A stretch of DNA of 52,792 nucleotides from Alphaproteobacteria bacterium (GTDB lineage Bacteria; Pseudomonadota; Alphaproteobacteria; M2410), in assembly GCA_006226415.1 (NCBI GenBank), contig SBGZ01000076.1, positions 1 through 52,792 on the forward strand, in the 5' to 3' direction. The position numbers were made by a program, and so were the translations under genes. Numbering within the stretch: the first letter of the stretch is position 1; each line of letters starts with the position of its first letter. The notes beneath the pieces were generated by a model that saw only the letters and a list, made by a program, of their open reading frames with translations, searched no databases and was not told the origin of the DNA. Of this stretch, positions 1 through 52,792 are shown one piece after another.

Positions 1-1508
1 GGCTCGTGGTTCCGGATCGCGCCGGAGCCCAGCTCATAGCCGTTGCAGACGAGGTCATATTGCTGGCCCAAAATCTCCAATGGGTTCTGGGTTTCGAGCG
101 CTTCAAGACCACCGTTCGGCATCGAGAAGGGATTGTGGGAAAACTCCACTTTCTTCTCGACTTCGTCGTACTCATAGATCGGATAATCGACAATCCAGAC
201 CAGGTTGAACTGATCCACGTCGACGATCTCAAGCTCCCAGCCGATCTTGGTGCGCGCTTCGCCGGCAAGGCGCCGCGCCTTGGGCTCGGTGTCACAGGCA
301 AAGAAGAGTGCGTCGCCAGCGCCGATGCCCGCCTTTGCGGCCATGGCAGCTTGCACGTCTTCGGGAATAAATTTGGCAATCGGCCCCTTGCCGGAAAGCT
401 TGCCGTCTACCTCTTCAAAGATGACGTAGCCAAGGCCCGGCGCGTCCATTTCCTTGCGGGCCCAATCATTGAGCTTGTCAAAGAAGGAACGCGGACGCTC
501 TCCCGCGCCCGGCGCGGGAATGCCGCGCACCACGCCGCCCTTTTCAATCACACCCTGGAAGGCCTTGAAGGAAACGCTTTCATCGGCGAACTCTTCGGTA
601 AGATCCACGATCTCAATGGGGTTGCGCAGGTCCGGCTTGTCGGTGCCATATTTGAGCAGCGCATCCTTGTAGCTAACGCGCGGGAAAGGCGCGGCTGTGA
701 CGCGGCGATCGCCCGCGAATTTGCCGAAGGTGTCGTGGGTGACCTTGGTGATGGCCGCCAGCACTTCGTCCTGAACCACAAAGCTCATTTCCACGTCGAG
801 CTGATAGAACTCACCGGCAGAGCGGTCCGCGCGGGCATCCTCATCGCGGAAGCAAGGGGCCACCTGATAGTAACGGTCAAAGCCCGCTACCATGGTGAGC
901 TGTTTGAACTGTTGCGGGGCTTGCGGCAGGGCAAAGAATTTCCCTGGATGCAGACGGCTCGGCACCAGAAAGTCGCGCGCGCCTTCCGGCGAAGAAGCCG
1001 TCAGGATCGGGGTTTGGAAGTCATTGAAATCCTGCTCTTCCATGGAACGGCGCATTTCGCGGATCACCTTGGAGCGGAGCATGATGTTGTTGTGCAGGGT
1101 CTCCCGGCGCAAATCGAGGAAGCGGTTGCGCAGGCGAATGTCTTCGGGGTAGTCCGGCTCGCCGAAGACCGGCAGCGGCAGCTCTTCCGCATGCGATTGA
1201 ACTGTCAGGTCATCAATGCGTATTTCGACGGCCCCTGTTGGTAGGTTGGCGTTGATGGTTTCCTCGGTGCGGGCCACAACGCGGCCGGTGACGGTGATAA
1301 CACTTTCAGCGCGCGCCTTTTCAGCCTTCGGAAACTCCGAGCTTTCCGGCTCAATGACGCATTGGGTCAGGCCGTAGTGATCGCGCAGGTCAATGAACAG
1401 CAGACCGCCGTGGTCACGTTTGCGGTGGATCCAGCCGGAAAGGCGCACGGTTTCGCCCACATGGGTGTCGCGCAATTCGCCGCAGGTATGGCTTCGATAG
1501 GGATGCAT
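1..1508 (-). CDS. aspS: Aspartate--tRNA ligase (partial, C-terminus beyond left edge)
   Basis: Reverse-strand translation from ATG at 1508: [51 protein letters not shown]...[20 protein letters not shown]...; class II AspRS motifs. Confidence 0.95.
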
Positions 1509-1666
1509 GGGATTTACCTCATGAAAGTCTGTCTGGGTGCAGCCCCGCCGCACCCGAAATCGGGGCTGAAAAGCACATGGTTCGGGGCTTCTGTCAAGTG
1601 TTTGGGCCCATTTTTGAGGATTTGGAGGAGGACAAAGCCCCTCGAATCCGGTTAAGAAAGCCGGTC

Positions 1667-2827
1667 ATGAGAATCATCACCGAAACGGACGCCCTCGCTG
1701 AGGTTTGCGCCGATCTTTCCGCAGAGCCTTTTGTCACCGTTGATACTGAATTCATGCGGGATTCGACCTATTGGCCGAAGCTTTGCCTGATCCAGATCGC
1801 GGGGCAAAACAGCGAATTTATTATTGACCCGCTCGCCGATGGGCTGGATCTGAAGCCTTTTTACGCCCTGATGGCCAACGAAGCCGTGGTGAAGGTCTTT
1901 CACGCGGCGCGGCAGGATGTTGAAATCTTCTTCCACTTTGGCGGGGTCATCCCGCACCCCTTGGTGGACACGCAAGTTGCCGCCATGGTTTGCGGCTTTG
2001 GTGACTCGGTGGGGTATGAGGCCCTGATCCGGAAAGTTTTGGGGGTTCAGATCGACAAAAGCTCCCGGTTCACCGACTGGAGCCGGCGGCCCCTCAAAGA
2101 CAAGCAATTGCACTATGCGCTGGGGGACGTCACGCATCTGCGCGATGCCTATCCGGTGCTGCGCGATCAGGTGGCGCAGCGCAGCCGCGCCCATTGGCTG
2201 GAAGAAGAGATGGATATTCTGACCAGTCCTTCGACCTATGAGTTGCACCCGGAAGTCGCCTGGAAGCGGCTCAAGATCGGCTCCGTCAAACCAAGGTCAC
2301 TGGGCGTGCTGATCGAAGTGGCTGCCTGGCGCGAGGAACAGGCCCAGAGCCGAGATATGCCTCGCCAGCGCATCTTGAAAGACGATGGTCTTTACGAAGT
2401 GGCGCGGCAAGCGCCACGCTCGGCGGAGGCTCTGGACGAGATCCGGGGCATCCCAAAAGGGTTTTCGCGCAGCCGCCATGCTGCCACTTTGCTGGCATCT
2501 GTCGAGCGCGGTCTCAATCGCTCCAAGGACAGTCTGCCAAAATCAGACAAGCCCGAACGTCTGCCTCAGGGGCTTGGTCCTATCGTGGAGATGCTGAAAG
2601 TACTCTTGAAGCGCGAATGCGAGATCCACGAAGTGGCGCAAAAGCTGGTGGCAAGCATGTCGGATCTGGAAAAGCTTGCCGCAGACGATGCCGCGGACAT
2701 TCCGGCCCTTAAAGGCTGGCGCCGAGAACTTTTTGGAACCGCAGCACTCGACTTGAAGCACGGCCGGCTGGCCCTGTCCGTGGAAGACACCCCCAACGGC
2801 CCGCAGATCAAGCTGATTGAGCTTTAG
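1667..2827 (+). CDS. rnd: Ribonuclease D
   Basis: [46 protein letters not shown] (DEDD exonuclease motif), HRDC-like C-terminus; internal ATG chosen within the longer ORF. Confidence 0.93.
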
Positions 2828-2861
2828 CTGCCGCCCTAACCTCGGGAAGAAATTTGGCTCC

Positions 2862-2945
2862 CTCGCGAAGGCGGGGGTCTAGGGCAGCGTACTCAGGCGC
2901 CGGAGAAATTACCCCTGGGTTCCCGCCTGCGCGGGAACACAGCGA
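2862..2945. repeat. GC-rich palindromic intergenic repeat (family A, inverted relative to the 32.1-32.4 kb copies)
   Basis: CCCTCGCGAAGGCGGGGGTCTAGGGC...CCCCTGGGTTCCCGCCTGCGCGGGAACAC; reverse complement matches the 32.2 kb unit. Confidence 0.8.
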
Positions 2946-3021
2946 ATAACAATCCCCTCAAGCTGAGGCTCTTCAATACGAACCGGCCTCGTGGTCGAGC
3001 CAAGGGCATGACCGCCTGTCC

Positions 3022-3693
3022 TTAAAGCTTGCCCAGGTCCCCCAAAACTCGCTTCACCAAGGGCATGGAAATACGGCCCTTTTCTTCCAGAGCAGCCCTG
3101 TCGAGGGCGGAGACAACTTCGACGATTGATTCAAAAGACCTTTCTATCCGCTTGATAAGAAAGGTAATTATCTTTGGATCGATCTGGATCTGACGGTCCT
3201 GAAACTGCTTGACCATGAGGGCGGCCAGAAGCGTATCGTCGGGCGCTGAGAGCTCTGCCAGGGTCGCTGTTTTGAGCCTCGATTTCAAATCCGGCAGCGC
3301 CAGTTTCCAGCTGGCGGGGGCAGATTTTGCGGTCAACAGCAAGTGACCCCCTTCCCGGCCCAAGGCATTAAAGAGGTGGAAAAGCGATACTTCGTTCACC
3401 CCCTCGTCCGCATCCTCAAGGATAACGGCCTGACGCACCAGGAGTTCTTTCAGGTCCCGGTTGATCAGGTCTGAGCCTTTCAGATAAAGGGCACCGGACA
3501 TCTCCTGCCAGACATGGGCGAGATGGGTCTTGCCGGACCCCTTTGGCCCGAAAAGGCAGAGCACATGGGTCGGCCAGTTGGGCCAAAGGCTCACCAAAGT
3601 CTCGGCTTCTTCATTGGAGGGCGCGACGAGAAAGTTCTCGCGCCCATAAGCGGGCTTGAGCGAGAGGTCAAAAACAAGCTGTTTACTCGTCAT
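3022..3693 (-). CDS. hda: DnaA-related regulatory ATPase (Hda/HdaA)
   Basis: MTSKQLVFDLSLKPAYGRENFLVAPSNEEA...LFGPKGSGKTHLAHVW; short DnaA AAA+ domain without the DNA-binding domain. Confidence 0.85.
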   Translation of the reverse strand: MTSKQLVFDLSLKPAYGRENFLVAPSNEEAETLVSLWPNWPTHVLCLFGPKGSGKTHLAHVWQEMSGALYLKGSDLINRDLKELLVRQAVILEDADEGVNEVSLFHLFNALGREGGHLLLTAKSAPASWKLALPDLKSRLKTATLAELSAPDDTLLAALMVKQFQDRQIQIDPKIITFLIKRIERSFESIVEVVSALDRAALEEKGRISMPLVKRVLGDLGKL

Positions 3694-4852
3694 TGGGCGT
3701 TTCTTTGTAATCCGAGGGATCTTCTGGGGGCACGGGAGCCGCCGCCTCAGCGATCCTTATCTCGTCATCCACGGCAACCGATGGACGACCCGCCTCTCCC
3801 CAATAAAGGGTGCTTTCGCGGTAACCCGAGGCGGCATGGCGCACGAGAACGCCGATGGCGGCCGCCAGCGGTACAGCCAACAGCATGCCGACAAAGCCGA
3901 AGAGCGAGCCTAGAGCCAGAAGGCCGAAGATCACCCAAACCGGATGCAGCCCAATACGCTTGCCGACCAGTTTGGGAGTCAAGAAATTACCCTCCATCAC
4001 CTGTCCGACAATAAAGATCGCCAAAATAACCAAAACCATTTCCGGGCGATCCGGCATAAATTGAAAAAGCGCCAGGACAACAGAGAGGATGAGACCGACC
4101 GCCATACCCACAAAGGGAATGAAGCTGATCAGGCCCGCCGTAATTCCAACAACAAGCCCAAAACGCAGGCCTGCCAGTTCCAGCGCCACGGCGTAAAATG
4201 TCGCAAGGATAAGGCAGACCGAACCCATGCCGCGCACGAAGCCAGCCAACACTTTGTCGATTTCCTTGGCGATGGTGCGAATGCGTGCCTGATGCTGGCG
4301 TGGCAAGAGGTCGTCGATGCGCTCGATGATGCGGTCCCAATCGTTGATCAAATAAAAGGAGACCACCGGCGTGATGAAGAGCAAGCCGATAAAGTTCAAA
4401 ATGGCAATGGACCGTGAGGCCAGATTCTGCAAGGCGCCGGTGCCAAGGCTAAAGAAACGGCCCAAAACATCCGACAAGGAGAGGTGATCCAAATCGCTGG
4501 TGTCTGGCAGGACGCCGCTCAGAGCGCCGTCTGAAAGTGATGCCACGAAATCACGCATACGCGCCATATAACCCGGCCAGGCCTCGACCAGTGCCGAAAG
4601 CTGCCCACCCAATGCCGGCACCAGAAGGATAAGGGCCAGGGTCAGCAGAACAAAAAAGACCAGGGTGAGAACGATGGTCGCCCATATGCGCGACATGCCC
4701 CGATCTTCGAGCCTGTCGGCCACCGGATCCAGAAAATAGGCCACCGCCATACCTGCCACGAAGGGCAAAAGGATGTCGCTGAGCAGATAAAGGAAGACAA
4801 TCGTGACCACGAAGGCGATCGCCCAAATGCGAAACTGTGCACGTACGGTCAA
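3683..4852 (-). CDS. AI-2E/PerM-family membrane transporter
   Basis: Multiple TM segments, ...FVAGMAVAYFLDPVADRLEDRGMSRIWAT...GIGVLVRH; TTG at 4852 would overlap the upstream stop codon. Confidence 0.82.
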   Translation of the reverse strand: MTVRAQFRIWAIAFVVTIVFLYLLSDILLPFVAGMAVAYFLDPVADRLEDRGMSRIWATIVLTLVFFVLLTLALILLVPALGGQLSALVEAWPGYMARMRDFVASLSDGALSGVLPDTSDLDHLSLSDVLGRFFSLGTGALQNLASRSIAILNFIGLLFITPVVSFYLINDWDRIIERIDDLLPRQHQARIRTIAKEIDKVLAGFVRGMGSVCLILATFYAVALELAGLRFGLVVGITAGLISFIPFVGMAVGLILSVVLALFQFMPDRPEMVLVILAIFIVGQVMEGNFLTPKLVGKRIGLHPVWVIFGLLALGSLFGFVGMLLAVPLAAAIGVLVRHAASGYRESTLYWGEAGRPSVAVDDEIRIAEAAAPVPPEDPSDYKETPNDE

Positions 4853-5424
4853 TTGCTTTTTTCCTCTTCTTCTGCCTCCACAGCCTCGAAACCGCTCAAG
4901 ATCGAGATCCACTGGTTAAGATAGATCAGCCAGGAGAAAATTGTCGTGCTCGCCACGGCCCAGGTGCCCCATCTCACCCACTCTGGATCGACAAACTCAA
5001 ATCCGAGGGCCGCCAAAAGATAGGTCATGAAGACAATCTGGAACAGCGTATTTACCTTGGAAACAAAATGCGGCTTGATTTCTAGCTCATAGCCCATGGC
5101 ACTGGAAAGAAGAATGGCCCCGACAATGGAGACATCCCGGCTAACAACCAGGACCGCCAACCAGGGCTCAAAGACCTGCTGATAGGCGAGCGCGATAAAG
5201 ATGGCCGTGAGCAACAGCTTGTCCGCCAGAGGATCCATATAGGCGCCCAGCCGCGTGCGCGCGTCATATTTCTTGGCAAGATAGCCATCCAGGCCGTCCG
5301 ACAGCCCCGCGACAAAAAACAGAAGGAAGGCGAACAGAAACTCGCTGTCCAACAAAAATGTGACGATGAAGGGTACCGCTACGATGCGGCCCAAAGTAAT
5401 CAAGTTTGGCAGATTCTTAATCAA
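4849..5424 (-). CDS. CDP-alcohol phosphatidyltransferase family protein (PgsA-like)
   Basis: MIKNLPNLITLGRIVAVPFIV...GLSDGLDGYLAKKYDARTRLGAYMDPLADKLLL; CDP-OH-P signature DG..AR..G..D..AD. Confidence 0.9.
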   Translation of the reverse strand: MIKNLPNLITLGRIVAVPFIVTFLLDSEFLFAFLLFFVAGLSDGLDGYLAKKYDARTRLGAYMDPLADKLLLTAIFIALAYQQVFEPWLAVLVVSRDVSIVGAILLSSAMGYELEIKPHFVSKVNTLFQIVFMTYLLAALGFEFVDPEWVRWGTWAVASTTIFSWLIYLNQWISILSGFEAVEAEEEEKSN

Positions 5425-5479
5425 GGCAGCGGCTTACCCAGGGTTTTGGAGCCAGGCCTCGCCGCCCGCTCCCCTTGAA

Positions 5480-6766
5480 TTATTGTGAATAATTTGACTC
5501 CAAATTATCCAGCTCTTCCTCATCTTCCAGTGTAAATGGTTTTTCGTCCACAACAGATTGTTGTTGAACCCGAACAATCCAATAATCCGGCTGCGACGAA
5601 CCATAGCCACTGTATGAAGCATCATCATAGGGCGACGACGTTGAGGGCAGGCTTGAGCCGCTGTAGGGATTGTATTCTCGCGCGGATCTGTCGTTGCCAC
5701 GCGATGAACCCGATGACGCGGTCGGTCCGGGCTCAAGGGTCACGGAATATTGCGACAAGGCCAAGGCCAGCTGATCGGGAGAGCCCACGACCTTCCAGTT
5801 CATCTCCGCACCCTGGATCGATTGGGCCACCAGATCATGCGACAGAATGTTGGGGGTCGCTTCAATCGCCTTGCGAATCTTCAGCCAGTCTTCCAGGGAG
5901 CCGTATTCCGCGGAAATGGTCATGGGGCGCTCATCGCCATAGCGGATGATGGTTTTGGCCTTCCAGTCTTCCTGAAGTTTCTCCACGATCCGGTCGATGG
6001 CAAAATTCATGGAACCTTTCAGTTCACTCGACAAGGGCAGGAGAAGATCGAAGCTCTCGGCGCCCGATGGGCCGATCCGGAAGACCTGAAGCGAGAGGGG
6101 CGCAGATTCGTTTTCCTGGGTGACGATCGCCAGCAGAATATCCTGCACACCATAGCGCTGCGCATAAGGCACAAGCTGGGTGTAGTCCGCTGCGGCCACG
6201 GCATCGCGCGACGTACTCATGACGTCTCCCAGGTCTCCGAGCGGCGTTATGAGCGAGACGAGATCGTGGGTGTAGTTGCGCCCTTTCCAGGCGGTGGTCC
6301 AGGGATTGTCGTCCTCCCACATGAGGACCTCCGTTCCCTTCACAAAGACCGGCAGCACCACGGCGGGACGCGCCTGGGCCTCGGAGAAGGGAATGTCATT
6401 GTCTTTGAGAATTCGCCGCACCTCATCGGGTTTAAAGCGATAGGTAATGGTCGCCAGATAGCGCGTGGGACTGTTGCGCTCGTTGGACACTTCAATACCG
6501 GAGCCAATGGCGGTCAGGTCCTGGGTCGACAAGGTCGGCAGCAAGGCCCAATCCATTTGCATGGTCAGCCGCTGCAAGAGCAGGCGCATGGCGGTGTGTT
6601 GGCCTTGCCGGATGGCAATAACCCGGGCCTCAGCGGCCTCATTGGCGGTGGCATCCACCGGCACATCGCGGACGGTAAAGAGATCTTCATTTGCCGCCCA
6701 GGCGGACGGAACACCCAATGACACAATAACAGCGGCGACCGTCAGGAGACCTTGAAAGAAACGCAT
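5480..6766 (-). CDS. DUF2066-like secreted/periplasmic protein
   Basis: Signal peptide MRFFQGLLTVAAVIVSLGVPSAWAA, then LFTVRDVPVDATANEAAEARVIAIRQGQHTAMRLLLQRL. Confidence 0.75.
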   Translation of the reverse strand: MRFFQGLLTVAAVIVSLGVPSAWAANEDLFTVRDVPVDATANEAAEARVIAIRQGQHTAMRLLLQRLTMQMDWALLPTLSTQDLTAIGSGIEVSNERNSPTRYLATITYRFKPDEVRRILKDNDIPFSEAQARPAVVLPVFVKGTEVLMWEDDNPWTTAWKGRNYTHDLVSLITPLGDLGDVMSTSRDAVAAADYTQLVPYAQRYGVQDILLAIVTQENESAPLSLQVFRIGPSGAESFDLLLPLSSELKGSMNFAIDRIVEKLQEDWKAKTIIRYGDERPMTISAEYGSLEDWLKIRKAIEATPNILSHDLVAQSIQGAEMNWKVVGSPDQLALALSQYSVTLEPGPTASSGSSRGNDRSAREYNPYSGSSLPSTSSPYDDASYSGYGSSQPDYWIVRVQQQSVVDEKPFTLEDEEELDNLESNYSQ

Positions 6767-6977
6767 GAATTTCCCCGTTTTTTCCTATTCCAGCGCCTTT
6801 TCCCCGATCTTTGGCGCCCACATCTGCCCCTATCCTAGGGGCTTTGTCGCCCAAAGGGTAGTTAGAATTCCTTGCCCGATGGTTGCTTTTACACAGAAAA
6901 TCGGGACAGATTTAGGTCGATATTGGGGCAAATTGGAAAAACGGACCGATTGGGGCGCTACAGAGAGGCGGGGCATC

Positions 6978-7883
6978 ATGTTGAAGTGGATTTTGGGGCT
7001 GCTGGGGATTGTGGCCATCGGGTATTATGCCCTCATACTGGACAAAATGACCTTTGGCGGCTCTGAGCCGACCTTCACGCTCCATGACGCGCGCACCTAT
7101 GCCGGGTCCATGGATGGGCCACAGCCGGTGGAGATCCGAGTGGTGCAAGTGGCGCTTGCCGCCTTTCCCAAGGCCGGGGTGGTCACCGGCGGATCGTGGT
7201 CGCCCCACCCTATTCCCATCTATTCCTTTCAGGTCGTCTTTGAAGATGGTTCGACCCTCATCATCGACACGGCTGAAGATGAAGCTCTGGCCAAGGGTCT
7301 ATCTGACGACACGGCCTTTGATATGGATGCCTATCAAGCCATGCAAAATGCCATGAGCCAGGCTGCCAAGATCGTGTTGACCCACGAACACCCCGACCAC
7401 ATTGGCGGGCTCACGCTTCACCCCCAGCTTCAAGAGATTCTTGATGTCACCGACCTCACTGAAGAGCAGGTCAACCACCCCGAGCGGCAAGACCCTGCGG
7501 CTTTCCCGGAAGACGCGCTGGAGGGCTATGTGCCGATCTCCTATGTGGACTATCGCGCGCTGATGCCTGGAGTGGCGCTCATCAAAACGCCGGGACATTC
7601 GCCTGGCAGCCAAATGGTGCTGGTGCAGTTGCAAGATGGGCGGGAATTTCTGTTCATCGGTGACATTGCCTGGAGCATGGAGAGCGTGCGCACGGGCGCA
7701 GGCAGGCCGCGGCTGATGAGCTGGATCTTCCTGCATGAGGACCGCGCAACTGTTTTCAAGCAGCTCGAAGCCCTTAAAAAGCTCTCGGATGCCGCGCCTG
7801 ATGTCGAGCTGGTGGTTGCTCACGACAAAGGTGAGATGGAGCGCCTGGTCGCGAGTGGCGACATAATCGAAGGCTTTAAGTGA
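6978..7883 (+). CDS. MBL-fold metallo-hydrolase
   Basis: MLKWILGLLGIVAIGYY (TM/signal), LTHEHPDHIGG, TPGHSPGSQM, FIGDIAWS. Confidence 0.88.
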   Translation: MLKWILGLLGIVAIGYYALILDKMTFGGSEPTFTLHDARTYAGSMDGPQPVEIRVVQVALAAFPKAGVVTGGSWSPHPIPIYSFQVVFEDGSTLIIDTAEDEALAKGLSDDTAFDMDAYQAMQNAMSQAAKIVLTHEHPDHIGGLTLHPQLQEILDVTDLTEEQVNHPERQDPAAFPEDALEGYVPISYVDYRALMPGVALIKTPGHSPGSQMVLVQLQDGREFLFIGDIAWSMESVRTGAGRPRLMSWIFLHEDRATVFKQLEALKKLSDAAPDVELVVAHDKGEMERLVASGDIIEGFK

Positions 7884-7972
7884 TCCGGGTCAGATCAGAC
7901 TTGATCCGGCGCGCATTTTGTGTGCTTTAAGGCGCGAACCTAACAGAATCGTTCCTTAACGCTGGACCCGAC

Positions 7973-9028
7973 ATGTCGGACCCCAAGAAAAACGGTTACA
8001 CTTACGCAGATGCGGGCGTCGATATCGATGCCGGGAATGCGCTCGTCAGGGCCATTGCGCCGCTCGCCAAGTCAACACGGCGCGCGGGCGCCGACAGCGA
8101 GCTCGGCGGTTTTGGCGGCTTGTTTGACCTGAAGGCCGCGGGTTTCTCTGACCCTATTCTGGTGGCGGCCAATGACGGCGTGGGCACCAAGCTGAAGATC
8201 GCCATCGATGTGGGCAAGCATGACACCGTGGGCATTGACCTTGTGGCGATGTGCGTCAACGACCTGATCGTTCAGGGCGCCGAACCCCTCTTCTTTCTCG
8301 ATTACTACGCCACCGGCGCGCTGGATGTGAGCGCGGGCACCGATATCATTGCCGGGATCGCGGAGGGCTGCCGCCAGGCCGGCGCGGCGCTCATCGGCGG
8401 GGAAACCGCCGAGATGCCCGGCATGTATAGCGAAGGCGACTATGATCTCGCGGGCTTTTCGGTGGGAGCCGCCGAGCGCGGACATTTGCTGCCGAAGGAA
8501 ATGCAGGCCGGTGACGTGATCCTGGGGCTTGGCTCCAATGGGCTGCACTCGAACGGGTTTTCCCTGGTGCGGCGGCTCGTCGCCGACAATGGCATCGACT
8601 ATGGGGCTCCTGCCCCCTTTGCCGAGGGTATGAGCATCGGTGAGGCGCTCCTTATCGGCACTCGCATCTATGTGAAGAGCCTGATGCCGGTGATCCGCGC
8701 GGGCGAGATCAAGGGTCTGGCTCACATCACAGGCGGCGGTTTTATCGAGAATATCCCGCGGGTTCTGCCTAAGGGCCTCGGCGCAGAAATCGATCTTTCA
8801 AGCTGGGAGGTCCCGGGCGTTTTTAAATGGCTCGACCAACTCGGCAACATTGGCCCGAAAGAAATGCTGCGCACTTTCAATTGCGGCATTGGCATGGTGG
8901 TGATTGTCGCCGCTGAACAAGCGGCCGGGGTAGCAGAGCAACTCACCGAGGCAGGCGAGCGGGTTGTTACCCTTGGCACCCTTGTTGCGGGCGAAGGGGT
9001 CTCGACCACCGGCGCGCTGGGGCTCTAA
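7973..9028 (+). CDS. purM: Phosphoribosylformylglycinamidine cyclo-ligase
   Basis: [18 protein letters not shown]...GGFGGLFDL...[10 protein letters not shown]...[12 protein letters not shown]. Confidence 0.97.
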
Positions 9029-9032
9029 CCAC

Positions 9033-9644
9033 ATGGCACGGCTGAAACTCGGCATTCTCATCTCCGGGCGCGGCTCCAACATGATGTCGATCATTGAGGC
9101 CTGCAAGGACCCGGAATTTCCGGCAGAAGTGGCGCTGGTGATCTCCAATCGCCCGGGCGCGGCGGGACTTGAAAAGGCGCAAGCTGCCGGCATCAAAACC
9201 CTCACCATTGATCACAAAGCCTATGACGGGCGCGAACCCTTCGAAGATGCCATGACGGCAGCGCTGGAGGCCGAAGGCGCTCAGCTCATTGTCAATGCAG
9301 GCTTCATGCGCATCGTGACGGAGACATTCGTCAATCACTGGCTTGGCCGCAATATCAACATCCACCCCTCGCTCCTTCCCTCCTTCCCGGGCATTCATGT
9401 GCATGAACAAGCCCTCAAGGCAGGTGTCAAAATTTCAGGCTGTACGGTTCACTTTGTCACCGCCGAACTCGACGGTGGGCCGATCATCGGCCAGGCGGCT
9501 GTGCCGGTCATGGAGGATGATACGCCAGACACCCTCGCCGCCCGCATCCTTGTTGAAGAACACACGCTCTATCCGCTCTGTGTACGGATGATTTCGGAAG
9601 GCAAAGTCACTTATGATAATGGCCGCGCGGTGTTTGTGGATTAG
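9033..9644 (+). CDS. purN: Phosphoribosylglycinamide formyltransferase
   Basis: LGILISGRGSNMMSII...NIHPSLLPSFPGIHVHEQAL...SGCTVHFV. Confidence 0.96.
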   Translation: MARLKLGILISGRGSNMMSIIEACKDPEFPAEVALVISNRPGAAGLEKAQAAGIKTLTIDHKAYDGREPFEDAMTAALEAEGAQLIVNAGFMRIVTETFVNHWLGRNINIHPSLLPSFPGIHVHEQALKAGVKISGCTVHFVTAELDGGPIIGQAAVPVMEDDTPDTLAARILVEEHTLYPLCVRMISEGKVTYDNGRAVFVD

Positions 9645-9660
9645 CAAGCTCGTTAAAACT

Positions 9661-9800
9661 TGCCTCACCCTGAGGAGCGCGGAGCGCGTCTCGAAGGGCG
9701 GGGCCTTGTTTTATCATCCTTCGAGACGCTCGCTACGCTCACCCTCAGGATGAGGGCTGATTGTTTTGCCCCTGCCCCCGCCTTCGCGGGGGAACCAGAT
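9661..9800. repeat. Palindromic intergenic repeats: family B (CTGAGGAG...CGTCTCGAAG...CTTCGAGACG...CTCAGGATGAGG) followed by a family A half-unit (CCCCCGCCTTCGCGGGGGAACC)
   Basis: Direct reading; same motifs at 12.3 kb and 32.1-32.4 kb. Confidence 0.8.
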
Positions 9801-9833
9801 AAAAAAAGGCCCCGTGATTTCTCACGAGGCCCA
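9801..9833 (-). terminator. Rho-independent terminator of ndk
   Basis: Minus strand GGGCCTCGTGA-GAAA-TCACGGGGCC followed by TTTTTTT. Confidence 0.85.
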
Positions 9834-9854
9834 ATACGTCTAAAAGACTTTGGT

Positions 9855-10277
9855 TCAGCCGACGATTTCAGCGTCGGTGAAGAAGTAGGCGATTTCCTGA
9901 GCGGCTGTTTCAGGCGCATCGGAGCCGTGCACGGAGTTGCGCTCAATGTTTTCAGCAAAGGTCTTGCGGATGGTGCCCTCGGCAGCTTCTGCCGGGTTGG
10001 TGGCGCCCATGGTTTCGCGGTTCTTGAGAATAGCGTTTTCGCCTTCGAGCACCTGAACCACAACCGGACCGGAGGTCATGAACGCGACCAGATCACCAAA
10101 GAAAGGACGCTCTTTGTGGACCGCGTAGAAGCCTTCGGCTTGTTCTTGGGTCATGTGGATGCGCTTGGAAGCAACCACGCGCAGGCCAGCGTCTTCCAGC
10201 ATGGCGGTGATTTTGCCAGTGAGATTGCGAGCCGTTGCATCCGGCTTGATGATGGAAAAGGTGCGCTCGAGAGCCAT
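9855..10277 (-). CDS. ndk: Nucleoside diphosphate kinase
   Basis: [23 protein letters not shown]...[18 protein letters not shown]. Confidence 0.97.
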
Positions 10278-10373
10278 GGGAAATTTCCTTTGTTTTCTAT
10301 CCAAAAAGGTCGATTTGGCGCGGGTTATAACGGCGCTTTGGATTGAGGGCAAGAAGTGATATGAGCGGGCCCC

Positions 10374-12269
10374 ATGTTACACGTGAACGATCTCACCTAT
10401 CGGATTGATGGACGGCTTCTCCTGGAAAAGGCGACAGCCGCGATTCCCGCTGGCCATAAGGTGGGCTTTGTCGGGCGCAACGGCTCGGGCAAAACCACGC
10501 TTCTGCGCCTCATTCAGGGGGAGATCCATGCCGAATCGGGCTCCGTCTCCTATCCCAAGAGGGCCAAGGTGGGCGCTGTCGCGCAGGAGGCCCCTTCCTC
10601 ATCCAAGACCCTGCTTGAGACGGTTCTGGAGGCGGACAAGGAGCGCTTTGAACTTCTCAAGGAGGCTGAAACTGCCACTGATCCGGCCCGAATCTCAGAC
10701 ATTCAGCTCCGCCTTATCGACATTGGCGCCCACGCGGCGCCGGCAAGAGCTGCCACTATCTTGAGTGGGCTCGGGTTCGACACCGAAGCACAGGCTCGGC
10801 CCTGCTCGGAATTTTCCGGCGGCTGGCGGATGCGCGTCGCCCTGGCGGCGGTTTTGTTTGCGGAGCCTGACCTCTTGCTGCTGGATGAGCCGACCAACTA
10901 TCTCGATCTGGAAGGCACGATCTGGCTTGAGAATTACCTCAGGGCCTATCCCCATACGGTGCTGCTGGTCAGCCACGACCGCAACCTGCTCAATAAGGCT
11001 GTGGATCACATCCTGCACTTGGACGGCAAAGGCCTGAAGGTCTACGGCGGCGGCTATGATTATTTCGAGCGCACCAGGCGCATGCAGCAAGAACTGCAAA
11101 TGAAAATGAAAGCCAAGCAGGAAGTGCAGCGCAAGCACATGGAAAGCTTCGTTGAGCGCTTTCGCTACAAGGCTACCAAGGCCAAGCAGGCACAAAGTCG
11201 CCTCAAGGCCATTGCCCGTCTTGAGCCCATCGCTTCGGTCACCGAAGAACGCACCATTCCGTTCAACTTTCCAAACCCCAGCGAAATGCGCTCGCCCATC
11301 GTGCGACTAGAAGGAACTGCCGTTGGATATGAGCCCGGCAAGCCGATCCTGAAAGACATCAACCTGCGCATTGACATGGATGACCGGATTGCCCTTCTCG
11401 GCGCCAACGGTAACGGTAAATCCACCTTTGCCAAGCTCATCGCCGGGCGGCTTGGACATATGGACGGCTACCTCCGGCGCTCAAAAAAGCTGGAGATCGC
11501 CTATTTTGCGCAACACCAGCTTGATGAGCTCAATCCGGAAGAGACACCCTATGATCACTTCCGCGCCCTGATGGGAAGCGAGGCCACGATTGCCCAGGTG
11601 CGGGCACGCGCTGGCGCGGCAGGCTTTTCCTATGAAAAAGCGGATGTGAAGGTCAAACTTCTGTCCGGCGGCGAGAAAGCAAGACTGCTCCTGGCCATAG
11701 CCACCTTTAAAGGGCCGCATATCCTGATCCTCGACGAACCGACGAACCACCTGGACGTCGACAGCCGGGAAGCGCTCATTCACGCGATCAATGAATATGA
11801 AGGCTGCGTGGTTTTGATCTCGCACGACCGCCACTTGGTGGAAACCTGCGCAGATCGTCTCTGGCTCGTCGCCGATGGCACGGTTAAGCCCTACGTGGGC
11901 GACCTGGATGATTATCAGAATCTGCTGCTCGGAAGACCCGGTTCACCGGACGCGGTGGAAGGTCCACGCAAACCCAAGCCGGTGAATGAACGTCAAAAGG
12001 CGCGGCGCACCACAGCGGAACTCAGAAAGGTTCTGATCCCGATGCGCGAACGCGTCCGCGCGGCGGAAAAGTTGATGGCAAGGCTTGAGGAAGATCAGGC
12101 AAAAATCGAAAATGCCCTGGCAATCCCGAATATCTATAACGACCAGCCGGAACGGGCCGCTCGGTTCGCTAAAAAGCGCGCCGAGCTTGGGCGCCTTTTA
12201 GAAGATGCCGAAGAGGAATGGCTCAAAGCGTCTGAAGCCTTGCAAGAGGCCGAGGCGGAGTTGGGGTAG
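10374..12269 (+). CDS. ABC-F family ATP-binding protein (Uup-like)
   Basis: Two Walker A motifs ([22 protein letters not shown]), two ABC signatures, linker, C-terminal coiled coil. Confidence 0.93.
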
Positions 12270-12281
12270 ATGCCTTATGTC

Positions 12282-12425
12282 ACCCCGTCGCTTGATCGCG
12301 GGGTCCAGCTTTTCAAAACAATACCCTCATGCTGAGGAGAGCCCAAAGGGATCGTCTCGAAGCATGAGTGCAAAAAGGCCTCATCCTTCGAGACGCGAGC
12401 AAAGCTCACTCCTCAGGATGAGGTA
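12282..12425. repeat. Palindromic intergenic repeats: family C (CACCCCGTCGCTTGATCGCGGGGTCC) plus family B
   Basis: Shares ATGCTGAGGAGAGCC, CGTCTCGAAG and CATCCTTCGAGACG with other copies. Confidence 0.8.
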
Positions 12426-12556
12426 TCAAACGTTGCATCGGGCGTCCGTGGCGGAACTTTCTTAGCGCTCACGGCAATTCGCTCACGCTCGTGCCTCCGC
12501 GAGGGCGGCGCATAAGCGCCGAGGCCCAGTCGGGCCTTGTTCGCACACAGCGACCC

Positions 12557-13018
12557 TCACGCCTTTTTTTCAAAGCCGCCGCTTTCACCCTGTTGCCAAT
12601 AGGAAACAGGAAGCCCCTCTTCCTTGGCGCGTCTCCACTCTTGGCGGGCAGCGGCCAAAGCCTCGGCGTCATTGCCATCAAAGACCAGAATACAGCGTTC
12701 AAACTGAGAAACATCGCCGCGCTCGGCCTGATCGATTAAAAAGAGCACGTTGGCCTGATTGGTATTTTCCTGCTCCATGGTGAGGAGAATGGGCTGTCGG
12801 TCCGCATGCGGCTCGGTGCTCAGCCCATGCGGCAAAAACCCATCATCGCGGTAAGTCCAAAGCGTATTGGACAGAGACGGCAAGCGCTCCTCGACACCGC
12901 CTCTCACCAAAGCGCGCCAGCCCCGCTCCCGGGTTTTTTCCAGGAGCGGCGGCAAAGCGCGGTCAAGGGTCCACTGTTCCAAGTGGTAGAACCAGATTTC
13001 CGGTCCTGAAGTGCTCAT
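12557..13018 (-). CDS. holC: DNA polymerase III chi subunit
   Basis: EIWFYHLEQWTLDRALPPLLEKTRERGWRALVRG...LWTYRDDGFLPHG. Confidence 0.9.
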   Translation of the reverse strand: MSTSGPEIWFYHLEQWTLDRALPPLLEKTRERGWRALVRGGVEERLPSLSNTLWTYRDDGFLPHGLSTEPHADRQPILLTMEQENTNQANVLFLIDQAERGDVSQFERCILVFDGNDAEALAAARQEWRRAKEEGLPVSYWQQGESGGFEKKA

Positions 13019-14505
13019 TCAGCCTCTTCGTTATCAGCAAGCCACTGGTTGAGCAGCCGCACGCCGTAACCCGCGCCCCAGGAGTGACACAGGGGATTGT
13101 GAGGGGCGGCAAAGGCCGTCCCCGCAATATCAAGGTGCGCCCAGGCTACTTTATTGGAGAACGGCTCCAGAAAAGCGGCGGCGCAAGAAGACCCCGCATC
13201 GCGGCCAGTGGAGTTGCGCAGGTCGGCAAATTTCGACTTCACGTTTTTGCGGTGAACATCATTGAGCGGCATCTGCCATAGGCCTTCACCGGAAGCTTTG
13301 GAAGCGGCCAGAAGTTCCTCGGCCATCATATCGCTATTGGTAAAGAGGCCTGCCTGATCGTGGCCGAGAGCAATGACAATGGCGCCGGTCAAGGTGGCGA
13401 GATCCACCATCTTCTTCGGCTTATACTGGGTCGCCGTGTAATACATGGCATCGGCGAGCACGAGACGCCCTTCTGCGTCCGTATTGATGACCTCAATGGT
13501 ATGGCCCGACATGGCGGTGACGATGTCGCCGGGACGCTGGGCATCTGCATCGGGCATGTTTTCAACCGCAGCGACAACGCCGACAACATTAACCTTGGCA
13601 TCACGCGCCGCCAGAACAGACATAAGACCGGTCACGGCAGCCGCGCCGCCCATGTCACCCTTCATGTCCTCCATGCCGCCCGAAGGCTTGATGGAGATCC
13701 CACCGGAGTCGAAAGTCAGACCCTTGCCGACAATGGCAACCGGCTTTTCGTCTTTTGGTCCGTTCATCCATTCCATGAAGATGAGCTGCGCTTCGTTGGC
13801 GCTGCCACGGGAAACGCCCATCAAAGACCCCATGCCGAGGTCGGCCATTTGCTTCTCACCGAGCACTTTGACTTTGACGCCCAGGTCACCCAGCGCCTTG
13901 CAGCGGGCCGCAAAATCTTTCGGGTTCAAAATATTGGCTGGCTCGTTGACCAGATCGCGGGCCAGAATCACCCCATCGCTGAGATGGTGCATGGGCTTCC
14001 AGGCGGCCCGCGCTTCGGCCAGCTCGTCCACCAGCATGGCCACCTTGTTTAACTTCGGCTTTTCATTGGCTTTCAGCTTGGTGTGATATTTGTTGAAGCG
14101 ATAGGCGCCGAGGGTCACCCCAAAGGCCAGATTGGCCGCCACGTCTGCTTCGCTCATGGCCACGCCCTTGGGCAGGTCCACGGCCAATGAGATCATTTTG
14201 GTTTTGCCAAGGTTAGCGTTGACAAAACGCCCGCCAAGCGTCTGAAGCCCATTGGCCTCAAAATCTCCCGGTTTACCCAGACCGAATAGGATAATCCGGT
14301 CAATTGAGGTGCCGCGCGCCGCAATAATCTCGACAGATTGACCCTTTTTCCCGCTGAATTCGGCGGCTTTCATGGCCTCTTTCAGAACGCCTTTTGTGCG
14401 TTTGTTGAGGCTTTCGCCAAGAGGGCCCAGCGCTGCGCCATCACATACGGTCAGAGCCAGGGCGCCGCCTTTTGGCAGAGCTTTCTTTGCAAAGGTAATA
14501 TTCAC
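13015..14505 (-). CDS. pepA: Leucyl aminopeptidase
   Basis: VGKGLTFDSGGISIKPSGGMEDMKGDMGGAAAVTG; NTDAEGRLVLADAM. Confidence 0.97.
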   Translation of the reverse strand: MNITFAKKALPKGGALALTVCDGAALGPLGESLNKRTKGVLKEAMKAAEFSGKKGQSVEIIAARGTSIDRIILFGLGKPGDFEANGLQTLGGRFVNANLGKTKMISLAVDLPKGVAMSEADVAANLAFGVTLGAYRFNKYHTKLKANEKPKLNKVAMLVDELAEARAAWKPMHHLSDGVILARDLVNEPANILNPKDFAARCKALGDLGVKVKVLGEKQMADLGMGSLMGVSRGSANEAQLIFMEWMNGPKDEKPVAIVGKGLTFDSGGISIKPSGGMEDMKGDMGGAAAVTGLMSVLAARDAKVNVVGVVAAVENMPDADAQRPGDIVTAMSGHTIEVINTDAEGRLVLADAMYYTATQYKPKKMVDLATLTGAIVIALGHDQAGLFTNSDMMAEELLAASKASGEGLWQMPLNDVHRKNVKSKFADLRNSTGRDAGSSCAAAFLEPFSNKVAWAHLDIAGTAFAAPHNPLCHSWGAGYGVRLLNQWLADNEEAE

Positions 14506-14693
14506 GGGGATTTTCCTCCTTGGTATCCAAATCTGGCTGAATTCTCAGGGCTTTACCATAGGACCACGTGATACTTGGCCTTGCATGGGCCGACAGGCTA
14601 GTCTATGCCTCCTGAGGCCCCGAGAACCGGGGTTTTTCAGACTCATGGCCCTATCTATAGGGCGGCGCAGGGGAAAGGACAAGATGGGGACCG

Positions 14694-15857
14694 ATGAATA
14701 GGCTGGCCCGTTATATTTTTACGCAGGCAGCGGGGCCGCTGTTCTTCTTCACGCTCATTTTGGGCGGGATCATCTGGCTGACCCAGTCGCTGCAAATGCT
14801 CGACTTGGTGGTCAACCGGGGTCAGTCGGCCGGTGTCTTTGTCTATCTGAGCATCCTTATGCTGCCGAGCCTCTTGTCCGATGTCCTGCCGATCGCACTT
14901 TTTAGTGCCACGTTCTACACCCTTCACCATTTGCAAAACGACAGCGAGTTGGTGGTGATGTGGTCCGCCGGTTACAGCAAACTACATATCGCGGTACCCA
15001 TTCTGGCGCTCTCCGGTCTGGCTTTCGTGGTGAACGTTTTTCTTAATCTCTATCTGATGCCCTCGAGTTACCGGGCCATGAAAGACAAGGTCTATGAAAT
15101 CCGTTCAGATCTCGCGACACAGCTCATCAAGGAAGGCACCTTTACCAACCCGTCAAAGGGGCTGACGGTCTATATTCGCGAGGCGACAAGCACGGGTGAG
15201 CTTAAAGGCATCCTGGTCTATGACACGGTGACCAACAACCACCCCATTACCTATATGGCGGAAAGCGGTATTCTTATCCGCAAAGACAGAGAGCCCGAGC
15301 TGATCATGCAAAAGGGCAATATTCAAACCGTCTTTGATGAGAATCTGGCACCGGCCTACACAAGTTTTGACAAATACTCCCTGGATCTTTCGACCTTCAT
15401 CTCCGAACGCACAGAAGTGCGGCGGGAATATCGCGAGCGCTATTTATCAGAGCTCTTTACACCCGACCTTTCCAAACCCTGGGACGCCAACAATGCCAAT
15501 CGGCTGCGAGCGGAGGGGCACAATCGCCTCGCTTCGCCGTTTTATAATATCGCTTTTTCGCTCATTGCCGTGGTCGCTATTGCCGGAGGGACGTTCAGTC
15601 GTCGCGGCAGCGGGCGGCGCCTCTTGCCTGCAGGCATTGCCGTCCTGATTGTCCGTATCTTCGGCTTTGCCGCCCAAAACGCCACGTCTTCGGCAACCAT
15701 TCTGGCGGTCCTGCAATATGCGCTGCCCATTGGCACGATTTGCGTGTGTTTATTTCTTTTGTCTGACTGGCGCCGCCATGCCGACAAATGGAATATCCCT
15801 ATCCCGGGCCGCAAACCGCTTTTGCCCCACCCCCCTGAGGCGGAGGAACCAGCATGA
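14694..15857 (+). CDS. lptF: LPS export ABC transporter permease LptF
   Basis: MNRLARYIFTQAAGPLFFFTLILGGIIWLTQSLQMLDLVVNRGQSAGVF; YjgP/YjgQ family, overlaps lptG. Confidence 0.93.
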   Translation: MNRLARYIFTQAAGPLFFFTLILGGIIWLTQSLQMLDLVVNRGQSAGVFVYLSILMLPSLLSDVLPIALFSATFYTLHHLQNDSELVVMWSAGYSKLHIAVPILALSGLAFVVNVFLNLYLMPSSYRAMKDKVYEIRSDLATQLIKEGTFTNPSKGLTVYIREATSTGELKGILVYDTVTNNHPITYMAESGILIRKDREPELIMQKGNIQTVFDENLAPAYTSFDKYSLDLSTFISERTEVRREYRERYLSELFTPDLSKPWDANNANRLRAEGHNRLASPFYNIAFSLIAVVAIAGGTFSRRGSGRRLLPAGIAVLIVRIFGFAAQNATSSATILAVLQYALPIGTICVCLFLLSDWRRHADKWNIPIPGRKPLLPHPPEAEEPA

Positions 15858-16948
15858 GACTGTCTCTGACCCTCACGCGCTATCTCGGGCGGCAATTCCT
15901 GACCGGTATTCTCATCGTCTTATTCGCCGTGCTGATGCTGGTCTTCGTGATCGATTTTGTTGAAACGCTGCGCAAATTTGGCGGCCGCGAAGGCGTGGAG
16001 TTTGGTCTCATGCTCTCCATGAGCCTTTCAAAGCTGCCCGGGCTGGCTGAAAAACTTGTACCGTTTACGGTGCTATTTGGCGGCATGTGGACCTTTACCC
16101 GGTTGACCCGCAGTCACGAGCTGGTTGTCGCGCGGGCGGCGGGGGTCTCTGTCTGGCAGTTCCTGGCGCCGGCCCTTGGGATCGGGCTCTTCCTTGGCAT
16201 TTTTATGGTCGCCGCCTTCAACCCTTTTGCCGCTTCGATGAATGCCCGATATGAGCGGCTGGAAGCACGCTATGTCGACGGCCAGGAAAGCCAGCTGTCG
16301 GTCTCCAGCAGCGGTCTCTGGCTGCGACAAGGGGATCGTAATAACCAGAGCGTGGTTCATGCGGTCGAAGTCCACGATCAAGGTCTTCGGTTGGAGCAGG
16401 TCGTCTTGCTCTTTTATAAAGGCGGTGACGAGTTCCAATACCGGATTGATGCCAAAGAGGCCCAGCTGAGCGCCATGAGCTGGCAATTGAAAGACGCCTG
16501 GATCAGTGACCTGGACACCGAGGCGCAGTTCCACGCTGAATACAGTGTGCCCACGACCCTCACGATTGACGACATCGAAGACAGCTTCGCCAGCCCCAAC
16601 ACCATGTCTGTCTGGGAGCTGCCGCGCTTTATCCGAATGGCCGAAACAGCCGGATTTTCCGCGACACGACATCGAATCCACTGGCATTCTATTTTGTCTG
16701 AGCCTTTGCTTTTGTGTGCGATGATCCTGATTGCCGCTACCTTCTCATTGCGCATGGCCCGTCTTGGCGGGATTGGACGTCTCATCTTCGCGGGAATTAT
16801 GACTGGATTTGGCCTTTATTTCTTTACTGACCTCACGGAAGCGCTTGGTTTGTCAGGCAGCCTACCGGTTGCTCTTGCGGCCTGGGCGCCCACCGGTATT
16901 GCCGCGCTTGGGGGCACGACGATGCTGTTCCATTTGGAAGACGGGTAA
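15854..16948 (+). CDS. lptG: LPS export ABC transporter permease LptG
   Basis: MRLSLTLTRYLGRQFLTGILIVLFAVLMLVFVIDFVETLRKFG; follows lptF. Confidence 0.93.
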   Translation: MRLSLTLTRYLGRQFLTGILIVLFAVLMLVFVIDFVETLRKFGGREGVEFGLMLSMSLSKLPGLAEKLVPFTVLFGGMWTFTRLTRSHELVVARAAGVSVWQFLAPALGIGLFLGIFMVAAFNPFAASMNARYERLEARYVDGQESQLSVSSSGLWLRQGDRNNQSVVHAVEVHDQGLRLEQVVLLFYKGGDEFQYRIDAKEAQLSAMSWQLKDAWISDLDTEAQFHAEYSVPTTLTIDDIEDSFASPNTMSVWELPRFIRMAETAGFSATRHRIHWHSILSEPLLLCAMILIAATFSLRMARLGGIGRLIFAGIMTGFGLYFFTDLTEALGLSGSLPVALAAWAPTGIAALGGTTMLFHLEDG

Positions 16949-16958
16949 GGGGTCCTCG

Positions 16959-19157
16959 ATGGCGATGCGTGCAAATAAATCTCGTGTTGCGGCACAATGC
17001 CTGGCGGCGTTGTTGATGAGCAGCAGTGCCCTGGTGCCCGTGCGCGCCGACACCCCTTCCCATACCACTGAGCCCTCCTCAGCTCCCAACCCATTGGATG
17101 AAGGCAGTGTGCTCCTTGAAGCCGATGAAGCGCTCTTCGATCCGGAGCTTGGTCTTTATATCGCGCGCGGCAATGTAGAAGCGACGCACGATGGGCGCAC
17201 GCTCATGGCCGATGAGCTGACGTATAATCAGAATACCAATCAAATTATCGCAAAAGGGCGCGTCTCAATTCAGGATGAAAATGGCGGTGTCATTTTCGCC
17301 GAACAAGTCGAGCTTGATGGCGCACTGAAAGACGGCATCATTTACACCATGGGTGTTTTGCTCGACGAAAACACCCGCATGGCTGCAGCAAAGGTGCACC
17401 GGCAAGGCGATATCCTGCAGATGGAAAACGCGGTCTACAGTCCGTGTAAAGTCTGCAAGTCCACAGGGGACACCGTTCCGCTGTGGCGGATCAAGGCCTT
17501 GAAGATCACGCACAACAAGGCAGCGCAATCCATCAGCTATAACCACGCCTATCTCGAGTTTGGCGGCGTTCCTGTCTTTTACACGCCCTACTTCAGTCAT
17601 GCGGATCCAACAGTGCCGCGTGTGTCCGGCTTTCTGGTTCCTCGGATCGGCAACTCGTCTGACCTCGGCAACTTTATCGAAACGCCTTATCATTTTGTTC
17701 TGGCCCCGAATTATGACATGACCTTGACGCCCTTCCTGATGTCGGAGGAAGCGCCGGTGTTTAAGGGTGAGTTCCGCATGCGAACCCATACGGGTCAGTT
17801 TCAATTTGACGGCAGTGTTACCCAGCCCTCCAGGCGGGATGCCTTTGGCAACACGATCGAAGGCACCGACAACCGGAACCACCTCTTCGGCACCGGTGAG
17901 TTTGAACTTTATAACGATTGGGACTGGGGCTTTAACATTGGTCTGACCAGTGATGACACCTATCTGAAACGTTACGACATCTCGGACGAAGACGTTCTTA
18001 CCAATCGGCTATACGCCTCCCAATCCGTGGGACGGAATTATACGAACATTGAAAGTCTCTATTTCGTCAGCTTGCGGGAAAAGGATGTCCTCGGGGTCAC
18101 CCCTGTTGTTCTGCCGAACACAACCTTTGAATATTTCCACGACACCCCCGTCTTCGGCGGCACACTTTCGGTCAAGGGTGGCGGACTTTCTCTTTGGCGC
18201 GAAGAAGGCACCGATACGCAGCGCCTGTCGATCGAACCGAGCTGGTCACGCAATTTTTCGACAAAGGGCGGACACCTCTTCAGGCTGTTTGGCCGGGTGC
18301 GCGCGGATGTCTATCATTCCACCGAGCTTTTTGAGAGCACGACTGCAATCTCCGAAAAAGACGAGGAGTTTACCGCCCGGGTGATCCCCACTATGGGAGC
18401 CGAATGGCGCTATCCCCTCTATCGCAACCGTGGGGCCGTTACCCAAATCCTCGAACCCATCGCGCAACTGGCCATTAGCCCCTATGGCGGCAACCCGGAT
18501 GAGATCCCAAACGAGGACAGCCTGAGCTTTGAGTTTGACGACACAAATCTGTTTTCCGACAACCGCTTTCCCGGCCTGGATCGTCACGAAGACGGTGTGC
18601 GGCTGAATATCGGCCTACAGGCCACCTTCGTCGGTCGGGGCTCGGGCGAAAACAGCTTTATGTTTGGCCAGAGCTTCCGTCTCAAAGAAAGCACCCTGTT
18701 CGACCCGACCACAGGGCTGGATGAGACCAATTCTGACTATGTCGGACGGTTGATTCTGTCTCCATCTGAATATTTCTCCATGACACACCGCTTCCGGCTG
18801 GACAAAGACGATCTGAATTTCCGGCGAAATGAGGTCGACCTCATGGGGGGAACACCAGACTACAACCTGAAATTGGGCTATCTGAAGCTTGCCGCAGAGC
18901 TGTCGGCCAGCGGTCTGGAAGAACGGGAGGAGCTGAGCGGCGAAACTCACCTCAAAATCCACGGAAACTGGTCATTTCAAGCCAATGGGCGGCGAAATTT
19001 GGCGGATGGGGAGATGGTCAAAGCCCAGGCGAGCTTTGTTTATAAAGACGAGTGTACAGAGTTTGAAATCGCCGTTCGGCGTCGTTTTACCCGGTTCCGG
19101 GACATTGAACCGGCGACTTCGATCTTCTTCCGGATTCGTCTGACCACGCTGGGGTGA
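16959..19157 (+). CDS. lptD: LPS-assembly protein LptD
   Basis: Signal peptide, OstA-like domain (EADEALFDPELGLYIARGNVEATHDGRTLMADELTYNQ), beta-barrel C-terminus. Confidence 0.93.
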   Translation: MAMRANKSRVAAQCLAALLMSSSALVPVRADTPSHTTEPSSAPNPLDEGSVLLEADEALFDPELGLYIARGNVEATHDGRTLMADELTYNQNTNQIIAKGRVSIQDENGGVIFAEQVELDGALKDGIIYTMGVLLDENTRMAAAKVHRQGDILQMENAVYSPCKVCKSTGDTVPLWRIKALKITHNKAAQSISYNHAYLEFGGVPVFYTPYFSHADPTVPRVSGFLVPRIGNSSDLGNFIETPYHFVLAPNYDMTLTPFLMSEEAPVFKGEFRMRTHTGQFQFDGSVTQPSRRDAFGNTIEGTDNRNHLFGTGEFELYNDWDWGFNIGLTSDDTYLKRYDISDEDVLTNRLYASQSVGRNYTNIESLYFVSLREKDVLGVTPVVLPNTTFEYFHDTPVFGGTLSVKGGGLSLWREEGTDTQRLSIEPSWSRNFSTKGGHLFRLFGRVRADVYHSTELFESTTAISEKDEEFTARVIPTMGAEWRYPLYRNRGAVTQILEPIAQLAISPYGGNPDEIPNEDSLSFEFDDTNLFSDNRFPGLDRHEDGVRLNIGLQATFVGRGSGENSFMFGQSFRLKESTLFDPTTGLDETNSDYVGRLILSPSEYFSMTHRFRLDKDDLNFRRNEVDLMGGTPDYNLKLGYLKLAAELSASGLEEREELSGETHLKIHGNWSFQANGRRNLADGEMVKAQASFVYKDECTEFEIAVRRRFTRFRDIEPATSIFFRIRLTTLG

Positions 19158-19273
19158 GGGTAAAAATAGAAGTCGTTGATTTTGCGACATTTCTTTGTAT
19201 TCTGGCGGCAAAATTCAGCCGCATTTGCGGTCTAAAAAGGGCCTGGATTGGCCTTGTAGCATTGGATGAGTTG

Positions 19274-20563
19274 ATGATTTTCAGATCCCTGGCCATGGCG
19301 TTCACGAACGTCCGCGCCGCGTTTCTAGCGATTTTACTACTGGCGCCGCTTTCCGGACCTGTCCTTGGCGGTGAAGACGTGGGCGGAATTGCTGCCGTCG
19401 TCAATGACGAGGTGATCTCCAACTACGATGTGCAGCAGCGCGTCAATCTGGTGATTTTCTCTTCCGGCGTAAAGGCCGAGGGTGCCGATCTGGAACGGAT
19501 CCGCAATCAGGTTCTCCGCACGTTGATTGACGAGACGTTGAAGATTCAGGAAGCGCGTGAGCTGGATGTTGAAATCACGACGCAAGAAGTTGATGACGCG
19601 ATCGCCTCGATGGCCGCGGACAACAACATGACTGTCGAGCAAATCATCAAATTGTTGAACGATAACAACACCAATGTGACCACCCTGCGCCGTCAGATCG
19701 CCGCTGACATTGCCTGGGAGACAATTGTCCGAGGGATGTTTGCGTCTCGGGTTTCGGTGACCGATGAGGAAGTCGACACGGTCTATCAGCAGACATTGGA
19801 AAGCGCCAACGAGGCGCAATACATGGTGTCTGAAATCGTCCTGCAAATTGAATCGCCCGACAAGGACGCCCAGGTGAAGGGCGCGGCAAATGACCTGTAT
19901 GAACAGCTGCAGCGCGGCGCCCAGTTCGCCAATTTGGCGCGGCAGTTTTCGCAAAGCGCCTCTTCCAGTCAGGGCGGAGATATTGGCTGGATTCAGCAAG
20001 GGCAGCTGGCCCCGGAGCTGGATGCGGTTTTACCTAGTCTGCGCATTGGTGAAATTACACAGCCGATCCGCACCGTTAATGCCTATTACATTCTGGCCCT
20101 GCGCAACAAAAAAGAAGCGGGCGCCGGAGATGTCATGAATGCCAAGGTTACCTTGCGCCGTCTGGTGGTGCCTGTGGATTTGGAATCTGCTCAAGAAGAG
20201 ATCGCGGCGGCGGCCAATTATATCTACTCGCTCACCAGCAAAGTGCATTCCTGCAATGGCCTTTCAGCTCTCAAGGCTGAACTTCCTACGGCTCAACTCG
20301 CCGACCCGCAGGAAATTGTGATTTCTCAGCTGCCGGATACCTTCAAAGGCGCCGTGTTGCAGCTGGAGGTCGGCCAGGTGTCCCAGCCGATGCTGTCGCA
20401 GCAAGGATTTCAAGTAATCGCCCTTTGTGCCAAAGAAGATGCGGTTGCAGAGCTGCCCAGCCGGGACGAGATAGAGGGCCGGTTGTTTAACCAGCAACTC
20501 TCCATGCTCGCCCGCCGTCACATGCGCGACTTGCGCAATGATGCCATCATTGACAACCGATGA
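19274..20563 (+). CDS. surA: Periplasmic chaperone / peptidyl-prolyl isomerase SurA
   Basis: GGIAAVVNDEVISNYDVQQRVNLV...; parvulin domain GAQFANLARQFSQSASSSQGGDIGW. Confidence 0.88.
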   Translation: MIFRSLAMAFTNVRAAFLAILLLAPLSGPVLGGEDVGGIAAVVNDEVISNYDVQQRVNLVIFSSGVKAEGADLERIRNQVLRTLIDETLKIQEARELDVEITTQEVDDAIASMAADNNMTVEQIIKLLNDNNTNVTTLRRQIAADIAWETIVRGMFASRVSVTDEEVDTVYQQTLESANEAQYMVSEIVLQIESPDKDAQVKGAANDLYEQLQRGAQFANLARQFSQSASSSQGGDIGWIQQGQLAPELDAVLPSLRIGEITQPIRTVNAYYILALRNKKEAGAGDVMNAKVTLRRLVVPVDLESAQEEIAAAANYIYSLTSKVHSCNGLSALKAELPTAQLADPQEIVISQLPDTFKGAVLQLEVGQVSQPMLSQQGFQVIALCAKEDAVAELPSRDEIEGRLFNQQLSMLARRHMRDLRNDAIIDNR

Positions 20564-21600
20564 CGATGAGGCGCCCCATCGCTCTGACTATGGGCGAGCC
20601 GGCGGGGATCGGCCCTGAAATTACGCTGAAAGCCTGGTCACGGCGGAAGAGAAACGGCATACCGCCGTTTTATCTGATTGCTGATATTGAGTGGCTGCGC
20701 CATCTGAGTCAGAGATTGGGCCTGTCTGTGCCTCTGGCCAAGATCGACACGCCCCGCGATGCTTTGGATATCTTTGATCGAGCCCTGCCGGTGCTTTCAT
20801 GCACGCTTCAGGCAACGCCGGAGCTGGGCGTCCCCTCCCCGCAGACGGCTGACACTGTCATTGCCGCCATCGATGCGGGCGTCGCGGCCTGTCTGGCCGG
20901 TGATGCGGCAGCGGTTGTGACCAATCCCCTTCAAAAGAGCGTGCTTTATGAGGCGGGCTTTCAGCACCCAGGACACACAGAATACCTGGGCGCTTTGGCG
21001 CGTCAGGCCTCAGTGCCCGCTGCCGACCTCACGCCCATGATGATGCTTTCCCACGAAGCGCTCCGAGTGGTGCCTGTTACCAGTCACCTTCCGCTGAGCA
21101 TGGCCATCGAGAGCCTGACCTCAACGTTGATTGAGGGCGTGGCGCGGCAACTGGATCTGGCCCTGCGGCAGGACTTTGGATTTCAGCGCCCAAGGATCGT
21201 CGTGGCAGGCCTTAACCCTCATGCGGGCGAAGGCGGCGCGCTCGGCCGTGAAGAGCTTGATATCATTGCGCCAGCCATTGAACGCCTGCAAGGCGAAGGG
21301 CTCGACATTAAAGGGCCCCTGCCAAGCGATACGCTGTTTCATGCTGCAGCGCGTCAGGAGTATGATGCGGTTCTGGCCATGTACCACGATCAGGCCCTCA
21401 TTCCCCTGAAAACGATTGATTTTGACGCTGGCGTGAACTCGACGCACGGACTGCCGTTTGTGCGGACGTCACCTGATCACGGGACGGCTCTCGATCTGGC
21501 TGGGACGGGCCAGGCCTCGCCGCGCAGTCTTGAGGCCGCTCTCATCCTGGCAGATTTTATCGCCGCGCGCCGCGACGCCTATTCCAAGACAGATTTATGA
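20560..21600 (+). CDS. pdxA: 4-hydroxythreonine-4-phosphate dehydrogenase
   Basis: [56 protein letters not shown]. Confidence 0.96.
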
Positions 21601-22442
21601 GCACGCTGCCGCCCCTGCGCGACGTTATTGACGCCCATGGCCTGAGAGCTAAAAAGTCTTTAGGGCAGAACTTTCTGCTGGATCTCAATTTGACGCGCAA
21701 AATTGCGCGTGCTGCCGGAAATCATCATGAGGCGACAGTCCTCGAAATTGGGCCAGGTCCGGGAGGCTTAACCCGGGCGCTGCTGGCCGAGGGCGCCCGA
21801 AAAGTGATCGCGGTTGAAAAAGATGAGCGCTGTCTTGCTGCGCTTCAAGAGATTTCCGCAGCCTATCCTGGGCGATTGGATGTGATCCCCGGCGATGCCT
21901 TGTCTCTCAATGAATCCGATCTTTTGGCGGAACTTAACGGCCCCATCAAAGTCGTTGCCAATTTGCCCTACAACATTGGAACCGCTCTGCTGATCAAATG
22001 GGTCACCTGTGAGACATGGCCTCCATTTTACGAGGGACTCACCTTGATGTTTCAAAAAGAGGTCGCCCAGCGCATTGTCGCGCAGCCAGGTGACAAACAC
22101 TTCGGGCGCCTGTCGGTTATTTGCGGATGGCGGACCGAAGCCGATCTGCTATTTGAAGTGCCGCGCCAGGCTTTTACGCCGCCGCCCAAGGTGACTTCCG
22201 CCATTGTGCGCTTGACACCACGCGCAAAACCTTTGTTCGAAGCAGACCTGGCGGCCTTGGAGCAAGTTGTCGCCGCCGCATTTGGTCAGCGACGGAAAAT
22301 GCTGCGGCAAAGCCTCAAGTCCCTCGGCGGTGACGCGCAGTCTCTTCTTGAGACCACGGGGATTGACCCCACCCGGCGGGCCGAAACCTTGACCATTGAG
22401 GAGTTCTGCGCCCTGGCGCGAAGTTTTGCCTCTCATTCATAA
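21597..22442 (+). CDS. rsmA: 16S rRNA (adenine1518/1519-N6) dimethyltransferase
   Basis: [47 protein letters not shown]. Confidence 0.97.
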
Positions 22443-22471
22443 AAAAAACGGCGCCCCGATGGGAGCGCCGT
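22441..22471 (-). terminator. Rho-independent terminator of the outer membrane protein gene (hairpin also just after rsmA)
   Basis: Minus strand ACGGCGC-TCCCATCGGG-GCGCCGT followed by TTTTTTT. Confidence 0.85.
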
Positions 22472-22498
22472 CTTGAATGTTATTGACTGGGCTTCGGG

Positions 22499-23368
22499 TC
22501 AGAACTTCATCTTCACGCCAACAATCACATTGTCGGCTTCGTAGTCCTCAAATCCGAGGTTAACGCCGCCATCAGTAATATCGAGGCCGTTGACTTGGAA
22601 GCGGCGATACTCAAGCCGCAATGAGGTCTTGTCGCTCAGGTCGTAGGAGACACCCAGGCCGAGCTGCCAAGCCAGACCGGAGTCATCGCCGCTGGCGCCA
22701 CCCATATCGACTTCAACTTTGGCCCAACCAACACCGCCGCCGACATAAGGTTTGATAGGCCCGGAGGTGCCAAACTCATACCAGACGTTGGCCATGATCG
22801 AGAAGGACGTCACATCACCGCTACCATCAGGCAGAAGGTCGCTCACATAATATGTGTTACTGCCAAAATAAATGGTCGTCGGGAAATTGTTGACTGAAAA
22901 CGCAATCTGATAAGAGGTGTATTTCGTGGTTGAACTTAGAAGATTGTGCTTTGTCACATATTTGCGCACATGATAGCCAATCTTAAGGTCGCCCTGCAGA
23001 TCAAAGTCATTTTTGCGATAGGCAAGCTCGCCTTCTACACTCAGACCAGGGATTGCATCTATGTCGCAGCCCATTGCTGCGCCAATCACAAAGCCATTGT
23101 CGAAGTCATACTCTCCATTGAAGTCCATGAAGAGTGATTTTGTGCCCCCATATGTGTACAGCCAGCTCGATGTCACAACCGAGCTGCTGGTATTCGTATT
23201 GGTATCTGTATAAGGACCAAATCCCGTTGTCAGAAGAGGTGCATTGATATGCACGTTTTGGTTATCAAGGAGGTTTACCCCCCCAAAGCCTGTTACATAA
23301 TTACCGGCGTAACTCGGAGCGGTCAGTGCTGCAGCCGCTGCTGTTGACGCCAAGAGATGCTTTTTCAT
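22499..23368 (-). CDS. Outer membrane beta-barrel protein
   Basis: Signal peptide MKKHLLASTAAAAALTAPSYAG; GGGVGWAKVEVDMGG; C-terminal DNVIVGVKMKF. Confidence 0.85.
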   Translation of the reverse strand: MKKHLLASTAAAAALTAPSYAGNYVTGFGGVNLLDNQNVHINAPLLTTGFGPYTDTNTNTSSSVVTSSWLYTYGGTKSLFMDFNGEYDFDNGFVIGAAMGCDIDAIPGLSVEGELAYRKNDFDLQGDLKIGYHVRKYVTKHNLLSSTTKYTSYQIAFSVNNFPTTIYFGSNTYYVSDLLPDGSGDVTSFSIMANVWYEFGTSGPIKPYVGGGVGWAKVEVDMGGASGDDSGLAWQLGLGVSYDLSDKTSLRLEYRRFQVNGLDITDGGVNLGFEDYEADNVIVGVKMKF

Positions 23369-23582
23369 TTTAACCACCCTTAGTTCTTTTTTTGGAAAAC
23401 ATACGCAAACACACAACCCTTCGGACCTTAACACTATAGTTAACGTACTTCAAATTGATCCTGACAAAGATTATTTCTAATTCTGCTAGAAAGCGCCAAA
23501 TGACGCGCTGAACGGTACTCGCACACCGCCTTGAGAACGATTCGCGAATGGAATCCTTCTGCCAACTGACCTAAGTCAATTT

Positions 23583-24134
23583 CTACGAATCAGCTTTTGG
23601 CAAGAGCGCGTGGTCGAACCAGACCATACGGAGCTGATCTCCGTCCGTCGTATAACCGCTGACGGACAATCCTGTCTGCGGCCAACGGGGATATTGGTGA
23701 ATTTCTGAATGCTGCAAAATATTGGATTGGATCACAACCGCAAGCCCCATGACTTGCTGTTTTGGGTTCTGCTGTGACCAATGCGAAAGAACGCTCTTGG
23801 AATCAACGATGAGCCATCGCGCCAGATCATGCTCCCGAAACTCCGGCACAACGAACTCTCGCACGAAAGCAAATTTTTGCTGTACGGATTTTAAAACCAT
23901 AATGTTGGCAGTCGAGATTGCAACGGGCTGATCTTGATAGTATGCGACGATACAGAGTTGATCCAGCCGATCCGCCGGATCCACCTCGGGGGGCAGAATT
24001 TTGTGCTTGCGCCAAAGATTGAGCGCGTCTTCTTCCATTTTGCTATCGAACTGCTTCCAAGCTGGCTTAAGCTGAAATGCCGGGTCGCGCTCGGGCACGA
24101 GATGGGCAAAGGTTTCGAGGTCCTTATTATTCAT
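23583..24134 (-). CDS. GNAT-like / hypothetical protein
   Basis: Intact 183-aa ORF; LCIVAYYQDQPVAISTANIMVLKSVQQKFAFVREFVVPEFREHDLARWLI resembles an acetyltransferase core. Confidence 0.55.
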   Translation of the reverse strand: MNNKDLETFAHLVPERDPAFQLKPAWKQFDSKMEEDALNLWRKHKILPPEVDPADRLDQLCIVAYYQDQPVAISTANIMVLKSVQQKFAFVREFVVPEFREHDLARWLIVDSKSVLSHWSQQNPKQQVMGLAVVIQSNILQHSEIHQYPRWPQTGLSVSGYTTDGDQLRMVWFDHALLPKADS

Positions 24135-24143
24135 GATGCCTTC

Positions 24144-24782
24144 CTAAAGCCCTTCTTGTATCTGTTTGACAAAATCTGCCAGACCCGGTTGCCGCCGACG
24201 CTTGAGGCGCTCTGACTCTAAGATACCCCGGACCTGCCGTTTGGCGGTCTCCAGATCCGCGTTGATGATCACATAGTCGTATTCAGCCCAGTGACTCATT
24301 TCGTCATTGGCCTTGGCCATGCGGCCCGCAACCACTTCCGCCGAATCCTGGGCGCGCGTGAAAAGCCGTTCTTCCAATGTTTGCCGAGATGGCGGCAGAA
24401 TGAATACCTTGACCAGGTCGTCGCCGGCAGCCTGGGTGAGTTGCTGTGCGCCTTGCCAGTCAATGTCAAAGAGAACATCGCGGCCCTCGGCCAGCGCGTC
24501 CTCCACGGGTCCGGCGGGCGTGCCGTAATAATGGTCAAATACCTTGGCGTGCTCCAGCAATTCGTCCCGATTGACCATGAGGCCGAAATCTTCACGTGAG
24601 ACGAAGCAGTAATCCTTGCCCTCCACCTCGCCAGGGCGGATGGGCCGTGTCGTGACGGAAACCGACATGGTGATGTCGCCATCGCCTTCCAGGAGGCTGC
24701 GCGCCAAGGTCGACTTTCCCGCCCCGGAAGGCGAAGAAAGGACAAACATCAGGCCGCGACGCTGAACGTCAATTTGAGGCAT
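24144..24782 (-). CDS. gmk: Guanylate kinase
   Basis: GLMFVLSSPSGAGKSTLARSLLEGD...SVTTRPIRPGEVEGKDYCFV; ATG preceded by GGAG. Confidence 0.97.
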   Translation of the reverse strand: MPQIDVQRRGLMFVLSSPSGAGKSTLARSLLEGDGDITMSVSVTTRPIRPGEVEGKDYCFVSREDFGLMVNRDELLEHAKVFDHYYGTPAGPVEDALAEGRDVLFDIDWQGAQQLTQAAGDDLVKVFILPPSRQTLEERLFTRAQDSAEVVAGRMAKANDEMSHWAEYDYVIINADLETAKRQVRGILESERLKRRRQPGLADFVKQIQEGL

Positions 24783-24797
24783 GGGGGGCTCCAAGCT

Positions 24798-25685
24798 CTA
24801 TTCTATGTTTTGAACCTGTTCGCGAAACTGGTCGACCACGGTTTTGAGTTCGAGGCCTATTCGGGTCAATTCCACATCCGCGGATTTGGAACACAAGGTA
24901 TTCGATTCGCGGTTAAACTCCTGCGTCAGAAAATCAAGTTTCCGGCCCACGGGCTCTGGATTCCCCAGTAACTCGCGCGCAGTCGCACAATGGGCGTCAA
25001 GCCGATCAATTTCCTCACGAATATCACTTTTGGTGACGAGAAAGGCGATTTCCTGGGCTAAACGATCTTCCGATACCGGGGCCCCGTCCTTCAGGAGTTC
25101 GTCCAATTGTTTTCGCAGTTTTGTCTGCAGCGCCTCAGGGATTGCCTCGGCGATTTTACGCGCCTGTGCGGTCAGGGTCTCAATGCGGGCAACCTGTTCG
25201 CTCAAGAGTGGTTCGAGCTTTGCACCTTCCTGAGCGCGGGAATCACAGAGTTTTTCCAGAGCCCGCGCAAAACTGGCTTTCAGTTCCGCCAGCCGGGCTT
25301 GCTTTTCCTCATCCGGCTCCTCAGCCTCTTTGGTGTCGATGACCCCCTTCAAGCCCAATAGACCTTCAAGCGACACGGGTCCGGCATCGACCTCACCGCG
25401 CAATTCCTCCATTGCAACGAGAAGGCGTGCCACAGCCTGTTTGTTGACCGAAATCTCAGTTGCCGTTTCGCCGCGATGAAAATGGAGCCCGACCTGGAGA
25501 GAGCCGCGGCGGATGACCTTGGCGATCTTGGATCGCAGCTCTGCCTCGAGCCCCTCAAAGGCGCCAGGCATGCGGGCACGTATGTCGAGGTTTTTTGAAT
25601 TGACGGACCGTAGCTCCCAGGCCCATCGATCATCTTTCCAGGCGCCCTCCTCTCTGGCAAAACCGGTCATACTCGACAGCGTCAT
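24798..25685 (-). CDS. YicC family protein
   Basis: MTLSSMTGFAREEG...WELRSVNSKNLDIRARMPGAFEGLE...LTQEFNRESNTLCSKSADVELTRIGLELK. Confidence 0.94.
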   Translation of the reverse strand: MTLSSMTGFAREEGAWKDDRWAWELRSVNSKNLDIRARMPGAFEGLEAELRSKIAKVIRRGSLQVGLHFHRGETATEISVNKQAVARLLVAMEELRGEVDAGPVSLEGLLGLKGVIDTKEAEEPDEEKQARLAELKASFARALEKLCDSRAQEGAKLEPLLSEQVARIETLTAQARKIAEAIPEALQTKLRKQLDELLKDGAPVSEDRLAQEIAFLVTKSDIREEIDRLDAHCATARELLGNPEPVGRKLDFLTQEFNRESNTLCSKSADVELTRIGLELKTVVDQFREQVQNIE

Positions 25686-25711
25686 GGAATATCGATCCTC
25701 TTTGTGTTGGC

Positions 25712-26713
25712 CTATTGGCGCTTTTTTCTTTCACGCTCGATGCGCCGCCATTTCTCGACATTACGCATGTGTTGTGCGTGGGAGGAGGCAAAAACATGGC
25801 CGCCCTCGCCGTTGGCCACAAAATAGAGCTCTGACGTCTGTGGCGGGTTGAGCACCGCCAGGATGGACTCAATCCCCGGATTGCAAATCGGGGTCGGCGG
25901 CAGACCATCGATCAGGTAGGTGTTGTAGGGCGTTAACCGGTCAAGCTCGCTGCGCCGAATGCCTCGGCCCAGAGGTTCGCCCTGCGTCAGCCCATAAATG
26001 ATGGTCGGATCCGATTGCAATCGCATGCGTTTGCGCAGCCGATTGACGAAGGCTGCCGCGATGCGCGGCCTTTCCTCCGGCAGAGCCGTTTCCTTTTCAA
26101 CGATCGATGCCAATATGATGGCGTCCTCAATGGTATCAAATGGCAGATTATCAGCCCGCTTATCCCAATGCTCGTCGATCAGTTTTTGCTGCGCCTCACG
26201 CATGCGCTGAATGATTTCGTCGCGCGAAGTTGAGCGCACAAAGAGATAGGTCTCCGGCAAGAGCGTTCCTTCTTTGGGCGCTTCACTGATCTCACCGACC
26301 AGAACGCCGTCCTCTTCGACAAGTTTGAGGATTTGCGTGGTCGTAAGACCTTCGGCCACGGTCAATTTATGTTGAATGGATTTTCCAAGCTGGAGGATGC
26401 GCGAGACGTCAGCCATGGATGCGCCGGAGGGGAAGGCATATTCGCCCGCCTTCATGCGACCATCGGCTCTTTGAATTCGAACCGCAATCTCGAAAAACCG
26501 GGCGTCGCGGATAACACCCGTTTCTTCCAACTTGCGCGCGATGCCTTTGACGCTCATGCCGCTGGGCAACAACACCACGGTTTCAGCCGCGCCATCCTCA
26601 GCAACCGGCCCGGGCGCCTCAAATTTCAATTTGCCGTAGTAGAAAGTCCCGGCTCCGACGATTGCGCCCGCAATCACCACAAACACCAAGACTCGCTTCA
26701 GCACACTTCCCAC
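25712..26713 (-). CDS. mltG: Endolytic transglycosylase MltG
   Basis: ILASIVEKETALPEERPRIAAAFVNRLRKRMRLQSDPTIIYGL; YNTYLIDGLPPTPICNPG. Confidence 0.96.
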   Translation of the reverse strand: MGSVLKRVLVFVVIAGAIVGAGTFYYGKLKFEAPGPVAEDGAAETVVLLPSGMSVKGIARKLEETGVIRDARFFEIAVRIQRADGRMKAGEYAFPSGASMADVSRILQLGKSIQHKLTVAEGLTTTQILKLVEEDGVLVGEISEAPKEGTLLPETYLFVRSTSRDEIIQRMREAQQKLIDEHWDKRADNLPFDTIEDAIILASIVEKETALPEERPRIAAAFVNRLRKRMRLQSDPTIIYGLTQGEPLGRGIRRSELDRLTPYNTYLIDGLPPTPICNPGIESILAVLNPPQTSELYFVANGEGGHVFASSHAQHMRNVEKWRRIERERKKRQ

Positions 26714-26788
26714 GTCACTCTCCCGTCGCTACTAAACACCTTAATCAGAACGGGGTCCTGATCCTGTTTCCCCTTCAGGATGATCCCA

Positions 26789-28069
26789 TCAGGCGGGCGG
26801 CGCGGTCAAGATAAGTGACGCGTTGGTGCCGCCAAATCCAAAGGAATTGGATAGGACAGCCTTGATTTCCTTTTTGACGGGCGCTTTTGCCGCCAAATTA
26901 ATCGGTGTGTCAATCGACGGATTGTCCAGATTGATGGTCGGCGGAGCGATCTGATCGCGGATCGCCAGCGCGCAGAAGATGGCTTCGACTGCCCCCGCGG
27001 CCCCCAGCAGGTGGCCGATGGAAGATTTTGTCGAAGACATGACCAGATCTTCCGGACCATCTTTGCCGAACAGACGCGTGACGGCATTAAGTTCAATCTC
27101 ATCGCCCACCGGTGTCGATGTGCCATGGGAGTTGATGTAGTCAATATCCTTCGCCTGCAGGCCTGCACGCTTGAGAGCGGCTTGCATGCAGCGGTAACCG
27201 CCGTTGCCGTCTTCGGGCGGGGAGGTGATGTGATAGGCATCGCCTGACAGGCCGTAGCCTGTTACTTCGGCATAAATTTTCGCGCCGCGCGCCTTGGCAT
27301 GTTCGAGTTCTTCGAGAACCACGATGCCGGACCCTTCGCCCATCACGAATCCATCGCGATCTTTGTCGTAGGGGCGTGAGGCCTTTTCCGGTGTGTCATT
27401 AAATCCGGTAGAAAGTGCTCGGCATGCGGCGAAGCCCGCAATGCCAATGCGGTTGATTGCGCATTCCGCGCCGCCCGCTACCATGACATCGGCATCGTCG
27501 AGCATAATCAGCCGTGCTGCATCCCCTATGGCGTGAGCGCCGGTGGAACAAGCGGTGGCATTGGCGTGGTTCGGGCCTTTAAAGCCGTGTTCAATAGACA
27601 CGTGGCCTGAAACCAGATTGACCAGATGACCTGGAATAAAGAAAGGACTGATGCGGCGAGGGCCTTTTTCATGCAGCACAACGGCCGTATCGGCAATGCC
27701 TGTCAGCCCGCCGATGCCAGAGCCGATGTAGACACCCGTACGATTGAAATCTTCGTCGGTCTTGGGCTCCCAGCCACTGTCTGTAATCGCCTGTTTGGCG
27801 GCGGCTACGCCATAAACAATGAAGGGGTCAACGCGGCGCTGGTCCTTCGGCGCCATCCAGTCGTCAGGATTAAACATCCCGCCATGCGCATCACCCCAAC
27901 GGTTTTCTGTCGGCAGCGCGCAGGCAACCGTGCAAGCCAAATCACTTGCATCGAATCGATCGATCGTGGTGGCCCCGGATTTCCCTTCCAGAATACGAGC
28001 CCAGGTCGAATCAAGGGTTGCCCCCAGAGGGGTCACCATTCCCATTCCTGTTATGACAACACGGCGCAT
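26789..28069 (-). CDS. fabF: 3-oxoacyl-ACP synthase II
   Basis: MRRVVITGMGMVTPLG; NHANATACSTGAHAIGDA; INSHGTSTPVGD. Confidence 0.97.
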   Translation of the reverse strand: MRRVVITGMGMVTPLGATLDSTWARILEGKSGATTIDRFDASDLACTVACALPTENRWGDAHGGMFNPDDWMAPKDQRRVDPFIVYGVAAAKQAITDSGWEPKTDEDFNRTGVYIGSGIGGLTGIADTAVVLHEKGPRRISPFFIPGHLVNLVSGHVSIEHGFKGPNHANATACSTGAHAIGDAARLIMLDDADVMVAGGAECAINRIGIAGFAACRALSTGFNDTPEKASRPYDKDRDGFVMGEGSGIVVLEELEHAKARGAKIYAEVTGYGLSGDAYHITSPPEDGNGGYRCMQAALKRAGLQAKDIDYINSHGTSTPVGDEIELNAVTRLFGKDGPEDLVMSSTKSSIGHLLGAAGAVEAIFCALAIRDQIAPPTINLDNPSIDTPINLAAKAPVKKEIKAVLSNSFGFGGTNASLILTAPPA

Positions 28070-28087
28070 GGATCTTTACTCCCTTCG

Positions 28088-28138
28088 AAATTAAAACAGG
28101 CCGCCCCTAGTGCTGGTCGGCACTCAGAACACGGCCTG
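28088..28138 (-). terminator. Candidate terminator/attenuator hairpin between acpP and fabF
   Basis: Minus strand CAGGCCG...AGTGC-CGACCA-GCACT...CGGCCTG then TTTTAATTT. Confidence 0.55.
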
Positions 28139-28170
28139 ATCAATCGTAACGGCAATAATGCGCGACTTAT

Positions 28171-28407
28171 TTAAGAAGCGTTTTGCTCGATGAATTTGAT
28201 GGCGTCGCCGACGGTCATGATCGTTTCGGCTGCGTCATCAGGAATTTCAACACCGAACTCTTCTTCGAAAGCCATCACCAGCTCAACAGTGTCGAGGCTG
28301 TCAGCGCCGAGATCGTCAATAAAGCTGGCTTTTTCAGTTACCTTATCGGCGTCTACGTCGAGATGGTCGACAACAATCTTTTTTACGCGTTCTGCTGTAT
28401 CGCTCAT
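28171..28407 (-). CDS. acpP: Acyl carrier protein
   Basis: [23 protein letters not shown]...[27 protein letters not shown]. Confidence 0.98.
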
Positions 28408-28683
28408 ATTTTGCCCTCAATTCCTTATTTTAAGGCTGGAACCTGTGGGGGCCACCGGTTCCGATTCACCGGTTTTCAGGCTTTTACACCTAAAAAACCG
28501 CACTAATCCGTGGTTTTTGTGCGACCCCGGACAATCATCAGTCGGGTTCGTATCATACTTCTTTTCGCTTTACCAGCCGCTGAAATCACCTATATCCGGC
28601 GAGGCTCCCCGAGCTGTTTGCTGCGCGCAAAATACCCAGATTCACTTGAAAATAAAGCGAAAAGTACCTTTGTCACCTGACCC

Positions 28684-29421
28684 TTAGATCATCGCCATCC
28701 CGCCGTTGATATGCAGGGTCTGGCCTGTGATATAGCCCGCCTCTTCAGACGCGAGGTAGACCACGCCAAAAGCGACATCATCGGGCTGACCCAAACGGCC
28801 GGTCGGTATGCCGCCGAGCAGGGCTGACTTTTGATCATCGGTCAGGGCATCTGTCATCGGCGTTTCAATAAAGCCCGGCGCAATGCAATTAACGGTGATG
28901 CCGCGGCTCGCCACTTCCTGGGCCAACGACTTTGACATGCCGACAAGACCCGCTTTGGTAGCCGCGTAGTTACCCTGCCCCGGATTACCCATGGCGCCGA
29001 CAACAGAAGTGATGGAGATGATGCGGCCAAAGCGGCGCTTCATCATGCCGCGCAGGGAAGCGCGCGCGAGGCGGAAGGAAGCCGTCAGGTTTACCTGGAG
29101 GACAGCATCCCACTCTTCGTCTTTCATCCGCATAAAGAGGTTATCTTTGGTGATGCCGGCGTTGTTGACAAGAATGTCGAGCTGGCCCATAGCGCCTTCA
29201 GCTTCCTTGGGCAGAGCGTCGACCGCCGCGCTGTCTGAAAGATTGCACGGCAGAATATGGGTGCGCTCGCCAAGACGGGCCGCCACTTCTTCCAGCTTTT
29301 CCTTGCGTGTCCCTGAGAGGGCAACAGTGGCGCCCTGGGCGTGCAATTTCGCGGCAATGGCTTCGCCGATGCCGCCAGTTGCGCCGGTCACCAGCGCCGA
29401 TTTTCCTGTGAGATCAAACAT
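28684..29421 (-). CDS. fabG: 3-oxoacyl-ACP reductase
   Basis: MFDLTGKSALVTGATGGIGEAIA; NNAGITKDN; YAATKAGLVG; in fabD-fabG-acpP-fabF cluster. Confidence 0.96.
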   Translation of the reverse strand: MFDLTGKSALVTGATGGIGEAIAAKLHAQGATVALSGTRKEKLEEVAARLGERTHILPCNLSDSAAVDALPKEAEGAMGQLDILVNNAGITKDNLFMRMKDEEWDAVLQVNLTASFRLARASLRGMMKRRFGRIISITSVVGAMGNPGQGNYAATKAGLVGMSKSLAQEVASRGITVNCIAPGFIETPMTDALTDDQKSALLGGIPTGRLGQPDDVAFGVVYLASEEAGYITGQTLHINGGMAMI

Positions 29422-29439
29422 GGTTTTCTTGTCTTTCCT

Positions 29440-30381
29440 TTAGCTGAGTTCAGCAAGCACGGCTTCTACATCATCGGGTGTCCCGATGGCGGTGCCGGTC
29501 AAAGATTTATCGATGCGGCGCGCAAGACCTGTCAGCACCTTGCCAGCACCAAGCTCATAAACATGAGTGACCCCTTGAGCGGCCATCCAGGCCACGCTTT
29601 CCGACCAGCGCACGGATCCGGTGACCTGCTGCACCAGAAGTTTGCGAATCTCTTCCGGGTCCGTCACCGCTTCGGCAGCCACATTGGCCACCAGCGGCAC
29701 GGCAGGCGCCTTGATTTCGACGCTGGCCAGAGCTTGCGCCATGACATCCGCAGCCGGCGCCATCAGGGCGCAATGGAACGGCGCGGAAACCGGCAGCAGC
29801 ATGGCGCGCTTGGCGCCCTTGCCCTTGGCGATCTCGCAGGCACGTTCAATGGCAGCTTTCGACCCGGAGAGGACCGCCTGCCCCGGCGCGTTGTCATTGG
29901 CCATGGCGCAGACATCGCCTTGTGCCGCCTCAGCGGCGACGGCCCGAGCGGTTTCCAGGTCCAGACCCAGAATAGCCGCCATGGCCCCCTCACCCACGGG
30001 CACGGCCTTTTGCATGGCCTGGCCACGGGTTTTCAGGAGCCGGGCTGTGTCAGCCAGAGAGATGGCGCCAGAGGCTGCCAGAGCCGAATATTCGCCGAGG
30101 GAATGGCCTGCCACGTAAGTGGCGGATTGGGCCAGGTTGACCTCCTTGTCCTCCAGAGTGCGCATCACCGCCACGGAAACGGCCATCAGGGCGGGCTGAG
30201 CGTTTTCAGTGAGGGTCAGGGCCTCTTCCGGCCCTTCAAACATCAGTTTGGTGAGATCCTGGCCGAGGGCCTCATTGACCTCTTCAAAAACGGCGCGGGC
30301 TGGAGCAAAGGCCTCCGACAGGGCCTGCCCCATGCCAACAGCCTGGGATCCCTGTCCGGGAAAGGTGAATGCACGCTTCAT
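29440..30381 (-). CDS. fabD: Malonyl-CoA:ACP malonyltransferase
   Basis: RAFTFPGQGSQAVGMGQAL; AGHSLGEYSAL. Confidence 0.97.
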   Translation of the reverse strand: MKRAFTFPGQGSQAVGMGQALSEAFAPARAVFEEVNEALGQDLTKLMFEGPEEALTLTENAQPALMAVSVAVMRTLEDKEVNLAQSATYVAGHSLGEYSALAASGAISLADTARLLKTRGQAMQKAVPVGEGAMAAILGLDLETARAVAAEAAQGDVCAMANDNAPGQAVLSGSKAAIERACEIAKGKGAKRAMLLPVSAPFHCALMAPAADVMAQALASVEIKAPAVPLVANVAAEAVTDPEEIRKLLVQQVTGSVRWSESVAWMAAQGVTHVYELGAGKVLTGLARRIDKSLTGTAIGTPDDVEAVLAELS

Positions 30382-30515
30382 GGATAATTATTCCTGAGGG
30401 TTTGAAAACAGGGTGATTTGTTGTCGGCATAAAGAGCCTGAGCGTCCTTCGAAGTCAAGGATTTCAGCCCTTTTTGCCGTACCGCTGAAAATTTGGCAGA
30501 AATCGCTCGTTTTGT

Positions 30516-30543
30516 TTGATTTTTAGGGAGAAATCCGTATAAA
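30516..30543 (+). promoter_or_regulatory. Candidate sigma-70-type promoter for rpsF
   Basis: TTGATT - 16 bp - TATAAA. Confidence 0.5.
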
Positions 30544-30639
30544 TCCCCGCTTTCCGGGACGGCGGTCCTGGGTCACCCTTCGTTTGAAGGTTTTTGAGGC
30601 TTCTGCTCGTGGAAGCACTCTGGATCCAGTGAACCATCG

Positions 30640-30670
30640 TTTGGGAGGGGCATGGTGCCCTCACCCCAAG
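30640..30670 (+). promoter_or_regulatory. Hairpin in rpsF leader (candidate r-protein autoregulatory leader)
   Basis: TTGGGAGGGGCA-TGG-TGCCCTCACCCCAA, about 40 nt upstream of the rpsF ATG. Confidence 0.4.
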
Positions 30671-30709
30671 CGCCGCTGTCTTGTTGAACAACATAGAGGA
30701 AGGTATCTA

Positions 30710-31132
30710 ATGCCTCTTTACGAGCAAGTGCTTATTGCGCGGCAGGATGTGTCGCAGCAACAAGTCGAAGCGCTTCTTGACCAGTTCAAGAATGTGATCA
30801 CCGAAAACGGTGGCAGCATCGAAAAGACCGAATATTGGGGTCTGAAGACGATGCAATACAAAGTCAAAAAGAACCGCAAAGGCCATTACGCCCTGCTCAA
30901 TATCACGGCGCCGCATGAAGCTGTTGCCGAGATGGAACGCCAAATGAAGCTCAATGACGACATCATTCGCTTCATGACCGTTCGTGTAGAAGAGCACGAG
31001 GAAGGCCCGTCTGCCGTTATGCAATCGCGTGGCCGCGATGAGCGTCGCCCGCGCCGTGATGACGGACCACGGGGTCCGCGTCCCTCGCGTGATGGCGATC
31101 GACCGGAAATCAGTTCAGAGGAAGGGGAATAA
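30710..31132 (+). CDS. rpsF: 30S ribosomal protein S6
   Basis: [30 protein letters not shown]...[20 protein letters not shown]. Confidence 0.97.
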
Positions 31133-31135
31133 GTC

Positions 31136-31390
31136 ATGGCTGAGAATTCAAAATCTGCAGGCCCGGCACGTCGTCCGTTCTTCCGTCGTCGCAAGACCTG
31201 CCCGTTCTCCGGCGCCAATGCTCCGAAGATCGACTACAAAGACGTTAAGCTGCTGCAACGGTTTATTTCCGAACGCGGCAAGATCGTCCCGAGCCGTATC
31301 ACGGCCGTTTCCGCCAAAAAGCAACGTGAACTGGCGCGCGCAATCAAGCGGGCCCGCTTCCTTGCTCTTTTGCCTTACGTCATTAAGTAG
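31136..31390 (+). CDS. rpsR: 30S ribosomal protein S18
   Basis: [68 protein letters not shown]. Confidence 0.98.
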
Positions 31391-31408
31391 GCACGAGGAG
31401 ATTTAGAC

Positions 31409-32050
31409 ATGGAAGTTGTACTCCTGGAACGCGTCGAGAAACTCGGCCAAATGGGCGATGTCGTTAAAGTCAAAGACGGCTATGCTCGTAACTATCTCTT
31501 GCGCCAAGGCAAAGCTCGCCGGGCTACCAAAGAAAATCTCGCGATTTTCGAGGTTCAGCGCGCGCAGATCGAAGCCAACAACCTGGAAGCTCGCAAGGAA
31601 GCCGATGCGGTTGCTGCCAAGCTGGAAGGCACCACTTATGTGGTTCTGCGCCAGGCTGGTGAAGCCGGTCAGCTTTACGGATCTGTCTCCCCGCGGGATA
31701 TTTCTGAAATCCTGACCGAAAACGGTTTCACGGTTGCTCGCAGCCAGATCTCCGTCAGCGAGCCGATCAAGATGCTGGGTCTGCATGACGCCACTGTGCG
31801 TCTACATGCGGAAGTCAGTGTCAAGGTCGTCATGAACGTGGCCCGCTCTGCTGATGAAGCCGAGCGCCAGGCGCGCGGTGAAGACGTGATCGGCAATCGG
31901 ACCGACGAAGAGCAAGAAGCTCTGGCTCTGGCCGAAGAAGTGTTTGAGAACGAAGAACTGGCCCACGAGGCAGAAGACACGCTCGCCGACGAAACTCCGG
32001 CCGAAGCCGCTTCTGATGAAGCTGCCGAAGAAGAAGCCAAAGAAGACTAA
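31409..32050 (+). CDS. rplI: 50S ribosomal protein L9
   Basis: [36 protein letters not shown]; acidic C-terminal extension. Confidence 0.97.
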
Positions 32051-32076
32051 GTTCTTTCTTGATTTTCGAGAAATTA

Positions 32077-32107
32077 AGGGCGGTCCCGAGGGGCCGCCCT
32101 TTTTTCA
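32077..32107 (+). terminator. Rho-independent terminator after rplI
   Basis: AAGGGCGG-TCCCGAGGGG-CCGCCCTTTTTT. Confidence 0.9.
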
Positions 32108-32130
32108 TGAACTGCACCACTTAACATTGT

Positions 32131-32434
32131 TGTTTCCGCGCAGGCGGGAATCCATGGGCACCAAATGATGCAAACCTGGGCCGCTCTGGACCCCCGCCTT
32201 CGCGGGGGAACAATTTTTAATCACTCGTGTTCCCGCGCAGGCGGGAACCCAGGGGGCACCAAATGATCCAAACCTGGCCCGCTCTGGACCCCCGCCTTCG
32301 CGGGGGAACAAATTATAATCACTCGTGTTCCCGCGCAGGCGGGAACCCGGCTGCATGGCTCTTCGACCTCATGCTGAGGAGAGCCGGAATGGCTCGTCTC
32401 GAAGCATCGCGAAATTCGTCTCGAAGGATGAGGA
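32131..32434. repeat. Tandem array of about 97-bp composite palindromic repeats (family A x2 plus a chimeric third unit continuing into family B)
   Basis: Units begin at 32131, 32228 and 32326 with TGTTcCCGCGCAGGCGGGAAcCC...CTCTGGACCCCCGCCTTCGCGGGGGAACAA..ATCACTCG. Confidence 0.9.
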
Positions 32435-32573
32435 TCCATTGTTAGGGCCTCTCGCCCGATCTTATCCCCAACATCCACTGGTAGGTTGAAATAGTTGCTG
32501 CTCTTAAGGAACAGACTGGCTAGAACAGTTGATCTGGCCTATCGTGGCCTTAAGAGTTATGAGAGACATCCCG

Positions 32574-34085
32574 ATGGACGACCCCACCCCCGCCTCCAAT
32601 GTGATTGATGCCGGCTTTGGCCCTTCAAAGGACCGAATTCAGCCGAGCAACGTGGAGGCAGAGCAGGCGCTTTTGGGGGCGATCCTGGTGTCGAACGAAG
32701 CTTTTTTCAAAGTCCAGGGCTTTCTCAAACCCGATCATTTCTACGAATCTCTTCACGCGCGCATTTATGACGCCATGGCGCAGCGCATCGAAAAGGGCAA
32801 TGTCGCAGACCCGGTCACCCTTAAGCCCCGCTTTGAAGATGATGCGGATATGGCGGAACTGGGCGGCATTTCCTATCTGACCTTCCTCGCCTCTTCCTTT
32901 ATCAGCGTGCGCAATGTGCGCGACTATGGGCGGGCGATCTTTGATATGGCCATGCGGCGCGGGCTCATTCGCCTCGGCGAAGACATGATGGAAGCCGCCC
33001 TTGATCCGAGCTCTCATACGGAGCCGCAGCAGCAGATTGAGGAAGCCGAACAGCACCTCTATCAACTGGCGGAAGTCGGCAAATATGAGGGGGGATTTAA
33101 AGCTTTCCCGGATGCGCTGGCTGAATCGATCCATATGATTGGCAATGCCTTTAAGCGGGATGGCCATTTGTCGGGGCTTTCTTGCGGCATTACGGACCTC
33201 GACACCAAGCTCGGCGGCATGCAGAACTCTGATCTCATCATCCTTGCCGGACGTCCGGGCATGGGGAAATCCTCGCTCGCCTGTAACATCGCCTTCAACG
33301 TGGCGAAGGGTTATCGCCTTGAGAAGCAGGACGATGGCACGGAAAAGGTTGCCAATGGCGCCGTGGTCGGGATTTTCTCACTCGAAATGTCGTCGGAACA
33401 GATGGCGACGCGTCTGCTGGCGGAAGAAAGCGGCGTGCCCTCCTCGAACATGCGGCGCGGCCAGATCGACGAAGAAGAGTACCGACGCATACGCGAAACC
33501 TCCGAGCTGCTCGAGCGCGTGCCACTTTATATCGACGACACGGGCGGGCTCTCCATCGCGGCGCTGGCGGCACGGGCGCGACGCCTCAAACGCAATGCCA
33601 ACCTGGGTCTTCTCATCGTCGACTATATTCAGCTGGTCACCGGCTCGGGCCGTAAAAAAACTGACAACCGCGTACAGGAGATTTCGGAAATCACTCAAGG
33701 TCTCAAGGCCTTAGCGAAGGAACTTGATATTCCGATTATAGCACTCTCTCAGCTCTCCCGGGCGGTGGAAAACCGGGACGACAAGCGACCGCAGCTTTCC
33801 GACTTGCGCGAATCCGGTTCTATCGAGCAGGACGCGGACGTGGTCATGTTCGTCTTCCGCGAAGAATATTACGTAGAGAATGCCAAGCCTGCGGAAGAGG
33901 AATTTGAGAAATTCGAAGAGTGGCAGCAGAAGATGAGCCGGGTGCATGGGCGTGCGGAAGTCATCATCGGCAAGCAGCGCCACGGACCGACCGGCAAGGT
34001 GGACCTCGCCTTCCAGGCCAATATTACGAAGTTCGCCAATCTGGTCGCCGACGACCATTTCGATCCGAGCAATCTGGATCGGTAA
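32574..34085 (+). CDS. dnaB: Replicative DNA helicase
   Basis: QPSNVEAEQALLGAIL; LAGRPGMGKSSLACNIA; IALSQLSRAVENRDDKRPQLSDLRESGSIEQDADVVMF; start could be 32559 or 32574. Confidence 0.97.
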   Translation: MDDPTPASNVIDAGFGPSKDRIQPSNVEAEQALLGAILVSNEAFFKVQGFLKPDHFYESLHARIYDAMAQRIEKGNVADPVTLKPRFEDDADMAELGGISYLTFLASSFISVRNVRDYGRAIFDMAMRRGLIRLGEDMMEAALDPSSHTEPQQQIEEAEQHLYQLAEVGKYEGGFKAFPDALAESIHMIGNAFKRDGHLSGLSCGITDLDTKLGGMQNSDLIILAGRPGMGKSSLACNIAFNVAKGYRLEKQDDGTEKVANGAVVGIFSLEMSSEQMATRLLAEESGVPSSNMRRGQIDEEEYRRIRETSELLERVPLYIDDTGGLSIAALAARARRLKRNANLGLLIVDYIQLVTGSGRKKTDNRVQEISEITQGLKALAKELDIPIIALSQLSRAVENRDDKRPQLSDLRESGSIEQDADVVMFVFREEYYVENAKPAEEEFEKFEEWQQKMSRVHGRAEVIIGKQRHGPTGKVDLAFQANITKFANLVADDHFDPSNLDR

Positions 34086-34161
34086 TCGAACACCTTCATT
34101 TCCTTAACGAAATGCCGCTAAACTGCGCCCGATTCTCAAGGAAACTGGAGTTTTTGCGCGC

Positions 34162-35301
34162 ATGACCGCCCAGCCCTTCGATATGCCGCTGGATGGCCTG
34201 ACCCGGCCCACGGTAACCTTTGACCTTTCTGCCCTGGTGCATAACTGGCAGGCGGCGCGCACTTTCGCGGGCGGGCCGCAAGTGAGCGCAGTGGTCAAGG
34301 CAGATGCCTATGGCTGCGGCGCGGGGGCCGTGGGGCGCGTGCTTGCCAAGGCCGGGTGTCGCACCTTCTTTGTGGCTAATCCTGCAGAGGGCGCGGCTTT
34401 AAGACCCCATGTGGGGAATGCGGCGATCTACGTCTTCGCGGGGCTCAGTCCGGCAACCCTCGACGCCTATGGGAGAGCGGATCTTCGACCTGTGGTCAAT
34501 TCTCCGGTGGAGCTGGAGCTCTGGCGCTCACGCGGGCGGGCCGCTTCGCCCTTTGGGCTCTTCATCGATACGGGCATGACCCGGCTCGGATTTTCCGCCG
34601 AAGAAGTGCGCGCCCTCGCCAGTTCTGCGACCGCGCTTGAAGGCCTCGGGCCGATGACGGTGATGAGCCATCTGGCTTGCGCCGACGATCCATCCAATTC
34701 GATGAACGACCAACAACTTAATCTTTTCAATGAGTTGTCTTCACTTCTTCCATTCGATTCTCGCAGCCTCTCGAACTCAGACGGACTCCTTTTGGGGGCA
34801 CCCTATCACTTCGATCTGGTGCGGCCGGGGCTCGCCCTCTATGGCGGATCGGACCGCCTGACTGAAAATTTGGACCTGAAACCTGTGGCCTATTTGCATG
34901 CCCCAATCCTGCAAGTTCACGAAGTCCCGAAAAACACCTGCATTGGATACGGCGCAACGTATAAAGTGGCGCGAAACAGCCGAATCGCCATTGTTGGACT
35001 GGGCTATGCGGATGGCTATGCCCGCGCCTTTTCCAACGCCGGGGTTGGCTGGTTGGCTGGCGGGGAAGTTCCTGTCGCTGGACGGGTGTCGATGGACCTG
35101 ACCGCCTTTGATGTGACAGACATAGCGGCCGAACATGCGCAGGCCGGGGACTGGATCGAACTCCTGGGATTTCATCTCAGTGTCGACCGGATTGGACGAT
35201 TGGGCGGAACTCTTGGCTATGAGGTCCTAACAAGTCTTGGGACCCGCTACGCAAAGCGCTATGTTGTTGACGGAAACCTTGTCTCAGGGGATGAGCTTTA
35301 A
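34162..35301 (+). CDS. alr: Alanine racemase
   Basis: AVVKADAYGCGAGAVGRVLAKAG; RPGLALYGG; GRVSMDLTAFDVTD. Confidence 0.96.
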   Translation: MTAQPFDMPLDGLTRPTVTFDLSALVHNWQAARTFAGGPQVSAVVKADAYGCGAGAVGRVLAKAGCRTFFVANPAEGAALRPHVGNAAIYVFAGLSPATLDAYGRADLRPVVNSPVELELWRSRGRAASPFGLFIDTGMTRLGFSAEEVRALASSATALEGLGPMTVMSHLACADDPSNSMNDQQLNLFNELSSLLPFDSRSLSNSDGLLLGAPYHFDLVRPGLALYGGSDRLTENLDLKPVAYLHAPILQVHEVPKNTCIGYGATYKVARNSRIAIVGLGYADGYARAFSNAGVGWLAGGEVPVAGRVSMDLTAFDVTDIAAEHAQAGDWIELLGFHLSVDRIGRLGGTLGYEVLTSLGTRYAKRYVVDGNLVSGDEL

Positions 35302-35304
35302 GGC

Positions 35305-36084
35305 ATGCAAGATTTGAATTTTCTCGCGGGGGTCGGCCGGGTGTTCCTGGCCTTTCTAGCCCAAACCGGACGTCTCAGCCGATTTGCCTGGGGCGCGGTG
35401 AGCCATATCTTTTTGCCGCCCTATTATGGGCGCATCCTCATCGAACAGCTACTTCGTATCGGGTATTTTTCCCTTCCAGTTGTGGGACTTACGGCGATCT
35501 TTACAGGTGGTGCTTTAGCATTGCAGATCTATCTGGGCGGCGAACGCTTCAATGCGGAAAGCGTGGTGCCCGACATTGTGGCGCTGGCGATTACGCGCGA
35601 GCTGGGGCCCGTGCTTGCCGGCCTCATGGTGGCGGGCCGGGTGGGCGCGGCCATTGCCGCCGAGATCGGCACCATGCGGGTAACCGAGCAGATTGACGCG
35701 CTCAGCACCCTCTCCACCCACCCGATGAAATATCTGGTGGCGCCGCGCATTCTGGCGGCCGTTATCACACTGCCCCTCCTGGTGCTGATTGGCGATATCA
35801 TCGGTATTATGGGCGGCTATCTGGTGGGGGTTCAAAGTCTGGGCTTTAACGGCGCCGCCTATATCAACAACACGGTCGACTTTGTGACTGTGGATGACGT
35901 GACGTCCGGTCTGTGGAAGGCGGCGGTCTTCGGTTTCATTGTTGCCTTGATGGGCTGTTACAACGGCTATCATTCTCGTGGCGGCGCACAAGGGGTTGGC
36001 GCGGCCACCACCAATGCCGTGGTCTCGGCCTCCATACTGATCCTGGCGTCGAACTATGTCCTCACTTCCTTGTTGTTCAGCTGA
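35305..36084 (+). CDS. mlaE: ABC transporter permease, MlaE family
   Basis: ELGPVLAGLMVAGRVGAAIAAEIGTMRVTEQIDAL. Confidence 0.9.
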   Translation: MQDLNFLAGVGRVFLAFLAQTGRLSRFAWGAVSHIFLPPYYGRILIEQLLRIGYFSLPVVGLTAIFTGGALALQIYLGGERFNAESVVPDIVALAITRELGPVLAGLMVAGRVGAAIAAEIGTMRVTEQIDALSTLSTHPMKYLVAPRILAAVITLPLLVLIGDIIGIMGGYLVGVQSLGFNGAAYINNTVDFVTVDDVTSGLWKAAVFGFIVALMGCYNGYHSRGGAQGVGAATTNAVVSASILILASNYVLTSLLFS

Positions 36085-36095
36085 GGCCGCGCACG

Positions 36096-36872
36096 ATGAC
36101 CACACCCAAAATCGAACTCATTGATGTCCACAAGCGGTTTGGCACCAAGAAGGTGCTGAACGGGGTCAATCTGACTATTCAGCCCGGCCAATCCATGGTG
36201 GTGATCGGCGGCTCAGGAACGGGCAAATCCGTGATGTTGAAGTGCATCCTTGGGCTAATGGAGCCGGACAAGGGCACAATCAAGATCGACGGCAAGCCGG
36301 TGACCGGCCTGCGCGGCAAGCGCGACGACGACATGATGAGCAAGTTCGGTATGCTGTTTCAAGGGGCCGCGCTGTTTGACTCCAAGCGGATCTGGGAAAA
36401 TGTGGCCTTTTCTCTGCTTTATGGCCGCTCAAGGCTTTCGCGCAGCAAGGCGCGGACCATCGCTCATGAAAATTTGGCCAAAGTCGGACTTGGGCCCGAG
36501 GTGGGCGATCTTTACCCCGCCGAGCTTTCCGGCGGGATGCAAAAGCGGGTTGGTCTGGCGCGCGCCATCGCCAACAACCCGGAGATTATCTTCTTTGATG
36601 AACCGACCACGGGTCTCGACCCGATTATGGCGGATGTGATCAATGATCTGATCGTTTCGACTGTGAAGATTATCGGTGCCACAACCCTTTCCATCACCCA
36701 TGACATGGCCTCAGCCCGCAAAATCGCGGATCAAATTGCCATGATCTATAAAGGGCGAATTATCTGGGCAGGCCCTGCCGAATCAATCGACGATAGCGGC
36801 AATGCAATGGTTGATCAGTTCATCCACGGGCGCGCAGAAGGCCCCATCAAGATGGATGTTCTAAAACCTTAA
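36096..36872 (+). CDS. mlaF: ABC transporter ATP-binding protein, MlaF family
   Basis: IELIDVHKRFGTKKVLNGVNL; GGSGTGKSVMLKCILG; LSGGMQKRVGLARAIANNPEIIFFDEPTTGLDP. Confidence 0.9.
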   Translation: MTTPKIELIDVHKRFGTKKVLNGVNLTIQPGQSMVVIGGSGTGKSVMLKCILGLMEPDKGTIKIDGKPVTGLRGKRDDDMMSKFGMLFQGAALFDSKRIWENVAFSLLYGRSRLSRSKARTIAHENLAKVGLGPEVGDLYPAELSGGMQKRVGLARAIANNPEIIFFDEPTTGLDPIMADVINDLIVSTVKIIGATTLSITHDMASARKIADQIAMIYKGRIIWAGPAESIDDSGNAMVDQFIHGRAEGPIKMDVLKP

Positions 36873-36915
36873 AGCCTCTCTTCAACACGCTTTTGACGCC
36901 CGGATAATTTCCCCG

Positions 36916-38301
36916 ATGTCCATGGTCCGCTCCAATACTCAATATGTCTGCCAGTCCTGCGGCGCGGTCGCCAGCAAATGGGCTGGCCGCTGCGATGGTT
37001 GCGGTGAATGGAACTCGCTGGTGGAAGAAGCGGTTGGGGCTGGCCCCAAGGGCTCTCTGGCGTCGAGCGGCGCCAAACGCAAATCCAAGTCTATCGAGCT
37101 CGTTTCGCTTTCGGGGCAAAGCGAAGAAGTGCCGCGCCTCATCTCCGGTGTCACGGAATTTGACCGAGTGTGCGGCGGCGGGCTGGTGCCGGGCTCTGCC
37201 ATTCTGGTTGGCGGGGATCCGGGCATCGGGAAATCCACCATCTTGCTTCAGGCCTGTGCCCGCCTTGCCAGCAAAGGCTCCAATGTGGTGTATGTCTCGG
37301 GCGAGGAGGCGATTGCCCAGGTGCGCCTTAGGGCCTCCCGGCTCGGCCTCTCGGAAGCCGATGTGCAACTTGCCTCGGAAACCAATCTGCGCGACATCAT
37401 CGGCAGCCTCGATAAAGCGCCGGATGTGCTCGTCATCGATTCCATCCAGACCATGTGGTCTGACGCGCTTGAGTCTGCCCCCGGCACCGTGGCGCAGGTG
37501 CGTGCCTCCACGCAGGAGCTGGTGCGTTACGCGAAGAAGAAAAACACCGTTGTTCTGATTGTTGGCCATGTCACCAAGGACGGCCAGATCGCAGGGCCTC
37601 GCGTCATGGAGCATATGGTCGATGCAGTGCTCTATTTCGAGGGCGAGCGCGGTCACCAGTTCCGCATCCTTCGGGCGGTGAAAAACCGCTTTGGCGCCAC
37701 GGACGAAATCGGCGTTTTTGAGATGACCGACAAGGGACTTGCCGAGGTTACCAATCCATCCGAGCTGTTCCTTGCAGGCCGGGAAACCCAGGCGAGCGGC
37801 GCCGCGGTCTTTGCCGGGATTGAGGGCTCGCGCCCGCTGCTCGTAGAAATTCAGGCTCTGGTCAGCCAAAGCAGCCTGGGCACCCCGCGCCGGGCCGTCG
37901 TCGGCTGGGACGGCGGGCGGCTGTCGATGGTGCTGGCGGTGCTAGAGGCCCGCTGCGGCATTTCCTTTGGCGGACAAGACGTCTATCTCAATGTGGCCGG
38001 GGGCCTTCGGATCACCGAACCCGCAGCGGATCTGGCGGTGGCAGCCGCCCTCGTCTCTTCAGCCTTTGACGCGCCCTTGCCAGCGGATTGTGTGCTGTTC
38101 GGTGAGATCAGCCTTTCGGGCACCGTGCGCCCTGTGGGACAACGTGACACGCGCTTGAAGGAAGCCGAAAAACTGGGGTTTTCCCGAGCCATTTTACCCT
38201 CGCCGCCGAAAGGCAAAGGGGCAGCCGCCCATAGTGGCTTGACGCTCACAGAGATGGAGCAATTGCACCAGCTGGTTGATTATTTGCAGCCGAATCCTTG
38301 A
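36916..38301 (+). CDS. radA: DNA repair protein RadA
   Basis: YVCQSCGAVASKWAGRCDGCGEWNSLVEE; GGDPGIGKSTILLQ; KNRFGATDEIGVFEM. Confidence 0.97.
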   Translation: MSMVRSNTQYVCQSCGAVASKWAGRCDGCGEWNSLVEEAVGAGPKGSLASSGAKRKSKSIELVSLSGQSEEVPRLISGVTEFDRVCGGGLVPGSAILVGGDPGIGKSTILLQACARLASKGSNVVYVSGEEAIAQVRLRASRLGLSEADVQLASETNLRDIIGSLDKAPDVLVIDSIQTMWSDALESAPGTVAQVRASTQELVRYAKKKNTVVLIVGHVTKDGQIAGPRVMEHMVDAVLYFEGERGHQFRILRAVKNRFGATDEIGVFEMTDKGLAEVTNPSELFLAGRETQASGAAVFAGIEGSRPLLVEIQALVSQSSLGTPRRAVVGWDGGRLSMVLAVLEARCGISFGGQDVYLNVAGGLRITEPAADLAVAAALVSSAFDAPLPADCVLFGEISLSGTVRPVGQRDTRLKEAEKLGFSRAILPSPPKGKGAAAHSGLTLTEMEQLHQLVDYLQPNP

Positions 38302-38323
38302 GTTTGTGGTAAGTTTTTGAGCA

Positions 38324-38941
38324 ATGCCTATTACACCAATCGATATCATCATCATTGCCGTGATGCTGCTTTCGGGGCTGTTCGCCCTGCTGCGCGGCTT
38401 TGTGCGCGAGTTTTTCACCATTATTTCCTGGGTTGGCGCGGTCTATTTTGGCTTCGCCATGATCCCGCTGCTGGGCCCAGCCTTCCGCAATGTGGTGAGT
38501 GTCGGGTTGGCGGCGGACGCGCTGGCCTTTGCCCTGCCCTTCCTGCTGGTGCTGTTTGCCATGCAGTATGTTTCCAACCGTTTGGTCAAGAATATTGCTG
38601 GCAGCAATCCGGGCCCGATTGATGGCACCCTCGGTTTCTTTTTTGGCATGGTGCGCGGCTTTGTCATCGTCACGGTTGCCTATTTTGGTTTTGACGTGTT
38701 CATGAACCCGGAAAAGGCGCCAGACTGGCTGGAAGAAGCCAAGTTTCGCCCCATGATCGAAGACACAACGGATTTTTATTATTCGCTGGTCCCCGGCCTT
38801 AAGGGAGACAAGGCACAAGCGTCTATTTCCCCTGGCCAAAATTCCTCGTCGCAAGGGGATGACAGACAGCAGGAACCAAGCTATAGCAACGCCGAGCGCA
38901 AAGCGATCGACCAACTCTTCCAATCTTCCGCGGATGATTAA
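38324..38941 (+). CDS. cvpA: CvpA family protein
   Basis: PITPIDIIIIAVMLLSGLFALLRGFVREFFTIISWVGAVYFGF; adjacent to purF. Confidence 0.9.
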   Translation: MPITPIDIIIIAVMLLSGLFALLRGFVREFFTIISWVGAVYFGFAMIPLLGPAFRNVVSVGLAADALAFALPFLLVLFAMQYVSNRLVKNIAGSNPGPIDGTLGFFFGMVRGFVIVTVAYFGFDVFMNPEKAPDWLEEAKFRPMIEDTTDFYYSLVPGLKGDKAQASISPGQNSSSQGDDRQQEPSYSNAERKAIDQLFQSSADD

Positions 38942-40447
38942 ATGACCTTCGAAGCCGGACCGTCCCACCTTACTCAAATAACCAGCGGGGGGTCTGTCGA
39001 CGAACTGGCTGAAGACAAATTCTTCGATGAATGCGGTGTCTTCGGTATTTGCCCCGCCAGCGATGCGGCAGCTCTGACAGCCTTGGGCTTGCACGCCCTG
39101 CAACATCGCGGTCAGGAAGGCGCGGGCATTGTGGCCTACGATGGGGAAAATTTTAACGCCGAAAAACGTATTGGCCTGGTGGGTGATCATTTCACCAAAC
39201 AGTCTGTGATTGATCGGCTACCGGGCGACCGGGCCATTGGCCATGTGCGCTACTCCACGGCGGGCGGCGCAAATATCCGAAACGTGCAACCCATGTTTGC
39301 CGACCTTTCAACAGGCGGGCTTGCCGTGGCTCACAACGGCAATCTCACCAATGCCGAGTCCTTGCGGGCTGAGCTGGTTGCAAACGGCGCCATCTTTCAA
39401 TCCACTTCGGACACTGAAGTCATTTTGCATCTGGTTTCGCAAAGTGAGCCGGGCCCCTTTAAGGATCGCTTCGCCGCGGCCCTTCGCCGCGTGGAAGGTG
39501 CCTATTCGCTGGTCGCCCTCACCAACAAAAAGATGATCGGCGTGCGCGATCCCTTGGGTGTGCGCCCGCTGGTGCTCGGCCGCTATGAAGGCGCCTGGGT
39601 GCTGGCGTCAGAATCCTGCGCCTTTGATATTATCGGCGCCACCTACGAACGCGATATTGAGCCTGGGGAAATGGTGATTATCTCCGAGGATCGCATTGAA
39701 AGTATTCGACCCTTCGTTGATATGGCGAGCCGCTTTTGCATTTTTGAATATGTTTATTTCGCCCGTCCCGACAGTGTGATCGAAGGCCGCTCCGTCTATG
39801 AATCGCGCAAGCAGATTGGCCGCGAGCTGGCGATGGAGTGCCCTGTCGATGCAGACCTCGTTGTCCCTGTCCCCGATAGCGGCGTGCCTGCAGCCATTGG
39901 CTTTGCCGAAGCCTCCGGCATCCCTTTCGAATTGGGGATCATTCGTAATCATTATGTGGGCCGCACCTTTATCGAACCCGAAGACCGCATCCGCCACCTG
40001 GGTGTAAAGCTCAAGCACAATGCCGCCCGGGCCCAACTGGCGGGCAAAAAGGTTGTGCTTGTCGATGACTCTATTGTGCGCGGCACGACCTCTTTGAAAA
40101 TCGTCAAGCTGGTCCGCGAAGCTGGCGCAAAGGAAGTGCACATGCGCATTGCCGCGCCGCCGACCATGCATCCTTGCTACTATGGTGTTGATACGCCGGA
40201 GTCCGAAGAGCTGATGGCCTTCAAGCATTCCGTGGAGGAAATCGCCAAGATTATCCAGGTGGATTCGCTGGGCTATATTTCCATGGACGGGCTCTACCGC
40301 GCCGTTGGAGAAACCGCGCGCAACAACGGTGCGCCGCAGTTTTGCGATGCCTGTTTCACAGGCGAATATCCCACCCAACTGACGGACCGCTCGCAGAACA
40401 AAAAATCGCCTCAGCTGTCGTTGCTGGTCGAACGCGCTGCGGAATAA
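38942..40447 (+). CDS. purF: Amidophosphoribosyltransferase
   Basis: ECGVFGICPASDAAALTALGLHALQHRGQEGAGI; VLVDDSIVRGTTS. Confidence 0.97.
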   Translation: MTFEAGPSHLTQITSGGSVDELAEDKFFDECGVFGICPASDAAALTALGLHALQHRGQEGAGIVAYDGENFNAEKRIGLVGDHFTKQSVIDRLPGDRAIGHVRYSTAGGANIRNVQPMFADLSTGGLAVAHNGNLTNAESLRAELVANGAIFQSTSDTEVILHLVSQSEPGPFKDRFAAALRRVEGAYSLVALTNKKMIGVRDPLGVRPLVLGRYEGAWVLASESCAFDIIGATYERDIEPGEMVIISEDRIESIRPFVDMASRFCIFEYVYFARPDSVIEGRSVYESRKQIGRELAMECPVDADLVVPVPDSGVPAAIGFAEASGIPFELGIIRNHYVGRTFIEPEDRIRHLGVKLKHNAARAQLAGKKVVLVDDSIVRGTTSLKIVKLVREAGAKEVHMRIAAPPTMHPCYYGVDTPESEELMAFKHSVEEIAKIIQVDSLGYISMDGLYRAVGETARNNGAPQFCDACFTGEYPTQLTDRSQNKKSPQLSLLVERAAE

Positions 40448-40468
40448 TTCTTAAGGGACTTCTCACCC

Positions 40469-41197
40469 ATGAGCCAAACCAACGAAGGCCGTTTGAAAGG
40501 CCGTCTTGCTGTCATTACCGGCGCCTCACGCGGCATTGGCCGGTCCGTTGCTCTCGCCTTTGCGCGGGAAGGCGCACATGTGATCGCGATTGCCCGCACG
40601 GTGGGCGGTTTGGAAGAGGTTGACGATCTTATTCAGGCTGAAGGGGGCAGCGCCACACTCGTGCCGCTCGACCTTACCGACTTTGATGCCCTCGACCGGC
40701 TCGGCGCTTCCATCCATGAGCGTTGGGGCAAACTCGACATCCTCGTTGGCAATGCGGGACTGCTGGGCGATGTCACCCCCTTGTCCCACCTTGTGCCCAG
40801 CGTCTGGCAAAAGACACTGGACGTCAATGTTACCGCGAACTACCGGCTCATTCGGTCGCTCGACCCGCTCCTGCGGCAGTCAGATGCGGGCCGGGTGATC
40901 CTGGTCACCTCCGGGGCCGCGACGCACATCCGCCCTTTCCTCGGCGCCTATGCGATCACCAAGGCGGCGCTGGACGCCATGGGCAAGACCTATGCCGCGG
41001 AAGTGGATGGCACCTCGGTGAAATGCAATCTCTTATCGCCAGGCCCCATTCGCACCGCCATGCGGGCGACTTTCATGCCTGGTGAAGACCCCCAAACGTT
41101 GCCGCATCCTGATGAGGTGGCTGGGCTCTTTGTGGAGCTGGCCCTGCCCGCCTGCGACAAGAATGGCGAGATTGTTCGGTTTGAGCGGAAAAACTAG
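40469..41197 (+). CDS. SDR family NAD(P)-dependent oxidoreductase
   Basis: LKGRLAVITGASRGIGRSVALAFAREGAHVIAIAR; LVGNAGLLG; YAITKAAL. Confidence 0.92.
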   Translation: MSQTNEGRLKGRLAVITGASRGIGRSVALAFAREGAHVIAIARTVGGLEEVDDLIQAEGGSATLVPLDLTDFDALDRLGASIHERWGKLDILVGNAGLLGDVTPLSHLVPSVWQKTLDVNVTANYRLIRSLDPLLRQSDAGRVILVTSGAATHIRPFLGAYAITKAALDAMGKTYAAEVDGTSVKCNLLSPGPIRTAMRATFMPGEDPQTLPHPDEVAGLFVELALPACDKNGEIVRFERKN

Positions 41198-41215
41198 CTT
41201 GTCGCATCACTAAAA

Positions 41216-41312
41216 GATGTCATTCCGCGGCTCGACCGCGGAATCCAGGAAACTCCTTGCAACTCTTGGCGGCATACTCCTGGACCCCGCGATCAAGTCG
41301 CGGGGTGACAAA
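41216..41312. repeat. Palindromic intergenic repeats, family C
   Basis: GATGTCATTCCGCGGCTCGACCGCGGAATCCAGG...CTCCTGGACCCCGCGATCAAGTCGCGGGGTGAC. Confidence 0.8.
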
Positions 41313-41341
41313 AGTCATTAGGGCACTAGTTACACCTAGTT

Positions 41342-42742
41342 CTACTTCCGCTTTGCCTTGTGGGCATAGGGGTTCTTGCCTTTGCGCAAGAGCATGCGGA
41401 TCGGCACCGCGGGGACGTCAAAGGCCTCGCGGAAAGCATTGACGAGGTACCGCGCATAGCTATCGGGCAAGGCCTCGGCGCGCGGCGCAAAAAGCGCGAA
41501 AGTAGGCGGGCGCGATTTGATCTGGGTGATATAGCGTATGGCCAAACGGCGGCCGCCGACACTGGGTGGGGGGTGGCGGGTCAAGGCTTCGTCTAGCCAA
41601 CGGTTCAGCGCAGCGGTGGGCACACGCTTGTTCCAAAGTTCCTGAACCTTGAAGACAGCGGGCATTAGTCGGTCGATGCCGCGGCCTGTGAGGCTTGAGA
41701 AAAAGACCAGAGGCACACCGCGCACCTGGGGGAGCAAACGCTCCACCTTTTCTTTGAGATCGGCGGTATAGGCCTGGCGATCTTCCACCAGGTCCCATTT
41801 GTTGATGGCAAGGACAAGACCCCGCCCCTCGCGCACCACCAGATCGGCGATCTGGAGATCCTGCTTTTCCAGCGGCGCTTGCGCATCGATCATGAGCACG
41901 ACGACTTCGGCGAACTGAATGGCGCGAAGCGTGTCGGCGACGGAGAGCTTTTCAAGCTTAGCCTGGACACGCGCTTTCTTGCGCAGTCCTGCTGTATCGA
42001 ACATTTTGATCGCACGCCCTTGATACTCAAACTCAACGCCAATGGAATCGCGCGTGATACCGGCCTCGGGACCGGTGAGCATGCGATCCTCTCCGAGCAA
42101 GGCATTCACCAGGGTAGATTTGCCGGCATTGGGCCTGCCAACAATGGCGATCCGCAGAGGACGGGTGATGTCAATCTCATAATCCGCATCCGGATCAAAT
42201 CCTTCTTCCGCTTCCGCCCTCGCCGAGGCCTCGCCCTCAGGGCTGATCTCTTCCGCCAATGGCGCAAGCGCCGCGTAAAGATCACTCATGCCCTCGCCAT
42301 GCTCGGCGGAAATTGCCAGTGGCTCTCCCAGCCCTAAGGAATAGGCTTCATAGAGATTGGTTTCCGCCAGAGCGCCCTCGCATTTATTGGCGAGCAACAG
42401 AACCGGCTTGTCCTGACGGCGGAGAATGTCCGCAAAATGCGCATCCAGCGGCGTGACCCCAGCGCGGGCGTCGATCAGCATGAGACAAACATCGGCCTCT
42501 GCGATGGCTTTGTCGGTTTGCTCACGCATGCGCGCTTCGAGCTTGTCGCCCTTGGCCTCTTCAAGACCCGCGGTATCGATGATGGTAAATCTCAAGTCGC
42601 CCAATTTGGCGTCGCCCTCACGACGATCACGCGTGACGCCCGGCGTATCGTCGACGAGCGCCAGCCTCTTGCCCACCAGACGGTTGAACAGTGTGGATTT
42701 GCCAACATTGGGCCTTCCGATGATGGCGACTTTAAAGGACAT
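41342..42742 (-). CDS. der: Ribosome biogenesis GTPase Der
   Basis: Two G domains: [20 protein letters not shown] and [20 protein letters not shown]. Confidence 0.97.
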
Positions 42743-42774
42743 GTGCTTTTGTGGTCAGCCTTGCGGGTGACCTC

Positions 42775-44226
42775 CTAGAAAAGGTTAAACCAGCCGCCAG
42801 ATTTTTTCTGCGGCTTGGCACTGCCGTCCTTGTCCAACTTAGACGGCGGCACCGCACGCATCGCCTCTTCGCTGACAGGTTTGTTGCCCTTCAAAACAAC
42901 AAGGGTCCCCTTGTCGTTATAGAAGTATAATTTACCCTCGATCAGCATGGGCGAGGTGTAGATCCCTGCCCCGATTTTCTGATCCTTCGTGACACCGCCC
43001 GTAAACGGCGACAATGTCACCAGATGGCCGTGCGAGGAGGCCACCAAAAGCTGGTTTCCGGCCAATATCGGATCCGACCAGATCACGGGTTTGCGGCCCC
43101 GGCGATCCAATTTGCTTTTAAGCTGAGTGATCCAGATTACGCGGCCATCGCGGCGCGACAGCGCCATGACCTGCCCTTCCAGAGACGTCACATAGATGAC
43201 ATTGCCCGCCACCCAAGGGGTCTTGATGCTGGCGACATTGCGGCTCCAGATGCGCTCACCTGAGCGAATGTCAATGGCGACCAGACGGCCTGAGTGGCTG
43301 ACCGCAATCACCTGGCCGCGATCAATGACGGGGCGCGCGGCGATGACCTTCAAATCAGAAAGCGCGCTGAGGCGCCCCGTGCGGGTCAAGGCATCGGTCC
43401 AGGTTTGACGTCCGTTTTGAGCGATCAATCCGACGACTTCGCCGGAGGAGAAAGGCGCCACCACAAGATCTTCAAAAACCGCCGGATTGGTGTCCGTGAA
43501 AATACCCTCATTTTCAACAAGGCCGCGATAGGCCCAAAGGGAGGAGCCGTCGAAAGCGGAAAGCGCGTGGATTTGATCATTGACGCCTGTCACATAGACC
43601 CGGCCGCCTGCGGCGGTTGGCGCTGTGTGGAAAGGCACAATCATGACCCGCTTCCAGATCTCTTCACCGGATGCGGCGTCCAGGGCCACGACCTCGCCAA
43701 AGCCGGTCGCAACAAAGACGCGCCCGATATCAAAGGCCAGGCCACCGCCCGCGCCGTCATAACCTGTTTCTTTCTTCGGCGTCAGATTGACTTTCCAGAG
43801 CTGCTTGCCTGTTGCCGCATCAACAGCCGTGACACGGGCACGGGCATCAAGGGTGAAGATCCTGCCTTCGGCCATGATGGGACTGGCTGTCAGGCGTGAG
43901 ACGCGCGTGGTCCCCTTGCCCATGCCAATTTTCCTGACAACCTTGAGATTGCCGTCGAGACCCAAATGCCCCAGGGAATGGGCCGTGTTGCCTCCGGGCT
44001 GCGGCCAATCTGTGCGGTTTGTGATCGCTGGCAAGCGAATTTCAATTTCGCCCGCGCCTTCGTCGACGCTCAAGGTGTCATCCAGGCTCAAGACCGAGAC
44101 CCGATCCCCTGAAACTTTCTTCTCGCTTTTCTCACTTTGGCCCAGAGAAAAGGCGCCGCATGCGGACAACAATAGGCTTGTCAAAGCCACGAGGGCAGCA
44201 GTGCGGTAAGCAGAACAACGGATCAT
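42775..44226 (-). CDS. bamB: Outer membrane assembly lipoprotein BamB (PQQ-repeat beta-propeller)
   Basis: Lipobox LLLSACGAFSL; PQQ-type repeats; next to der as in many proteobacteria. Confidence 0.88.
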   Translation of the reverse strand: MIRCSAYRTAALVALTSLLLSACGAFSLGQSEKSEKKVSGDRVSVLSLDDTLSVDEGAGEIEIRLPAITNRTDWPQPGGNTAHSLGHLGLDGNLKVVRKIGMGKGTTRVSRLTASPIMAEGRIFTLDARARVTAVDAATGKQLWKVNLTPKKETGYDGAGGGLAFDIGRVFVATGFGEVVALDAASGEEIWKRVMIVPFHTAPTAAGGRVYVTGVNDQIHALSAFDGSSLWAYRGLVENEGIFTDTNPAVFEDLVVAPFSSGEVVGLIAQNGRQTWTDALTRTGRLSALSDLKVIAARPVIDRGQVIAVSHSGRLVAIDIRSGERIWSRNVASIKTPWVAGNVIYVTSLEGQVMALSRRDGRVIWITQLKSKLDRRGRKPVIWSDPILAGNQLLVASSHGHLVTLSPFTGGVTKDQKIGAGIYTSPMLIEGKLYFYNDKGTLVVLKGNKPVSEEAMRAVPPSKLDKDGSAKPQKKSGGWFNLF

Positions 44227-44296
44227 CTTGTCTCTCATTTTCTCAATCAGGGCTGATAGGTTTTGAGCACGCGTGTGCCTGGCTTCTAAAAAAAAA

Positions 44297-45094
44297 CTAC
44301 TCTTCGGTCGGCTCGGTTGATTGTGTTTCCTGGGCGGCTTCGTCTGATGCCGCACCCTCCACCGAGGAACTTTCGGCAGGGGTGTTGGTTCCCTCGCCTT
44401 CTTCAACCGCCGTCTCGGGCGCTTCAGGCGCCGCTTCCGCAGGCAGCTGCGCCGGACCCATCACGGTCAAAAGGGCAGAGGCCCGTTGGCGCATTCCCAC
44501 GGGACTGTAAATGTTGTTGACGATGCCGCCAAAGCGGATACGCGCTTCATCCAAATTGCCATTGCGCAGCGCCGCATAAGCGAGCAGCTCTTGGGCCGAA
44601 AGCGCAAAGGCGCTATTTGAATCGGCCAGGGTTGCCACCCGAGCGTTCAAATCGTCGTAGGAGGCACTGTCCGCCAGCGCCCATGCGGCGCGAACCTTGG
44701 CCAGGTCTCTCAGGATCGGATCGCCGGTGCCGCGCGCCGCCAATTCGTCATAGAGGTCCACAGCTTCCTGGATGCGCCCGGCATCGGTGAGGGCCGCGCC
44801 GCGTTGCAGCATGGACATGGCTTTGTAGCCTGAGGTGGTTTTGCCCGCGATGGCCGCGAAAGCATCCAGTGCCTCTCCGGTTTTTCCCGACACCATCAAA
44901 TCGTAAGCCGCCAGATATTCCTCTGACAGAGCGTGCTGCTTTTCAGCCTGATGATATTTCCAGTATTGGCCGCCTGCCACAACGATAACAATGACTACTG
45001 CCAGACCGACAACCCAGGAGCCATAGGCTTCCCAGTATTTGTGCCAGTCTTCCCGTTTCATGTCCTCATCGACTTCGTCGAAAATATCGCTCAA
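44297..45094 (-). CDS. YfgM-like/tetratricopeptide inner-membrane protein (DUF2133-type)
   Basis: MSDIFDEVDEDMKREDWHKYWEAYGSWVVGLAVVIVIVVAGGQYWKYHQAEKQHALSEEYLAA; upstream of bamB-der. Confidence 0.82.
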   Translation of the reverse strand: MSDIFDEVDEDMKREDWHKYWEAYGSWVVGLAVVIVIVVAGGQYWKYHQAEKQHALSEEYLAAYDLMVSGKTGEALDAFAAIAGKTTSGYKAMSMLQRGAALTDAGRIQEAVDLYDELAARGTGDPILRDLAKVRAAWALADSASYDDLNARVATLADSNSAFALSAQELLAYAALRNGNLDEARIRFGGIVNNIYSPVGMRQRASALLTVMGPAQLPAEAAPEAPETAVEEGEGTNTPAESSSVEGAASDEAAQETQSTEPTEE

Positions 45095-45286
45095 TTCTGT
45101 CTCCTTGGCCGCCTGGCCTTGTTCTGGATCCCCAGGCCCTTCTCCGGCGCAGTACGCATGGGATTGGGAACGCTTGCATGCAAACGCCCTTGCTTGCCGG
45201 GAACATACAGGCAGGCACCCAGATAGGCAATCTTTTGAAGGGTTTAGCGCCTAAAAAATGCGTAATTTTGAGGCCGCGGCAGCCGC

Positions 45287-46111
45287 TTAATCATCGCCGC
45301 GCATTGGATAGGTGTTTTCTGTCCCCGGGAAATTTCGGGACTTGACGTCCTCTGCCCAGGATTTGACAGCTTCGTCGACCACATGGGTCAAATCGGCATA
45401 TTTCTTGACAAATTTCGGCACCCAGTCCGACATGCCCAGAAGGTCGTTGATGACAAGGATTTGTCCATCGCAGGTCGCAGAGGCACCAATACCGATGGTG
45501 GGGATCGCCAGATCCGACGTCAATTTATCCGCCAGCGGTTCGGCCATGCCTTCCAGCACCACGGCAAAGGCCCCGGCCTCCTCAACAGCCCTTGCATCGG
45601 CCTCTAACACTGGCCATTCGTTTTTGCTCCGACCAGTAATCTTATAGCCGCCCGTTACCTGCACCGACTGGGGCATCAAGCCGATATGGGCCATGACGGG
45701 AATACCCCGGCTGGTCAAAAATGCGATGGTTTCCCGCATGGTTACGCCGCCTTCCAGCTTGACCGCGGCGGCGCCGGTCTCACGCATCAGACGGCAGGCG
45801 TTGCGAAAAGCCACCTCGGGGCTTTCCTCATAGGTTCCGAAGGGCATGTCCATCACGATCAGCGCGCGCTGCGACCCGCGCATAACCGCCTGACCATGCG
45901 TGATCATGTGGTCAAGGGTGATGCCAATTGTTGTATCCATGCCGTGGACGGCATTGGCTGCGCTGTCGCCGACCAGGATCAAATCTGTATAGGGGTCGAT
46001 CATCTGCGCCATGGGCGCGGTATAGGCCGCGAGGCATACAATGGGCTCGCCGCCCTTTCGTGATCTGATGTCGGGAACTGTTTTCCGCCGGATCGTCGAA
46101 TGTTTCGACAT
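45287..46111 (-). CDS. panB: 3-methyl-2-oxobutanoate hydroxymethyltransferase
   Basis: IVCLAAYTAPMAQMIDPYTDLILVGDSAANAVHGMDTTIGITLDHMI; KLEGG; GHIGLMPQS-like VMAHIGLMPQSVQ. Confidence 0.97.
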   Translation of the reverse strand: MSKHSTIRRKTVPDIRSRKGGEPIVCLAAYTAPMAQMIDPYTDLILVGDSAANAVHGMDTTIGITLDHMITHGQAVMRGSQRALIVMDMPFGTYEESPEVAFRNACRLMRETGAAAVKLEGGVTMRETIAFLTSRGIPVMAHIGLMPQSVQVTGGYKITGRSKNEWPVLEADARAVEEAGAFAVVLEGMAEPLADKLTSDLAIPTIGIGASATCDGQILVINDLLGMSDWVPKFVKKYADLTHVVDEAVKSWAEDVKSRNFPGTENTYPMRGDD

Positions 46112-46150
46112 GGCATCCTCATGCTCAATTGGGGGGCTCTAGCGGCGGGC

Positions 46151-46179
46151 ACTATAGATGCGAAAATGTTGCACTGCAA
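46151..46179 (-). promoter_or_regulatory. Candidate panB promoter
   Basis: Minus strand TTGCAG - 17 bp - TATAGT; 40 bp upstream of the panB ATG. Confidence 0.6.
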
Positions 46180-46192
46180 CACTGTCCGGACA
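46167..46192. promoter_or_regulatory. Two perfect palindromes at the panB promoter -35 region
   Basis: TGTTGCA-C-TGCAACA (46167-46181) and TGTCCGGACA (46183-46192). Confidence 0.65.
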
Positions 46193-46243
46193 AATCCAGA
46201 CATTTATGTGATAAAAGGAGATGTGGGTTTGTTCGTCGACGCT

Positions 46244-46426
46244 TTAAATCAGATCGCGGCGGGCGCATTCCAAAAGGCTGATTTCACGGTCAATTTCTGA
46301 TTCCCGCGATTTTCGGTCACTGGTGTCTTCGTGAAGATTATCGCTTGAGAAATGTTGGTCGCGAAGATCAAACTTCTTCTTTTTCAATAGCGCCAGACGG
46401 CGGCGGCGCAGTCCATCGATATGCAT
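46244..46426 (-). CDS. Hypothetical small basic/coiled protein (60 aa)
   Basis: MHIDGLRRRRLALLKKKKFDLRDQHFSSDNLHEDTSDRKSRESEIDREISLLECARRDLI; no overlapping alternative gene; hairpin and weak purine-rich RBS upstream. Confidence 0.45.
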   Translation of the reverse strand: MHIDGLRRRRLALLKKKKFDLRDQHFSSDNLHEDTSDRKSRESEIDREISLLECARRDLI

Positions 46427-46647
46427 ACTCTTATTTCCCCTATCGGGCCTGACCCGATATTCACATTTACCTGTACTCAAGGCACCCCCATGCCTCTTGT
46501 GGATAAGTCTGACCCAGGATTGTGTCAGCTCCAAGTAAAAATCGTGTCTTAACCATGATAGAACCGAAAATTGGTTAACAAATTATTTCAACCCACTGAT
46601 GCCTCAGCAAGAATCCCGTTTTGTCTCAATGATTTCTGCGCTGGGTT

Positions 46648-47397
46648 TTACCAGCTTTCTGCCCAGGGCCTTAGATCCAGCTCATGGGTCCAGGCAGACC
46701 GGGGCTGCTGGTGCAGCATCACATAGTTGGGTGCGATTTCTTCTGGCTTTAAGATCCGGCTATCGGCCAGAAGGCCTTCTACATCGCTGACACGCTCTCG
46801 GATGAACGTGCCATCGATGGCACCGTCACAAATCACATGAGCGACGTGGATGCCTAGCGGCCCCAGCTCGCGCGCCATGGACTGCGCAGTCATGCGCAGA
46901 CCGGCCTTGGCGGCAGCAAAGGCGGAAAAGCCCTCCCGCCCCCGCAAACTGGCCGTGGCACCTGTGAACAAAATGGTGCCCCGCCCTCGGGGGATCATGA
47001 CCCGGGCGGCTTCGCGGCCCGCCAGAAAGCCGGCAAAACAGGCCATCTCCCAGACCTTGGTGAAAACGCGGGTCGTGGTTTCGCGTATGCCGAACTTCAC
47101 ATTGGCGCCAATGTTGAAAACAACAATGCCAATAGGGCCAATGTCGCTTTCGATCTTGTCAAAGAGCGCGGCGGTCTCCGCCTCGGAGCGGGCATCAACG
47201 CCAAAGCCGTAAGCCTTGCCGCCCTCGCGCCGGATCTCGGCGGCCAAGGCCTCAACTTTGTCGAGGTGTCGCGCGCGGCGGGTGACACAAACAGGATGTC
47301 CCTCTTTGGCAAAGGCCCGCGCAATGGCGCTGCCAAGGCCGTCTCCTGCGCCAATGACCAGGCAGACCTCTGTTTCAGAGTGATTTGACATTTGCAT
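46648..47397 (-). CDS. SDR family NAD(P)-dependent oxidoreductase
   Basis: EVCLVIGAGDGLGSAIARAFAKEGHPVCVTRRARHLDKVEALAAEIRREGG. Confidence 0.88.
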   Translation of the reverse strand: MQMSNHSETEVCLVIGAGDGLGSAIARAFAKEGHPVCVTRRARHLDKVEALAAEIRREGGKAYGFGVDARSEAETAALFDKIESDIGPIGIVVFNIGANVKFGIRETTTRVFTKVWEMACFAGFLAGREAARVMIPRGRGTILFTGATASLRGREGFSAFAAAKAGLRMTAQSMARELGPLGIHVAHVICDGAIDGTFIRERVSDVEGLLADSRILKPEEIAPNYVMLHQQPRSAWTHELDLRPWAESW

Positions 47398-47403
47398 TCT
47401 CCA

Positions 47404-47602
47404 TCAGCTTAAGGGGGCTTGATAAATCTTACGGATCATGTCTGCGGCCTTTTCTGCGATCATGATGGTTGGCGCATTTGCGTTGCCGCTCAGCATGAGG
47501 ATTAAAATGCGCAATCCGGCGCCGCGCCAGTTCTTGCAACAATGTGGATTTTCCGCCGCTGCAACAACCAGAGATGACAATCAGCTTCGTGGGGTCAGTC
47601 AT
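47404..47602 (-). pseudogene. Deletion-scar remnant: P-loop ATPase N-terminus joined to GMC oxidoreductase C-terminus
   Basis: 5' part MTDPTKLIVISGCCSGGKSTLLQELARRR (Walker A); 3' part in another frame ...MLSGNANAPTIMIAEKAADMIRKIYQAPLS* (GMC C-terminal signature). Confidence 0.7.
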
Positions 47603-47951
47603 CCTGATTGTCGGCATGGCATGCCGCCGCCTTGTAAACCAGACCCTCTTGATCAAAGTAAAGCGTTTCCGCCGCCAGAACATTTTTGTGATTGAGGTAG
47701 GTGATCACAAGCATGCCATGGCCTTCGAAGACTTCCTGAACTTGAAACTTCAAGTCAGGTTGGCGCTCCAGCGCCGTCTGCCAATAGACACGCAGAGCAG
47801 CTTTGCCCTTCACCTCCCCGCTGCCGGTCACGTCGATAGCCTTGAGCGAGCGAAACACGATGTCGTCTCGATAGTGCGACAAGGTGCGTTCGAGGTCATG
47901 CGCGTTCCACGCAGTCTCCCATTCCGACGCAAAACTCTTGATGTCTTTCAT
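47595..47951 (-). CDS. NTF2/SnoaL-like nuclear transport factor 2 family protein
   Basis: FASEWETAWNAHDLERTLSHYRDDIVFRSLKAIDVTGSGEVKGKAALRVYWQTALERQPDLKFQVQEVFEG. Confidence 0.82.
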   Translation of the reverse strand: MKDIKSFASEWETAWNAHDLERTLSHYRDDIVFRSLKAIDVTGSGEVKGKAALRVYWQTALERQPDLKFQVQEVFEGHGMLVITYLNHKNVLAAETLYFDQEGLVYKAAACHADNQDD

Positions 47952-47986
47952 CTCGGTACAATCCGCTTGTCTTCCCTCGTACGACG

Positions 47987-48412
47987 CTAAAGCATCCCCG
48001 CGACAATTGCGACGAGCATGAAGCCCAAGACCACACCGCCAAATTTGTGTTGTTGGTGATCAAGGCGGTCAAACTCTGGCCAGTTGTCTGATTGTGCCGC
48101 ATCCCGGCGGCGGAAGACAAGAAACACGCAATAAAGATTTGCGAATATCGCGACGGCGCCCGCTGCAATCATGATATAGAATGCGCCGCCACCGACATGC
48201 CCTCCCAGCAGCATCAATAATCCGGTTGCGCTGACCACGGCGATGGCGGGTAGCTCAATGAATTTGTCCACGCGCACATGCAGTTCGGCGAGTGTTTTAT
48301 GGGCAAGTCGATCACCCGACAAAAGCGCTCGCTCAAACACCGCCTCTGTCAACACACACCCGAGCCAAAGTGCCGCGAAGCCAAAGTGAAGATATGACAG
48401 GGCGTTGGACAA
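47987..48412 (-). CDS. Predicted small integral membrane protein (four putative TM helices)
   Basis: MSNALSYLHFGFAALWLGCVLTEAVFE...; hydrophobic segments. Confidence 0.7.
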   Translation of the reverse strand: MSNALSYLHFGFAALWLGCVLTEAVFERALLSGDRLAHKTLAELHVRVDKFIELPAIAVVSATGLLMLLGGHVGGGAFYIMIAAGAVAIFANLYCVFLVFRRRDAAQSDNWPEFDRLDHQQHKFGGVVLGFMLVAIVAGML

Positions 48413-48424
48413 TTTCGAGGTTCC

Positions 48425-49975
48425 CTATTCCCACTCGATGGTGCCGGGAGGCTTTGACGTAATGTCGTAGACCACGCGGTTGATGCCGCGCACCTCGTTG
48501 ATGATGCGGGTGGCGGTGCGGCCGAGGAAGTCGTGCTCGAAGTGGTAATAGTCAGCCGTCATGCCATCGGTAGAGGTGACGGCCCGCAAGGCGCAGACAT
48601 ATTCATAAGAACGCTCATCTCCCATGACACCGACTGTGCGCACCGGCAGAAGTACCGCAAAGGCCTGCCAGATGTCATCGTAGAGCCCCGCCTTGCGGAT
48701 CTCATCAAGATAGATGGTGTCGGCTTTTTGGAGGATGTCGACCTTCTCCCGGGTCACTTCGCCGGGAATGCGAATGGCCAGACCCGGGCCCGGGAAGGGA
48801 TGGCGACCGACAAAGGCTTCCGGCAGACCAAGCTCGCGGCCCAGCGCCCGTACTTCGTCCTTGAAAAGCTCCCGCAAGGGCTCGACCAGCGCCATGTTCA
48901 TGCGCTCGGGCAGTCCGCCCACATTGTGGTGAGACTTGATGGTGACAGATGGGCCGCCCGTGAAGGAGACGCTTTCGATCACGTCCGGGTAAAGGGTGCC
49001 CTGCGCCAGGAAATCCGCGCCCCCGACTTTCCTGGCTTCTTCTTCAAAGACGTCAATAAAGGTGGCGCCAATGATCTTGCGTTTCTTTTCCGGATCATCC
49101 ACGCCTTCCAGCTTGCCCAGAAAAAGATCGCCCGCGTCTACATGAACCAGAGGAATGTTGTAATGATCGCGGAAGAGCGAGACGACCTCTTCGGCCTCGT
49201 TTGCGCGCATGACGCCCGTGTCCACGAAAACACAGGTGAGCTGATCACCAATGGCCTCGTGCAAGAGCACGGCAACAACGGAGGAATCCACGCCGCCGGA
49301 AAGCCCGCAGATCACACGCCCCTCGCCCACTTGCGCGCGGACTTTGGCGATCTCCGTCTCGCGGAAGGCGGCCATGGTCCAGTCGCCCTTGCAGCCGCAG
49401 ATGCGGTGGGTGAAATTCCAAAGCAAATCCGCGCCGCGCGGTGTGTGCACGACCTCCGGGTGGAACTGAACCGCATAGAAACGCTTCTCTTCATTGGCGA
49501 TGGCGGCATAGGGTGCATTGGCGGAGACCGCAACGGCCTTAAAGCCCTCTGGCAGCTCAATGACCCGGTCACCGTGGCTCATCCAGACCTGTTCACCGGC
49601 TGTGCCCTTGGGCCAGAGCCCTTCAAAAAGGGCACAATCTTCCACCACATCAATGTTGGCGCGGCCAAACTCGCGGTGATCGGCATTTTCAACCCGCCCG
49701 CCCAACTGGGCGACCATGGTCTGCTCGCCATAGCAAATGCCGAGGATGGGCAGATCCATGTCAAAGACCTTTTCCGGCGCGCGCGGCGATTCAATGCCGG
49801 TGACACTCGCCGGACCGCCTGAGAAAATGATGCCCTTCGGATCAAAGCTCTCCAGATGCTCTTCTACAGAATTGAACGGGATGATTTCGCAATAAACGCC
49901 ACTTTCCCGCACCCTCCGGGCGATCAATTGGGTCACCTGGGAGCCGAAATCAATAATCAAAATGCGGTCTGTCAT
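48425..49975 (-). CDS. guaA: GMP synthase (glutamine-hydrolysing)
   Basis: [49 protein letters not shown]-terminus [14 protein letters not shown]. Confidence 0.98.
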
Positions 49976-50194
49976 GGAAAATCCAGTGAGGAATGAGGTC
50001 TTCCGGGAATCGGTCTTTGGGAGTCATACAGAACTGTGAAAGACAAGGAAAGCCTCGCTTTTAGCCGCCGGGAAAGCACACAGTTAAACTAATTTGGATC
50101 TCTGATTTCTAACTTATTGCTCTTTTTTCGCGTATTTTGTTGCTCTATATCTTTTTTGTCTCTACGCTCGCGCAAAACATGAAGGTTTACTCTC

Positions 50195-51907
50195 ATGCGC
50201 GTTTTTCTTGTCCCCCGAATTTCGACGGGCCTATTGGCCGCTCTTTTCGTCCTCCTTACGGTTTTCCCTTGGGATGTGGCGCAGGCCTCACCGCCCACCT
50301 CAGACCTGTCCCTTGAGCTTGGGGAGGCCTATTTCGATACCGGCCCCGATGGCGGGCGGGTTCTCGTGGTTCCTCTCGTCTTGACCGAAGCGCCGGGCGC
50401 CACTGTCAGTTTCCGTTATTTCCGGGAAGAGTTCACAGAAGATGGGATTGTTCAGTCCAGAGAGTTTTCCGCCAATTTCGTTCTAAATGGCCCCCTTGCT
50501 TACAACATTGAACTTGATGCCAAGGGCGCCAGAGAATTTGGCATTCGGATCATTGCCGCTACGCTCGAAGACAACATCCCCACAGGCGGGAGCCGCGCGC
50601 TGCAGAGGTATTACCGAATAAGTGCCGAAGACCTTTTCCAAGAATTTTCATTACAAGAATTTACGCAGACCAAGGCGATTGAGCGTAAGCAACGTGACCA
50701 GCATCTGGGCGTGCGCGCAACACATCGTCACGGCGTCTATGACCCCTCAATGGATGTCGATAATGACCACACTTCAAGCGATGATCTGATCTTGAACCGA
50801 CCGATGCTCAATATCGGATCCGGCGATATCGACTTCAGAGTAGAAAGTGTTGAGACGGACGACAGCGCGCCGGAATATGTGACAATCAAAGGTCAGCTCA
50901 CCACATCGATCAATGGCGCGCCCTATCCTTTAAATTTTACCCGCATCGACTTTTGGGACAAGGATCCGGTCAAGGATGACTATTTGGGTTCCACCCGCAC
51001 GGACAACGATGGGAACTACGTTATTACCGTCAACAATGACGATGGTCCATTTGGCGGCGGCGTTGATGTTTATCTCTACATCTACTCCAACCAGAGTGAC
51101 ATCACCCTGCTCTATCTTGTCCCCGATGGCGAGGGCGGCTATTTGCCGATGTATTATGTTTGGACAAGCCCGACCCACGACGATCTGAATGAAAAAGTCG
51201 TCACCATTGATTACAACATCACCGACAACAATCTGGCGGCGAGTGTCTGGGCCGGTGCGGAGGCAGCGGCCTGGTTTGTAGAGTCCACGGCAGGCCGAAC
51301 ACTTAGCCATGTGGAGGTCCGTTACCCGCCGTTTAAGTCAGGCACCTATTACCTTAATGGGATTATCAATATTGATCCGGGCCATGGCGACTCCCCCGAT
51401 ACGGTTGGCCATGAATACGGTCATGCGGTGATGGATCAGGCCTATGGCGGGTTTCCGGAAGGTTCAGGCGGAGCCCATAGCCTCTGCGAAACCGCCAGTG
51501 CTGGCCTGGCCTGGAGTGAGGGGTTTGCAACCTGGTATGGGCTCGCGGCCTGGGGCGATGCGCCTGACATGACATGGCACATCGGCGGGCCCTCTGTGAA
51601 CATTGAAACCTGGCATTGCGGGCCCTTGGACGCAACCAAGGACGAGGGACGCACGTCCGCCTGGATCTGGGATCTTTATGATTTGCCGAAAGATTCCAAC
51701 GGCGGCAATACAGCCTATGGCAAGAATGGTTACTGGGACAGCAACGGCGGCGATAGTCTGGTCGGCTCTCGAACCCTTCTAGATACTCTGTGGCTTGGAA
51801 AGCAAAGCACCACGACGGCCTATTGGACCGCATTGCAGGGAGAACTGACGTCGGCCCAAAAAGGTCCTTCTACCCAGATCTCCAACTACAATTATCTCAT
51901 CCAATAA
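50195..51907 (+). CDS. Predicted secreted zinc metalloprotease with transthyretin-like domain
   Basis: Signal peptide (RISTGLLAALFVLLTVFPWDVAQAS); FTRIDFWDKDPVKDDYLGSTRTDNDGNYVITV; VGHEYGHAVMDQAYGG (HEXXH at 51410-51424) and downstream WSEGFATWYG. Confidence 0.7.
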   Translation: MRVFLVPRISTGLLAALFVLLTVFPWDVAQASPPTSDLSLELGEAYFDTGPDGGRVLVVPLVLTEAPGATVSFRYFREEFTEDGIVQSREFSANFVLNGPLAYNIELDAKGAREFGIRIIAATLEDNIPTGGSRALQRYYRISAEDLFQEFSLQEFTQTKAIERKQRDQHLGVRATHRHGVYDPSMDVDNDHTSSDDLILNRPMLNIGSGDIDFRVESVETDDSAPEYVTIKGQLTTSINGAPYPLNFTRIDFWDKDPVKDDYLGSTRTDNDGNYVITVNNDDGPFGGGVDVYLYIYSNQSDITLLYLVPDGEGGYLPMYYVWTSPTHDDLNEKVVTIDYNITDNNLAASVWAGAEAAAWFVESTAGRTLSHVEVRYPPFKSGTYYLNGIINIDPGHGDSPDTVGHEYGHAVMDQAYGGFPEGSGGAHSLCETASAGLAWSEGFATWYGLAAWGDAPDMTWHIGGPSVNIETWHCGPLDATKDEGRTSAWIWDLYDLPKDSNGGNTAYGKNGYWDSNGGDSLVGSRTLLDTLWLGKQSTTTAYWTALQGELTSAQKGPSTQISNYNYLIQ

Positions 51908-51922
51908 GCTGGGAGGCTTTTT

Positions 51923-52612
51923 ATGGCTCAGGTCAACATATTTGGAAATATCGACGCCACCGGGATCCTGAAGGACTACAAGACCCAGATTGATACTTAT
52001 TACGGCGGAGATCCAACGCTCAATCCACCTGCTGCCAATGTTAAAGCCAAGATTGTGGATCCAAGCTTTCCGCCTTATCGCATCGGCTATTACAACTCTT
52101 CAGCCTTGCCAAGCTACACACGCCTCATCTCTTCCAAGGATTCGACCGTGGGCTATGAGATCCGGCCCGGCGACACCACAACACGCAACGGCAAGACCTA
52201 TCTAACCAACACCTATAATCTCACCATTGTCGCCAACAATGGCGATAGCCTGCGCTGGTGGGGACATACCATCGTTCCCAACATTGCAACGCAGGCTATC
52301 ATTTCAAGCATCAATCTGCCTGGGTCCAGCACCCAGCCCCCGCCTCAATTCACCAATATGAAAAATACCAATATCTCGTTCTACAATACGGGCGGCGCGA
52401 TCAATCCGGCCAATCTGATGGATGGCTTGGCGATTGAAACCCACAGCGCGTTTTGCATCGATGCGGTTTTAAACGGCACTGTCGGGCAAACCATCAATTA
52501 CGACATCGATGTCTTGATCATGTCCGCGGCCATCGTCTCATCAAGCGGCAGTCTGGTGACCTATCCAATTGTCAACGTGGTGGTGGACCCGGTACTTATT
52601 ATTGGCGGCTGA
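51923..52612 (+). CDS. PixA/AidA (inclusion body) family-like protein
   Basis: MAQVNIFGNIDATGILKDYKT...YNLTIVANNGDSLRWWGHTIVPN resembles PixA/AidA N-terminus (V-ID...IL..Y) and GD-RW motif; RBS GGGAGG upstream. Confidence 0.5.
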   Translation: MAQVNIFGNIDATGILKDYKTQIDTYYGGDPTLNPPAANVKAKIVDPSFPPYRIGYYNSSALPSYTRLISSKDSTVGYEIRPGDTTTRNGKTYLTNTYNLTIVANNGDSLRWWGHTIVPNIATQAIISSINLPGSSTQPPPQFTNMKNTNISFYNTGGAINPANLMDGLAIETHSAFCIDAVLNGTVGQTINYDIDVLIMSAAIVSSSGSLVTYPIVNVVVDPVLIIGG

Positions 52613-52633
52613 TTGACGTATTACGCTTTCAAT

Positions 52634-52792
52634 CTAGTCATCACGTGCCGCGACGCTTGAAAGGTCCGACATGGCGCCTTTGTCGGCGGTCACGATCGGG
52701 CTTGCAGCTGCCGCGTCAAAAGCGGCTTCGAGCGTAGCGGCTTTCAACCCGACAACGGGTTTCCAGTTGGGGTGGGTAAAGATATAGGCCGC
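52634..52792 (-). CDS. Partial CDS, SDR-like C-terminus
   Basis: AAYIFTHPNWKPVVGLKAATLEAAFDAAAASPIVTADKGAMSDLSSVAARDD*; YIFTHP...F pattern seen in many SDR C-termini. Confidence 0.5.
   Translation of the reverse strand, partial: AAYIFTHPNWKPVVGLKAATLEAAFDAAAASPIVTADKGAMSDLSSVAARDD

Follow-up and report, generated by a model that had tools for sequence, protein, structure and literature searches.

A predicted exported metalloprotease-like gene and a PixA/AidA-like gene as an apparently genus-level pair in Alphaproteobacteria

Near one end of an alphaproteobacterial contig, a gene for a predicted exported zinc metalloprotease (gene 1) is followed on the same strand by a gene for a PixA/AidA-like protein (gene 2). 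The locus raises the question of whether the two genes form a functional unit, as an original prediction from the sequence had proposed, or only lie side by side. The window analysed here, the whole stretch of 52,792 nucleotides, makes up all of contig C7, and gene 2 ends approximately 180 bases short of the contig end. The assembly is incomplete (2.45 Mb, with a completeness of 83.7%). Feature coordinates are provided in Table 1.

Table 1. Features of the gene pair in the window and of related loci (L-numbers) in other contigs.
Feature	Position	Strand	Basis or remark
Gene 1, exported zinc metalloprotease-like	50195..51907	+	ORF; ortholog; dN/dS
Predicted Sec signal peptide, residues 1-31, cleavage between AQA and S	50195..50287	+	judged by eye
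N-terminal all-beta domain, about residues 33-150	50288..50650	+	AlphaFold2 model; least conserved part
Transthyretin/carboxypeptidase-regulatory-like domain, about residues 211-340	50825..51214	+	Pfam TTR-52; CarboxypepD_reg in relative L024
Peptidase-like domain, about residues 346-570	51230..51904	+	H406, E407, H410, H428 and E442 invariant among 10 relatives
HEYGH, residues 406-410, putative first two zinc ligands and catalytic Glu	51410..51424	+	motif, alignment
WSEGFATW, residues 440-447, E442 as candidate third zinc ligand	51512..51535	+	H-x13-E invariant
GGGAGG ribosome-binding site of gene 2	51911-51916	+	also in sister species
Gene 2, PixA/AidA-like, 229 aa, no signal peptide	51923..52612	+	sub-cut-off Pfam PixA score, profile, motif blocks, dN/dS
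Small exported beta-rich gene, L024	2475-3017		after protease
Small exported beta-rich gene, L025	2571-3122		after protease
Small exported beta-rich gene, L026	5464-5991		after protease
luxI-type AHL synthase and adjacent LuxR-type regulator, L031	1420-2935		contig C4, about 6.8 kb

Layout and conservation of the gene pair

Gene 1 (570 aa) and gene 2 were placed using the ORF list and a reading of the sequence, and are separated by a gap of 15 bp (51908-51922). The ORF positions, the gap, the ribosome-binding site, and the lack of a signal peptide in gene 2 were all as the original prediction had given them. Between gene 2 and the contig end, only the C-terminal end of an SDR-family gene is present (52635-52792, minus strand), truncated by the contig end.

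The same pair was found beside guaA in an alphaproteobacterial metagenome-assembled genome of a sister species (L006), with the same spacer and GGGAGG site. The gene 1 ortholog in L006 is 86% identical and has retained a signal-like N-terminus despite its diverged sequence. Between the window and L006, dS was about 1.1-1.5, with synonymous sites near saturation. The dN/dS was 0.049 for the mature gene 1 protease, 0.134 for its N-terminal region, which is its least conserved part, and 0.024 for residues 340-570 (a value given also for the transthyretin-like and peptidase regions). The two halves of gene 2 gave 0.006 and 0.032, and guaA, used as the comparison gene, gave 0.016. Strong purifying selection acts on both genes, and with dN/dS this low at near-saturated dS, both are therefore maintained as proteins. 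The conserved tight spacing also suggests co-expression, in line with what had been proposed from the window.

Conservation bears on the reading in which the two are independent accessory genes that became neighbors by chance and have no functional connection. Adjacency, spacer, and ribosome-binding site were kept while synonymous sites neared saturation (dS about 1.2-1.5), and the pair was kept while the region just downstream changed: L006 has a glutathione S-transferase gene before its SDR gene, and the window goes directly to the SDR homologue. Both points argue against chance. In its favor, gene 2 of L006 is frameshifted by a single-base deletion around position 6278, and gene 1 there is intact. 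Because the downstream half of gene 2 still has a dN/dS of 0.032, the frameshift was read either as an error of the assembly or as a loss that happened very recently.

Zinc-motif signature and relatives of gene 1

The predicted signal peptide was read by eye as MRVFLVPRISTGLLAALFVLLTVFPWDVAQA, with S following the cleavage site. The N-terminal domain, a putative beta-sandwich, was the best-predicted part of the AlphaFold2 model of gene 1 (10-residue block means of 49-82, all strands). Residues 245-302 matched Pfam TTR-52 (PF01060) at 24.8 bits (E 3.4e-5), 0.1 bit short of the cut-off of 24.9, and the upstream domain of the relative L024 scored 31.5 bits against CarboxypepD_reg, just under its cut-off. 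The signal peptide and transthyretin-like segment named in the original prediction were confirmed at this level. No peptidase model in Pfam or NCBIfam matched gene 1, TTR-52 being the sole near-threshold domain. The peptidase region had no significant match among solved structures (PDB), with a weak stretch to snapalysin, and its AlphaFold2 model was uninformative (pLDDT about 25). The structure predictions of both proteins rested on two- and three-row alignments. Domain models and structure prediction, which had been suggested as checks, yielded a weak PixA hit, a near-threshold transthyretin domain, no peptidase model, and structure models that were of no use for gene 2 and for the peptidase domain.

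The motif evidence was clearer. E442 lies 32 positions past H410 (31 residues between them), and H428 lies 14 positions before E442. In an alignment of ten sequences from Streptomyces, Embleya, and proteobacteria, H406, E407, H410, H428, and E442 were invariant and the H428-to-E442 spacing (H-x13-E) was constant in all 10, and the position difference from HExxH to the Glu was 30-34 throughout. HExxH occurred in only 1.2% of shuffles of the gene 1 protein, and HExxH with a suitably spaced xEGF/W in 0.005%; the combined motif was found once in the six frames of the whole window. The earlier reading of HEXXH...E with a candidate third ligand is supported, E442 being invariant in all 10 sequences. 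In the gene 1 protein, a putative zinc endopeptidase, H406, H410, and E442 would bind zinc and E407 would activate water.

A gluzincin arrangement, HEXXH with a downstream Glu conserved family-wide, is present in the 10 aligned sequences. M36 fungalysin-type and other gluzincins (e.g., Svx, M60-like) share with gene 1 the HEXXH and a downstream Glu in EG(F/W), but none of their models reached its cut-off, and the HEXXH-to-E gap in gene 1 (31 residues) and its relatives (29-33 residues) slightly exceeds the 8-28 residues quoted for gluzincins (PMC9266454). The relative L025 matched the NCBIfam model NF038111 (rhombosortase-dependent M36) only weakly, at 14.5 bits.

Translated searches placed relatives of gene 1 on Streptomyces and Embleya plasmids. 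A profile search added two in other Pseudomonadota (L024 and L025), and L025 as a lead gave relatives in Comamonadaceae and Burkholderia ambifaria. In several relatives the upstream domain is of the TTR/CarboxypepD_reg or Ig-like type, mostly at sub-threshold scores. The unnamed secreted proteins of Streptomyces and Embleya have, like gene 1, a signal-like N-terminus and a beta domain, TTR-like in some members, upstream of HExxH, the invariant H-x13-E, and WxE(G/A)FA; they differ in that identity is about 18-30%, some have an extra C-terminal domain, and no PixA neighbor was recognized. The plasmid-borne members (L008 3813-5570, L020-L023, and L007) either lack annotation or are labelled hypothetical or RICIN-domain proteins, and those scanned were matched by no Pfam peptidase model. 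By sequence comparison, the relatives of gene 1 are a coherent, unmodelled family with a gluzincin-like signature.

Remote relationship of gene 2 to PixA/AidA

The only Pfam hit of gene 2 was PixA (PF12306), at 17.5 bits (E 0.005), which falls short of the 21 bits set as the curated cut-off. Against an AidA/PixA profile built from eleven proteins, gene 2 scored 17.7 bits, compared with a maximum of 7.7 in 1000 shuffles. The leave-one-out scores of true PixA/AidA members were 59-256 bits; none of the eleven comes near the divergence of gene 2. A profile-profile comparison aligned gene 2 residues 96-135 with an E value of 0.001 and a probability of only 21%. Two family blocks were recovered in the family order: the N-terminal block VNIFGNIDATGILKDYK, equalled in 2 of 5000 shuffles, and the central block YNLTIVANNGDSLRWWGHTIVP, equalled in none of 5000. 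The C-terminal block was not significant (1588 of 5000). The family profile itself matches PDB entries 4lzk, 4q52, and 4pib; the gene 2 structure model was unusable (pLDDT 36), and a fold search of gene 2 gave no significant match.

Gene 2 shares with the PixA/AidA family (PF12306; 4lzk, 4q52, and 4pib) the N-terminal (I)NVxxxIDxxxIL(K)xY block and the central L-x-I-x-A-x-x-GD-x-x-RW block in the same order, and the lack of a signal peptide. It differs in its length (229 aa versus 173-191 aa for the family [PMC9060813], with roughly 45 extra residues, most before the central block), its non-significant C-terminal block, its sub-cut-off score, and its linkage to a protease. Gene 2 is probably a remote member of the PixA superfamily and not a member of PF12306; the PixA/AidA likeness originally seen in it is remote and probably genuine.

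A role like that of Bnr1 of Burkholderia cenocepacia, which reportedly acts as a DNA mimic and alters global gene expression, was also considered for gene 2. Bnr1 belongs to the PixA family, and both binding to histone-like proteins and an effect on supercoiling have been reported for it (PMC9060813). Gene 2, with a pI of 5.16, is not strongly negative: its composition of 0.9% Glu and 5.7% Asp versus 3.1% Lys and 2.2% Arg gives a net charge near -3. Such a role is very improbable.

Distribution of the pair and the nature of the link

Class-wide searches of 385 genomes found gene 1 and gene 2 each only in the two congeneric genomes, which are the only carriers of the pair and are both incomplete assemblies. 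PixA itself was present in 3/399 genomes of the phylum. A profile-widened search with gene 2 over the 399 phylum genomes gave matches that were rejected as noise (weak short stretches, many with stops). The protease motif was absent from all eleven PixA loci inspected (1.5-3 kb flanks), and no recognized PixA neighbor was found at the other protease genes inspected, a negative that is strongest for the loci other than L022 and L023 of Streptomyces. Viral contigs held no relative of either protein, phage records held none of gene 2, and neither protein matched PHROGs.

As the pair is adjacent nowhere outside the genus among the loci examined (the 11 PixA loci, the other protease loci, and the 385 genomes), a generic protease-PixA system is not supported. 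By sequence survey, the pair looks like a lineage-specific one at genus level and not a widespread new system. The original prediction was thus accurate as an observation and good in its motif reading, while the undescribed system that it proposed was not borne out beyond one genus. For the chance reading, an adjacency limited to one genus and two sampled genomes, with PixA genes and such proteases apart everywhere else examined, is further evidence in favor; weighed against the conservation above, chance is somewhat unlikely.

A direct partnership, in which gene 2 would serve gene 1 as an inhibitor, chaperone, or substrate, was weighed against the gene neighborhoods of the relatives. In L024, L025, and L026 (beta- and gammaproteobacteria), a small exported beta-rich protein is encoded immediately after the protease gene or overlapping it; those of L024 and L025 show mutual homology (BLASTP 2e-5) and match nothing in Pfam. 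The proteases of these three loci resemble gene 1 in having a TTR/CarboxypepD_reg-like domain with an HEWGH...SEG peptidase domain, and the loci resemble that of gene 1 in having a small gene directly downstream. They differ in a lipoprotein-type N-terminus and a C-terminal extension, and their small neighbor is exported and beta-rich, not PixA-like. The locus could accordingly be one case of a recurrent arrangement of a peptidase and a small beta-protein, in which a PixA-like protein has replaced the exported partner; gene 2, very conserved, stands in the same position. Against this, the two proteins should occupy different compartments, given that gene 2 lacks a signal peptide, and the annotated relatives in Streptomyces and Burkholderia ambifaria have no such small partner gene directly downstream. 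The idea that gene 1 carries, in its N-terminal domain, a fused form of the small exported partner was not supported, no similarity being detected between the two. A direct service of gene 2 to gene 1 is unlikely, and it is a shade less likely still that the exported gluzincin-like family recurrently pairs with a downstream small beta-sandwich protein and that the PixA-like protein is its true functional partner here.

The preferred reading, with a probability of about 0.5, is that an exported, unmodelled gluzincin-like peptidase and a cytosolic, divergent PixA-like protein are encoded in a genus-specific two-gene transcription unit and linked by shared regulation. Because the compartments of the two proteins should differ, shared regulation is likelier than physical partnership, and the link is most likely one of regulation and not of a shared reaction. 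For the co-transcription, compartments, gene 2 fold, regulation, and physiological role of the pair, we infer the following. Both genes would be carried on one bicistronic message, with gene 2 translated through its own ribosome-binding site. The gene 1 protein would be exported by Sec and act either periplasmically or extracellularly, and gene 2 would be a cytosolic jelly-roll protein of the PixA/AidA superfamily. Expression linked to stationary phase or cell density would then combine a nutrient-scavenging protease with an intracellular PixA-type adaptation protein.

With regard to export, one secretin of the genome scored 101.6 bits against NCBIfam, far under the GspD cut-off of 351, and a second was read by eye as CpaC-like; because no type II secretin reached the cut-off, release of gene 1 beyond the periplasm is unsupported. 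With regard to regulation, Burkholderia PixA/AidA genes are reported to be induced by low oxygen and to rank with the most strongly quorum-regulated genes (PMC9060813). In the genome studied here, a luxI homologue scoring 79 bits adjoins a luxR-type gene, both proteins being below the cut-offs of named NCBIfam models, so density control of the gene pair is possible. No lux-box-like CTG-N10-CAG was found upstream of the pair, and no promoter or terminator for the pair stood above chance.

The importance of the pair is limited because it is restricted to one lineage, and the result of wider use is the unmodelled TTR-HExxH peptidase-like family. These proteins form a coherent family across Actinomycetota and Pseudomonadota, and are annotated as hypothetical because no Pfam or NCBIfam model recognized them as peptidases here. 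PixA/AidA proteins have solved structures and little settled biochemistry, for which a conserved neighbor could offer a lead; a PixA-like functional partner of the protease, if true, would be the first biochemical link for PixA proteins.
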